Source: Cladophialophora immunda (Eukaryota > Ascomycota > Eurotiomycetes > Chaetothyriales > Herpotrichiellaceae). Taken from it: DNA of 64,000 nt. The translations under genes and the position numbers were made by a program. Positions 1 to 64,000 of the stretch are shown one piece after another. The notes under the pieces are model-generated. The model had not been told where the DNA came from. It was given only the letters and a program-made list of their open reading frames with translations, and searched no databases. Numbering within the stretch: position 1 is the first letter of the stretch; every line of letters begins with the position of its first letter. The stretch covers positions 4,170,042-4,234,041 of the forward strand of contig NW_015622545.1 of the NCBI RefSeq assembly GCF_000835495.1. The letters are read 5' to 3'.

Positions 1-375
1 CGAGATCCTTCTCGTCAGAAGCGAGATCTCTAGCCAAGATTCCTGCGTGGACGGCCGGATGAAGGGTCTTGACTCGACCGGAGAGCATTTCGGGTGCTTT
101 TGTGATGGCGGAGACATCTCTAAAGAGCATTAGCACATTCGGAGGGTTTGGCAAGGTAGGAAATCCCGCACTCAACGGCGAACCCAGCCTCGCGGATCAT
201 TTTCGCCGTCCCGCCAGAAGCGAGAAGGCGAACATTCTGCTTGATCAAGCCTTTCGCGAGATCGAGTAGGCCAGTTTTGTCATAGACGGAAAGAATGGCT
301 AACTGTGTTAGAACGAGGTGTGAACTGTGGAGGGTCACGTGGCAAAGGTGACATGCCTATCTTCTGGGAAGCCAT
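1..375 (-). CDS. ade16: Bifunctional purine biosynthesis protein (AICAR transformylase/IMP cyclohydrolase), 5' part only
   Basis: The gene runs off the left edge; only the first ~94 residues are present. The family catalyses the last two steps of de novo IMP synthesis in the cytosol. Visible is the N-terminal MGS-like IMP cyclohydrolase domain: [18 protein letters not shown], then [19 protein letters not shown], then [20 protein letters not shown] and the [12 protein letters not shown] block. Exon model on the minus strand: 375-357, 298-172, 119-1. The first intron (356-299) begins GC and ends TTAG; only this joining gives the expected start MASQKIAILS. The second intron (171-120) is GT-AG with a gctaat branch site. 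Family is certain; the GC-AG border is a model. It is transcribed divergently from the permease gene at 1320. Confidence 0.9.
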
Positions 376-1319
376 TGTATCGCAGACCACTCAATGCTTG
401 GAGTTTGGAGACTTGGAGGAGGAAATTGCTGTGTCGGTGGATGAGTCGTCTACAGAACAAGCCACATTGACTGATGGTGATTAGCGATAAGTTCTGCAGG
501 AAGTCTTGCAGGGCGAACTTCAAGGTGATAATTTTTCCACCTTTAACTCCCGAATATGCAAAACATGCGATTGGAATCATGCAAGAAATTTCAAGATTGC
601 ACTTCAAGGTCTACGTGCTCAACGTAGTGCCAAGTCCTACGGGGAAGTATCTGTATCATTTCCTCACCTTGGCCCAAACTTGTCGTGCTTGTCCTTGTTG
701 CCCACCCGCAGAGAAAAGACGTCCCCTCAAGCATTGATTCCACTGCCACGTCGTTGACTCGACCGCCGAAACCCTTCTAACCGCGTCCGTGTCGGCGAGT
801 GAGCATGTGGGGAAACGTGCCTCCTCCGCAAGACATATGACATAAGCGATACGGCCTCGCATGTGGGTGGCAATCACCGAAGAGGCGGCCGAGGTGTCGC
901 GCCGTTGTCAATGACATCAAATATGGAATATCGTCAGAAATCGCCAGATCGATCTGCGACAAGGGGATCAACCCTTCTCTGCGGCCTTCCAGTGTATAGT
1001 CCCTCTCGAAGCACATGTATCGACCTTGATTGTCTGATTCGTCCAATCTGTCGAAAGAGGATTCGGTTCAGCCTGGTCAGAAAAGGAGGTATGCGTGAAG
1101 AATGATACATGGATTGCAGTGCGAGGCCACGAGAAAGTCAATCCCGACGTCATGCCCTCCCTTTCCCTCGTTCCTTCCGCTCTTCCTTGGACATGCACAA
1201 TGGCAGATATAATCAACAACCCTCGTTCTGAGGGACCTATCCATCTTGACACCCCAAAGCAGTCTCCAGCAGAGACTTTAGTTGAAAGCGGTCTGCCTCC
1301 GTCCACATGATCTGTCACC
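376..1319. promoter_or_regulatory. Divergent intergenic region between ade16 and the PHS permease
   Basis: About 0.94 kb between two divergent start codons, so it should hold both promoters and 5' leaders. Open frames here are short and lack recognisable domains. I see no clear TATA box or repeat. Confidence 0.5.
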
Positions 1320-3283
1320 ATGCAGAACCAAGAACACGAAGAACCCAGGCAGGATTGGGTAGCGCCCACAGAGAGGGATATCTCCTTCCAAGGTCTGCCA
1401 CGCGAGCACGAGTCCCTCCTCAAGGAGACCTTGTACCCCGATGATGCATTCAAGGGCACGACCTACTGGGCTGACCTACCGGCCGGAGAACGTACCAAAT
1501 GGGTGAACGACCAACATAGCTCGGAGGCCAGGCGAGAACTAAGGGACGTGTGGCAAATGTTCAAGGCTGACCCTCTGGATCCAATCAACCGATATCTTCA
1601 TAACTATGCCGTCACCGGCGTCGGATTCTTCACCGAGGGTTACGTCTTGTTCTCTGTGGGGAATGTCCTACCCCTCCTGGAAGTCGTGTGGCCTCAGTGC
1701 TGGAGGAAGCATTCAGTCTGCGACAAAACCATGGTGCAGGCCATCAGCTACATGGAGATTCTCGGTATCATCTGTGGGCAAATCCTAGTTGGTATCACTG
1801 GCGATTGGATTGGCCGGCGCTGGGGCCTGATTCAAGACGCGCTCATCATGTTGACCGGGACCATTCTTCTGACATCAATGTGGGGTGTTACGCTGTCCGG
1901 GTGGACAGTCATGTATGGAATCAGCCTCTTCTGGTTCTCGGTTGGAGTGGGTGGCGAGTATCCCATGACCTCGTCCACCGCCATGGAAGGTATCCATGGC
2001 CAAGCAAGCTCAAGGAATGACCGATTGCATCGGGGTCGGTCGGTGGCGTTGGCATTCTTGATGCAAGGCTGGGGGCAACTCGGAAACCAGCTGGTACTTA
2101 TTTTGGTCATGCTCATCTTCAACCACAGCCTCAATCCCGGGTACGGCAAAACCGCGGCTCAGGCGACCTTTCGAATCTCGTTTGGTATTGCCGGACTTTG
2201 CCTCCTTTACTTCTTGTATCTTCGTGTGTACAAGCTGAAAGGCGTGGATCAATCCCTCAAGGCCTCGAGAAAGAAGGGCGAAGTGACGGGATATGACGTG
2301 ACGTCGTTGAAACTGACCATGAATCACTATTGGCATCGACTTCTGGCTACGAGCTTGTGTTGGTTTTGCAATGACTTTCCTTTCTACGGCAATCAGATCT
2401 TCAGGAATGTCTTTCTTCAGATTGTCACTTCCAGCTCCAGCCAGGTGGGAACGTTGTGGCTCTACAATTTGATCAACATCGGCTGTGAGCTTGCCGGTTA
2501 CTACCTGGCCGCCCTCTTCATGGATCACAAATTCTATGGCCGCAAAAGAATGCAAGCCGTGGGGTTTATCATGTCCTTCATTCTGTTTATCATTGCTGCG
2601 GGGCTTTACCCAGTGTTGGACGTCAAGGGGCCAGGGGGGAAGGCCTTTGAATTTATCTACTTTTTCAGCAGTTTCTGGATTCAATTTGGACCCAACTCCA
2701 CGACGTTCTTGGTGGCAGGCGAGGTGTATCCTGCTCCCATTCGAGCTACTGCGCATGGGTTTAGCGCAGCGGTTGGCAAGTTGGGGGCTCTCTGTGCAAC
2801 TATCATCTACAACTACATCGGGGGCAGGACCAAGTTTTGGGTAAGTTATGGGTCAGCTAACTTCTGAGAAGCGGGTACTAATGGATTTGACAGGTCGTCA
2901 GCTGGTTTGGGCTTATCGGCTTTATTGTCACCATTTTATTCATCCCAGATACAACAGGTCTTGACCTTCGTGAACAAGAGCGATACTGGTATTTCGTTCG
3001 GGAAGGACGATCTCAGGATTATCACGGCATCGCGATTCATCCCAGACATCTCAGTTGGTACGAACGAGTCGTCTTGAAGCGACACCACCAGTATAACCCA
3101 GAGCTAGATCGTCTCGCTCGGATCAACGAGCTCCGGGAATTGTACGAGAAAGTCGAGGGTGTCAAGGGTGCCGAAACAGACGATGAAAAGACTCTCCCGG
3201 GAACGAACCAGGGTGATCTGGACGACAACGTCAGCAGATACTTCGACATGGAACGGCGAAGTGGGAAGAAAAATAATGTGTAA
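1320..3283 (+). CDS. MFS permease of the phosphate:H+ symporter (PHS) group, possibly for phosphate or glycerophosphodiesters
   Basis: Exons 1320-2840 and 2894-3283 give 636 residues; the intron 2841-2893 has gtaagt, a tactaat branch and cag. The start sits in CACCATG context. After a ~95-residue cytosolic N-terminus come the MFS helices, with the motif-A loop GDWIGRR at about 161-167 and GVGGEYPMTSS at about 209-219, the position of the PHS signature. The last helix is followed by PDTTGLDLREQERYW, typical of fungal Git1/PHS-like carriers, then a charged tail of ~100 residues. Family knowledge: plasma-membrane uptake of phosphate or glycerophosphoinositol. The substrate cannot be read from sequence; the helix-5 region differs from the classical Pho84 motif. 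Confidence 0.85.
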
Positions 3284-4448
3284 ATGTCCAGGCGTGTTGG
3301 GACTGGACGGGGTGTGGTTAATGTCATTTTCTTACCAAAAAGTCTGGACACACAAGATTATGGAACGTGAATGGTTTATCACTGTTCACTAGTGCCTAAT
3401 AGTTGTTTTGATGGATGCAATGTACTGTAATAGCAACTGGGAAGATGCTTGTTTTCTCGGTCACAACTGCTCTACCGCAGAACCGCAGAACCGCAGAACC
3501 GGGTAAATGTTTTTCCGGGCTCGGCACTGTAAAGGGGTCAGGGGCTCTCGCAACCCCTGTGCCAGCCTTGCATGAGCCCACAGACGTCTACTGGCTTCAA
3601 AAGGGGCTGCTCTCGAGGATCGATATCCTTGCTGTCCACTGTAGCCGGGAGCTTCTTTGGCGGCTGCAAGTTTGTCAGAATCTTCAGGCAGCAAGCGAGG
3701 AAGGATTAGACTCTAGTCATGCTGGGGAATACCACATCCGAAGAGTTCCACAGCCTCCTATTGATACGGCCCACGTACGCACTGTATCGCTAATAATGTC
3801 CTGCCACCGCACCTGCTCTGGAGTGCGAGCAGCGAGATAGACAGTCAGCGATCTGCGCAACTCCAAGAGCACCGGTCCCGACAATCTTCGCGGCGACACG
3901 GCTAGGTTGGGACGGGTGTCTGTGGATCTCGAGATAGCGTTCGTCTGGAGATCCATGGCTAAAGCTTCCTTCCACCTTGTTGCAATCTTCTTATCACTTT
4001 CACTTCTATCTCACCACAGTCGAGGCTAGTTCGGCAGCTTGCTATTGTGGTGATTGAAGTGGACGTGTCATTGTCACACACCTGCCACCGGTCAGGCACA
4101 ATTCACTTCGTGCTTCGTGCTCATCCGAGTTGGGGGATCATGTGACGGACGGGTGCCTGCCCGATTCAGCGCAAACTCAATATCAAGATACAACTGAACG
4201 TCATTCTCTTGTCCTGGTTATTACTAGTTCCTAACGGCTCCTACCAGTTCCTACCAGTTTCCTTCACACAGACATTTTTCAGAACGAACCTGAATTCTCA
4301 CACCCGGTTCCCATCTCAAAAAGATTCTCTTGTGCGTCCCTCTCGACCCAAGAATCTCTCTTTCATCTCATCCAACCTCTGGCCCACAAAGTATCTTCTG
4401 CATCACTCCTCGTCCAGGCTATGCTCATGCAAAGAGCAAAGCGCCATC
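3284..4448. other. Intergenic region
   Basis: No supported gene. It holds three perfect copies of an 8-bp tandem unit ccgcagaa at 3475-3498. The frame of the next gene is open upstream to 4209, but that 80-residue extension reads like a 5' leader, so I start the gene at 4449. Confidence 0.5.
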
Positions 4449-5498
4449 ATGTCATCGTCAAAGCGTAACCGCATGCTTCCTCACCGTAACCGCCAGCATG
4501 TCCTCCGCCCTGTGCCTCAACCTCGAGGCCCGCCTGCTCCTCGTCCACAAGCAGAGACTCGTCGTCCACCTACTGCGCCCATCGCCAAAGCCCCCAGATC
4601 TGCACCCTCCCGATCTTCGAAGCCTTTCTCCTTCTTCAAGCTGCCCGGTGAGATCAGGAACCGGATCTATGATCTTATCATTCCCGAAGCTCGAGTGATC
4701 ATCTCGGCCAACCACCCCCAAAAGGAACTTCAGCTGATGAAGCAACGAGAGCCCTTCAAGAAGCACAAGCCATCACCTCACCGTCTGCTCGGCCAGTTCA
4801 CTAGCAACGCCACCGAGATCGGCCTTCTCTTGAGCTGTCGTCAGATGAACCGTGAAGTCGTCAAATTCATCTATTCTAGAACCACGTTCTGCTTCGACCG
4901 CATCGTCGTGTTGCGAAGTTTTCTCAAGACCATTCCCGCAGAAGCTCACGCGAGCATCCAAGCCCTTGAGATCACCCACGTAGGGTACGCCGAACCCAAC
5001 TGGCTGGCTGACCGCCGGTGGAAATTGAGACACGATGCGAAATGGGCCATGGTTTTACGACAGATCCGGCATCAGGTGACCGCGCTTCGGCACCTGACCC
5101 TTGATGTCACTTTCTTCGACTGGCCGTGCCGGCTGGACGTCTCGGAGAAGTGGGCTCGACCTTTTCTGGAACTTGCTGGGGACGGCCTGCAGCGCGTGGA
5201 TATCACACTAACTCACGAGCGATTCCATCCATTCAAGGTAGCAGCGACTGCCAAAGAGCTGGAAAACAAGATGGTGAGTGCAGAAGCAAGAAAGACGAGA
5301 AGACGGGACGAGAAGCTCAAGATGGAGATGGAAAGGAAGCGGCTGGAGGAATCCAAGCGTAAAGCGACCAAGGCGTTGAAGATCAAACTCCCGCCTGGCG
5401 ACAATACTCCTAGCTTGAATATGGGTAACAAGAAGGTGGTGAAGAGCAAAGGCCTGGAACAATACGCAGTGGCACAACCTCCTGTGGCATACTGTTGA
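4449..5498 (+). CDS. F-box-like/DUF7730-type protein of unknown function
   Basis: Single exon, 349 residues from the ATG at 4449. Residues 1-58 are rich in Pro, Arg and Ser. Residues 61-80 contain FFKLPGEIRNRIYDLI, the start of the LPxEIRNxIYxLI domain common in fungal F-box-like proteins. It is followed by a Cys/Arg motif (LLSCRQMNREVVKFIYS, about 148-164) and an F..FLKTIP segment. The C-terminal third, about 270-320, is a strongly charged Lys/Arg/Glu helix that may form a coiled coil. Such proteins are very numerous in Pezizomycotina and mostly uncharacterised. A role as a substrate adaptor is only inference. The frame is also open back to 4209 (ATG-equivalent start, 429 residues). A candidate AATAAA poly(A) signal lies at 5595-5600. 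Confidence 0.75.
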   Translation: MSSSKRNRMLPHRNRQHVLRPVPQPRGPPAPRPQAETRRPPTAPIAKAPRSAPSRSSKPFSFFKLPGEIRNRIYDLIIPEARVIISANHPQKELQLMKQREPFKKHKPSPHRLLGQFTSNATEIGLLLSCRQMNREVVKFIYSRTTFCFDRIVVLRSFLKTIPAEAHASIQALEITHVGYAEPNWLADRRWKLRHDAKWAMVLRQIRHQVTALRHLTLDVTFFDWPCRLDVSEKWARPFLELAGDGLQRVDITLTHERFHPFKVAATAKELENKMVSAEARKTRRRDEKLKMEMERKRLEESKRKATKALKIKLPPGDNTPSLNMGNKKVVKSKGLEQYAVAQPPVAYC

Positions 5499-7531
5499 AA
5501 GTCGAATGACTTGGCGCCGAGGGTGGGCATGAGACCGATCGGGGGAGGGCGTTGATATCCACAAGGACACAGGCTGATTACGGGGGAGGATGAAAATAAA
5601 CGGGGAAAATATGGTCAAACTGCATTATTGAAGGCTGTTTGGCATCAGGCGGCTCGAGCAAGGGATGAACGGAGCACGGAGTAACGTGACAATCTTCATC
5701 CAGGGCAGGGGATAGTGCGTATTGTTAATGACGGGTGGACCAAACGAGCAACAACAGTGCATTTCTGCTAGAAGTGGGCGTGCATTATCTCTGCAAACGG
5801 AAGGGGGTTAAGCGCCAATCACAGATTATTCCTGGGAGACATCAAAGGATAGCAATGGGCAGAAGAAGTACGGAATAGAGCACACAGGTCGGTAATTGTT
5901 CCAAACATAGAAAACTCTAGGGTTGATGATCATGGGCACTGACTGGGCGGCTGCAGGTGGCAGCTTGCAGGCCCAAAAATAGCCAATGAGCCGAGTGACC
6001 TCTAGTTGGGCATTACTATTATTCTTTAGGCCCTGCGTGAGGGGAAGGGATCCCCCACTGCAGCTCGGCAGGCCTAGAACCTGCAGGGCGCCCGTCACCC
6101 ACCACGGGGATGATGTGCCACCCCGAGCACCCAGGCCAGGTCAGGTCGGGTCAGGTACCTCCGACTGCTTCTTGCTGCCATCCTTGGGGGGCACCTGTGA
6201 GTGCTATACTGAGTACTCCGTACCTAGGCGGCGACTGAGCTGCAAGTGCTCGTAGTGGCTACTGCTACTGCACGGGCACCTCTCCACCACCACTCGTCCT
6301 TGGTTCCCTGGGCCCTAGGCCCTGGCATCCGGTATCCGATCTTCCACAGTGGCCAGCCTGAGATAGAAACATCCAACATGCGCCAATGCACAGCGTGCAG
6401 CGCATCACTTGGTCCCCAGTGGCTGGCAATGTGATGGCCCAGTTCCTTCGCAGCTCATTCGCCACGGCGCGGCGCTTCCTCAAGGCCTCGTGTCCAATCA
6501 ACCCAGAATTGATCACCTTGATCACCTTTGCTGCCCCTCTTGGCTGCATTCTCGTCCATCTCAACCTCCCGCAGTCTCTCTGTCTCTACACCTGTCGCTC
6601 TCATCCTCAAGCGCCCAGGTCAATCCACCCCTCCCATCTCGGAAAAGAATGGATTTCATCTTAACATAGTCAAGTCACCGTATGGGAAACAGAAAGGTAG
6701 GGTTCGTCAAGAAGCTTCATTTACTACTCAACCCAGGTCTCGTCCTCGTCCTCGTCCTCTTCCTCTTCCTCCTCACCTTCACCTCTCCCTCCAGCCTCGA
6801 TCCTTCGCCCTCTCTCCGGCCTTATATTCCCTTTTTCCAAAGCTCGCGCAGGCTTCGCTGAGTCGTTGTGTCTTTTGTCTTTGATCTTGGCCCATTGCCC
6901 CCAAGCACCGCCCTGCATTGCCCGCCTGACCGCATCTCCTCCGAAAATCCAAGAGAACAAGAGGCCGGTTGACCGACCTCAAAGCGCCAATTGCGACCAC
7001 GCTTGTTCCACCCTGCATTTCGTGGTAGTTTTCGAGCCCATTTGCAGACTACTGTTTGCCCGCTACACCCTTCGAACAAGTCACACTTGGGCCCAGCGAA
7101 GCGCCTCGGGTTGTCAGCTCACAAGTCCAAGTCGACCAACCTAATACTCGACCTTCTCGCCCATCAGCCTCTTGTGTCTCTCTCACTCTTCACTCAACCA
7201 CCTCACCACCTTCGGTTTTTTTTTTATTTCTCTCCCCTAAGATCTGAGCTGGTTCTCGATAATATAACAACATATTACTATCGTATAACTCTCTGCCGGA
7301 TCTCGAGAGAATACCGCCTCCCGCCTGTTATATCTGTTCCCGTCTCACGTCAGCATCGGCCAACTGCCAGTCAAGCCTCCCGACTTACAAACGAGCATCT
7401 GCACTGCAGCACCCAGGCGTGCTCCGATCAACTGCCACCTGCGCCTTGGGGAATCCCTGTCCCACGCTACCCAAAGACTGGGCTGAGGTTATCGCCTCCC
7501 CGATAAAGAACAGGCCCTTTCCCTCCCCACC
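5499..7531. other. Intergenic region, 2 kb
   Basis: No supported gene; all open frames are short and without domains. There is a pyrimidine-rich, CTCGTC/CTC-repeated stretch at about 6735-6775, a T-run near 7210-7222, and a GTCAGGTC-like short repeat near 6135-6155. The right half is CT-rich and probably the promoter and long leader of the 7532 gene. Confidence 0.45.
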
Positions 7532-9190
7532 ATGTCACCATCAAACTTCGAGCCTGTGTCTCCCATCGACCTCACCGTCGATTCGCAAACCCGCTCCCAC
7601 CACACTCAACGCTTCGCCAACGACCCAGACCTAGACGAGAAATCCGACATCAAAGCAACCACTCGCTCGATCCGGACAAATTCAACGGCCTCTTCACGCT
7701 CTTCCATCACCGCCGGCGGCAACAAGCGCCCGAGGCGGGCTCGCTTTGCCGAGGCGACCTCTGTCTTCTCGCCCGCCTCAGGTCCTGGTGAGAATCAGTC
7801 ACCCTTCGCCGATCCTCCTGCCACCGGCAAGATGGAGGACGGCTTCGGCAGCGTGCAAAGCGCCAAACCATCAGATGTGGGATTCGGCTACATCGCAGAC
7901 AACCAGCCCGTCGAGCAGACCGTATATATTCGATCCGATCCCAATGGTGCCGCGGGACAACCTCTGAAATCCGCCATGAAGACACCGGGCACCGCATCCA
8001 GAATGTTGAACCCCCTCTCTCCAACGTTCCGAGAAGAACAAATGCTCGAGAAGGAGGAAATGAAGACCGAGATCCAACAGGCCAAAGATCTGGTAGGTTC
8101 TCTCCAACCACCCCCAGTGGTCGCTTTCTAACCTGTAATGCAGAAAGTCAAAACCCGCGTACGCATGGCCAAAATGGTCCTCCGAGGTGTCAACTTCTCC
8201 TGTTCCCTCATCGTGCTCGCCATGCTCTCGACTGTCTTGACGATTTTCCACGCCACCAAATCCATACCAGCGCGAAACAACCTGCCTCCGTGGGCGGCGG
8301 GTCAAAAGCTCTGGCCGCAAATCGTCGTGCTATCCATTGCTTGCGTTTCGCTCCTCTTCTCCATCGTGGTGATTTTGGCCTACTGCCGTGGTGGACACAA
8401 GCGCGCCGAGAAGGTCGCCGTGTATTACACCATGTTTGCGGTGGGGTGGTTCATGTTCAGCATTGTCATGTGGCTGGTCGGCGCGGGCATCCTGCATGGC
8501 AGCAAAGCCTCGGGCAACGGCCAGGATCTCTGGGGCTGGTCCTGCAAGGACAACAAACGACGCCAACTCTTCGAAGACGATATCCACTACGCCCTCGTGT
8601 GTCGTCTGCAGGATTGGTCCTTGATCTGCTGCATCATCGAAGTCGTTGTCGAAGTGATCGTGATCGCCATCTACGGCATTGTCTTCTACCGATTCTGGAG
8701 CAAGAACCGACTCAGGAAATCCATGGACGCGCGCGACCGCGCCCGAACCGACCTGTACCTCGCGCAATTGAGGACTCAGTCTGCGCCCAACACACCGGGC
8801 TTCGCTCAGACGCCCAGAACTCCCGGATTCCCGTCTGCACTTAAGTCACCGCACGACATGTACTCGGCGGCAGAACGAGGCACCTCACCGGTACAATTCG
8901 CCTCGCCACACAGCAACACCACTCCATCAACATTCAAACTCCAAGCCCCACCCATCCGAGTAACGAAAGCAACTCCCGTCTCCACCGCGACGGAGGGCAT
9001 CAGCTCACCGAGAGTATTCTCATCGTCATCACCGCCTCCTCAGCCGCCCATGTCTCCTCCACCGGAAGAGCGGGTACACCAACACATGGGCGCGGCGCCG
9101 GGAGAACAACAGTACGATGCCGTCCCGATCCCTGGGGCGAACTACGTACCACCCAGTCACAACCAAGGACAGCCGGGACAGGCATATTAG
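7532..9190 (+). CDS. Four-helix (MARVEL-like topology) membrane protein of unknown function
   Basis: Exons 7532-8092 and 8144-9190 give 535 residues; the intron 8093-8143 has gtaggt, a ctaac branch and cag. The start is in CCACCATG context. Residues 1-187 are disordered, Ser/Thr/Pro-rich and cytosolic. Four hydrophobic segments follow at about 201-222, 245-267, 278-304 and 345-370. A loop with two Cys (W-S-C at ~321 and L-V-C at ~340) separates helices 3 and 4. The C-terminal ~160 residues are disordered and contain repeated TPGF/TPRTPGF motifs. The topology recalls tetraspan MARVEL proteins, but I recognise no named family. Possible role in plasma membrane or septum organisation is inference. 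Confidence 0.8.
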
Positions 9191-10677
9191 AGGGGAAAAA
9201 AAACCAAGATGCCCTGTCTCGGGAGAAAGAGGAGAAGAGACTCGTGTTAATCGGATGATATTGTACAGGACTAATACAGTGGGGCTGCCTCTCCGGAGCA
9301 GGGAGTACGGGATGTATACCTCGTATGTTGGGATGAAATATCTATCATGAGCGCTATATTTAACAATTTTTTTTTTGTTACCAAAGCTATATTCCCAGCC
9401 TCGAGAAGACGGGAATCAGAAAGGGGGGAAAGCCAGGTGCCAGGACAAACCCAACCCAAGACTTTGTCAAGTCGAAAGCCATTTTCTTTTCTATTTCTCT
9501 CGAATTAAACAAAGACACCTTTTCATCATCCAGCACGCCCTTTCTTTTCTATGCTCGCTCGTGGAATAGGGGGGCGTATATGTTACTGTGCCCAAGTCGC
9601 CAGATTCAAGGCTATCCATTGATTGATCCATCCCCCCCCCCCCCTCTCTCCCGGGTCGAGGCTCTGAAATTAAAAAAAGATGTCAAGACTTCGAGCACTG
9701 AAGACCGTGTACTGCGTACCTACTACGCAGGTAATGGTCATTGCCCACTTGAACACCTACCCGTTTGCACTATGCATGTGCCCTAGTACACGCTTGTCTC
9801 TTTGCCGTGCGTCATGCCCACGCCTATGCCCTTGCCCATGCTTATGTCCACCCATGGCCTCAGCCCTGTCCTTGACGCCAACCTTGGCCTCCAAACCTCA
9901 AAGTCACGCTCCTCGTTATTTCCCCCCTTGCCCGCCGCTCGCCGGGCCCAACGCCCATCCATCTCCTCGACACGCGACCAGCTAGCTACTCAGCACCCAC
10001 AGTCCGTATTTCTTCAGATCGGGATCTGGCTTTAGATTGCACGACGAGCTGTCAGCCATGGCGCCGTCAAATCTCCGCTGTTAGAAAGGGAAAGTTAGGG
10101 GGGCGGGCATGGGGTGGTTTCCGAAGAGCATAGGGGTCTGTCTATCGGTCTGTCTATGTGTGCAGGGAAACGAAGAAGGGGGGAAAAGGCGGGGAGAACA
10201 AATGCAATACTGCAACAGAGCCCCTTCACAACCAACACTATGGTGTGTGGTGAGTGGTCTAGCGGGAGTACAGTGTAGATGGGAGGATGGGAGGGAGGGA
10301 GGGAGGATGTGAAGCACATGGGCAAAACAACAACACTATTTGCATGGATGGATGGGCCTGAATATACTTGTACACGGGGAGTTGGATTGGATGGAATTCG
10401 TGGGGGTTCAATGAATCATTGAGACCCATCAATCAAAAAGGTTCCAAGAATTATTTCACGCACCTCCAGCTGGCCATGCTGGCTCGTTCCCAATCGCTGT
10501 CCCAAGCCCAGTGCCACGGCCTCGTGGCATTCATGTCGAGAGTGTTGTTGTCCGCGTCCGCGCCCGTAGTTGCGCCCTTTGCCCGGCCATTCCGTTTGAC
10601 AGTCTTGACGGGTTTGTTCGTGTTCGTGTTCGTGTTCATCATCCCTAAAAACAGACCATAAAATACAGACCACGCCT
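9191..10677. other. Intergenic region between convergent genes
   Basis: No supported gene. It contains a run of 13 C at 9632-9644, poly-T and poly-A tracts (9367-9376, 9673-9678), and a G-rich tract at 10281-10307 listed separately. Flanking genes converge on it, so both 3' ends should lie here. Confidence 0.5.
10281..10307 (+). repeat. G-tract array, potential G-quadruplex
   Basis: Five or more GGG tracts are separated by loops of 1-5 nt (GGGAGGATGGGAGGGAGGGA and onward). This meets the usual G3 N1-7 pattern on the + strand. It lies ~370 bp downstream of the stop of the minus-strand gene 10678-11751. Confidence 0.6.
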
Positions 10678-11751
10678 TCACATCAGCCCGCCGTACGGAT
10701 CATCCTGCCTCTCGAAGTAGGCGCGCTTCGTACCTTCTCCTGATGCCCACCGGTGCCGCGGCGCGTACGACGTCGGCGACGGCGAGATGCGCAGGCCCAG
10801 AAACCTGTACGACTTGGACAGCACGTCGGTCGGGGTGGTCGAGGACGACGACGACGACTTGGGCTTGGCGGAGTGGTGGTGGTGGAAGCGGGAGGATTTC
10901 GTGCTCGAACCCCTTCTCTCTGCGTCCGGGGCGGCAGCAGCAGCACTCCTCGTGGGCGACGACGCAGTCGGAGACGGCGTCTGCGAGGGCGTGTAAGGCG
11001 GCGTCGTTGTCGTCGTCACTTGCGGGCGGTGTTGCTCGAACATGGCTTTGACCTGCTCCATGCTCCTCGCGTGGCTGGCGTAGTCCAGCTCCAGCACGTC
11101 CTGCTCCCCCTGCTGCCCTCGCTCGATCTGCGAGAGGTACTCCTTGACGGCCTCTCCGGCGAACGCCAGAACCGCGTCGGCGTCGAAGTTCGGGGACGGC
11201 TCGAGGATCCCGGCTCCCACCAGCATATCAATCGCGGCAAGGAGCCAGTCCTCTTCGGGCCCGTAGGTCGGGGTCCGGTAGAGCAACGTCGAGACTTTGG
11301 ACGCGAGCTTGGTGACGGGGAGGTGATGCGTGCTCAGAAGCATCCGGAGAGACAGGCGGAATGGCTGGTTGGGAATGTCCGAGCTGATGTCTGTCGTCGT
11401 CACCTGGGGAGTCTCGGCAGCAGCGTCCGCGTCGGATGGCGACGAGTCCGATTGCTCGGCGGAGTCCACCTTGGCCTTCACGGGGACGGGGTACACCTGC
11501 TGACGGAGTTGGTGATTGTGCATGTCATAGAGAACCGTTTCAAACGGCGGAGCCGCAGGACTGCTGGTCTTCGACAGGAGCCGCGGGGTCGAGAAGAAGG
11601 ACTTGGCCTTCGGCCTTGGTGCAGACGGCTGCTGGGCACCACGCTGTTGGGCTTCGGTTGCTGGCGTGAGCAGGATGGCCCAGTGAATAGCATTGACCCC
11701 TTGTTCGGCCGACCGCGAAGGCGAGAAGCCCAAGACTGTGATCTGCGACAT
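10678..11751 (-). CDS. Conserved-looking hypothetical protein with disordered C-terminus
   Basis: Single exon, 357 residues, ATG in aaATGTCG context. The N-terminus (about 20-30, IHWAILLTP) and a block at about 60-85 (PPFETVLYDMHNHQLRQQVY) look folded. A helical stretch at about 130-230 includes FRLSLRMLLSTHHLPVTKLA and EEDWLLAAIDMLVGAGIL. The last ~120 residues are Thr/Ser/His-rich low complexity with a His-rich tract. I do not recognise a family. The opposite strand carries an even longer open frame (10753-11925), but it is Arg/Gly/Leu-rich without domain character and is explained by high third-position GC here. Confidence 0.65.
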   Translation of the reverse strand: MSQITVLGFSPSRSAEQGVNAIHWAILLTPATEAQQRGAQQPSAPRPKAKSFFSTPRLLSKTSSPAAPPFETVLYDMHNHQLRQQVYPVPVKAKVDSAEQSDSSPSDADAAAETPQVTTTDISSDIPNQPFRLSLRMLLSTHHLPVTKLASKVSTLLYRTPTYGPEEDWLLAAIDMLVGAGILEPSPNFDADAVLAFAGEAVKEYLSQIERGQQGEQDVLELDYASHARSMEQVKAMFEQHRPQVTTTTTPPYTPSQTPSPTASSPTRSAAAAAPDAERRGSSTKSSRFHHHHSAKPKSSSSSSTTPTDVLSKSYRFLGLRISPSPTSYAPRHRWASGEGTKRAYFERQDDPYGGLM

Positions 11752-14251
11752 TTCCTTTGCCCTCTCGTTGACGTCCTCGGAAAATGGGAAAAACCACTTC
11801 CACCGCTCTTGACAAATTCAATTGTCGTTCAAAGACCTAAAAGTGTCCTCTCGGAAAAAGAACCAAAAAAAAAGAATCCCAAATCCTTCAGTGGGGAAAG
11901 GAAACAACAATCTGTGAAAAGATAGGACCTGAGGTTTCTATATTTCCTCCCAGAAAGCTTAGAAGTGTCCTCACAAGGATGACGATAGCGCTGGTGACGG
12001 CGGGTGTCTGATAGCTCTGTAGGAACTCGGGGCGATAATCCTGCCGGTTCGGGAGTGCTGATGTTGATGACTGTAAGGCTGATGCCCCTGACAGCAGCGG
12101 TAAGGATGAGTGATCCGGGGCTGATGGGTGAGGATGAGTGATACGGCAAAATAAGAGGGATGGCTCTCTCTTCAGTATCGGGTCCTCGATGGGGTAACTC
12201 GTAAACAAGATAAAATCTTGGATTTCGTAACGTTATGCTGGTCTCTCGACTTTGAGGACTCTTTGAATGGAACAGGGACAATATATCTCGTCTTGAAGAA
12301 GGGCCTTCGAACCTTTCGCTTTTGCCAGGCCGTGTGATGTAACAATTCGTTTAGTCCTCGCTGTGAGCTTTCCTTCCTGTCTTGGACTTCGTTTACTTAT
12401 TGACAGGTATTGCACTTCCCTCAGCTCATAGAGCGCCTGACTTTGTGGTGGCCTGCGGGCCTAACTTGAAACGACCAATACAGTGTCGACTGATATGCAA
12501 GGGACCAAGGAGCAGCTAAAGCCCAATAGCTGCCTAATTGGACGTCTCTTCGTGTTCGTAATAGTGATGAGACAAATGATGCCCGGTGAGAGCCTCGGCT
12601 ACTGTGGCATCAACAAGTAATCAAGGCTGCTGGGCGTGAGATTCAAATCGGATCTCAAATGATTCGTCGAAAGGAGACTGAAAGGACGGTGGTAGGACAG
12701 AATGGCCTTGGATTTCCGGATTTGGAAGCTGGGAAGAGCGGTCCAAGATGTTAGGGGAGGGCAACAGAAGAGCAGGGCTTGATATAGGGAGAAAAGGTCT
12801 CGTGGTTCACCATCACCTGGTGGCCGGTTTTATGCCGGCTTCCATCCCATGTGCCTCGAAGCCATGAGAGAAACAGGGGATGGGGATGGGGATGATGACA
12901 TCTGGCATGGCCATCAAATCACGCATGCTGTCTGTATTTTTTCTTGCATCTCCTGAAGTTTCCATCGTCAAGTGGATGCTCGAATCATCGTTGCGGCAAT
13001 TTGTCCGGGGATGATCATTCTGGCGTCCATTGTCAGCCTCGTGGTTGGTTGAAGCCCCTTGCACGTTGTTTGTGGCCCTCCGACGTCTTCCATCCAATGC
13101 CACGACGGCCTTTGCTGACTCACGGGTTGTGTCCGAGTCTTCGCCGATTAGGCTGAGTTCCATCCGGAGCCTCGACGGCGACCCATGGAGAAGATTGGTG
13201 CTCGCCGGTAAACAGACCGTATCCTTTTTCTCGTATGGTGCTCTCGAACGCGGTAGACGCATACGTAGGGCGTGCATACGAGGGCGATCTGGAGTAACAT
13301 CAGAGCACTAGTACTAGCTTAATGTACCTCTCGTTTCGGAGATGCCATCAAAGGCGCATGTGGCGTAGCAGTCTCGGGGATTCCTTATGATGCGGCGGTG
13401 AGGCTCTGCGTCAGAGCCTGGTTGAAAATGCAGCGTCACTGCCACCTATATCATCACTAAACTTAAGAGAGGAACACCTTGTGGTCTCCACGGTAGTAGT
13501 GTAAGGCGATACTCGATTGAGGGATAGAAGGTAGGGGATGTCGGCGTAAATTTTGTCTCGGGCAGCATGGCTGTACTGTGCTCAATGGAAAGTAGCAGCG
13601 TGAAAACTGGTCGTTGCCAGAATCTTAGATGCCATTGTTATCGGGGTCGGAGCAAGCATCGGTGCAGAACCCAAGGCAGATATTCACGCGAGAAGATCTC
13701 TACTCGTCGAAAAGGAAGCGAACGAAGGTGGTGGTGACCTTCAGTCAGCTTAGCGCGACACTCAAGACTAAGGAGCGAGTCATTGACTGACACAAGAACA
13801 CGGCAGATATTCATTGAGTTCGAGCAGGAGTGGTCTTGTACAAAACCTCACTTTGTCACGGGAAGCTGCACCGTGAGGTGAAACACACAGAGGGAGACCG
13901 CTTGGGTCACAAGACCTATTCTCAGATGCGAAAGCTTGGGTGGAAGGGTATCATTTGGAATATAGTTGGATCTTGTCATATCGGAGTGTCAGTTGTTGTA
14001 CAACGAGGGTGATAACTGAAATGTTATTACACGAGAATGATGGCTTTTTCGAATGTTCATCTGCACAGCTGACAAGGTGAATGCCCATGTTGCCTTGTTC
14101 TAACGCCCAGTCCAGCCGTGCTTTGGAGAGTCATCACCATCAGAGAACTCGGCCACATTAGCTCGAGGGAAATCGCTCTTTGCCATACATTGAATCCTTT
14201 GCTGCAAGCTTTCCGCAGCGATCTGATTGTGACGGCCCCAAACACCTCTGT
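11752..14251. other. Intergenic region, 2.5 kb
   Basis: Holds the promoter of the 11751 gene on its left and the 3' end of PAM17 on its right. A minus-strand open frame 13277-12813 (154 codons) has a hydrophilic composition but no domain, and I do not call it. Nothing else stands out. Confidence 0.4.
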
Positions 14252-15025
14252 TCACATGGTTGGGGGATAGCTTCCTCCCCGCTTCCTGTTGAAAGCACGC
14301 TGGTCTTTGAGCCACCGTCGGTAGCCAGCCACACTTCCCACTTTCTCACCATAGAAATCAGGTACTGGATTGTTGGTGCTCGCGCCACTTGGGTTGACTC
14401 TGTGTTTTTTGATCCTTTCAAAAAATTCTCGCTCTTTTTTGTTGAACTCTGGCAGACGACTTCGATGCAACAGTCTCCAGAGAGTGTTTCCAAAAGCAGG
14501 GCCAATCAGCCAGCCAAAGAATGTGGCTCCAAATGTTGCAATCCCAATACCAATGACCGGATCGGTAGGAATGATTTTTGTGATGTTATCAGCAAAGGCC
14601 GGGATTTCGGAAAATGCGACCAACGCTCCGGTCGTAGAAGCAAACGACGTAATGATTGAAGAGGTGAGGGCGTAGCGACGCCGCACAGTTCGAAGGCGGA
14701 AGAAGGTATTCCAATCTAGAGCAGTGGGAGAGGAGGACGGCGGCGGAGATGTGGAGGTTGTGGAGGCGGAGACATTTGAGGATGTCGATGCATTCCTCGT
14801 CCGACACAGAGAGGGAGTAAAGAATGAGGAAGGCGTCGTGGTTGAGGACGGCGGATTTGCAGCTAGAGGTGTCAATTTTGATGCTGAGACTCGGTGATGG
14901 CTTTGGGCAATCGCAGCTGCCGACGAGATCTCGCGTCGTGATGTCGACAAGGCTTTTTTCGTCGGGGCCAGGCTCGCACGAGTCTGGATCAGCTGTAGAC
15001 CCAACCTCGCAGACCTGGTGGACAT
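14252..15025 (-). CDS. PAM17: PAM17, subunit of the presequence translocase-associated import motor, mitochondrial
   Basis: Single exon, 257 residues, at the usual length for fungal Pam17. Residues 1 to ~75 are Ser/Arg-rich with few acidic residues, a mitochondrial presequence. The mature domain starts at LDWNTFFRLRTVRRRYAL (about 103-120), the hallmark of the family. It has two membrane segments (about 121-142 and 153-175) and ends in the conserved KKEREFFERIKKHRV, NPVPDFYGEKVGSVAGYRRW and LKDQRAFNRKR blocks. Family knowledge: Pam17 associates with TIM23 in the inner membrane and stabilises the Pam16-Pam18 motor. No oddities. Confidence 0.95.
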   Translation of the reverse strand: MSTRSARLGLQLIQTRASLAPTKKALSTSRREISSAAAIAQSHHRVSASKLTPLAANPPSSTTTPSSFFTPSLCRTRNASTSSNVSASTTSTSPPPSSSPTALDWNTFFRLRTVRRRYALTSSIITSFASTTGALVAFSEIPAFADNITKIIPTDPVIGIGIATFGATFFGWLIGPAFGNTLWRLLHRSRLPEFNKKEREFFERIKKHRVNPSGASTNNPVPDFYGEKVGSVAGYRRWLKDQRAFNRKRGGSYPPTM

Positions 15026-16272
15026 TGTGAGTCGGATCCCAGCTGGTTGCTGATGGCAGAGGATTGAACAAAAGTTTTCGGACCCAACAGGTGATGCCCA
15101 AGGTGTCTCGGTTCAGGTTATCAGATCAAAAGCGGGAAAGACACTGGTGAAGATCCGGCCCATGTACCAGATGGGACCAATAGTAAGGGCTAACCAGCTG
15201 CTCTTCACCAATCGAGGATGGATTTACGAGAGCATTCAGCCACTTTGCAATTATTTGGAGTCGTAGCTGATCTGAGACGGGACGCAGCTTTGGTGATGGT
15301 GGTCGAAACCCTTGGGCCGAACACGTGCCATTGGGGTGCCCGGCCCAAAGTCCCTCACTAGAGTGCCCTAAACTTTGCACCCACGGGCACCACGGGCACC
15401 ACGGGCGCTCCTGTGGTGCCCCCTAGCTAGCACTTAGTTAACCAAGGTGATGGCATCGGCTTGTTTACTTAGGCGCAGTCCAGTCCCAGCAAGAGTTACG
15501 GTACGCTCACTGCGCCATGCCTCGCATCGGAGGGGTGCCCAGTGCCCAGTGCCCACTGGCCCGTGATCCGGGAGTCTCAAAGTCAGCATCAACTGGTTGG
15601 ACATTATTGTGGCCCGTGCATTCCGCAGGAAGAGGTTCTCAGTTCAGCTCGGGTAATTATGGACCCCCTCTGGAAGTCCTCGAGGGTTCTTTCTCGATGC
15701 AGCTTTTAGCACAGATGGTCTAGCCCTCGAGTGTGTTCGGAAGCTCACGCCCGGCTCACCATGTCCACCTCGTCCGCCTTGTGCGCCATTGCACCATCCG
15801 GCCAGGCAAAAAACAGTGTGGTTAGAGTCCTTGTCTAGCCTATTCGTTGCCTTTGACTCGCCCAGAGCCCTCGCCTGGGCCGCCTGGGAAAGGCTCAACA
15901 CTGCGCCTCTTTTGGTTAACCTACCAAAGACCGATAAACCTATCAGTGTCTATTCCATCCCCTTTCTTATCCAGAGTTACCTCGAGTTGGAGGTTGTGTG
16001 GTCATGGCACGCTGTCTGCCGTATCCTCCCCGCCTATGCCGCTTTCGCACCTGAAGCCAGCGCCAGCATCTCGCCAGTCCCAAGTGTGTCCCGCGTCGGC
16101 GGTCTTCGAGTTTAACTAGTCCTCGCAATCCTTTCCTCAAACTTATCTACTTCTCGTCGAGAATGACTCTGAGATGACCACTTCATTCCACACCCAGTCC
16201 GATTCCGTCTCCGCACAAACGCTGATGTTGCTGTCCCACGACCATCACCGGTGACAAGTCTCCGCCGACGCC
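15026..16272. promoter_or_regulatory. Divergent intergenic region between PAM17 and the Zn2Cys6 regulator
   Basis: About 1.25 kb. It contains a short tandem repeat of the 9-bp unit cacgggcac at about 15380-15408 and a gtgccca repeat near 15535-15555. No supported gene. Confidence 0.45.
15380..15408. repeat. Short GC-rich tandem repeat (9-bp unit, about 3 copies)
   Basis: The unit cacgggcac is repeated head to tail with a degenerate last copy, in the intergenic region upstream of PAM17. Confidence 0.6.
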
Positions 16273-19062
16273 ATGCCGCGCCCAAAGAAACCCGACCAGG
16301 ATGGGAAAGAGGTCAAGAAACGCTCCAGGAATGGTTGCTGGTTGGTCCATACTTCCTTACAGCGGCGAGCTCAATAACTCATGTTTCCTTTGCGCAGGCC
16401 TTGCAAGTCGAGGAAGGTCAAATGGTACGTTGCTCTTCCGCTCCGCCTGTGAAATGGCTGGTTTCGTGCTGACAAGGTGTATTCCAGTGGTGAGGAGAAG
16501 CCAACCTGCGCCAACTGTCAGCGACAAGGCGAAACCTGCGATTACAGTATTCGATTGAATTGGGATGGTCGGAACAAGAAGAAAGAGGAAGGGAATGCAA
16601 AGCCTGGCGCGCAGATTCTGTCGTTTAGCAGTCCGCAACCTCCCTCGAATGGATACACCAACGGCTCCCTCGAGCAGAGTCCCAACATCCACGACCAGAT
16701 CTTAGCCCCTCCAGTCACCATCCAGGCTCCCGACTATGCAGTCGACCAACCTTCTGCAGACTCCGGGTTGCCATCGATTAATCATTTCTCAAACAGTCTC
16801 GCTGTCCCGGCGACGACCGATTTCAACCCTGCGATCCTTCCACCTCCGCCGATGCTGAGAACTCCCCAGTGGGGTGACAGCACGAATGTGAATCCTCCCT
16901 CTATGCCCGACCCGACTCTCATCCCACCCTCTGTGCGACATCCGCTGTCGCTGCCACCCTATCCTTCTCCGTCAGAATCTGGATTTGGCAGTCCGAACCT
17001 CGGCAACGGCATGAACAATTTCAACGGCTATTCCATGCAGATGCCTCCGCCTATGCACACATCTAATCCAATGACTTATCAAGAATCTGTCAATTCACCC
17101 TACAACCCAAACAAGAGGATGAAATTAAGTCCGAGAACAGACAGTTTCGGGAGGACGGCCCCCAACTATCAACGAGCAGGATCCTATGGTCCGAATGACA
17201 CTGAAGAGGTCGGCCCGCGTGTCCAGTTCAACCCACACACGCCCACTTTCTTTCCCTCCTATCTTAGCAATCCCTTAACACCAGCCACTTCGTCCACCTC
17301 TCAGACGCAAGACAACGAGGACAGACGTATCTCCGTGAGCTCGCTGCTCTCCGAAGATCCGGAGCCCGAGGAACGCAGAGATTCTAAGCAAGATGATCAG
17401 AACGGCATGGCCGATGAACAGATCCCACGACGGGGCTCTTTACACCAGCGGATGATATCATACTCGGAAACGGAGACTTACGGTCAAGACCGTGGTAATG
17501 TCGACCTCGACATTCCCCGGAACAACGATACCATGGCCATCTCAGGCATGTCACCCTCGGAACACAGCGACTTCGAGTCTTGGTTGAATGACACAGATCT
17601 GGGTGTCCCCGAGTTTGGCTTCGGTCTGGTCAGTCGAGAGACTGTGTTTGCAAGTGGAGGATATTATGCCTCGCCTGTGCCCATCAAGATCCCCCGAAAA
17701 TTGGAGCCATTGCCTCGCACTCTGTCGGAGAATCCGATGAACCTATTATACTTCCATCACTTCCTCAACCACACGGCTAGAATCCTTGTCCCCCACGATT
17801 GTCCAGAAAACCCATTTAAAACGATACTACCAAAGAGTATGTTTGAGATCTTTGGATGCTTCATGATTGTCTTCATCTTCTGACTTGAAATAGTGGCCGT
17901 CGATAACCCGAATCTGCTGAATCTGCTGCTCGCGTATTCAGCATGCCACCGAGCTAGGCTTTTAAACCATCGCGAGCCTGCGAACCGCATAGCACACTGG
18001 GTCCGGGACGTCTTCCCTTCCCTGCGGCAGACACTGGATAACGTGTCAAACACCGAGGTATCGAACGCGAATTTGGCGACGGCTATCATGCTTGCCTCAT
18101 TGGAAATTATCTCGCCCTCCAGTTTTGGTGTGTCGATACCATGGCAAAATCATCTCAGCATTGCTCGGAGCATTATCCGCGCCCGCACAGGCCCGCATTC
18201 GATTTCGCGCAAAGACCCTGTTATGTATTTTTTGACGAGGTGGCTGGCATACCTCGACGTGATGGGCTCACTGTCCGGGAGGCGCAATGAGGAGCCCCTG
18301 TTTGCAGGTAATTATTGGTCGAGTTCGCACGAGGACAGCACCTCAGCCAAAGAGTTGTCCTTGACCGATGATGATGGCGATGATGAAGACGACTATACGA
18401 TCGACTGCCTTCTCGGCTTCACTACGCGATGTGTGCAAATCCTGGCTCAGGTGGCTCTTTTGGCGAGAGAATGTGAAACGGCGGGCAGAATTGATCCAGA
18501 CACAGGACAAATCAACGAAGACTGGAAACCCTCCAAGGACATACTCAAAAGGGCGGACAAATTGCGTCAAGATCTTGAACGAGCTCGCAACCATGAACAG
18601 ATCCAGTGTGCGCATCACAGTCCCCAGATGACCAAAGCATCTCTCTGCGGAACGCACGGCACGCGGCGTAATTCGGCTTATGCCGAAATGTCGGAAAAGG
18701 ATGTTGAAGAGTCGCTGGCGACAAACTCTGCCTTTCACTGGGCGGGGCTGGTGCACCTCCTGCGGCGAATTCATAATCTACCGCGCGGGGACCCGGAGGT
18801 GCAGACGGCAGTCCACGAGATTGTCAAGGTCCTACAGCAGATCCGCGCTGGCGGAAGTGCCGAAGCATGTTTGCTCTTCCCCATGTTTACCGCCGGAGTC
18901 GAAGCGGAAGATGCGTTGGATCGCGCCGAAGTCTTGAGTCGAATCAAAGGAGCTGAGGGACTTGGAATGTGTCAAGTCAGTCGAGCTCGGCGGATTATGG
19001 AGGAAGTTTGGAGGACAGGATTCAGTTGGGAATGCCTTGTAACTGGCGAGTTCTTTGGATGA
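16273..19062 (+). CDS. Zn2Cys6 transcription factor with Fungal_trans_2 (ARCA/ACR-2-like) domain
   Basis: Exons 16273-16340, 16398-16424, 16488-17836 and 17894-19062 give 870 residues. The binuclear cluster is encoded across the first three exons. Joined, it reads C-x2-C-x6-C-x6-C-x2-C-x6-C (GCWPCKSRKVKCGEEKP, then TCANCQRQGETC), which supports the tiny 27-nt exon 2. Residues ~60-330 are disordered, Pro/Ser-rich linker. From ~410 on comes the regulatory domain, with LLYFHHFLNHTARILVPHD, LLAYSACHRARLL and a TRWLAYLDVMGSLSGRR stretch, as in ARCA and acriflavine-resistance regulators. Expected nuclear DNA-binding regulator; target genes are not evident from context. Confidence 0.9.
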
Positions 19063-19734
19063 CCTACTATTTGGCAGTTTGAAAGGAGAGATTTGATGAA
19101 ATGAGTCTTTGCGGAGAGGAAAAGGCGGCCAATCTACTTCATGTCTCGCCTAGTTTATGTCCACGGAGCACCTTTTCTTGAGCGTTGGAGTTGCGGGCGT
19201 CGTGCAAATACCCCAGATTGTCATCACATTCCATCGAAATCTGGTATATACCTCCCAAAGGTGACAAATACGATGCTGCCTTTTGATCATTTTACATGCC
19301 AGACTTTAAACGTAGCTCTGGGAACCACTGGAGATGTTTAGGGCTTGTTCGCCGACCTGTTGCAAGGCTGCGAGGCTACGAGGCTGCAAGGCTGAGGCGG
19401 CCCCCATGATAGTCGGAAGTCAGATGCCACCAATGCGACCAGTCCATTTACGTCAGCGTCCATCTCACTCCTCGTCGTTCTGAATCTTTTCTCTTTCTTT
19501 CTCTCTTACTTTGCATGCATTATAGATCGATCGGGACGCGCTGCGTACACGCCCGGGGACATTTCCACTGGACGCTCATTATTGTGAACCCTGTCTTTTC
19601 TTGTCTCTTGATTTATTCCTTGGTATATTAGGTTGCAAACCGAGCGGCATCCCCAAAACCGTCCACCTTGTACTCGCCGTCCCCCGTTCCCATCCCCGCC
19701 GAGCTCTCTGCAAAAGGCTTCGAAACGAGCCATA
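19063..19734. other. Intergenic region
   Basis: No gene seen. A short degenerate repeat of gaggctgcaa-like units lies at about 19365-19397. The right end is CT-rich, consistent with the promoter of the next gene. Confidence 0.4.
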
Positions 19735-20478
19735 ATGGCCGCTCACCCACAGTCTCCGACCCTCCGCATGGACAAACTAATCCAACGCCACCCGCTCCAA
19801 AAGCTCCATTCGCCGTCGCGAGGAGTCTCGGCACTGCTTCACTCGGTCGGGCTGGCCAGTTTCAGCTACAGCTTCAACTGGCTGAGCACGCACCCGAACC
19901 ACATCAACAGCGCATACGGCTGGCACTTCCAGTACCTCACCATCATCGGCCTGACGCTCGCGACCGTCACGTTCGTGCTGGGCCTGCTGGCGGACCTGAC
20001 CCTGTCGCCGCGCCTGTTCGCCGCCAAGAACGTGCTGAGCATGTGCTCGGCCCCGATGGAGGTGCTGGTCAGCACGCTGTACTGGGGCCTGCGCGCGATC
20101 GACCCGGAGCTGGTGGTGCCCAAGGAGCTGGCGCTGCCGCTCCCCACGGACGTCAGCTTCCACCTCACCCCGTCGGCGCTGCTGCTCGTCGACCTCCTGC
20201 TCTTCAGCCCGCCCTGGACCATCACCGTCCTGCCCGCCATCGTGCTCAGCACCGTCATCGCCTTCCTGTACTGGTTCTGGATCGAGCTGTGCTACTCGTA
20301 CAACGGGTTCTACCCCTACCCGCTCTTCGGCATGTTGGATCAGACGCAGCGGGTCGGGCTGTTCGGCATGAGCGCCGTCGTCATGGCGGGCAACACGGTC
20401 GTGCTGAAGCGGGTCTATGGGTACCTCAACGGCTTTCAGAGGACGGGGGTAGAGGTTCCGGGGAGGGTGAAGAGTTAG
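19735..20478 (+). CDS. FAR-17a/AIG1-like integral membrane hydrolase
   Basis: Single exon, 247 residues from the ATG at 19735. Four to six hydrophobic segments span the protein. Family knowledge: AIG1/ADTRP proteins are threonine hydrolases of fatty-acid esters of hydroxy fatty acids, with a catalytic Thr and His inside the membrane. The matching residues here appear to be Thr69 (YGWHFQYLTIIG) and His143 (SFHLTPSALLLVD). The Trp/Tyr-rich segment YWFWIELCYSYNGFYPYP (about 179-196) matches the family's C-terminal block. The gene is very GC-rich at third positions, which keeps two other long frames open across it. The frame continues upstream to 19633, but those residues look like leader. Confidence 0.85.
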   Translation: MAAHPQSPTLRMDKLIQRHPLQKLHSPSRGVSALLHSVGLASFSYSFNWLSTHPNHINSAYGWHFQYLTIIGLTLATVTFVLGLLADLTLSPRLFAAKNVLSMCSAPMEVLVSTLYWGLRAIDPELVVPKELALPLPTDVSFHLTPSALLLVDLLLFSPPWTITVLPAIVLSTVIAFLYWFWIELCYSYNGFYPYPLFGMLDQTQRVGLFGMSAVVMAGNTVVLKRVYGYLNGFQRTGVEVPGRVKS

Positions 20479-20996
20479 AATCGATTGAGAAGACGTCCAA
20501 GAAAGGGTTAGAAGATAGAAATCTGAACAACAGAAGATGGGCATCCTTGGGGAGGGTGGCCCGGTCCAGATTCTGATATTGTGAGTGGGAAAGATGGAGG
20601 TTGCAGCCCCTCCGTTATACGGGCGTTAGAATGATTCGGAGAAGGAAGAGGCTCCGTCAGCGCTGCGATGAGGATCAAGCATGTTGGGGGTCGCAATCTA
20701 CCTGGTCCGTCTGGAGTGATTGGGTGCAGAAGGAGGAGTTTACAAGGCCATGTGCTCCCGTCACACTTTGGATAAGTGATTGTCGAACTTCTGCTCCGGT
20801 ATCCCGGCGTGAGACTGATAGATAGATGTGAAGCCTATGGTATTCTACGAGGACCTCACTCTGAAATGAGAACGAGATCTCGTGTATTCAACAGTACCAC
20901 GTTCAACCTCCACGGTTTGGTCCGGCAGGAGCAGAGGCAGGTGCCAGGCTCTTCGAAAGCTGTACCTTCTGCAAAATAGGTACATAGACTCTTCTC
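20479..20996. other. Intergenic region between convergent genes
   Basis: Holds the 3' ends of the AIG1-like gene (+) and the ACC deaminase gene (-). Nothing else is seen. Confidence 0.5.
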
Positions 20997-22233
20997 TCAC
21001 TGAATCTCTGAATACGCGCTGAGCGCCAACTGTCCACCCAGGTGGGCATATAGCACTTTGCTTCCTTCCGCAATCTCCCCCTTCCTGATCATGTCAACCA
21101 TCCCCGCGAGACTCTTGCCCTCGTATACTGGGTCCGTGATGAACGCTTCTGTTCTGGCCCCGAAGCGGATCGCTTCGAGCGTCGCCTCGTCGGCTAATCC
21201 ATAAGTGCCCGCGTGGTACCGCGTGTCGAGGATGATGTCGCTCTCGTCGATATCTGATTCTTTGAGTCCGATTTTGAAGGCCGTTTGTCGAGCAATACGG
21301 AGTACCTGGTCGAACGTCTCCTTCGGCTTTGCGCTGGCGTCGATGCCAATGATCTTTCTCTTCTTCCCGTCCGACTGGGGATGGAGGCTCTCGAGAAGTT
21401 TGAACCCGGCCACCATGCCCGCGAACGTGGAGCCCGTCACGGCACAGACGATGATGGTGTCGAAGAATTGACCGAGTTGTTGTTCCTGGGCGTGCACCTC
21501 GAAGGCCCATCGAGCGAAACCGAGACCGCCCAGAGGATGATCCGAAGCTCCAGCGGGGATATACTAGCACCGAAAGCTAAGAGTCAGCGCTTGCCATGGA
21601 AATGTAAACTAATGGAGGGGAGCAGGAGTTCGACTTCAAGCATTGCCTGTAAGTCTCACTTATGATCCAAGTCGAGGCATTGACCTGCGGTGTTTAGAGA
21701 TGAATCAGACTCACATAAGGTTTCTCTCCCTGCATAACGACTTCTTCCTCCAGCTTCTTCAGCGTCTGTTTGTGTTCAATGCCAAAGCCGGATCGATCAA
21801 GCCTCACATCTGCGCTCATGAGTCTCGACAACTGAATATTTCCCACCTTATCATATCCAGCATCCTCATGATCCACCCACTTCTCCTGCACGAGCTTACA
21901 CTTCAAGCCCAACTTGGCAGCAGTAGCGGCAACCTGGCGGGTATGGTTCGATTGGTAACCGCCGATGGAGACCAGTGTGTCGCAATTCTTGGACAGGGCG
22001 TCGGGGATCAGATATTCCAATTTGCGGGTCTTGTTGCCACCAAATGCGAGGGCCGAGTTCAGGTCTTCCCGCTTAGCATACACACTAACCTTGCCACCTA
22101 GGGCAGCGGTCATGTTAGGCAGAGCATGAATGGGAGAGGGGCCCAGAGTGAGGGGGTATCGCGGAATGGAGCGAAAAGACTCGGGGAGGGAGATGTCCTC
22201 GGACCTCAAAGGAAGGTTGTTGTTTGCTGCCAT
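20997..22233 (-). CDS. acdS: 1-aminocyclopropane-1-carboxylate (ACC) deaminase, PLP enzyme
   Basis: Exons 22233-21715 and 21563-20997 give 361 residues; the intron 21714-21564 is long for this window (151 nt). The reaction splits ACC to 2-oxobutanoate and ammonia. The PLP lysine lies in [18 protein letters not shown] and the catalytic serine in [14 protein letters not shown]. The splice junction rebuilds [19 protein letters not shown]. Tyr-Glu in DPVYEGKS and Leu in YAHLGG are the residues that separate true ACC deaminases from D-cysteine desulfhydrases, and both are present. Enzymes of this type are common in plant-associated bacteria and fungi, where they lower the ethylene precursor. Activity still needs assay. 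Confidence 0.9.
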
Positions 22234-22712
22234 GTTGGGATCTATCTATGCGTTCCCTTGCCAGTGCACTTTGCTCGGATTACGCTTACTGACGAAGTTG
22301 TTCGTATTGGGGGGTTGAGAACATTTGTAGACGAAGAAACATAGCCTGAAGTCCGCTACAGCCAATGGCAATGTTATTTCACCGACGGAAAAGGGACTTG
22401 GCAATTAAATGCGGTTCGACATGGTGAGGAGGTGTTGTCCGCCGTCTTCCCAAAGCCGGAGAACGGCTATTGAAGACACGTTTGAGGCATGTTGTTTTGT
22501 TCGATATGGCGGCTGTGGATACTCGGGAACTTCAGATTTTGATTAGTCCAGATATCTGATGCCGAAGTTGATTTCTTCGGCCTGCTATTCCCCTTTTTGA
22601 TAACGTGTATCTTGTGGAAGCAGACGGTCCAAGCTATTCTGCCACATCACTCTCAATAGGCGGCTGGATAGTCGAGGTAGGATATCGCCAAATGCTCTTG
22701 AGCCGGGTCCGT
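22234..22712. other. Intergenic region
   Basis: Short gap holding the ACC deaminase promoter and the 3' end of the DUF6314 gene. Nothing else is seen. Confidence 0.4.
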
Positions 22713-23336
22713 TCAGGGTCGGATGAAAGTCGTCTCAATGTGTTGATCTTTCTTTGGACCAAGAACTTCATGGAGAGTGGTCCAGGAGAAGAGAGAGAAA
22801 GGGGAATTCGCGTCAGATCGTTTCAATGTGAATGAGTAAGAACTGTTGTAAAAGTCTTCAACGCAGAGATGGCCTCCTGTACCGTTGAGGACGAGCCTCA
22901 GTTCCGACTGCGAATCTGCGGCGTTGTCGAAAGGGAGGTCGATCTTGTGGAAGAGGTAGTCAATGGTCTCGGTCCCTGGCTTGGTGAACCAGATGCTGAT
23001 TGTGTAGGCATTTTCGGCCCTTGACAAACGCCAGATGTATTTCCTCGAGAAGGTGAAGGTGGGAACGCTGGCCAGGTTGTTGCCGACGGCCTTCATCATC
23101 TCGAAGTCACCCTGCTCATGATACAACAATTCTGCATCGGCAATGTGGAGTTTTCCATCGGCATCAAGCACAGGTGATGGAGAAGGGGTCTTTGTGAATG
23201 TCGCTGTGCCTGAGCATCGCCCTGATGGTTCCGAAGGATCGGCGCTTTGTAACTTACGGTTGAGCAGCCACGTGCCGGCGAGGTCTTGGAAGAGACGAGT
23301 GAGGAGGATCGAGGAGGATGAGATGGGTTTCGACAT
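22713..23336 (-). CDS. DUF6314-family protein
   Basis: Single exon, 207 residues. The N-terminal LFQDLAGTWLLNRKL, the GTATF strand, the LLYHEQGDFEM segment, the RKYIWRLS block and the C-terminal DFYNSSYSFTL block follow the layout of the DUF6314 family. This is a small predicted beta-barrel found in bacteria and fungi with unknown function. No signal peptide or membrane segment is visible. A lipocalin/THAP4-like ligand-binding fold would be a guess. Confidence 0.75.
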   Translation of the reverse strand: MSKPISSSSILLTRLFQDLAGTWLLNRKLQSADPSEPSGRCSGTATFTKTPSPSPVLDADGKLHIADAELLYHEQGDFEMMKAVGNNLASVPTFTFSRKYIWRLSRAENAYTISIWFTKPGTETIDYLFHKIDLPFDNAADSQSELRLVLNGTGGHLCVEDFYNSSYSFTLKRSDANSPFSLFSWTTLHEVLGPKKDQHIETTFIRP

Positions 23337-24253
23337 GCTGGGCTCAGGAGTGCGTGGACGGTACGGCTGAGCGAGGCATGAAACCTTGTGTAGCAGTGGA
23401 CTGTTGTGTGTAGAGGTAACAGGTACCTCGTACAGAACATGGAGTTTGAGTGCCTGAGGTGCGTCTCCACCTCCCAGCCATGTCTTTTTGGTGGTGAGCA
23501 GCCGAGCGGCGGCCCCCCTTCCTCCCCAAAGGAGCCAAGGCTGGCTCTCGATGGCCCCTACGCGCAGCCCCGCCTAAACTTTGCCTGCTGGGTGCAGAGA
23601 GGTCCGCCCGCAAATGAACTCATCTGCCCCCGAGGGGCCTGGATGACCTATCTGGCGCCTAGCCAGCCCTCCCTCTACGGAACCCCGGTGACCCCCCTCG
23701 CCCCCCAGCACTGATTTGACAGGCCGCTAGCTGCCGGGTCGAGAGCTTGCCGTCGGCTGGCCAATTGCAGCTGGCTCTACCTGTCACTCTCTGCATCGCA
23801 ATCCCTCCACCAACCGTCCATCCCGTCCTCCCTTTTCATCCGCGCGAACCTGCGTTATGCATGTTTCCTCAAGCCTGCCCTCCTTCTTCTTACCGGCTCG
23901 CTCGTTTGCCTTTCTGGAACCGGAAGTCCCAATTGAATAATGCCTACCGAATCCCCGCCGGCAATGCTAGCATGTCTTTTAAGTTCCTATTTCCACTCGC
24001 TTTCAATTCGCCTTGTTTCTGTGCCCTGCTGTTGTCCGTCTCCGACTTAACAGCATCTTCACTCGTTTGAATTGCTGGTAGATGCGGCGACTCACCATGT
24101 CCGCCGTTTGCTCACCCTAGTCTTGACCACGCTCCTCTACCTCCAACAGTCCGACCCATGTTCGTTCCCTTCGACTACAACATATGCGCTCGCGAATTGG
24201 CCTCTATCAGTACCCTGTGAACTCGCCCAAAGCGCGCGCGACACAGGTCAACC
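23337..24253. promoter_or_regulatory. Divergent intergenic region
   Basis: Between the DUF6314 gene (-) and the membrane protein gene at 24254 (+), so both promoters lie here. It contains a C/G-rich block at about 23500-23730. No supported gene. Confidence 0.45.
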
Positions 24254-25451
24254 ATGATCAGAATGCGCTCCTCCTCCCTCCTGAAGTCCTCTGCTCTCCT
24301 GCTAAGCCTCCTGCGATTTGTGTCGGCTCAGAGCATCGTTCCGACGTCGTCCTCCCCTCAATTCCCCAGCTGCGCTGTCAATTGTGCTGTCCTACTCCAA
24401 GCGCAGACCGCTTGTGTGCCCCCAGCTGTCCCGGCCACAAATCAGATCACATACGAGAATTGCTTCTGTCAGAGCAGTTTCCTCCAGGCACTGTACAGCA
24501 CTCCAGACGCAATCTGCACTGCCGAGTGCACGAGCGAGTCTGACAGAGCATTGCTGCAAACATGGTTCACAAGTTTCTGTCAACAGGTTGGTAGCGGTGT
24601 CGATCCGTTGGAGTCCACGACCTCCATCCTGCAGCCGAGCTCCACAACTGTCGTGACTATCACGAGTTATTCTACTCCTGCTCCGACAGCTACAAACACG
24701 GGGACAGGAAGCGCATCTGCGCCTGCTCCCTCATCACACCAGTCCTGGTAGGTCCAATCCGGGAGATCACTTGGCGAGATGTTGACGGAAGTTGCAGGAT
24801 CGATGGACATTGGAAGTGGATCCTCATGCTTGGAATTCTCACAGTGGGATTCGCGCTTCTTACGTGGCTTGCCATCTGGTTCAAGCGGCGACAGCATAGG
24901 AAGATTGAGGAACGGAGAGCGGCGGCTTCAGGATTCCCACCAGCCGACGACCGGAGAGGGGGAGCCCGCTCGGCAACTCCAGATATCTGGGGTCCGCATC
25001 AGGTTGGTCTAAAGTGGTAAACATTTGTTGCAGCGATCTCGCTAACCTGCTGGCGAAGCATATGCATTATACAAAAGGTTGGGAATACCACAATGACCCA
25101 GCCATAATGGGAGGCAGCGCGCTTGCTTCTTCCAACAACAAGCGTGACAGGAGATCCAAGAGAGTCTCTTCTCAACGCAAACACCGGGACATCCCCGAAA
25201 TGACCGAAGTCGTTGGCGGCAGACCACCCGCATCAAGGCAGCACTCATCATCTAAGGGTAAAGACAGGGCGACAGATGAAATCTTGCCGGTTGAACCCGA
25301 AACGAGACACGCGGATAGAAGCCGAAGCAGGAGCACAAAGCGAAGAGATCTCGATAGTGATTCGGAAAGAAACCAAGTCGACTCGGAACACCAAAGACGG
25401 CTCCGCGAGGTCAGGGGATCACGACGGAAGAAAGGTACGGACCAAACTTGA
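24254..25451 (+). CDS. Single-pass membrane protein with Cys-rich secreted ectodomain
   Basis: Exons 24254-24747, 24798-25002 and 25059-25451 give 363 residues. A signal peptide (about 1-26, ending ...FVSAQ) precedes a ~95-residue ectodomain with about eight cysteines (CAVNCAVLLQAQTAC, ENCFCQSSF, ICTAEC). A Ser/Thr-rich stalk and a membrane helix follow, preceded by DGHWKWILML and followed by FKRRQHRK. The cytosolic tail has DIWGPHQHMHYTKGWEY across the second splice junction, which is conserved in this fungal family, and ends in a basic Ser/Arg-rich region. The family is CFEM-like in layout, but I do not claim a CFEM domain. Likely a cell-surface protein or sensor; function unknown. AATAAA lies at 25463-25468. 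Confidence 0.8.
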
Positions 25452-26822
25452 GGGTTCCGGCTAATAAAGACGTGATGGTAATATCGACGAAGCGTGAAGG
25501 CATACACTCCGGGTTGTGATGCATTCTGACGGATGGACGTGCATCCGTGAAGCGGCAACAATGTCGATCTGGTTCTCGAGCAGGGTGTTGAGGTTTGTCT
25601 ATCTGGATACTGTGTGACATGAACATTGGATGCTGCGTAACGACGGACTTGTAGAATGACGCTCTACGTGCTTTATGTGCCCAAGTCAGATGACGATGAG
25701 ATAAGTAATTTCTATAAGAGGCTGTACATACGACGGATGACCACCGGCGGGAGGCCAGGAGGAACCACCATATAATCTCACAAGGCACGGAGACTGAGAA
25801 CTGGTATTCTCAAGTACGACTGTAATGCGGCGTGAGCACGAGTGATGGTTACTCCATCAACGGCTGGCATAGCTCCTATTCTGGACAATATGGCCAACGT
25901 CTCCGCAAAAATACTCGATTCGGCTAGTGTGGCCACAATACGAACAATAGATCCTTCATCCCGCCTCTAATTTTGTTGACACGGACTCGGTCTAAGTTCC
26001 TTCGTCAGAGTGAGTCCTATCCTTGAATTGGCTATGGGGAATGTGCTTTGTTGTTGTCGAGTAGACATGTTCGGTCAATTCAATATACTCTCGGTGCCAA
26101 AACATAATCTCCTCGTTGGCGCCGTTGAACTATAACCGACTTGGTGCAAAGCTTCGCTCGGCTTCAACCCGCCCTAGGATACCAACTTTGTACCTGACAG
26201 TTTGGTACGGCCTCCCACATCTAGCGGGGAATCCTTGTACTACTCATGGTTATTCCCTTTAGCCTTTGAAAGGGCCTCCCGAAGAAGAAGCTGAGATCTG
26301 CGGGCACTCCTGGATTCGGCTTGGCTCTATATGAAGAATGCAGTATATCAACACCGGACGGCAATTGTCATCTGAGGAATCTGTTTCGGCCACCCGTCAT
26401 GCTTTTAATCTCGATCGACCATTGTCTTAGCTATTCGAACTCTCCGTTGGTTTAGGCAAATGATATGCTGGTGGCTTGCTCTGTCCGAGCAATGAGACCG
26501 AAACGACCGTGAGACAGCCTCGTCCCGGACAGGCTGCACCCAGAGTTGGGGTATATCGTTCTCATGCGTCAATACTTCCACCATCGAAGATACCATACAC
26601 CTTGACCAAGAGTGGACAGCTGTAACTTTCCATGACAGGATGCCTGGACCTTTTCGATTTCCACCTCTGTTTACAACACAAATATCCAGTAAGTGGGTGG
26701 CTTTGTAGCTCCCCTTGCCATACAGGACTATATAATTCTCGTCGAAACCCGATCCGAATGCCCAGAGCCCGGCATCTCTTGCATCACTTCATCTCTTCAC
26801 AAGTTCTTCAAAGTCCTTGAAC
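25452..26822. other. Intergenic region, 1.4 kb
   Basis: No supported gene. The right end carries the TATA-like element listed at 26729. Confidence 0.45.
26729..26735 (+). promoter_or_regulatory. TATA-like element upstream of the secreted protein gene
   Basis: TATATAA, 88 nt before the ATG at 26823, a sensible distance for a fungal core promoter with a short leader. Confidence 0.5.
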
Positions 26823-27428
26823 ATGGGGTTCGTCTCAGTCCTGCCTTTTGTCCTTCTGGCGCTGTCATCCAACCCGGCGGCGTCTCAGTTCTGTGGATAT
26901 GATGGCACCAGCAGCACTTCCTGCTCCTCATTCTCAACCTCTTGGTCCACGTCGTTTTCCCCTTCGTGGACCACCTCTTGCTCCTCCACCTCTTGGTCGC
27001 ACACGACCATGACGACTTCCACCAGCACTTCCAGCACTTCGTCCGCGGCCGTTTCCCTCGCGGCAGCCCCAACAAGCGACTGCGTCAATGGCGAACAGTA
27101 CCAAGCCGACGAATACTGCGGCTGCACCTACACCACGCTTTGCAGCACCCACCCGACGTACCCGGACGACACCTTGCTCCTGGGCATTTACGGGCTGGCC
27201 CTCGTCACCGACAACCGCGTCGAGTACTGCGCGGACAAGTGCGACGTCGACTCGCTCTGCGTGAGCGCCTTCGTCAACGTCGAGGAGCAGCTCTGCTATC
27301 TGTACAACGAGCTTCCGACCGGCGGGGTCGACGATGCAAACTACGACTCGGTCCAGAGGGTGAACAACGGGGCCGATTCGTGCGTCAACGACACCAACGG
27401 CATCTGTCTGGCCAACATACCTGTTTAA
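26823..27428 (+). CDS. Small secreted Ser/Thr- and Cys-rich protein, PAN/Apple-like C-terminal half
   Basis: Single exon, 201 residues. A clean signal peptide (about 1-21, ending PAASQ) is followed by a Ser/Thr/Cys-rich linker (about 22-80), probably O-glycosylated. The C-terminal domain has about ten cysteines, including YCGCTYTTLC and EYCADKCDVDSLCVSAFV, then QLCYLYNELP. This C-x3-C-x5-C...C-x-LY pattern resembles PAN/Apple adhesion domains. There is no membrane anchor or clear GPI signal. Third-position GC is very high from ~27050, which opens long spurious frames. A secreted adhesion protein or effector is plausible, but nothing proves it. Confidence 0.75.
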   Translation: MGFVSVLPFVLLALSSNPAASQFCGYDGTSSTSCSSFSTSWSTSFSPSWTTSCSSTSWSHTTMTTSTSTSSTSSAAVSLAAAPTSDCVNGEQYQADEYCGCTYTTLCSTHPTYPDDTLLLGIYGLALVTDNRVEYCADKCDVDSLCVSAFVNVEEQLCYLYNELPTGGVDDANYDSVQRVNNGADSCVNDTNGICLANIPV

Positions 27429-28182
27429 TTGGAGATGGTAAAAGCTCGGCTGAATGGTGGGAAAGGAAGGGAAAATATGTTGGTTCTCTTCACTGGACTA
27501 CGTTCCATTTATTGGGGGTCCAAGACAAGTTGGTTTGGAGGGGAGCATTAAAAAAGAGGAGTTTTTATGGGGAGGTGGGCGTCGTCGTGTATTCGACGGG
27601 CGCAGCGTTTGGAGGGCTGATTGTCATTTTTTTTTCCCTTTTGTTGGCTTCTCTCCCCAGTCAAGAGAGATTAATGTGTGAACATATAGACGTATATGTG
27701 GCTCTCTTCGACCTTTTGGCAAAATCCGTATTTTTCATTTCCCAGTTTACAATGGCTCGCGATTGTGAATAGCATAATGATGCTCTCGAAGTTTGACAGA
27801 CATTGAACGAGAACACTATCACCCGGTTGTCCTGCTTCATTCTCAGCCAAAGTTCTTAAAACTTGTGTGGCCGCGTTATGCAGCCCGAGTCTCGGAATGC
27901 TACACCAGCGCCGGGTGACATCCGACTGGTGTCTTTTCGATGCTGCTTGTCCAGAACGGGCAGTATCACGGTTCATATTGACTGATGACAAATATCGGGA
28001 GGCTGCCAGTCTGTAGCATATGAATTCGGTGGGCCGTCCAAGGCCCTACGATGAACGTAAGAGGAGAATGGTTCGTGAGAGTGGACCTCAAATAAAAAGG
28101 TCTACTGTTCCTGAAGCCAGACCATCAATGTCATATCAGCGAACCTTATAGCGCAAAGACCAAAACGCTGGACCTTCACCTT
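27429..28182. other. Intergenic region
   Basis: No supported gene. A minus-strand open frame 27991-27671 (106 codons) has an amphipathic composition and could be a remnant, but it matches nothing I know. Confidence 0.4.
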
Positions 28183-29724
28183 TCATCTCTGCGGATCTAT
28201 AGACCTTCGATCCGGAGCATAGTGCCAGTTAAGGTAGGCGGTCGCCTGTAAAATAGAAAGCAGTCAGAAGAGGTTGTGCCACCAGCATTTAGCCATGACT
28301 CTGGCAAACTCACCTCCTGAAAGGCATCGTAGCCAAAGAGAAACGGCTGGAACTTTGAGTCGTCCCAGCGGTTTGGATTTTCGCTCTTGGAGACCGACCA
28401 TTTCTCATGGCCAGCCTGGCGCATGTGCTGGTCGCGTCTCTCCTGATCCGGTCCGTCGGGAAGGTGCCACATGTCACCAAGCGCCCAAGCCTCTCGCTGG
28501 ATCCGGTAGCATCGCTCCCGACGCATGTCTTGGAAATGATCCATGAGGACGGGAAGGTCTGTCTGATCGGTTGCCCTGCCCACACATTCCGCCAGGGCGG
28601 CGGCATCCTCCAGAGCCATAGCAGCGCCCTGGGCAAGATGCGGAACCATCGCGTGGCTGGCGTCTCCAATGACCACTACCTTCCCGGATTTTGAGACCCA
28701 TGTAGGTTGCTCCTCGATCTCGGCGAGCTGCCATTTGAGAGGTTCCGGGACCAGGTCGATGAGCTGGCGAACGATGGGGTCCCAGTCGCTGAATCTCGCT
28801 TGGAGCTCACTTAACGGCACCACTTTCGGGACCAATCCCACCGACGGCGTGCTTGAATCACACAAAACAAAGTTGTACAGAGTACTGTTGCTGATATGGT
28901 ATGCTATGATGTGCGCTTTGGGTCCGACCCAATATAACGCGTCTACATTGTCAATCAGAGGCCTCAACTCCGGATTGCTTCGTAATGATGACGCAGGAAT
29001 CAGGGTTCGGTAGACGCAGCTCGGGGAGAAACGTATGCTGACATCCTGGCCATTCAAGACGGCTTTTCGCACGTGCGACTTGAGACCTGTCGAATGAGCA
29101 TAGATCTGGGATACTTGAGCCAAAGACGGCCATACCGTCTGCACCAATGATCAAATCCGCCGTCAGTTTCGTGCCGTCCCCAATAATGACCGACGGCTCA
29201 GCCTCGTTGATGATGGAGACATACGTATCCAAGGTGATCTTGACCCCAGCTTTGGACGCCCGGTCAAGAAGGACCTCGTGGATATCTGCCCGATGAATCA
29301 ACAAGTATGGTTCGCCATACCGCTGTTCGATGTCAGGCTGCAAAGGCGTCTGGACAACCACGCTCCCATCTTTCCACCGCTTCAAATAGATCGACCTTGG
29401 CCAGCAAGATAATTTCGCAACCTGTTGACCGACGGATCAGAAAATATGCGGGTCTTGGGGAGTAATAGGACTTGCCTCATTGCGAACCCCAAGTCTTTTC
29501 AGAACGTGCATAGAATTTGGTGGAAGCTGAATCCCAGCACCCACGGCTGCTAGCTATTTGATATCGGTAAGCAAGTGCCGACGACAAGGGGTGGTAAGCA
29601 CAGAAACCTTTGGGGCGGCTTCGAGTATAGTGACATTATGGCCCTTTTCAGCTAGAAAGATAGATGCTGCGAGCCCGGCGATCCCGGCTCCGATAATGAC
29701 GACGTTGAACGGTCGTTCCCTCAT
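28183..29724 (-). CDS. FAD-dependent monooxygenase, salicylate/3-hydroxybenzoate hydroxylase-like
   Basis: Five exons on the minus strand: 29724-29608, 29553-29476, 29421-29136, 29086-28314 and 28245-28183, giving 438 residues. Family: NAD(P)H-dependent hydroxylation of aromatic substrates with FAD. Visible are the Rossmann GAGIAG motif (about 12-17), LIIGADG before the third junction, and GDASHAMVPHLAQGAAMALE, the second FAD-binding (GD) motif. Intron 2 (29475-29422) starts GCAAGT and ends CAACAG, a GC-AG intron; it is required to join ...RLGVRNE to VAKLSCWP. The last exon adds a short tail after FLFGYDAFQE. Substrate unknown. Confidence 0.88.
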
Positions 29725-30120
29725 AGTTGGCCAACGTGTCTCGAACGAGTCAGCACAAACAAAGCCAATGGTAGGCGCACACTGTATCCTTCGCAATGTC
29801 ACTGATCATGCCCGGGGTAAAAATGATCGAAGTTCGGCCCAGGATTGAATTCTAGGCTAGACTTGAGGTCTGAATCCAGTACATAATTGGAGGTCAATCA
29901 CTCCGCTGGAGAAGCAAGGACTTTCTCCGCAACGCCACAAGTTGGTCTGTAAGCACGGCGACGCCACTTCCGCGCTCAGGCTCTGGGAAATAAGCTCCTT
30001 GATGAGCTTAAATCCTCCCACGTGAGGCTATGTCTTCAGGCTCCCCATCTTCCAATGTGCTGGTTCAAAAACATCTCCACGGATAGAAGCTGCATGGCAA
30101 GTTGGCTGGAAATGGCTCTC

Positions 30121-30158
30121 GCATAACATGCTCCTCGCTTGCGAGGAGCATGTTATGC
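30121..30158. repeat. Perfect inverted repeat, 18-bp arms with 2-nt spacer
   Basis: The left arm gcataacatgctcctcgc (30121-30138) is followed by tt and then its exact reverse complement (30141-30158). Transcribed from either strand it would fold into an uninterrupted 18-bp stem. It lies 18-55 nt beyond the stop codon (30176-30178) of the tentative minus-strand gene. Confidence 0.9.
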
Positions 30159-30175
30159 AGGTAAGATGACCGTCA

Positions 30176-30714
30176 TTATGTGTGCTTAGATCCATCAGGT
30201 CGAGAATGATCCAGCAAATCTTCAAGGTCTGGGGAAGCGAGGCCCCTGGGTAGATATCTTTCAGGCCAGACGGGCACACGTTGATCATGAGACACTATTT
30301 CACCTTGTGAGACCGCCGGATGTGAACCTGTAGGACGTATTGAGATGCGTCCTGCTAAGCAGGGAAATGGAGGTCAATCATCGGAATTATGAACCTGACC
30401 ATCGTTGCACATGTGAAGAAAGGTCTTAGAGTTGTTACGAGGGCTGACATTGACTCCTGAGGGCCCTCCTTGTTCGAATTGACCCAAGACTTCTTTGTGA
30501 ACTTCACAGCTCTCTTGTGCACCATCGACAGCCCCCTTGCTCGCGCACGGCTTCGGAGTAAGTACGTCGACACATGAATGGGATCGTTGGCCGAGCACTA
30601 ACAGCCATATCAGAGCCTGTTCCGGGCTCCTTTCGCCAATGCGTTTGGCATCGGGGTTTCTTCTTCTCCTCGCCTGAATCTCTTGAGCCGCAGATCGTCG
30701 CTGATGTCTCTTAC
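30176..30714 (-). CDS. Tentative, unrecognised gene (3' part) or decayed gene
   Basis: A minus-strand frame is open from about 30714 to 30400. A GT-AG intron of 45 nt (30399-30355) could join it to a second block, 30354-30176, ending in TAA. Peptides such as NPDAKRIGERSPEQALIW and RYLPRGLASPDLEDLLDHS have normal protein composition. Further coding-like minus-strand blocks lie upstream to about 31250 but need several introns, and I found no start codon or known domain. It could equally be chance open sequence or a pseudogene. Confidence 0.22.
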
Positions 30715-31568
30715 CTACATTAGAGGGCCACTGTCACGAATGTTTTCACCTTCTGGCGGTTCGCGGGGCTTCTCGATTGTTGGCTTGATTGGCAGCTTTG
30801 CGACATTGAATATGGTTGTCATGGGCTTCGGAGCTTTCGTGCGAGTCTTCTTTATGCCAACGGAAACCACCTATACACGAGAATGACGATTTCGACCGGG
30901 AGATAGGAAAATACTAATGGACCACTTGGATGTCTACCGAATGACTTCAAGCGGTTAGTGCCTTGGCGCCCGCAGCTGCGACTTTGTGCCTGCGTTTCTC
31001 TCTTCTCCTTTGTCCACACAAGTCCATCTGCCATCAAATCCATCCCTTTCACACCGTCTGCTCCTTGTACATAACGTGGAGTGACCAGGCAGCGCAATGC
31101 TTCGGCCCGTCTCCAGTCTGTGCCGGGGTTTCCGAAGGGATCGCTGGTGCCTTATCGTGCGATGGATTACCGTCTCTGGATTCAAAGTTGCCCCTCCGCA
31201 ATGCAACCTAGGAGAAGCTCTAACCTGCCCATCGAGGAATAGGTCGACTATCCACATCACAAGAACCTTGTCGAGATCCTAGTCAAGCCAATCAGCCCCT
31301 GTCAGATCATTGATACTGACTGTTATTCTTCCTCTAAGCTCCTGCGAGTTCCTGGCGAGTCTGCAAGTGCCTGCACGCTCCCGCAGAGCTGCCGGAGGCA
31401 ACATGAGTGGACTTGACGTAACCTGTCGCCATCTGTAGCACGACATCGGCCATGGGCAGCTCCCAAGGTAACCTACTTCAGCCGCGTGATCAGACGTCGA
31501 CATTCAAGCTCATCTCCCAGAAGCTTGTTTGCTCTGCTTGCTCTGTCTGCATTGGAGTGCGTGAATTC

Positions 31569-33285
31569 ATGATGAAGACCCTCAGAAACATCGTCGTTGC
31601 CTTTGCAGCCAGCATTGGCATCGTTGCGGCCCAAGTCGGCCCTCTAGATGAGGACGGAAGACCAACAACCTATACAGCATATGAGTTTGATCAGCTCATT
31701 GACCATTTCCAAACTAGCTCAAGATATGCGCCAAACACGAATGCCACTTTCAAGCAAAGGTATTATTTCGACAACACCTACTACAAGCCTGGAGGTCCGG
31801 TCTTTCTCTACATCAGTGGCGAGACGAGCGGACCATCGCGCTTTTCGAATCTTCAGACTGGGATCATCCAGATTCTGATGAACGCAACCGGCGGACTGGG
31901 TGTCATTCTTGAGAACAGATACTATGGTGAAAGCTACCCGTTTTCGAACTCTACGACCGACAATCTGCGATTTCTCACCACGGAGCAGACTATTGCTGAC
32001 AATGCGTACTTTGCTCAACATGCTACCTTCCCCAACATCACTGGTGGAAACAACCTCACGGCCCCGGGTCATCCGTGGATCTTGTATGGAGGTAGTCTTG
32101 CTGGTGCCCAGACGGCCTTTTCACTAGTTCAATACAAAGGATTGCTGTGGGGCGGCATTGCTGCTTCAGGTGTGATTCACGCTGTCCTGGGCTATCCTGA
32201 ATGGTACGATCCTATACAAGAGAATGGGCCCCAGGATTGCATCTCCCGCATCAACAATATCATCGACAAGATGGACTACCTGATTCAGCACAACAACACA
32301 AAAGCTATTCAGCAGTTGAAAAATATCTTTGGGCTTGGATCTTTGAGTGATCTCAGAGATTTCGCCATGACTGTAAGTGAGACCTTTACTTTGACCAGGA
32401 CTTCTATCTGACTTCTCAGATTGCCTTTCCACTGGGCGGACCAATGAATTATCCTACCAGCACCTGGCAAGAGCTCAACTGGTATCCGGCCTACGACAGT
32501 CCGGATTTCTTCTGGTTTTGCAACAACATTACCAACATGGACGCCCCAGCAAACATCACGGCAGTTGACATGCAATTGGCGAACTACACTAATGGCTCGG
32601 CATGGACGGGCCTGGGAGCATATGCGAACTACGTCAAAGAAGTGATCGTCTCGACTTGTGACAGTCCAGACTTGATCGATACGACTGAGTGCTTCTCCAC
32701 CCAGAATGGTAAGTTAGCGGATCGAGATCTAGGAAATGTGCCACTACTGACGGTCGAGCAGCTACTTTCTACGCCGACCCTACTAATTCAGCCAGTCGCT
32801 CCTATCTATACAGTACATGTATCGAGCAAGGCGCATACCAACTCCCGCAACCGTATGGCAAACCATCTCTCCTTTCCCGCGTCATTGGTCTCGACTACAC
32901 CCAACAATGGTGCACGTGGGCATTCCCGCCAGGCCCTCTCTCGCCTCAAGCTGTGCCATCCCCAGACGGCCCAAACCTAACATGGTACAACAATTACGGT
33001 GATTTTAACCTTACAGCGCCGAGGCTGGCGTTGATTGATGGTGGAAGCGATGTGTGGCGGGATGTATGCTACCATGGTCGCAATGCCAGTACACGATACG
33101 GGGCGAATCAGATGCTCATCACCGGAGGCGGCCACCACTGGGATAGTTCGGGAATACTGAACATTAGTGCAGAGCCGGACTTCATCAAAGCTGCACATGA
33201 GTGGGAGCTGCGGCAAGTGACGGGATGGTTGGATGAATGGGATTCGACTCATGATAAGAAGGTCAGAAAGAGGGATGAGCTATGA
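31569..33285 (+). CDS. Secreted serine peptidase, family S28 (prolyl carboxypeptidase/acid endopeptidase-like)
   Basis: Exons 31569-32372, 32420-32708 and 32762-33285 give 538 residues. The signal peptide is about 1-22 (ending IVAAQ). The N-terminal FDQLIDHF, NRYYGESYPF and LYGGSLAGAQTAFSL blocks define fungal S28. The nucleophile is Ser176 in GGSLAG. Near the end, DGGSDVWRD (Asp461) and GGGHHWDS (His489/490) complete the triad. About ten N-glycosylation sequons suggest secretion. Family members cleave after proline, often at acid pH. Odd point: the protein ends in KRDEL, so the last four residues form an ER-retrieval-like sequence. An upstream in-frame start at 31452 is less likely because it would bury the signal peptide. 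Confidence 0.92.
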
Positions 33286-33681
33286 AGAGTATGTGAGGAG
33301 TGGGTTCTGAATCGGTGTCTTGAAATAGAAAGATTTAGAATCTACAATTTCCCAAGCCCTCGCCATGTGTGGCTACGTGTTCTGTCAAGAGAATGGATTG
33401 TGTCACTGTAGCCACTCGCCAGGTTTGTAGTCCTCGTATCTGGATATTGTTGCGTCTCAGTTAATTGACTCTTGGCGGCACTTGTGCCTCCAACTCCCCA
33501 ACTCCCAACTCGTTGTATGCAAAGCCCTACCACGAAATTGTTCGTGCATCCCTCCTACCATCCATAGACAGCTCGATGCTCAGGTGACTCGGTAGAGGAG
33601 GACGCGTTTGTATCAAATGCTCCAATGGTAAGCTGGAAAGGCCAAAGCTGCGGGATTAGGCAGCGCTCTCGATAGCCCACC
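33286..33681. other. Short intergenic region
   Basis: About 0.4 kb between tandem genes. Nothing is seen beyond the expected 3' end and promoter. Confidence 0.4.
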
Positions 33682-35022
33682 ATGGCACTTCCAAGACCAC
33701 ACTGCTCTTTCACCATTCCCAGCATCCACGACGACGTAGAGCTCGACTGTCGGATATATTACCCTCGACGGACGGAGAAAGGGTCGGGTGTCTTCGGTCG
33801 AGGTTTCGCCATTGTCGCACATCCCTATGCACCGCTGGGTGGGTGCTACGATGATCCTGTTGTGGCCCTCGCGGGCAGTGTCCTGCTCCACGGCGGTTAT
33901 TTTCTGAGCACGTTCAACTTCAGGTACCGGACCCCTGCTCAGTTACACGCGTTCCCATTCTCTCCCACTGACTTTTGGCCCAGAGGTGCTTCGGGCTCGG
34001 CGGGGAAGACGTCTTGGACGGGAAAGCCCGAGCTGGGCGACTACGTGTCGGTCTACGGGTTCATGTTGTGCTACATCGACGCCGTCGTCGCCCGTCGCCC
34101 GCCTGGAGAGGACGCGCCCCCGGCGAGTCCCCCGATATTAATCCTCGGAGGCTACTCGTACGGGGCGATGATCGCTTCCCATCTGCCATCGGTGGAGGTC
34201 GTGGGTGAATTGTTTCGCGCGCCCGCGACAGGCTCGGCGGAGAGCGAAATCAGACGGCGAGCTGCAGACCTGGCGCAGGATGCACAAGCGTACCTGGACA
34301 TGCATTCGGGCTCGGCGACACTGACTCTACCACGGGCTCGTGGTGCGGCGGGAGAACCGGCCAGGAAGCCCAGTCCTGGGGTCATCATGGGAGGCTATGA
34401 GTCGGACACCGCCAGCCGACGAGTCAGCCGAGAGAACTCGAGAAAAAGCATGGATAAAGAGAGGATCAGACAAAGCTTAAACAGGATTCATCACAAGCTC
34501 AATTCCCAGCCAAACAGCCCGGCTGCACCAACGGGAAAAGCTCCAGCAGCAGAGGATGCCCCGATACTGCCAGAGGTCGCCTATGTCATCATATCCCCAA
34601 TATTGTCGATAGCTGCTGGGTTTACTACAATGTTCTCAAAGCTCAGATTTACTCCGAAGGACCCCGAGATTACCTCTTCTCCAGGGCGAGAGTTCCACGA
34701 GCTTACGCTGCATCCGTGTTGTTGTTGTTACGGAACACGCGATGCCTTCACGTCTGCGAGCAAGTTGCAACGGTGGACTCAAGACTTACAATCGAAGCCT
34801 GGCTCTCGGTTTGTGACGGTCAGTGCGGACACCGGCCATTTCTGGCATGAAGCAGAAGGGGTTGTTCGACTTCGGCAAGGTCTCGCCGAATTCCTGGAAA
34901 CCTTGGGGCGACATAATCTCCCCCTGGACCAGGTCGGAGAGACCGTTGAAGGTGGCCCTAGCAGCCTAGGCAAGCATACAAGAGCTCCAGAAGACGCAGC
35001 TGCCCAACTTGCAATCGGATGA
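33682..35022 (+). CDS. Alpha/beta-hydrolase-fold protein
   Basis: Exons 33682-33923 and 33984-35022 give 426 residues. The 60-nt intron is in frame and stop-free. I splice it because removal restores FNFRGASGSAGKTSWTGKPE, the expected oxyanion-loop region. The nucleophile is Ser139 in LILGGYSYGAMIAS. After a long disordered Ser/Arg/Lys insert (about 230-310) come a Cys-rich CCCCYGTRDAFTS segment carrying the acid and TGHFWHEAEG carrying the histidine. No signal peptide. Fungal homologues are annotated only as hydrolases, so a substrate cannot be given. A retained intron would add 20 residues without breaking the frame. Confidence 0.82.
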   Translation: MALPRPHCSFTIPSIHDDVELDCRIYYPRRTEKGSGVFGRGFAIVAHPYAPLGGCYDDPVVALAGSVLLHGGYFLSTFNFRYRTPAQLHAFPFSPTDFWPRGASGSAGKTSWTGKPELGDYVSVYGFMLCYIDAVVARRPPGEDAPPASPPILILGGYSYGAMIASHLPSVEVVGELFRAPATGSAESEIRRRAADLAQDAQAYLDMHSGSATLTLPRARGAAGEPARKPSPGVIMGGYESDTASRRVSRENSRKSMDKERIRQSLNRIHHKLNSQPNSPAAPTGKAPAAEDAPILPEVAYVIISPILSIAAGFTTMFSKLRFTPKDPEITSSPGREFHELTLHPCCCCYGTRDAFTSASKLQRWTQDLQSKPGSRFVTVSADTGHFWHEAEGVVRLRQGLAEFLETLGRHNLPLDQVGETVEGGPSSLGKHTRAPEDAAAQLAIG

Positions 35023-36695
35023 TTCGTTTGTGATTGATGCGGAGATTGATATTAATGGAGACGGACGGTGTGTCCGAGTGATCTCGAAAATCTCACAGTG
35101 ACGTCTGAGGGGTAGTCGAGAGAAGTTTGGGCCTCCAATCAGGAACGGCGGCCTCGAGGTCTGGATGCTTTGGACTCTTTTCCCTCCGACTGTCAAGTGG
35201 CAGACAAAGACGGTCCGAGCTGACCGCAAGTACGGCATTGGCGAAATGTCGGCAAAAGGTTGCGAGACGCATGTGCAAAAGAATTTGCTTCGGAACACAT
35301 GCTCGTCCGCAGGTTCTCTCAGGGCGGACGTGCGGGTCGGTTGGAGCCGATCGTGCAGCAGCAGCCGTGCATCTCGTTCGATGGTATTGAAAGGGATACG
35401 GGAACAGGACTCGCTGGTTGGGCATGGACCCCTCGACCGAAGGGGGAATGGTGGCGGTGAAGGCTAGGATCAAGAACCGAGAACAGCAGGGGAGGCATGC
35501 CAGGTGCCAGCGCAGGGTCTGCGGTGCTGGTCAGGAACCCAAAGCATCAAGGGCAAAACGCGGGACTTTGCATGTGATCGCGATCGTGCGTAGTGCGTTG
35601 CAACTTGTATCAATGCGGCGTCTGGGGGGCGTCCTTGTTAGCCTATAGCTGCCTTCTCATTCGACGAGATGAACAAGGGGGACATCACGCGCTCACCTGG
35701 AAAAAAAGAAACATGACACCCTCAGCCATGACAGGAATGCCAATCACCCAGTGAGGCCGTCCGCAGCTGAAGGATGAAAGCGTGACCTGTTTGTTTTCTC
35801 CAGCTCGTTTGATCTTCCCCCAGGAAGTTGGAGTGGCGAGTGTGGGAGAGATGGAGGAGTCGGCGAGAGAAAAGGTGGGAGAGGCGCAGTTTGGAACGAG
35901 TCATGACCTGGGTGGACGAGAGTAATTTCCGTGCTCGGTACTAGAGACTTGGGCTGGTCGTCACCAAGGCATCTCGGTGTAGACAATTGGGCAAATGTAC
36001 GATACGCTGTGCCTGGAGCATCCGCGAGTTTCCAAGGTTTCCATGCCTTCAACTGCGATTGTCGATGTCATGGTTCGCCCCACAGCCATCTCTCTGTCCC
36101 TCTGTGTCCCTCTGTCCATTTGCTTCCCGCCGTATCGTCACTTCCACTCTCCCGACCATAGACGGTGGATCGTGGATACTGTTGTATGTACCGAGTACCC
36201 TACGGAGCATTGATGCCACGAATCCGTTCTTTGTTTTTTTTCCTGCGCGGTCATGCCATTCGCTTTCTCGCATATTTTTGTGGGTGTCTGGCTTCCTCAC
36301 CACAAACACTCGGCTACCGACATTTCGGTCTTCTGCCGGCCTGAAGTGCAATCAATCGTATCATCTGCCACGCCTGGCATAAGTTGGTTGGTTTGGTGAT
36401 CTGTTGTTGGCTCTCTTACTCTTTCCTCTCCTCGCGGGGACCTTGTTTTGGCGATCTACAACGGAACCCAGGTCACACGCTTCAGCCCCCCATGGAAGTG
36501 GCCAACACCTCCATACTTGATGACACAGCCCTCTTGATTCAATAGCAGGACCGACCATTCCGCCTGCCTGTCATCACCGTCGTTTGCTTTTGACAGAATT
36601 TCACTCACCTAGACTGCAGCTAGCATTCATATTTCCTCGAGTTCTCACCTACCTATACCCCTTGGTGGTCAAATGGCCACGACCTCACCATCGAC
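35023..36695. other. Intergenic region, 1.7 kb
   Basis: No supported gene. Several 80-130-codon frames on both strands have no domain character. The right part is CT-rich and likely the promoter and leader of the lipase gene. Confidence 0.45.
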
Positions 36696-38723
36696 ATGGC
36701 CGTCCTCCTCTCCGTCGTCCCTACACACACTCCACTCTTCTGGTCATGTGTCGGCTTGTACGCGGACGCGGTCAAGCTGCTCTCTCCGAGCAGGAGGCTG
36801 CAGAAACTCGCCGAAGAGATAGCCAGATACAGCCGAAGACCTCCAGAGACACACGAACAAGCCCTGTTAAGACGCATGCACCAAGCCGAAAGTTTGGCCG
36901 AGTATGAGAACTGCACAATCGACTTGGACAATCTGCAAGGGCACGAGGCATGGAAGAAGGAGAAGGAGTCCGTTGAGCCTGGGTACAATCCCGACGTGAT
37001 CGAGAGCCAAGTCATCCGCCTCAAGAATGCCGTGGCCGATAAGGACCTGAATGCCATGCAACACCTCCTTAGAACGGGGCTCAGCCGTGACCTGGGTGGC
37101 ATGAACATGTTACGACTCTACAAACATTCGTGGTTTGGCACCAAATCCCTGATAGACGACTACATCAACACCGTTTTAGAAACCATCGAGACCTTTACCG
37201 AAACCAGCATCCACAGCAATATCTCTACCGCAGAAATTCGACATCACCAGCAATCGTTAGAAGACGCGTTAAAGTTCTTTGGGCGTTCAGCACTGACTCT
37301 GTCTGGTGGAGCACTTCTAGGAATGAAGCATATCGGCGTTGTCAAGACGCTCTGGGAAGCAGAGTTACTCCCCGAGATCATCTCGGGGGCCTCAGCAGGA
37401 AGCATTGTGGCCGGCATCGTGGGCAGCAGCAATGACGAGCGCATGGCGGAAGTGCTTGACCACTTTCCGTTTTCCGACCTCGCCGTCTTTGATCCACCGG
37501 GAACTGGCAGGGCGGGATGGCTCGTACAGCGGGTTCGCACTTTTCTGCGAACTGGGGCTTTCTTTGAAATGGACAACTTGAAGCGAGTTATGAAGTCATG
37601 GCTGGGTGACATTACCTTTCGAGAAGCACGCTATAAGACCGGACGGATTCTCAACATCTGCGTGTCCAGCGCAGGCACCGCGGAGCCACGACTCCTCAAC
37701 TTCGTGACCGCTCCCGACGTGTTCATCTGGTCCGCTGTCTGCGCATCCTGTGCTGTGCCCAACGTCTTCCCACCTGCCAACATCTACGAGAAAGACCCCA
37801 TCACCAAGGAGGAAAAGCTGTGGATGCAAAATGCCCAGCAAACGTTTGTGGATGGGTCCCTTGACCACGACATTCCCATGAGGAAACTTTCTGAGATGTT
37901 CAACGTCAATTTCTTCATTGTCTCACAGGTCAATCCACATGTTCGGGTCTTTCTGGATCAAGAGGAGGTCTTTCGCGGGAAACAACCCACCGCTCCCGTG
38001 CCTGTCCGGAATCCTCTTCAAGCAGCCAAGGAGTTGCTCAGGGAGGAAATCATCCATCGCGCTCAACAACTCTCGGATCTTGGTTTCCCTCAGGGATTTT
38101 ACAGATGGGCTTCCCTCTTCAACCAACAATACACTGGCGACATCAATGTTTTGCCAGACATCAAGCCAAGCGAGTACCTCCATATGATGATGAATCCCAC
38201 ACCGGAATTCATGGTAGAAGCTACAGTGGCTGGAGAACGGTCCACATGGCCCCGTATGTGCCGCATCAAGAACTGTGTTGCTATCGAGCTGTCTCTGATC
38301 CAGGCCATCCACACGCTGCGAGACAGAGTAAACTTTGGGCCCGAGGCTAGGGCCGCTCGCGAGCACAAAAGATCCAACAGCAAGGGCCGGCCAGGTCGTG
38401 GCCGCTCAGCGCGCCCCTCATTCTTGAGGAGGCGTAGCCTTAGCATCGAGTCCCCGGTGAACAGCGACAATGCATTGATACCGCCGCAGCCATTGAAAGT
38501 CCGTCGTAATGTCAGCCTGGGAAACATCTCGGTGAGGCCTAATTTCTCAATCACGACACCGCGAACGACGCCCTATTTATCACCTCAGGTTGGCGTCGAT
38601 CAGGATCTTTTTGGTGAAGGCTTGGCCATGACACGCACAAACTCCAACTCCCTTGATGGGTCCGGAACAGATGGTCATATTGTGGAACTGTCAAACATTA
38701 GCAAGCGAAGAGCCCCCTTTTAG
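36696..38723 (+). CDS. Patatin-like triacylglycerol lipase (DUF3336 + patatin, Tgl3/4/5-like)
   Basis: Single exon, 675 residues. The N-terminal DUF3336 domain (about 10-190) includes RDLGGMNMLRLYKHSWFGTK. The patatin domain has the oxyanion loop SGGALLG (203-209), the nucleophile Ser233 in GASAG and the catalytic Asp386 in VDGSLDHD. Family knowledge: these enzymes hydrolyse triacylglycerol at lipid droplets, and some act as lysophospholipid acyltransferases. Residues after ~560 are basic and Ser/Pro-rich (GRPGRGRSARPSFLRRR), probably disordered and phosphorylated. Complete and without introns. Confidence 0.92.
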   Translation: MAVLLSVVPTHTPLFWSCVGLYADAVKLLSPSRRLQKLAEEIARYSRRPPETHEQALLRRMHQAESLAEYENCTIDLDNLQGHEAWKKEKESVEPGYNPDVIESQVIRLKNAVADKDLNAMQHLLRTGLSRDLGGMNMLRLYKHSWFGTKSLIDDYINTVLETIETFTETSIHSNISTAEIRHHQQSLEDALKFFGRSALTLSGGALLGMKHIGVVKTLWEAELLPEIISGASAGSIVAGIVGSSNDERMAEVLDHFPFSDLAVFDPPGTGRAGWLVQRVRTFLRTGAFFEMDNLKRVMKSWLGDITFREARYKTGRILNICVSSAGTAEPRLLNFVTAPDVFIWSAVCASCAVPNVFPPANIYEKDPITKEEKLWMQNAQQTFVDGSLDHDIPMRKLSEMFNVNFFIVSQVNPHVRVFLDQEEVFRGKQPTAPVPVRNPLQAAKELLREEIIHRAQQLSDLGFPQGFYRWASLFNQQYTGDINVLPDIKPSEYLHMMMNPTPEFMVEATVAGERSTWPRMCRIKNCVAIELSLIQAIHTLRDRVNFGPEARAAREHKRSNSKGRPGRGRSARPSFLRRRSLSIESPVNSDNALIPPQPLKVRRNVSLGNISVRPNFSITTPRTTPYLSPQVGVDQDLFGEGLAMTRTNSNSLDGSGTDGHIVELSNISKRRAPF

Positions 38724-39194
38724 AGAGGCAACACGCGGAGGCATGACTGGATGGTGGGTGGAGGACTGCCAATGGAGTCAATCAGCGATGCCTTTTTCGA
38801 TCTTGATACCCCTTTTTGTTGTATGCCTTGAGACTTGTAGCATTAGAGAGAAAGCATAGCATAGGAAATCAAACCGTGTGAAACCCCAGATCCAAAGCAG
38901 AATTGAGGTGTGTAACAATTGTGCAGAAGGAAGTGATGGGTGGTTGTCATTACTGGGAGTCTGCGGAGATTCTACCAGGGAGAGTCAAGAGTTGTTGGAA
39001 GGTGGCATTGGCATGCGGCCAGTCGCGCGCCGCAGTCGACAGAAATCCTGACCTCCATCTTCCTACCCGCTGGCACTGCACACATCCTGTGCCAGCGACA
39101 AACGACGAGTCCACCCACGGACAACTGATTAATTGATGGCCAAATCCACGCGCTGTTACACAGCTTCACGCCAGAAGCAATATTGGGGGCAGTC
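38724..39194. other. Short intergenic region
   Basis: Between tandem genes. Nothing is seen beyond the expected 3' end and promoter. Confidence 0.4.
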
Positions 39195-41639
39195 ATGGAC
39201 CTGAAGTCGATGCTCAACGATTCTTCGACACAGCGACACCAACACCACCATCAACCTCAACCGCACCCTCCGCCTCGACTTCACACACCACAATCGTCCT
39301 ACGAACACACCCCCTCGTACGAGTCTCATCCTCCCCTCGAGCGGCCTGCATTGCCATCGTCGTCCTCGTCGTATCATCAGCCGGCGCCGCCATCAAATGA
39401 ATACCGCACCTCTGCTAACGGCTCCTATTTTGCGGTGCAGTCACCCCAACAACAAAACTCGGCCTCCGCCTCAGCGTCGACGCCAAGCGCAACCGGTCAG
39501 CCCTTTTATGCGCAGAGCCCTGGGCCGCATGGACAGATACATACTCCTCGTGAAGGGATTCCACCTTCGCATCCGTATCAGTCTCCCTTTGTTCCCTCAC
39601 CGTCTCCGTCTGGGCCTTACCCTCCAACCCCAGGATCCGTCCACCACTATCAAGCCGCTACACCTTCGTCTGCCACAACATATCATCAGTCCAGCGCGCA
39701 CCCTTCCCTGAGCGCCCAATCTCCTACTCCTAGAGACGACTACATTTCTACAAACGGTCTTGCGCATGCCCAGCAGAGGCACGTTTCACCTCAGGCTCAA
39801 TTTCACCCTCCTCCAGTCACTCCCCTCGGTCCACCGGTTACCTACACTCGTCCATCACCTTACCCTCATCGTCCGACCTCCCATGGCCACGAGAGTGTGA
39901 GAAGGTCGTCTGTCGGCTCGGTTGGTTCAGTGCAGAGCAGGGAATACAATCAGCCTCCATACCCGCAAGCGGAACATTCTCGGAGTGCCAGTGGGAGCAT
40001 ACAAAGGACTTATTCTGGGGACTTGCGGGAACGTGAACGGAGCATCGAGAGTGTCAGTCCCAAGACGATTCCCAAGCCCCCACCGGGCCGTCGCCAGAGT
40101 GTTGGGCGGTACCAGGAGTCCATGTCTGACCCGTATCCCAATGCTCAGCCTAATCGGGCGTCCATCTCCAACTCCATCTCAAATGCTCAATTCCACACCA
40201 CGCCAGATCGGAATATTGAGAATCACAGTCATGAGACGACGCCCAAGTCCTTTTCCATGTCAGCTGAGCCTAAACCTGGGGCCCCGTACCCAGATCCCCG
40301 CCCGAGTCCTGGTTTAGGTGCTGCGAACCAATATAACTCAACAACACCTCATCTGACAAATTCATCTCTACCCGCACAACAGAGTCCTCCAGCAAACGCT
40401 CCGCCTCAACCTTCGTTGAAACGAACTGCAAGTCATTTGTCTGATGTTGCAACCACGCCCTTACCCCCTAAAAAGAGACCGCGTCGAGACGAGATTCCCA
40501 TATGGGCGCACAGCGCTCGTCGTAACCTGCCCTTGAGATTCGGTGAACCCATCGATTGGAGTCCACCACCACGGCAGGCCGTCACGCCAAGGACACCTGG
40601 GTCGCCGAGGAACGATATCGCGGTGAAGAAGGAATCCGTGGCTTCACAAGCTGTTAATGGGCAAGTGCAACATCACGCGGCGACGCCACCGGGCGAGCCT
40701 CGGTGGGAGCCCTCCATCACTGGCGATTCAGCATACGATGATCTTACCCGTCATGTCTGTGACTGGATCTATTTCGTTATCGGCAACGCTGATGCCCCTA
40801 CTGGTGGAGCCATGTTCGAGATCGAAGCCAAAGTCGGCATGATATTTGACGAGCAGGCGAGCTTTCGGCTGACTCTACCTGTGGAAACGGAGACAGTGTT
40901 CAACAGAGAAAAATTTAGGGGAAAGACGAGTTTCAAGAGTTCCATGAACATGGTGAGTAGTTTCGTTTTCTATTTTCCCTGGAACGTTTATGACTAATGG
41001 TGAATCAAGGCTCAGCACCAGGCCATGAATAAATTTCTCAACGGCCTCGTCTGGGAGTCGTACCGGGCATCCCAGGCATCCGGAGAACCGCCAAGGGTTG
41101 ATTATAGTCACCCCCATGAGTACGACGAATTCTACGAGTTGACAGAAGTCGGTCGGAAAAACCTGCCACCGTCCATAATGACATGGCTCAATCCTCGACA
41201 CACACCTCGAGTACGCCGTACGATCGACGAAAAAACGAACACGGTCAAGGCACAGATCATCAAGTCACGGATTGCAGACCTGGAAGTCTACAATCCTCGG
41301 GCTGATTTCGACTATCGCATCTCCATCTCGATCGAAAGCCCATGGGAAGGAGACCCAAACTGGCTGGCTGAGATGACTGAAGGTGGCCGCGACAGAAAGA
41401 AGGACAGAATGAGCTACAGGCACTTGGCGTACCAGATTGACCTGACTCAAGTGAGTTACCCCAACAGCACGGTTAAGGAGCACGAGTTGGAGGTGGAGAT
41501 TAGCACGGAGCAGGTCCGGATCGAGCTGGCGAACATCAAAGCCAGCCAACCTAGCAAGTATGAAAAGCTCGTGAGAGGGTTCGTTGATAATGTCAGGATA
41601 TTATGTCGGGAAGGGACGCTTCAGAGGCAGCCCAAGTGA
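39195..41639 (+). CDS. CET1: mRNA-capping enzyme subunit beta (polynucleotide 5'-triphosphatase, Cet1 type)
   Basis: Exons 39195-40952 and 41010-41639 give 795 residues. It removes the gamma-phosphate of nascent mRNA, the first capping step, in the nucleus. Residues 1 to ~480 are disordered, rich in Pro, His, Gln and Ser. A basic KKRPRRDEIPIWAHSARR stretch (about 425-442) is a likely nuclear signal or capping-enzyme contact. The tunnel (TTM) domain carries the metal-binding motif EIEAK (Glu542/544) and, near the end, HELEVEIS (Glu745/747/749). The 3' splice site is ambiguous: AAG before Ala and CAG three codons later are both in frame and differ only by Ala-Gln. Confidence 0.92.
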
Positions 41640-42185
41640 GGGCTGGAAGCATTCGAAACAGGTCAGGCTGGGTCTACGCTCCGGGAGGCTTCGAAGAGAC
41701 ATGAGAAATATGTTTCGCTTCTCCTTTTGATACCCTTGTAATACCAGAAACACAATTCTAGTTGCTATGCTGCTATGAAAGGTTTATAGTTGGTTCTGTG
41801 GCCCTGAAGACGAGGCTGCGGGGAACTCTTGTCCACGTGACTTTGTGGTGACTAAGCGTGCTACCCATCCAAAACTCCAGGCTGCAGAAGGTGATGCAAA
41901 CTGCGACCATCGAGCCATCGCCTGCAGACACGTCAATTGCATCTGCGCGAATCCTTTCCCTTCCCTTTCCCTTCTCAACATCCACCCACCGTCGACTGAT
42001 TTCTCTTTTATCCCCTGCTCCTGTACACTAGACTTTCTTCTCCCCGACCGTCTTCACTCCTTCGATTCCCGAACTCCTCATTCCCGTTGTGTTGCGCCCT
42101 TTTGCCCCTTCTCACTGGCAGATCAACAGTTCTCCGAACACCACATCCTGCTTTGCCCGCGCTGCGCAACAGCCCTTCAACAAAC
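41640..42185. other. Short intergenic region
   Basis: Between tandem genes. The right half is CT-rich leader of RPN2. Nothing else is seen. Confidence 0.4.
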
Positions 42186-45100
42186 ATGGTTGGCTTGGTG
42201 TCCGCTGCCGGCCTTGTCGGCTTCTTGTCAGAACCTGATGCGGAGCTCAGAAGCTTTGCTCTAAAGCAGCTCGACAGCCAGGTTGATCTATTATGGACCG
42301 AGCTTGCCGATTCCGTGGGCCAGATGTATGTTGGCCGCCCGCTCTTTTTCATCAGTCTGGTAGACAAGCTAACCCTGCCGTTCTAGTGAAGCGCTTTACG
42401 AAGATGATTCATTTCCGGAGCGCGAGCTCGCCGCCATCGTCGCATCCAAAGTGTATTACCACCTGCAAGAATATAATGAGTCCATGGCGTTCGCCCTCGG
42501 TGCCGGAAAGTATTTCAGATTGGACGACCCCGGAGAATTTGAAGATACCATAATCTCCAAATGTGTAGACACGTTCATTGCTCTATCCGCCAGTCGAGAC
42601 CCAACGCTGGCTGCTGCCAACGCTGCCAGCCAACCCCAACTTGACACAGCGTTTAGTCAAGGAGGAGACGGCGCCGCCAGCATGTCTGCCAGCCTAACAT
42701 CTCCTGTCACGCCATTCTCCCAATCCGTCCTTCCGTCAAAGTCCCTTCTGTCCAGGCAAAACACTTTAACCTTCGATCCTACTCAAGCCGGTGTCGAGCT
42801 CGGCGAGGTCGGCTCACCCGAGCGAATCATTCAAGAGCGCGGTCTTCAGAAAGCCCTTACTCGTGTCATAGAGTCTCTGTTCGAGACATGCCTCCGAGAA
42901 AAGCGCTACCGCCAGGTTGTAGGAATTGCTTTGGAGGGACGCAACCTGGACATTCTGCGTCGCGTGATCAAGAGAGCGGCTGAGGATGAGCGAAAAGAAA
43001 ACGGTGAAGCCACTAAGAAGGGCGAAGAACTGATGGAATACGTCCTGGATATCTGCATGAGCGTGGTACAAGAGCGAGGCCTGCGAAACGAGATCCTCAA
43101 GGTCATATTGGAATTGCTCAACGAAATCCCCTCACCTGACTACTTCGCCATCGCAAAATGTGTGGTTTATCTCGACCAGCATTCTATGGCTTCCAATATC
43201 CTGAGACAATTGATCGAAAAGGGCGATGCCCGGTCTCTGGCTGTGGCATACCAGATCTCCTTTGATCTCTACGACAACAGCACACAAGAGTTCCTCCGAA
43301 AGGTCCGAGAAGAACTTGCCGAAATGCTGCCACCGGAAGAACCAAAGCCCCAGGATAGTGACAAGATGGAAACCGATACACAGGCCAAGACAGAAGAGCA
43401 GTTACACCAAGAACTACAGAGTTCTGCGGGTGCGCCTGCGCCCTCTGGCGAGCCGAAGCTGTCGAAACCCGAGCAGCGAGAAGCAGTCGAGAAGATCAGA
43501 GATATCTTGGATGGTCTCACGTCAATACATCTGAATATCGAGTTCCTGCACAAGTCGAACCGGGTCGATCTGTCGATACTGAACAAGGTCAAAAATAGCC
43601 TGGAAGCCCGCTATTCCATCTATCATACCGCCGTCACTCTTTGCGCAGGATTGATGCATGCCAAAACTGCAAACGATACCTTTTTCCGCAACAACTTGGA
43701 GTGGCTGGGCAAGGCTACCAACTGGTCGAAATTCACTGCCACGGCAGTCTTCGGTGTCATCCACCAAGGCAACATCAACCAGGCCCGTCGTTTGCTGAGC
43801 CCGTATCTGCCTAAGCCTCCCGGGGTTTCCACCTCTCATGATTCTCCATACAGCCAAGGTGGTTCGCTATACGCTTACGGACTATTATGTGCCAATCACA
43901 AAGGAAAGGCTGTCAACTTCATCCGAGAGAAGTTCAAGGAGGCCACTGAGGAGGTTGTGCAACATGGTGGTGCTCTTGGCCTCGGTGTTGCAGGAATGGC
44001 TTCCGGCGATGAGACCATCTTTGAAGACCTGAGAAATGTGCTCTGGGCCGATTCTGCCATCAATGGCGAGGCTGTGGGTTTGGCAATGGGCCTCGTCATG
44101 CTTGGTTCGGGCAATACCAAAGTCTTGTCGGACATGATCCAGCATGCTCACGACACTCAACACGAGAAGATTGTACGAGGTCTCGCGGTCGGTATGGCAC
44201 TGATCATGTACGGCCGACAAGAAGGCGCGGATGAGCTCATTCAAGGGCTTCTCAATGACACCGATCCTACCATGAGGTATGGTGGCATCTTGACCATTGC
44301 CATGGCTTACGTCGGCACGGGCAGCAACAAGGCCGTCAGAAAACTGCTCCATGTGGCTGTCAGTGATGTCAGTGATGATGTTCGACGAATCGCCGTGCTC
44401 AGCTTGGGGTTCATTCTGTTCCGAAAGCATACCAGTGTGCCGCGAATGGTGGAACTCCTCGCTGAATCCTACAATCCCCACGTCCGATACGGCGCTGCCA
44501 TGGCACTCGGGATCTCCTGTGCCGGCACGGGCCTTGCTGAAGCTATTGACTTGCTTGAACCGATGCTGAAAGATCCTACCGATTTCGTGCGCCAGGGAGC
44601 CCTTATATCCCTCGCCATGGTCTTGATACAGCAGAACGACGCACTGAATCCTAAGGTTGGCAGCATTCGCAAAGCGATGCTCAAGGTCGTTAGTGACCGA
44701 CACGAGGATGCAATGTGCAAATTTGGCTGCGCTATCGCCATGGGCATTCTTGATGCAGGCGGGCGAAATTGCACGATTAGCCTACAAACCCAAACGGGCA
44801 ACTTGAATATGATGGGAATCGTTGGGGCTGTGGTCTTCACTCAGTACTGGTACTGGTTCCCATTGGCACATTTCTTCTCGTTGTCATTGACGCCCACGGC
44901 GGTCATTGGGGTGGATCAGAAATTGGAAGCTCCAGTCTTCAATTTCCACTGCAACACGAGACCTAGCCTTTTCGACTATCCTCCCGAGCAACAAGCCAAA
45001 ACTGATGAAGCACCTGAGAAAGTCAAGACGGCCGTCCTGAGTACCACCGCACAAGCAAAGAGACGAGCGGCGAGAAAGGAAAGACAACAACGAAGGGACA

Positions 45101-45711
45101 GCATGGATGTTGATACCGTAACGCCCGTGACGCCCAAGATTGAGAAGGGGGATAAGATGGATACTGATGAGGTCGGTGGGACTTCTGCAGTGAAAGATGA
45201 TGCTGAAGGCAAAGAAAAGGATAATGCCAAGGAAGACACGGAGAAAAAGGACGCTGAGAGTCATGGCGAAGGGAAGAAGAAAGCAGAGAAAGAGAAGATT
45301 GGCTATGATATCAGCAACATGTCCCGTGTGTTGCCGGCACAACTGAAATACCTAACGTTCCCGGATCAGCGATATCAGCCTGTCAAGCGGCCTACAGGAG
45401 GCGTGATGGTTGTGCTTGATACCGAGCCGGAGAAGGAGAGGGAAATTATCCCCTTGTTGGTTAGCAAAGTTGAGGCTCCAGCGACCACACAGACCGGAGG
45501 TCAGACCCTAGGCGAAGGGGTTCAGCTTCCTCAGACTCCAATTGGCCAGAGGACTGGACAGGAAGCAGCCGCAGGTGTGGGCGCTGGTGCGGCGGCAGCG
45601 GCTGGTGTGCTGACGGCGATCGATGAGGATGAAGAGGGAGTGGAAGATGCACCTCTGCCGAGGGAGTTTGATTATGAGACTGAGGGGGAGCAAGAAGAGG
45701 GAGAAGAATAG
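42186..45711 (+). CDS. RPN2: 26S proteasome regulatory subunit Rpn2
   Basis: Exons 42186-42325 and 42387-45711 give 1154 residues; the junction rebuilds DSVGQIEALYEDDSFPEREL. Largest non-ATPase subunit of the 19S base, a scaffold for Rpn10/Rpn13 and the ATPases. An N-terminal helical solenoid is followed by proteasome/cyclosome repeats (about 440-790), for example GLGVAGMASGD, GLAMGLVMLGSGN and RYGAAMALGISCAGTG. Then come a Lys/Glu-rich KEKE-like insert (about 905-985) and the C-terminal domain with a Gly/Ala-rich, acidic tail. Highly conserved and complete. AATAAA lies 17 nt after the stop. Confidence 0.98.
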
Positions 45712-45727
45712 GCGACGTGCCATTGCT

Positions 45728-45733
45728 AATAAA
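45728..45733 (+). terminator. Candidate poly(A) signal of RPN2
   Basis: AATAAA, 17 nt beyond the stop codon at 45711. Confidence 0.45.
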
Positions 45734-46495
45734 GGGGGCATGCTGTAATTTCCACCATCCAGGAATTAGGGACCAGGTTGGAGCTCTTTTTCTTTTTCTT
45801 TCTCGGAACTCGAAGACAAAAGGACAGAATGGCAAAGTCGTCTCGTGCGGTGCGACATGGCTACAGCGGTGGTGGTAGTAGCAGCAGCAGCCTCCAGCCC
45901 CCAGATGGGCTTGGAGCATTCGCGAGAGGTATTCTGCTTTGTACCACAATCACACCCATAACCACAATCAAAGATACACCAATAGCCAGACGAGGGCCAT
46001 GTTAGAGAACTGCTTTCCGTGAATTGCGTCGTTGTACCCATGTACCATACTCGAAGTAAGTAAGTATTGGAGGAGTGACTACTCGGTGCTAATAGACTGA
46101 GTGATCACTGAACTGCGCACTGAGGACATTGGGGTAGATCTGTCGGATTACTTGGGAAGACGGTGATGGCCTCGTTGCATTTCCCCTTCCTCTTGAACTA
46201 TCTATGCTCGGTATATCAGGGGGGCAAAGTTCGGGGTATTAAGAAGTAATGTAACTTTTATTATACAACACAACACAATCCAACCCCAGTCAATGGCCTA
46301 TTCGATGAACCCCTAACCTGATAATATGATGAACGATCGCTTGGGAAAGAGTCGTGCATTTTTGATACAGGGATATATATACACAGGTACACGATGACAT
46401 TTGTGTTGTGCATGCATGTATGCGGACAGGCATTTTTGTGGATGCGATGGCGAAAAGGGCGGCTTTGTGGTGGAACCCGGGAGGAAGACGAGAGG

Positions 46496-46567
46496 ATGAG
46501 CATGAGCATGAGCATGAGCATGAGCATGAGCATGAGCATGAGCATGAGCATGAACATGAGTATGAGA
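46496..46567. repeat. Hexanucleotide microsatellite (ATGAGC)n
   Basis: Nine perfect atgagc units (46496-46549) are followed by three imperfect ones (atgaac, atgagt, atgaga). The array is open in most frames, giving His-Glu, Met-Ser, Ser-Cys or His-Ala dipeptide runs, so open frames across it are not evidence of coding. Confidence 0.95.
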
Positions 46568-46605
46568 GCCAGGAGAGGGAGAGACTGCGTGCGCGCGTAC
46601 GTGCG

Positions 46606-47115
46606 TGCCCAAATGTTGGTTGGCCGTCGTCTTCGGATGGATGAGCTTTGATTCCGTTGATATACAATGGCCGCTCAGACTCGTGGATGTCGTCGAGGCT
46701 TTTGGGACTTTTAGCAGGACGGACTTTTCCCTTGGGTCTGTCCTCTTGAATTCCAATCCCGTATTCGCGGAGACGGTCGAAGAAACACGAGAATGGATAC
46801 TCGGCGCCGGTCTCTGCTGTTGTCTCCCACCGAAGCTCGTTCGAACTCCGAGGCGTCTTCGTCCTTCCATTAGCACGTCAACCTCGACCTCGTAGCTCTC
46901 CGATCCTAAGGAGAGTGCCGTTCTCCCCGAGGGCCCACTGCTCTGTTGACCCTTGGCGATGTTGAACACGTCTTCTCAAAGCGCCGGGTGAGGATAGTGG
47001 TGGTTTGCCCGAGAGTCTGGCGGCGGCGCAGTTGCTTTTCCAGCGCTGACGGGGACAGAGCTCCATGGCCTGAATGCTGCCCCGATGCCTGAACCCCGTA
47101 AGTGATCGTACTCAT
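46606..47115 (-). CDS. Tentative, unrecognised multi-exon gene
   Basis: A minus-strand frame starts with ATG at 47115 (MSTITYGVQASGQ) and reads to RRRQTLGQTTTILTRRFEK. In a second frame, a coding-like block runs from ~46845 to ~46606 (EYPFSCFFDRLREYGIGIQ, then SLDDIHESERPLYINGIKA) with codon use like true genes. Joining needs one or two introns; a gtgctaatgg branch-like sequence lies at about 46867-46876 between them. The frame then runs into the microsatellite, where the 3' end is unclear. Against it: the ATG is only 60 nt beyond the S8 stop, and no family is recognised. Confidence 0.3.
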
Positions 47116-47174
47116 CCCCGGCACCCAACTCTTCCCAATCGTCACCCTACACCGTTTTGATTCTTCTGCCTTGG

Positions 47175-47687
47175 TTATCGTACCCGACAGATCAGCATGC
47201 CCCCGACCTTCCGTTCCACACACTCTCTTGCCTCCAGAATCCCAATGTCCGTACTGACATACATGCACTCGCCCGGGCGTGTCATCCCCTTGACATATCC
47301 ACTCTTCTGACCCAACACAAGCTTCCTCAAGCCTGCCACATCCATCCATATCCGCCTCGTCGGTTTGGAGACGAGCTCCATCTTCTCGATTACAGGTTCC
47401 GAGTTCCAGTATTTGAGGCCGAGCCAGAGGCGACGGGAGGCGACGTTATGTCGCGTGACGGGGTCAATAGGGTGTGATGGGTCGGACGACGAAGGATGTG
47501 ATAGTAGGTTGTGTGCTGGGGGTGGTGTTGGGCCTCCACGCACGACGGTTGATACGAAGCCCGAGTTTTGCAGTGCGAGCATCAGCTTCAGGTGAAATTT
47601 TGTGTCCGGGATGGAAGTCAGCCCGAGTCGAGCGCGTGAGGCATTCTGGAGATGCGAGCAGGTATTTGCCAGGTGGACAAGGGACAT
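47175..47687 (-). CDS. MRPS8: Mitochondrial small-subunit ribosomal protein S8 (uS8m)
   Basis: Single exon, 170 residues from the ATG at 47687, which follows a run of ten A. The N-terminus MSLVHLANTCSHLQNASRAR, the VVRGGPTPPP loop, and the C-terminal KPTRRIWMDVAGLRKL, GQKSGYVKGMTRPGECMYVST and ARECVERKVGGMLICRV blocks match fungal mitoribosomal S8. It binds the small-subunit rRNA central domain. The frame is open upstream for 90 codons, but no targeting sequence is convincing there, and the conserved family start is this Met. It marks the left housekeeping border of the RiPP region. Confidence 0.95.
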   Translation of the reverse strand: MSLVHLANTCSHLQNASRARLGLTSIPDTKFHLKLMLALQNSGFVSTVVRGGPTPPPAHNLLSHPSSSDPSHPIDPVTRHNVASRRLWLGLKYWNSEPVIEKMELVSKPTRRIWMDVAGLRKLVLGQKSGYVKGMTRPGECMYVSTDIGILEARECVERKVGGMLICRVR

Positions 47688-49800
47688 TTTTTTTTTGAGG
47701 ATGCTCTTGTACTGCTTCAACCTGCGAAAGGAGACTGTTATGAGGAAGCAGATGGGAAGAAGACCGAGGACGTGACCAGTCGTAGAGGTTTTCGTTTGCT
47801 GCTGGTGATCGCGGATTGTCGTCCTCCTGAAGCTGCAAACGGGAGCAATCAAAGTCTCAAGGAGCGTAAGGCAGGATTTGTGGGTGATGCAGAATACATT
47901 GAGCTGTCGCGACGACAGGGTGTGAGGGTGCAGTCTCGGGCCAGAAAAGTTGCGCAAGCCAATGCCAAGGGGAGTGAAAACTGGGTGGAGCTCGCCTCCC
48001 CTTTCGGGACGGGTTGACGCTGCCCTGTGCGCACCCCAGTGATGTTAAAATACATCAAATCTATCATCAACTATAAGATTAAACGTATTGATCTTGAAGA
48101 TTCGTTGTAATACCGAAGCCTAGGAGCCCCTAACGTACCAAAAAGCACGCTATAATACTAGCATCTAGTAATTTGAGATGTAGGCCCTGGTGATGAATGA
48201 TCAAAAGCCACCAACTTGGACGACAGGGTTTCGTTCACGACAGGAGGCCGTGGTGCGCTCACCATTCTTTGGGGTTTGATCACGACATTCTCTACATTCA
48301 CTCGACCGAGTTCAAGGATGGGAGTGTGCTGACACATTGCAATTCAGGCAGTCGGATGCGTTAAAACGTGTAGACAAAGTTATGCAGACTCGAGGGGCCC
48401 AGTAGGCTGTTCCTCATATGTGCAACAAGGAAGTTGAACAGAAGGGTTAGGCGGTGGACGAGATTCCTCGATACAGCTGCGAAGTCAATCCCAAGAGGAG
48501 ATAGAATTTGAAGAGGCGGGGACGTCCATTCAAGCTCATGCTAGCGTTGTTGTGTGTTAAGCGACTTCCTGACCATGTTCCATCTTGGGCAATGGGCATA
48601 TATACTGCCGGAGGCAAAGATGCTCCATTCTCTTTTGCCTCCCCGCAACTTATTCCTGGTGGCGGCTTGCTCCGAGACTTCAAGAACGGCCCGGGGTGTT
48701 TCCAGACTTACCTCAAGAGGCAAAGGGTGCTTAGTACCGAGATGGAAGGTGGAAGGATACTGTGACATGGTTGGCATGGAAGATTCATTCAGACATGCAG
48801 GTGTGGTGCCTTTTCAGAGGTCTCTAAGCATCCTGACTCGAGGTGTCGCGTACGTGAGCTGTTCTTCTCTCCCTGGCCCACCGGTTCACTGCATTTACGG
48901 TTGTATTCTGCAAACCAGATGGCGGGCTTACGCACGTATCCGTCTCTAGGACTCAGGTCTAGAGTGAACGTGAGTGAGGGATGTAACCTATCTAGTGAGG
49001 AGGAGAACCCTGAGGATAGTGTGGAGGACGATAGCAAGGATGCGGGCATACCCACTTGAGTACGTAGGTAGCACAACATAGTGTATACACGGCGATACAC
49101 GAACGTCATAACGAAAGTGGGCTCCTGTCTAAGTACCTGCCTATACTGGGTAGATACCCAGGTATGTATGCTTGGAAGTCCGCCGGGTAAAGGGGCGGCC
49201 GTCGGGAATACCCGCTGTTGAAAATGTTTTTGTCGGACAAAAAGATCCACCGCAGGGCGAGAGGGATATCTCAGACTTGGTCAGGAGTTCTCACGAGAGA
49301 TCTATCCCTGTCTGCATGGCCGATTCTGTTCTAGATGCACGATTCCTACGTTTCTATGCAGGTGGCTGGTACCTTATCTCTGTGCTAAAGGCCCCTGTTC
49401 CTTTCGTCATCCCAGATTCAGGGCCGGCTGCCCTTGCCACTCTCCCTCTACGTTTGCCTGTTCTAGTACATGTAAGCGCAGCCAAGAAATCACAAAGAGC
49501 ACTAAGTACATAGATACATGAATGGATCTACAAGAGCACGGGAATACCTCCACATCCAGACCTTATCAGCAACTTGCAAGACATTCACCTAACGTCATAC
49601 GCCCCTCATGAGTTACATCGGGGATCCAACGGTGCTGGATGCTCCAGTAATGAGAAATCCGTCGACTACTGGGTTAGGAAGGCACTTGTACCAATGGGAG
49701 CTGCACGCAGAGAGCGACCAGGAGTTTTCCGATACTGTTTTCAGATTTCGAAGAAGTCTCTCCCGGGGATTCTTTGCAACTCACACTCCCAGGTCCTGCC
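47688..49800. other. Intergenic region, 2.1 kb, left flank of the RiPP cluster
   Basis: No supported gene. Frames at 48508-48765 (+), 48554-48949 (+) and 49250-48789 (-) lack domain or signal features. The sequence is less GC-rich than its neighbours, with many short TA-rich pieces between 48050 and 48180. The right end must hold the promoter of the first UstYa gene. Confidence 0.4.
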
Positions 49801-50582
49801 ATGGCCCCCTCTACTCCTTTCACGCCGCTCCGAGTCTTCATCTGCGCAGCCATCTTCTTCACAGTAACACTGTTCATTTTCCATGACAATGTCCTCAAGA
49901 CTGTGGTCGACCTACATAAAGAGAGTTGTGGACATGTTAATACAGGGAGCTCCCATGTCGGCCATCAAACTTTTCCCTATGTCTTCACGCCAGATCCTGA
50001 GCTGGGAAGTCTACAGCCTGAAGGCGATCAAGCATGGGATCGTCTGAACACGAAGAAAGGGGGCTTCCTCTGGGTTGAGTACAACGAGACCCTGGATGTG
50101 GCCTATGGGATCTCGATGTTCCACGGTATCCACTGTCTTCAGATACTTCGGCATGCGTTCCAAAGCCAACTGGGCATCACGAGTATGAAAGGAGATCACG
50201 GACACCACTCCCGCATGGAAAGAAATGAGGGAATCCAGCATGAACATGGTCAAAAAGACCGCGACCTCGGCCATCTGGGACATTGTCTGGCGTATATTGC
50301 AGAGGTATGGTCAAGGCTCCCTTGCTTACCTGACATTCAATTCTCTGACCAGCTCCGAAGATGCTTCTCTGCACTGGAGACAGCACCATAGAGCACCCAG
50401 TAACGCGGATCGATGAGAGAACGGGCTTCCTCATCAATGATGGCATCGATGGCCGCGGGGCTCAGCATCAATGTCGAGATATAGATCACCTATGGGCAGT
50501 TGCTCGTTCAACCGAGACGAAGGCCGCAAATATGTGGGATTATAGACCCGGGGACACGGTAGAGTCGGTCTTTTTCCAGTAA
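49801..50582 (+). CDS. UstYa-family (DUF3328) oxidase-like protein, RiPP cluster gene A
   Basis: Exons 49801-50304 and 50361-50582 give 241 residues; the ATG is in GCCATGG context. A membrane anchor lies at about 10-28, followed by a luminal domain. Both family motifs are intact: HGIHC (His108, His111, Cys112) and HLGHC (His158, His161, Cys162). The second motif continues across the junction to MLLC, giving the typical HC-x-x-Y-x8-C spacing. The 3' splice site is therefore AAG before the Met at 50361, not the earlier CAG, which would end the protein after 12 residues. Family knowledge: UstYa/UstYb catalyse oxidative cyclisation of ribosomal peptides in ustiloxin-type pathways. It converges on the precursor gene, 476 bp away. 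Confidence 0.9.
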
Positions 50583-51058
50583 CACAACGCTATTTTACAT
50601 TCCATTGATATTAGCATGTCCACGAACCGAATAGTCTCTGCGAATCAGTCAAAGTAAGAAGTAAAAGTAACCACCATCTTCGTCTCCTGCTTGTACCAAA
50701 ACACCTTCTCCCAACGTTTCAAAGACATGTGAAGTCAAATAGACGGCATTACATCGTGAATAAAGCACCATGGCTTGGGATCCACTTTCTCCCTCTGCGA
50801 GCAAGATTGATTTGAAACACAAAGTTGGGACACTGGCAGCGAAGCAGGACATTGGTAGACTCAATGGAGCAGACGACAACACGAAGTTTCACCACATGAA
50901 TTCCCCTCTTCAAATGCTATTGCACCAAACTACTCTTCAGTAGCCTCACTATTTCCGTCTCCAAGACCGCTTCACCCCCACATCACTTCTCTTCCCACAG
51001 CCTTTTCCTCTTTTCAGATGTCGATCCAGATCAGGTAGCCATCTTTCACGTTCCAGTT
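50583..51058. other. Gap between convergent UstYa gene A and the precursor gene
   Basis: Holds the two 3' ends. No gene or repeat is seen. Confidence 0.5.
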
Positions 51059-51721
51059 CTAGTTGCCGAGGACGTTGAAGTATCCAGTCTCAGGCTCGCG
51101 CTTCTTGTTGCCACTGACAGCAATATACCCAGTCTCAGGCTCTGGCTCGCGCTTTTTGTTGCCGAGGACATTGAAGTATCCAGTCTCGGGCTCGCGCTTC
51201 TTGTTGCCGCTGACGGCAATATAACCAGTCTCAGGCTCGGGTTCACGCTTCTTGTTGCCAAGGATAGCAATGTATCCAGTCTCAGGCTCGGGTTCGCGCT
51301 TCTTGTTGCCCAGGACGTTGAAGTATCCGGTCTCAGGCTCCGGTTCGCGCTTCTTGTTCCCACTGACAGCAATATACCCAGTCTCAGGCTCGGGTTCACG
51401 CTTTTTGTTGCCGAGGATTGCAATATACCCAGTCTCGGGCTCCGGCTCCGGCTCGCGCTTCTTGTTGCCAAGGATAGCGATGTATCCAGTCTCAGGCTCG
51501 GGGTCCCGCTTCTTGTTGCCGCTGACAGCAATGTACCCCGTCTCGGGCTCTCTCTTCACCGCAAGATCTCCACCCCGAGCAACAAGAGCCGGTTCTGTTC
51601 TAGATCATGAGATCTCCAACCATCCTTTCATCCTCGAGAGCTTGGACTCACCAATGACTGGAAATGCCTGAGATGCCGCAGCAAAGAGCATCAGCCCAGC
51701 TAGGAACTTCTTGGAGAACAT
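51059..51721 (-). CDS. Multi-core RiPP precursor peptide (dikaritin/UstA-type)
   Basis: Exons 51721-51652 and 51594-51059 give 201 residues; the 57-nt intron falls just after the signal peptide region. Layout: signal peptide (about 1-19), short leader to Lys37-Arg38 (LVARGGDLAVKR), then ten repeats. Each repeat has an acidic spacer (EPET, EPEPET, DPEPET or EPEPEPET) and GY-x4-GN; all but the last end in KKR. Core variants: YIAVSG in repeats 1, 4, 7 and 9; YIAILG in 2, 3 and 6; YFNVLG in 5, 8 and 10. The stop codon replaces KKR in repeat 10. Family knowledge: such precursors are secreted into the ER/Golgi, cut by Kex2 at KR and cyclised by UstYa proteins. Two UstYa genes flank it. The product and any bioactivity are unknown; a non-RiPP role (repeat pheromone-like peptide) is the main alternative. 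Confidence 0.93.
51062..51550 (-). repeat. Coding tandem array, ten units of 45, 51 or 57 bp
   Basis: The unit is 51 bp (17 codons) in most copies. Copies with a shorter or longer acidic spacer are 45 or 57 bp. The length steps of 6 bp equal one Glu-Pro dipeptide codon pair. Units are nearly identical at DNA level, with scattered synonymous changes (for example cgc/agg Arg and gag/gaa Glu choices), suggesting recent duplication or gene conversion within the array. Confidence 0.93.
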
Positions 51722-52748
51722 GGTGATCAAGACTCGAGCAACGATGTACTCCTGATGTTGACAAGATGCGGATCCTGGGTGAGAGAGTGGGAGAGGTGGA
51801 ATTGCTTCTCGAGCTGCAGATACAACTTTCTGATATTTGGATCATGAGATACCTGGGGAAAGCCTTTATATTATCCCAGAGGTGGTTGGATGCCGTCAGT
51901 AGTCCTGAGTCCTGTTTCTTTCAAGGTGAGCCGTTTGATTACCACTAATTCTAATGACAAAACTGATGGTCGATCGGCGTCTCTGTCATGGTATGAAGAC
52001 ATACCAGAGAAAGATGGTTTGGACAGCCGATCCTCGTCCCCGACCTTCATCCCCATTGCTCTCGTCTCTCTCCCTGCGTAGGTGTTGTCCGAACTGCTGG
52101 TGCCACAAGATGTCTCCACCAACTCGGTCGGATTCAGCTGTATTGAGCATACATCAACCGACCGGTGTGTTGTCAATTAAGAGGACGGATGCAACAACAT
52201 TCCTTCGGGATGGGATCAAGATGAAGAGCAGTCTGGACTTCCCATCGAGGCAACTGGTTGACGGCAGATGGCCCACACGTCAGCTGTGAGGTAGTATTGA
52301 ATGCATTAGAGGATTCTCATCATCGAGATGGCGCTCTCATTTGCTGTACACCCCCTGGATGAAAACATCTTTCTTCCGATGGAAACATTCTCACGGCAGC
52401 TCGCCGCCCAAAGATGGGAACAAATAGCCATGACGTTGATTTCACTGTGGCCAAGGTGACTGAAGATCACCACGAAACCGGACACAAAATCAACCGCCTC
52501 TTGGCCGTCGCTTAATGTCTCTACACCGGGAGTAGTGGGAGATCTGGGGAGTTGATATTACTGCGGTTGGACTCTTCTCGTGCCTATCTAGGGTTGCCTT
52601 TCTCTTCACTTGATTTCCTTCATAACTCCACGTCAAGGGGTGACTGCGTACCCTCCAAACGGCATGAAGGGCTCATACGACCTGGTTCCGGGGAGCGAGG
52701 AGGAGCAGGTAAGTTTCCACACAAAGTGCCAAACGCCATGTTCTGCCC
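51722..52748. promoter_or_regulatory. Shared divergent promoter region of precursor and UstYa gene B
   Basis: About 1 kb between divergent starts, with the TATA-like element on the precursor side. The + frame 51954-52289 has no domain. Divergent arrangement would allow co-regulation of precursor and modifying enzyme. Confidence 0.5.
51863..51870 (-). promoter_or_regulatory. TATA-like element of the precursor gene
   Basis: TATAAAGG on the minus strand, about 142-149 nt before the precursor ATG at 51721. This would allow a 5' leader of roughly 110 nt. Confidence 0.5.
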
Positions 52749-53716
52749 ATGTTGAGAGAAAGTGATATCCAGGGCTTGATCAACGAAATAGCAAGGGCTA
52801 GAAAGAACAAGTCGTGGAGCAAGCTCACCATCTGCTCTATGCTCTCCAATGTCATTCTGTTGGCGGGGATTGTCATGATTGCTGTTTTCAGAAAACCCGC
52901 CGACATAGAATGCTTGAGGAGAACCAACGCTTTCTGTGGGTTTTCCGCAAGACTCTTCTCCCTTTGGATTTGCTTCTCAGACCGCAGCTAACCAAGCATC
53001 TCCCTCCAGCGCCCATTTTATATGATGCGGACATCCCGCTCGAACGCGTCAAGCTCAACGGGACTTTTTTCCCCGCCACGCAGCCGGCCAATTTCTGGCG
53101 GCAAGAGCCCAATCCCGCGCTCGACGAGGCCTGGGACGCCCTCGCGGAGACACCGGCGTTCCTCGTCACCGCCGACGAGGTGAGAAAGGCCGGACGCGAC
53201 CCCGAAAGGGCGGTCCGCGTGCCCGAGTCCTGGGGATTGAGGCCCAAGGGCGACCCCGTGTACTTTGCCCAGATGGATGGGCAGCACTCGATCCACTGCC
53301 TCAACGCCCTCCGCATGTTCGCCTACTTCCCCTACTACTTTGGCCACAAGTGGAAGTCGACGGCCGAGATGCCCGTGTACCAGCAGAACCACCTGAACCA
53401 CTGCGTCGACATGCTGCGGCAGAACCTGATGTGCTCGATCAGCACCGACATCGTCACCTACGAGTGGGTCGAGGCGAACGACACGCCCCAGCCCAACTTC
53501 AGCATCGAGAAGGTGTGCCGCAGCCGCGACGTCATCTGGGACTGGCTCCAGAGGCACAAGCTGCACCTCACCCACGACCAGGACTACCACACGCCCAGAC
53601 CCCCGCCAGGGCAGTACCAGGAGGTCCCCGCCAGCCCTTACTGGTTGGACCTGATCAAGGCCTCGCGGGCCAAGGGGGTGGAGGTGCACAACTATATCGA
53701 ACAGACAGAGATTTAA
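52749..53716 (+). CDS. UstYa-family (DUF3328) oxidase-like protein, RiPP cluster gene B
   Basis: Exons 52749-52935 and 53010-53716 give 297 residues; the intron has a perfect ctaac branch. The junction makes RRTNAFSPILYDADI, matching the family's post-membrane region. An N-terminal cytosolic stretch and a membrane anchor (about 26-47) precede the luminal domain, with KLNGTFF and NPALDEAWDAL typical of DUF3328. Both catalytic motifs are intact: HSIHC (155-159) and HLNHC (190-194), followed by VDMLRQNLMC. Exon 2 is extremely GC-rich at third positions, unlike gene A and the precursor, so the two paralogues have different histories. It probably acts on the precursor next door, possibly as a heterodimer with gene A. 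Confidence 0.92.
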
Positions 53717-54628
53717 GGAACGATGTTGCGAGACATTATTACCTTTGGGTGTACTCGCCCAGCTAGACATGTAGATGTTGTCACGACTGAATCGGTCTTA
53801 TCAGTGAATACCTAGTTTCTCCACTTTTCTCCGACCACTCCCCCCCGTCCCATTGTGGGTAAGCTGGAGGAAGGAAGAGACGGTGGTTATTGACAGCTTT
53901 AGCGAGTCTTTTGCTATCTTGTGGGTCGGGATGTCAGTCTCGCGCCGTGGGGTCTTGCGTGAGATCGACATAATGGTCAGGCTACATATGGACAAGAGTA
54001 GCGATCCATCGACTGGAATCAACCATAACCCATGACCGACCAACAATGTAACATTCAATGGGCACACTTGTCCCAACCCAGGCATGGACGACGGCTGGTC
54101 GAAGGAGGACCTCACATCGGTGATCACTCATGTTGGCTTTACCCCAGAGGAGAATTGCGTCGGGCGAGATTTCGCCAGCAGGCGTTCCCACTGGGGCTGC
54201 TCTCAGCAGTCATCCCTGATACTGCTCACGCATGTGTGGACATCGCCTCGCTAGGAAGCATTTGCCTTGGTGGTAATTATGTAGCATTTTAGCTTGGATC
54301 CTGTAAGGTGCCCACATCGCCATAACCGAATGACTTGGGCCCTTGGGGTGAGTCGCACGTGAGCTCTCCGTCGCTTTTACTCTTCCAGGTTGAGTTTTGT
54401 GATTAGCCGGATCGGGACGAGGATGGTGCCGCCCTGTTGCTCACCCGTCACCCAGGCGCTCGAGTCAAATAACACCACCTCACGTTGCATCTGACATTAC
54501 TCTCAGGGTACTTGAAGATGTATAAAGAATATCTTTACAGAGAGAGCCTATCTGTCTAATGCCTCGGCCGCTCTCTCACGCTTCAAACCCGGCAAAGCGC
54601 GCACGGGCTGAGGAGGTCATCGAGCAGG
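53717..54628. other. Gap between convergent genes, right flank of the core cluster
   Basis: No gene seen; only short frames. It holds the 3' ends of UstYa gene B and the membrane protein gene. Confidence 0.45.
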
Positions 54629-56443
54629 CTATTTGACACTCAATCCTTCTACCAGGTCGGGCTGAGCAAAGCCCAGTCTCGTTCGGGGTCCTCTTCCGAT
54701 TACGCCGTACTTGACCTTGGTATCTCCAAACTGAAGCTTCAAATGTTTTATACCGCCTTTAATACTGGTAGATTCGAGGATTGGCGCCCCGAAAGCGTGC
54801 GATATTTCCACGGGGCTCAAACTGACATTCCGTCCAAGTTCCCAGAAGCCATAATATGAAGGCAGAATCAACAGTGCGCATGTAAGCATGGTGGCCACAG
54901 CGGCAGCTGCGTACGCCTTGTTCGTAGAATACTGGCCACCATATCCTTGCTTGGTTGCTGAGATTTGCGCTGGGCCGTATTGGATGGGCTGGTTCCACTG
55001 CCAATCATAAGGGTTTGTTGCGCTGGGAGGAGCGTTGACGCTGAGGAGGTACGTCCACTGGTTGAGTGCCCTGACAATATCGGGGAACGGATCATTTGTC
55101 TCGTAGAAGCACAACTCGGTGGCATTCTGGAAACCTTCGCCGGATGCCCAAAATTGAGCAGCGTTGGTCTTGGGCATCCTCCAGTTGTCCAGAGCCCAGC
55201 CTGACTTCTCACGTATCATGACAGCCTCCATGGCGAATGCATCGTTGAGTGCAAACTGTATTCCGCCGATCGTCGAACCGGATTCAGTGCCGTCCTCTCG
55301 GATGTCAAGGTGCGAAATGACTGCGACCTCAGACAGCTGATTCCCTGCGATGGACAAGCCCATCAAAGGCAATGACGCCGTGGCACTCGATGAGGCCGAG
55401 GTGTTGGTTACGCTCACGTCGGCGAGCTCGATGATCGCCGGCCGGAGTTCGCAAACCGTCGCCACATATCTCACATAACAGTGGCCATCGAGTCCATCTT
55501 GCTCTACGGCAAAATCGCTCGAAATTCCGGCACCAGTGTATATTATGCTTGTGTAGTCTTTGTCTCCCCCAGCCCAGCTCATGGCAAAGTCAACACTCCA
55601 TGCGCGAACATTGTCCCCCACCGGTACCGACGACATGTTAAAGACCTCGTTTGCGGTATCCTTGCATGCAATTGAGAACCCCAGAGTTTGAAGCGAGAAT
55701 GTGCAGGAGCCGGAGTTGCAGCCACTGTAGGCAAAGGCCGAAACTCCAATATCTCCACCGACTTCAATTTGCGTGGCCCAAGAGAGGAGGGAATAAGGCT
55801 CCGTCGGCGCTGAGACGTTTCCGCCAACAACATATCCCGTCAGGGGATAGCTTATTGCCGAACGAACGTCCAGGGTTGTGTCTGTCGAGTAGTTGTCGCT
55901 GCCAACTACGAGAGAGGTTGCTTTTTGAAGAAGAATCCCATCGGCTATCGAGATCTTGGTTGCGAGGGCGACCAAAGCCGCGAGGCTGTAGTACCTAGGA
56001 TGGCACCAAAACGCAAGTCCCGAACTCGAAAAGTACCACTGTTGGTGCAGTTGTTTGACGGTGGTTCCGCGAACCGCTCTTCTCCACCAGTAGATGGCAA
56101 AGCCTTGACCAGCAGCAGCAAACAAACAGATGTTTGTCACCGCGTTGATGATTGCGAGCAACACACTGGGAGGAGGACATTCGAGGCGGATGTCCACGTG
56201 TTTGGAGTGGACGGTGGTCGCACGCTGCCATTGCGCTTGGGACTGGCCATCTGAGAGCAGAAGAACGGTCAATGCCCCGGCAGCACCGGCAACGACTGTG
56301 AGAAGGGATATGAAGCCAGCCCACGGGAACCTAGCCGACAGCCCAGGGTGCCAGGGGATTTGCACCAGCTGCTGCTCCTCCCCACCGTCATCATACTCGT
56401 GTGATATTTCTGTCGCCACTCGTTCGTAAGGCTTGCCGGCCAT
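54629..56443 (-). CDS. Large fungal membrane protein of unknown function (DUF3176-like layout)
   Basis: Single exon, 604 residues from the ATG at 56443. Cytosolic N-terminus, membrane segments at about 37-58, 86-110 and 142-165, then a long extracellular/luminal domain with several N-glycosylation sequons and paired cysteines (SGCNSGSCTFSLQ, GHCYVRYVATVCEL). A last membrane segment lies at about 520-545 (YAAAAVATMLTCALLILPSY), followed by a cytosolic tail. Motifs such as QGFAIYWWRRAVRGTTVKQLHQQW are shared by a large, lineage-expanded fungal family without assigned function. A link to the RiPP genes is not supported by anything but position. Confidence 0.75.
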   Translation of the reverse strand: MAGKPYERVATEISHEYDDGGEEQQLVQIPWHPGLSARFPWAGFISLLTVVAGAAGALTVLLLSDGQSQAQWQRATTVHSKHVDIRLECPPPSVLLAIINAVTNICLFAAAGQGFAIYWWRRAVRGTTVKQLHQQWYFSSSGLAFWCHPRYYSLAALVALATKISIADGILLQKATSLVVGSDNYSTDTTLDVRSAISYPLTGYVVGGNVSAPTEPYSLLSWATQIEVGGDIGVSAFAYSGCNSGSCTFSLQTLGFSIACKDTANEVFNMSSVPVGDNVRAWSVDFAMSWAGGDKDYTSIIYTGAGISSDFAVEQDGLDGHCYVRYVATVCELRPAIIELADVSVTNTSASSSATASLPLMGLSIAGNQLSEVAVISHLDIREDGTESGSTIGGIQFALNDAFAMEAVMIREKSGWALDNWRMPKTNAAQFWASGEGFQNATELCFYETNDPFPDIVRALNQWTYLLSVNAPPSATNPYDWQWNQPIQYGPAQISATKQGYGGQYSTNKAYAAAAVATMLTCALLILPSYYGFWELGRNVSLSPVEISHAFGAPILESTSIKGGIKHLKLQFGDTKVKYGVIGRGPRTRLGFAQPDLVEGLSVK

Positions 56444-57510
56444 GTTGCAAGGAGGGATTCGGAAGACGCAGGTCTGGTGCGACAAGGCTGAAGAAGTCAG
56501 ACTTGAGCAACGGGGAAGAATGGATTGGGCTCACCTTTTCAAAGAGAACTTGGAGCGCCATGACTGCCGTCCAGACCACTCGATCGAGCCCATGATGGCC
56601 GCCGGCACAAACTCTAGACGGCGGTGGACGGGGAATACGAGCATTGAGTGCGCAAAACTTGTGAGAGTTGAAGTAGTGGGCGGACCAGAAGCTGAAATCG
56701 CAAGCGAGAGGACTGCTAGGCTGTGTCGCCTGGTTTAGGAAGAGGCATAGTGTGATGCTAGATTCTGAGTGCTCTGCGCCAGCCTCACAGGCGTGTCTTG
56801 AAATCGGGCGTCGAAGGAGATGTTCTAGTGCCCCCTCGCACCAATAAAGATTGAAAGGTTGTAAAGGTTGGAGGGGTGGCGTCGAAGATACAAATTAAGC
56901 CTCAAGCAGGCGATGCGTGCCTAGGCCTCACCAGCCTTGGCTCGACCTTCGACCGCCTGCGCCGCCACTCCATCGCAGTCAAGCTTCCTCCCCATTTCAC
57001 AGCCTGGAGCTTAACTTAAGCGAGTGCCAGGCACATTGGACGCTGCTCGAGATGCCAAGGTCTAGTTCAATCAGCTTTGCAGACGAGGGAGAGTTGCTTC
57101 TCCCGTACTCGGTACTTGCACACTGTTTGTTGTCTGCTACTTCTTCCGCGCGCCTCGCTCCCAATACATGACCTGGATTGTCTTTCTCATATACACGAGG
57201 TAACCACCGTCAATGCCATCTCTGTCAGAGGTTGCTAAGGCGTCCCTCCTAATGGAAGCGAGGCAGCGAGGCAGCTGGCGGTCTTGGCCAATGTAACGCT
57301 ACAACCTCGTGTGGCAGAAGGCCAGGCTTGTGCTGGTGAGCCTAAGCCAAGTACTAACTACATACCTTCTGCATGATTGTGACTCAGAGGCCTCCGTCGG
57401 AATAGGAAGACAGAAAAACGGGTGCCGTCTTCTTCTTCCTCCTCCTCTGGCTTCGCCATCATCTATTGTATCTGCACTTCGCTGCACCTGCGCACAGACT
57501 TAGCGACAAA
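56444..57510. promoter_or_regulatory. Divergent intergenic region
   Basis: Between the membrane protein gene (-) and the GNAT gene (+). No supported gene. A short gcgaggcagc repeat lies near 57258-57275. Confidence 0.4.
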
Positions 57511-58297
57511 ATGCACGTTCGACCTGCCCGGAGGACAGATCTTGCAGACCTGGCCACCATCGCCAGAGACGCCATGTTCGATGATGAGTTGACCATCTTT
57601 CTAGCCCCTAATCGTCACCGACATCCGGAATGTCTTCGACAGGGAGTCCTCAGACGTGTAAAGAAGCGCTTCTACGACGGACATCTCGTTCTTGCTGCCG
57701 TGTCGGATGAGAATGACGTGTGGTGGGACGGCAAGGAGAAGGTGGTTGGCTATCTTTCTGCTATCTCTACTAAGAAAAACGCAGACGAAGACAAGGAGAA
57801 GAAATCCTGGCTGCCGTTCTCCTGGAATGGTATGTCTTACAAGTTTCCCTAGTCCAAAGTCCTTTGCACTGATCATTTCAACAGCACTCGAGCTTCAGCT
57901 CCTTCGTCTCGAGGACCTCTTCCAATGGTATGCTCACGCCGATAGATCACTGTCCCGAAAAGCCTGGCTACAATTCGTCAACAGTCCTCTTGACACTAGA
58001 CCATTTGCAGACCTCAAAGAGTATTGGCACGTGGACCATCTGTCCGTCGACCCGGCTCATCAGAGGAAAGGTATCGGATCCGCCATGATCAAGTACCTGC
58101 AGAACATAGCATCGGAGGACAACTTACCCATAGCTCTTGTGGCAAGCCACAAAGGTAGGCCAATGTACAAAAAGTCAGGTTTCGAGGATCGTGGCCCTTG
58201 CCAGATGGCATGCCTCGTCAACGAAGCAATGGCATGGTTTCCCACTGCCCTGGCCACCTCGCGTTCACCCGGCGAGACGAAGGATGCCTACTCTTGA
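57511..58297 (+). CDS. GNAT-family N-acetyltransferase
   Basis: Exons 57511-57829 and 57885-58297 give 243 residues. Residues 1-110 carry the N-terminal strands (MHVRPARRTDLADLATIARDAM) and a Lys/Glu-rich loop. Motif A, the acetyl-CoA loop, is WHVDHLSVDPAHQRKGIGSA with the pattern Q-R-K-G-I-G. The following ASHKGRPMYKKSGFEDRG matches the end of fungal GNAT domains. Such proteins are numerous in fungi and acetylate amines or small molecules. The substrate is unknown. It lies ~3.8 kb beyond the second UstYa gene, close enough to ask whether it tailors the peptide. Confidence 0.85.
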
Positions 58298-59160
58298 GCA
58301 TGACACTCACGACTCATCGGTTTTATCACTGGGTATCCGTCCGAAAGACTGTCCATCTTCACCAGTATAACGTCTGTCCTCGACTCCTTGAGAATGTATC
58401 TCCTCATCATTCCACAGCACCATAAGCTGTGAAATGTGCACTTGTTTGACCTGGAAGGCGAGAGTCCCTGTGAATGTGACATTACAACGGAAGCGAACGA
58501 AATCTTGGTCTTAAAACCGGCTGAGATTGCTCTGATATTGGCCACGCCCGCGAGTGCACTCGATCTGCACAAAGCAGGCGATTGAGTCAGCTCCTCACCG
58601 CGGCAGAACACCCAAAACAGATTTACCAGATGGCCCCGTCGCAGTCATTCGGCTTGAAGGACGCATCTTGAACCGATTCCGTAAAAAGAGACATTGGGAA
58701 TTGAGGCCTCAAAAAAACCGAAGGCTAGCCGAGTCTCCCTAGCATTTGGGACTCGGGCCAGACTCTATGGTCATAGCGCACCAACACACGAGGAATTTAA
58801 CCGTGCCCACAAAAGCATGCGCAAGTTGGTCGGGTACAGCCTCCTTGGTCAGCAGTACACTTTCTCATCTATTGGTTCAGCGCATATACGCACGGATCGC
58901 TTCTGATGTGGGTCCAGAACCATGGCATCGCCGCAAACAGCCAGCGGTTCGTGCTTTAAACAATGGGAACGTCGCTTGTGGCAAAAGGCCTCCAACTGCA
59001 ACCAACAACATTGTTGGGAGCGTCATTTCACCCTTACGGGACGGAGTCCTCGAAGTCGTTCAACTCGAGAGGACACCCTTTTCGAACTATCGAGCTTGAA
59101 AACTGACCAGGCTGTGTCTCCTTGACCATCCGAGCGCCTTTCATAGATATAACATCCAGT
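58298..59160. other. Intergenic region
   Basis: Between tandem genes. Only short frames; nothing else is seen. Confidence 0.4.
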
Positions 59161-60930
59161 ATGGCTAGTTCAGCATACTCCAATGGACCACGGCGTCCAA
59201 GCGGATCACTCGAACAGGCAGCAGAGCAGACGAGCACCAACTCGACGACACCTCAATCGCCGTCTCAAACGTCGATATCTAGTTCGATTGACACCTTTAC
59301 GACCAACAGAGACGCTGTGATCTGTGCTACGCATTTTGGCATTGAGCTTGAATTTGTTCTGGCCTTTAGGGAGGATCGATTGAAATCTATCATATCAGAA
59401 TACAATCTGGATGCGGACGTCATTAGAACTCTCGCAGACTATGAACATCGCTCCCTTATTGAACACGACCATATGGGCACGAATCCTTCCTACGAATGCC
59501 GATGGAGACACCCGTCATGGGCACTCCACGTCCCGGAGACGGACATAGTGTGCACCTCGAACCTCCACAAGGGCATGTTTTTCAACAAGGTGGAAAAGGG
59601 GAAGCAATGGGTGCGACGATATGTCGTAGAACCACTTCTCATCGCTCAAGACCGCCTTGGAAAACAGGGACTCCCATCCAACGTTGTGGGATGGCTAGAA
59701 CCTGACCCAAACAATCGACACTGTCCCGAGGCCGCAAAGATCCTGCTACCGAACCACGATTGCACTGACGAAAGAGTCGTACTCCGAAAGAGTATGATAG
59801 ACTACACAGAGTGGACTTTGACCAACGATCATACTGTCATTGGAGTGCTTCGAAGCCAACTCCGAGAACACCTGTTGGCTCGAGGATTTACGCAGGATGA
59901 TGTTCCGAAGTGGGATAGCTATGGAATGGAAATGATCTCGCCAGTTTTTGAACTTGGGAGAAAAACGGAAGCTTTTTCTCAAGTCGGAAAGTATCTAAGA
60001 GCTCTAATCTCGACGGAAACTTCAATTCTCGAGTCTGTATGGGCTAGTGCACATGTGCACATCGGCTTCAACTTCTCGCACCCTGATCAAATGCCCATAT
60101 TATTGCTTCAACATCTGGCATACATCCTCGTCCTACACGAGGACCTCTTGTCGAAATGCCACCCTCGGAGTCGCTGTGGCATTCGACTTTTGGACTCGAT
60201 TTCCGAAGAAGCGGAAGTCGAAGACGCCAGCGACGATGAAGAGTTTGACCCTGATGCCCCTTACGAGCCACCGCCCCAGCCGTCCGAAGACGAGCTAGAA
60301 GAGTGCAACGAACGAGTGGTGGTCGCTTTCGAGGCCAAGTACACTGGAGCCGATAATGTCAGCTCTAACGCTCGGTATCTACGAAAGCAACTTTCACAGA
60401 AATCCATACAATGCACAACCGGAGCGATCAGAGATGCCATCTTCAAACAAGACGGCAATATCTTTGATCTGGTGGGTCTCTTACAACAAAACGATGAACA
60501 CGGCAATCCATGTCGGGGCTACATGTACAACTTTGCGAATCTGGTTAATCTAGCACGCAATATGACGACTTGGAAGCAAATTAAGCCGACAGTCGAATTT
60601 CGGCAGCATGCGTGCACGTTGGATGCAGGTGAGTTGAATCGATGGGTGACGCTATTGGAAAGGATTGTCCGTGTGGCAGAAGAGAATGCACAAGCAACAA
60701 TGCAGTCTGATCCCACCCAACCTACAGACCCGGAACTGCGGAGTTCTTTTGCGGACAGGGAAGGCAGCAAATATCCCTCGAGCTCGACAGCAGGTACGCA
60801 GTGGCCCTGCAGGAGCATGAGTGGGTTTTGTGTCGAGTTTTTGGGCATGAACTCGGAGGACGGGCAGTATTGGCAACAGAGGTTTGAGAGATACAAGGAT
60901 GACAGGCCCGAGTATGATGATGATGATTGA
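59161..60930 (+). CDS. Putative amidoligase (Amidoligase_2, COOH-NH2 ligase-like)
   Basis: Single exon, 589 residues from the first ATG at 59161. After a Ser/Thr-rich N-terminus come the family blocks: HFGIELEFVL (metal/ATP-binding strand), WDSYGMEMISPVFE, ASAHVHIGFNF and, near the end, KPTVEFRQHACTLDAGELNRW. An acidic, Pro-rich insert (about 360-395) is specific to this copy. Family knowledge: these proteins share the glutamine synthetase/gamma-glutamylcysteine synthetase fold and are predicted to form amide bonds. Fungal members are mostly uncharacterised. Because it could in principle ligate an amino acid to a peptide, its location 5.4 kb from the RiPP genes is noteworthy, but the family is common elsewhere. 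Confidence 0.85.
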   Translation: MASSAYSNGPRRPSGSLEQAAEQTSTNSTTPQSPSQTSISSSIDTFTTNRDAVICATHFGIELEFVLAFREDRLKSIISEYNLDADVIRTLADYEHRSLIEHDHMGTNPSYECRWRHPSWALHVPETDIVCTSNLHKGMFFNKVEKGKQWVRRYVVEPLLIAQDRLGKQGLPSNVVGWLEPDPNNRHCPEAAKILLPNHDCTDERVVLRKSMIDYTEWTLTNDHTVIGVLRSQLREHLLARGFTQDDVPKWDSYGMEMISPVFELGRKTEAFSQVGKYLRALISTETSILESVWASAHVHIGFNFSHPDQMPILLLQHLAYILVLHEDLLSKCHPRSRCGIRLLDSISEEAEVEDASDDEEFDPDAPYEPPPQPSEDELEECNERVVVAFEAKYTGADNVSSNARYLRKQLSQKSIQCTTGAIRDAIFKQDGNIFDLVGLLQQNDEHGNPCRGYMYNFANLVNLARNMTTWKQIKPTVEFRQHACTLDAGELNRWVTLLERIVRVAEENAQATMQSDPTQPTDPELRSSFADREGSKYPSSSTAGTQWPCRSMSGFCVEFLGMNSEDGQYWQQRFERYKDDRPEYDDDD

Positions 60931-61556
60931 GAGGACAACCTGGACGATGATATGTGATTGGTGGCTTAGTTGACTATGTGGAGGACGCTCATATGATGAC
61001 GGATAGGCAAACACTATGGACGATCGCTCGTTGAAAAGGTCGCATAGCGGTATTTGGCACGCTGCATATGGTTTGGTAGAGACTCGTGACTTGAATACCC
61101 TCGTTGGATGCTCCGATGAATAGACTTAGATCGAAGACTATTGGATACAAATGGATATTGACTGCTGTAGCACTGCCCTGAGCTCTGCTGTCGCTGGCGA
61201 GGCACGCGGCGGAGCTTTAGCGATCCCAGCCTGATCAACGCTCAGCCTCGTCGCTGCAGCCTCGCGAGTTCAGCCTCGTCGGCCGCTTCCCGTCGGGTGG
61301 AGCGGCATGAAAAAAGCGACTCGCTCTTGCACGCAATTTGTTGCCGGCTTTGCGTCTTGCCTCCGTCATATCTACAAGCTTCTTCCTCACATCCTTGGTT
61401 TTGTTGACGTTGCACATCACTTGCTCCCCATATCTTGTGCTGACTATTGCTCTGCGAATTATATCTTAGCTTTTTTGTACCACGCACACCACGTACAAGC
61501 TTTCAGATTGCCGAGTCTGTGCTCCACATGATAACCTCCGAAGTTGACCCCAACGA
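60931..61556. other. Intergenic region
   Basis: Between tandem genes. Contains only short frames and probably the promoter of the MFS gene. Confidence 0.4.
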
Positions 61557-63554
61557 ATGCCCTCACCGCCGTTGAACATTCCTGACGACCGAGCCAGGCA
61601 GAATGTAGAGGGCGGCAATACCCGCTTTTCAGATGTGTCGCTGACACACGATGGAGCCGCTTCAAGCACGGAGTATTTTGACAAACTGGATGGAAAGAAT
61701 GATCATCTGGAGAATGCGACTGCCAGCCCATCCGCCAAACACCCAGCCAGACCGAGCCTGGCCCCTGGGATCTCCTCAACAGCACGTCGGCCTTCGTTCA
61801 TAGACGAAGAGGAAGACCCCATAGCGACGGCGACCGCTGCCACTAGACAGCCTGAAAAGTCCGACAAAGAAGCACCGGTGACATGGATGTCCTTGCCTAA
61901 GAAGGGACAATTGGCCGTTCTGACCTTCGCTCGACTCTCCGAGCCACTGACGGAACGGTCTCTTGCGGCATACTTGTTCTATCAACTTCGGTCTTTTGAT
62001 CCAGACCTTCCGGACAGCACGATTGCAAGTCAAGGCGGGATGCTCACCGCCTCGTTCGCTGCAGCGCAGTTCGTTACGGCAGTCTGGTGGGGTCGGGCGG
62101 CTGATACGCCCTGGATCGGTCGCAAAAGAGTCTTGCTGGTGGGGTTGTTTGGTACCTGTATCAGTTGCATCGGAGTCGGCTTCTCAAAGTCATTTGCTCA
62201 AGCATTATTCTTCCGAGCATGTGCTGGCTGTCTCAATGGAAATGTGGGCGTCATGAGAACCATGATCAGCGAAATCATCAAGGAGAAAAAGTACCCTTTG
62301 CGTCTTCCCCTTCGCCCCAGAATCATATCATCTAACCAGCCGAACAGATACCAGTCGAGGGCATTCCTTCTTCTGCCCATGTGTTTCAATATCGGTAAGT
62401 TATGCGAATGAGCTCTACATTGGCTCCTTACTAAATGCCTCTTAGGTGTGGTCATTGGCCCTATCCTCGGCGGTTTCCTCGCGGACCCGATATCCTCGTT
62501 TCCTGCCGTCTTTGGCCCGGGGTCTTTGATAGGTGGCAAGGATGGAGTTGGCTGGATGACCGCCTTTCCCTACGCTCTCCCAAACGTGGTGAGCTCCATG
62601 TTCATCCTGGCCTCTGCCATGCTCCTCGTGTTGGGTTTGGACGAGACCCATGTCGCCTTGAAGGACCGACCGGATTATGGCCGAAGGCTGGGTAAGTATC
62701 TAGTCAGGGTTCTCTTCCGTCGGGGTAAGCAAGAATACGAATACTCTGAACTGGGCAACCAGGTCGAGTTGCAGGATATCGACGAAGACGATCATTCACT
62801 GCAAGACAGAGATCCTGAGTCGTCGACGCCCACGGCCACCAAACCCGCTTCTTGGAAACCAAATCTATCATTCCGGCAAATTTTCACCAGGAATGTCATT
62901 CTTACGCTCATTAATCACCACCTCCTCGCTATGCATATATCGGCATTCAACGCGCTGGTGTTCTTGTTCCTACCCGCGCCCCGGTCGAACAACGCCCATG
63001 CAAGATTACCATTTCTCTTCACCGGTGGCCTCGGGCTCAGTTCCGACCGCGTCGGCCTCGCCACCGCCATCATCGGCATCATCGGTTTCCCTCTCCAGAT
63101 TCTCCTCTACCCGTCCCTCAACTCGAAACTCGGCACCTTACCGAGTTACCGATGGTTCCTCCCCTTTTCTGTCCTCGCATACGCCATCATGCCATATCTG
63201 GCCCTCCTCCCGAACAAAGCATACTTGGTCTGGCCCAGTCTCACCGTTGTCTTGGCTTTCCAAGTCATAGCCCGGACATTCGCTCTGCCGGGCTCGACGA
63301 TTCTTATCAACAATTGTACCCCGCATCCGAGCGTGTTGGGCACAATCCATGGCTTTGCGCAGAGTGTCTCTTCTGGGGCAAGAACTCTGGGGCCTACCCT
63401 TGGAGGATGGGGATTGGGCCTGGGATTAGGGGGAAATTGTGTAGGGGCCGTTTGGTGGGTTATGGCGAGCATTGCCGTCTTGAACTGGTCGTTGCTTTGG
63501 GTTATATCGGAGGGAGATGCTGGTGCGGCGGCGGCGGCTGCTATGGGCGGCTGA
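61557..63554 (+). CDS. MFS transporter, DHA1-like (Zrt/YCR023C-type)
   Basis: Exons 61557-62290, 62348-62394 and 62446-63554 give 629 residues. The first intron (57 nt) is in frame and stop-free. I splice it because removal restores ISEIIKEKKYQSRAFLLLPM, conserved in this family, with branch tctaac and acceptor aacag. Residues 1 to ~105 are a disordered cytosolic head. TM1 follows LPKKGQLAVLTFARLSEPL, and motif A is WWGRAADTPWIGRKR. A central acidic loop (about 380-420) separates two six-helix halves, and the second ends GARTLGPTLGGWGLG. This group is usually annotated as multidrug/small-molecule exporters. An export role for the RiPP is possible but unproven at 8 kb distance. Confidence 0.88.
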
Positions 63555-64000
63555 AGTTGAATTCAACATCTTTGGTATCGTTTTTGGTTTGGACAAGAGA
63601 TGTACATGGAGAGCCGCTGGCCCCGATGTACATACATTGTGGATGGAAGCGATGAGACCGGGGGCGTTTTGTTATTGGCTCGATGCTCCTGGGTATTGCG
63701 AAAGTATCCTCGACGGGGACATGATTGATTGGGTATATAGACACGTCGAGCAGACTTATACATTCACAGGACGAGTGGAGAAGTTAGGGGATGGATGGAT
63801 GAAATGGAATGAGATGACGACAGAGTGTCTTTATGCAATTCCGCCTGCTGCGGCATGTCGTTCTCATCCAGCTCGTCTGTGAATTCCAAGCCTCGACTTC
63901 CAGTAGTGGCAGGCTGAGGGGACACGAATGAATGGCCCGGAAGCCAGCGGAGTATAGGTAACGATGAGGTATTAGGGGACCGACCGAATAATAACCTCTC
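63555..64000. other. Right-end intergenic sequence
   Basis: Downstream of the MFS gene to the window edge. Only short frames; no gene is seen. Confidence 0.4.

Follow-up and report, generated by a model that had tools for sequence, protein, structure and literature searches.

A ten-unit Kex2-processed repeat protein gene between two UstYa genes of Cladophialophora immunda, a probable dikaritin-like RiPP precursor

The locus considered here, part of a 64-kb stretch of DNA from the black yeast Cladophialophora immunda (Herpotrichiellaceae, Chaetothyriales) analysed as a whole (the window), raises the question of what is made from a short repetitive gene that encodes Tyr-containing segments between Kex2 sites and has a UstYa/DUF3328 gene on each side. 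The answer that we consider likely is a Kex2-processed repeat protein (KEP) with Tyr cores that the flanking enzymes oxidise and probably cyclise, which would make it a dikaritin-like RiPP precursor.

The precursor gene occupies positions 51059-51721 (-), with its ATG at 51721, its stop codon at 51059-51061, and two exons giving a spliced product of 201 aa. Exon 1 (51652..51721, -) holds the ATG and a hydrophobic, signal-peptide-like segment that begins MFSKKFLAGLMLFAAASQA; a 57-nt intron (51595..51651, -; GTGAGT...CAG) is predicted from frame and splice consensus, and exon 2 (51059..51594, -) carries a leader ending in VKR, ten units and the stop codon. The N-terminal hydropathy peak covers residues 6-17 (mean 2.07), a value obtained by hydropathy and not SignalP, and one that hinges on the predicted intron. 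Two alternative acceptors of this intron likewise keep the repeat frame, with the leader shortened or lost together with the first VKR. A signal peptide, a short leader ending in Lys-Arg and ten Kex2-bounded repeats, nine of them ending in KKR, had been proposed in an earlier sequence-only reading of this DNA; this layout was found, the start being signal-peptide-like by hydropathy and the tenth repeat closing at the stop codon, and no hydrophobic tail follows the tenth core, where the protein stops.

The unit parse and tandem repeat analysis (Tandem Repeats Finder array scores 423, 424, and 587) place the array at 51062..51550 (-), with ten units of the form [DE]P(EP)0-2-ET-GYxxxxGN, nine of which are then followed by KKR. 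The ten cores lie at 51515-51538, 51464-51487, 51407-51430, 51356-51379, 51305-51328, 51254-51277, 51203-51226, 51158-51181, 51107-51130, and 51062-51085 (all -), and belong to three types: GYIAVSGN (four copies), GYIAILGN (three), and GYFNVLGN (three). Tyr is present in 10/10 cores; also constant are a beta-branched residue three positions on (V, I, and V in the three types) and the final GN, whereas the residue two past Tyr is A or N, and these short cores contain neither Cys nor Trp. A KEP has been defined by at least three repeats of at least 8 aa between Kex2 sites (PMC7329392), and a strict scan detects 10 similar segments in the ten units of this gene. The precursor was the only ORF returned by a six-frame scan of the 64-kb window for at least three similar Kex2-bounded segments; a His-rich ORF at 46316-46975, picked up by a looser scan, was a false positive dropped by the stricter one.

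The repeats vary mainly at silent sites. Third codon positions account for 10 of the 16 variable columns (P = 0.0024, column shuffle over 9 aligned units of 14 codons), and pN/pS in the sense frame is 0.17 over the nine complete PET-core-KKR units, figures whose weight is limited by the relatedness of the repeats and exchange between them. Four of the other five frames give values of 1.2-3.5, and the fifth, which is antisense in the same codon phase, gives 0.32. Inside each core type there are zero nonsynonymous differences at a pS of 0.24-0.56, and these silent differences without amino-acid change indicate that the peptide itself is conserved and not just the repeat DNA. An open frame on the opposite strand (50900-51610, +) was rejected as coding, the antisense pN/pS values being 0.32, 2.0, and 3.4 versus 0.17 in the sense frame.

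Next to a dikaritin precursor a UstYa/DUF3328 gene is expected, and here both neighbours exceed the PF11807 cut-off. UstYa gene 1 (49801..50582, +; 241 aa; intron 50305-50360; Pfam PF11807 E = 1.7e-7 on exon 1) carries the motifs HGIHC and HLGHC and is convergent (tail to tail) with the precursor gene; UstYa gene 2 (52664..53716, +; 304 aa; introns 52709-52772 and 52936-53009; Pfam PF11807 E = 9.4e-46) carries HSIHC and HLNHC and is divergent (head to head) from it. By the coordinates of the two genes, the divergent starts are separated by a 942-bp interval (51722..52663, unstranded), a possible shared promoter. The product of UstYa gene 1 and PV07_09558 of C. immunda show no difference across 241 aa, the PV07 numbers being those of what we take to be isolate CBS 83496, and the product of UstYa gene 2 is one residue off CLAIMM_06542 of the same species. 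The C. immunda isolates named in a 2017 paper (PMC5595782) are CBS 110551 (CLAIMM numbers), of which it is a transcriptome study, and CBS 83496. Both UstYa proteins have an N-terminal hydrophobic helix, and the double HxxHC is present in both and in 10/10 database proteins, two of these ten being the genes' own records. This double motif is described as the copper site of the DUF3328 enzymes, O2-dependent proteins that are anchored in the membrane and face the lumen; copper and O2 are reportedly required by the cyclase AprY too, and members of the family also hydroxylate and halogenate, for example CctR (PMC12435403).

Beyond its own record, UstYa gene 2 has two relatives, with 59% identity over 70% and 43% over 99%, and UstYa gene 1 has six, including proteins from Botrytis hyacinthi (50%) and the lichen fungus Xylographa pallens (55%); a sequence comparison of UstYa 2 with solved structures returned nothing at E <= 0.001. 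The contigs that encode one UstYa 2 relative (P0002) and the Xylographa pallens relative of UstYa 1 (P0006) measure 23,631 and 23,622 bases, respectively, and the two may be one lichen-fungus locus with both UstYa genes; Xylographa is absent from the main text of a lichen RiPP survey (PMC12048977).

To the left of the cluster, Pfam identified ribosomal protein S8 and RPN2, and between the RPN2 and ribosomal S8 genes a 6-base repeat, GAGCAT, runs for 12.5 copies (46492-46566). A match to peptidase S28, a family that includes proline-specific peptidases, lies about 17 kb from the cluster (31422-32411, +) and is probably unrelated to it. Beyond UstYa gene 2, Pfam gave matches to DUF3176 (54629-56530, -), a GNAT acetyltransferase (57662-58297, +), Amidoligase_2 (59107-60930, +), and an MFS fragment (61548-62411, +); GNAT genes are present in a lichen UstY cluster (PMC12048977).

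The layout had been likened to that of dikaritin precursors, and the comparison is borne out by the KEP layout and extended by the UstYa gene on each side. The dikaritins (ustiloxins, phomopsins, and asperipin-2a) share with this locus a KEP precursor (with a signal peptide, and here a signal-peptide-like start), Tyr cores between Kex2 sites, and adjacent UstYa/DUF3328 genes (PMC7329392, PMC9769878), whereas the precursor has different cores (no Tyr-x-Ile) and X-Pro after every Kex2 site. In the ustiloxin/phomopsin subtype Tyr and Ile stand two residues apart (PMC7329392), a spacing that the cores described here do not show, and the cluster contains a tyrosinase gene; in contrast, no tyrosinase, methyltransferase, or P450 domain was found by Pfam in the 27 ORFs scanned here (24 of them among the 38 ORFs of at least 200 aa in the window), a scan that intron-rich genes could escape. 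Asperipin-2a is described as requiring few extra enzymes (PMC12048977). The precursor is of the same kind as the KEPs with DUF3328 neighbours surveyed by Umemura 2020 (PMC7329392), where 1758 of 7878 KEPs from 1461 strains have DUF3328 genes nearby, most commonly immediately beside the KEP gene, and where Tyr occurs in 65.6% of the repeats of DUF3328-accompanied KEPs versus 38.2% otherwise. Given the KEP layout, the Tyr in every core, and the UstYa gene on each side, the assignment as a precursor of UstYa-modified peptides is well supported.

The feature that sets the gene apart from the characterised dikaritins lies in what had been read as an acidic spacer, which can now be described more precisely as a series of X-Pro dipeptides and then an invariant ET. 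X-Pro follows directly after 10/10 Kex2 sites, with one to three dipeptides at each, these repeats not being independent of one another; the background in 12 ORFs of the window is X-Pro after 2/45 KR/RR sites. An X-Pro or X-Ala after the Kex2 sites is also what characterises alpha-pheromone-type KEPs. Ascomycete alpha-pheromone precursors resemble the window gene in having a Kex2 site and then X-Pro, a multi-copy peptide, and a signal-peptide-like start (PMC6339444), a likeness that concerns these described features, and they differ in that UstYa genes flank the window gene. Le Marquer et al. treat the X-Pro signature as a mark of pheromone or hormone candidates, and report that epichloecyclin precursors and those of the toxic cyclic peptides lack the Ste13 signature (PMC6339444).

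It would accordingly be conceivable that the gene encodes a linear, unmodified secreted signal peptide, a pheromone- or hormone-like KEP matured by Kex2, Kex1, and Ste13, while the UstYa genes serve something else, and the signature tied to pheromones or hormones (PMC6339444) is found here after all ten sites. We regard this as unlikely: KEPs with a yeast mating factor or fungal pheromone annotation are almost never near DUF3328 genes, with three exceptions (PMC7329392), whereas here a PF11807 gene is adjacent on each side, and the cores are short Tyr peptides without Cys or Trp. The pairing of X-Pro with DUF3328 is perhaps not unique to this locus, since DUF3328 genes neighbour 17/76 KEPs that look like putative basidiomycete pheromones, and the types G-3, G-8, and P-3 with DUF3328 neighbours have HH or W accompanied by P, G-3 and P-3 including Cladophialophora (PMC7329392). 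Stepwise removal by a Ste13-type enzyme would tolerate one, two, or three dipeptides before the constant ET and core; slippage of the 6-nt EP repeat alone could yield even spacer lengths too. ET is neither an X-Pro nor an X-Ala dipeptide, and the mature N-terminus of the peptides at ET is therefore only predicted. The genome contains one DPPIV_N match, at C5:81367 on the contig that also holds the window, and one Kex2 P-domain match.

The combination of KEP and UstYa genes recurs elsewhere in this genome. At least 22 PF11807 matches group into ten neighbourhoods including that of the window; the nine others were examined as ten stretches, together with four control stretches. The strict KEP scan returned an ORF in 3/9 of these other neighbourhoods (designated L016, L013, and L012) and in 0/4 control stretches. 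The looser scan had also picked up a TKG-type simple repeat in one of the four controls (L023), a false positive dropped by the stricter scan. The KEP of L016 (6387-6689, -; contig C2, ~913.9-914.2 kb) has six DIYHAT[IA] cores closed by KR, each with zero, one, or two X-Pro dipeptides and then a constant ET before it, and X-Pro follows 5/6 Kex2 sites. It is like the precursor in this X-Pro/ET plan and in an upstream, in-frame signal-peptide-like segment, which an intron apparently separates, and unlike it in its core, in the single KR closure, and in having only one PF11807 match nearby. In L013 (2240-2518, -; contig C3, ~3.805 Mb), five EP/DP-started units end in TADWLE (core SLTADWLE), X-Pro follows 5/5 sites, and, in the manner of the window gene, the leader and units are directly preceded by a signal-peptide-like segment; the UstYa match beside it may be spliced or broken, as it shows internal stops when read without introns. 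L012 (4198-4596, +; contig C1, ~8.175 Mb) is an ORF of KEP-like layout that holds four units (ESNLFGWLI...) and lies close to grouped UstYa matches; its sites are followed by DA or DT and not X-Pro (X-Pro 0/4, X-Ala 2/4). A longer His-His repeat ORF beside UstYa matches, L010 (1721-2650, -; contig C1, ~7.092 Mb; PHHTEAQIAAKEAA), passes the looser repeat scan only and not the stricter one, and has X-Pro after 6/9 sites under a widened site definition; it is perhaps of the HH type G-3 of PMC7329392, which lists Cladophialophora.

The pattern K-R-x-P-E-T has 61 matches genome-wide versus 66 for the reversed control pattern, and as such is therefore not enriched; its matches cluster at two places only, the precursor gene (3) and the KEP on contig C2 (4). 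A search of the genome with the precursor itself returned the window gene and one weak match on C3 (E 0.07), which was rejected as a second precursor copy and turned out to be a different UstYa-linked KEP.

A search with the precursor and its cores had been suggested as a check. Against the protein collection, 0/8000 scored candidates (length limits about 110-351 aa) reached E <= 0.01; at the same database size the precursor scores itself at 1.9e-125, which argues against a low-complexity scoring artefact, and the gene seems to be absent from the collection or present there only at a very different length. The core strings had no occurrence in the literature searched (5.39 million papers), and C. 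immunda features in the available text of PMC11195213 only as a compared strain. With no relative in that collection and cores not found in that literature, the individual precursor looks new. Its kind is already well known and abundant, and the gene could be present in the supplementary KEP list of PMC7329392; the KEPs of that survey came from annotated proteins, whereas the window ORF was not found among database proteins. The proposal of a new cyclic peptide family therefore stands as regards a UstYa-modified, dikaritin-like precursor, which is well supported, and does not stand as regards a new family, the kind being known and abundant and the cyclisation being a step that we infer.

For KEPs of this kind, Kex2/Kex1 processing and UstYa-dependent cyclisation of the Tyr cores have been described (PMC7329392; PMC9769878). 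In the present case, the precursor protein would enter the ER, and each core would be oxidised at its Tyr by the two membrane-anchored UstYa copper oxidases, most probably to a cross-link through the Tyr side chain. Cleavage after VKR or KKR would be the work of Kex2, the basic residues would be taken off by Kex1, and the X-Pro dipeptides would be stripped stepwise by a dipeptidyl aminopeptidase of the Ste13/DapB type, so that ten unequal units would give three oxidised products, ETGYIAVSGN, ETGYIAILGN, and ETGYFNVLGN. For these three, in that order, the calculated [M+H]+ values of the linear form and of the form less 2 H are 1010.4789 and 1008.4633, 1050.5466 and 1048.5309, and 1113.5211 and 1111.5055; the linear values without ET are 780.3886, 820.4563, and 883.4308. 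Hydroxylation, desaturation, or another change of the cores by the two UstYa enzymes, with no ring formed, would agree with the hydroxylating and halogenating DUF3328 enzymes such as CctR (PMC12435403), and a ring is not readable from sequence; we consider this quite improbable, given that Tyr is found in every core, is enriched in DUF3328-linked KEPs, and is the residue through which the rings of the characterised products are linked (PMC7329392). Since a beta-branched residue (V, I, or V) invariably stands three positions past Tyr, we speculate that the ring link joins Tyr to i+3, as opposed to the i+2 of ustiloxins and phomopsins. Fungal surface proteins are commonly repetitive and the ORF was not returned from deposited protein sets, yet an uncut repetitive wall or surface protein, or a noncoding repeat, is hardly credible with dibasic sites in strict register, in-frame selection on the units, UstYa genes on either side, and a protein that ends in its tenth core without a hydrophobic tail.

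The preferred reading, a precursor of oxidised and probably cyclised Tyr peptides, can be narrowed further, with clearly less confidence, to a dikaritin-like branch with a Ste13 step of alpha-pheromone style that fixes the ET N-terminus, a UstYa pair that links Tyr with the beta-branched i+3 residue, and at least one other UstYa-linked KEP (L016) that follows the X-Pro/ET rule; we offer this narrower version tentatively, and it may well prove wrong. If it is true, L016 and the window gene would bridge pheromone and cyclic-peptide maturation. The system is compact, with one precursor, two UstYa oxidases, and three predicted products whose masses can be calculated, and, because a Ste13-type signature is combined in it with UstYa oxidases, the evolutionary connection proposed between pheromone and cyclic-peptide KEPs, which PMC7329392 discusses, can be put directly to the test.
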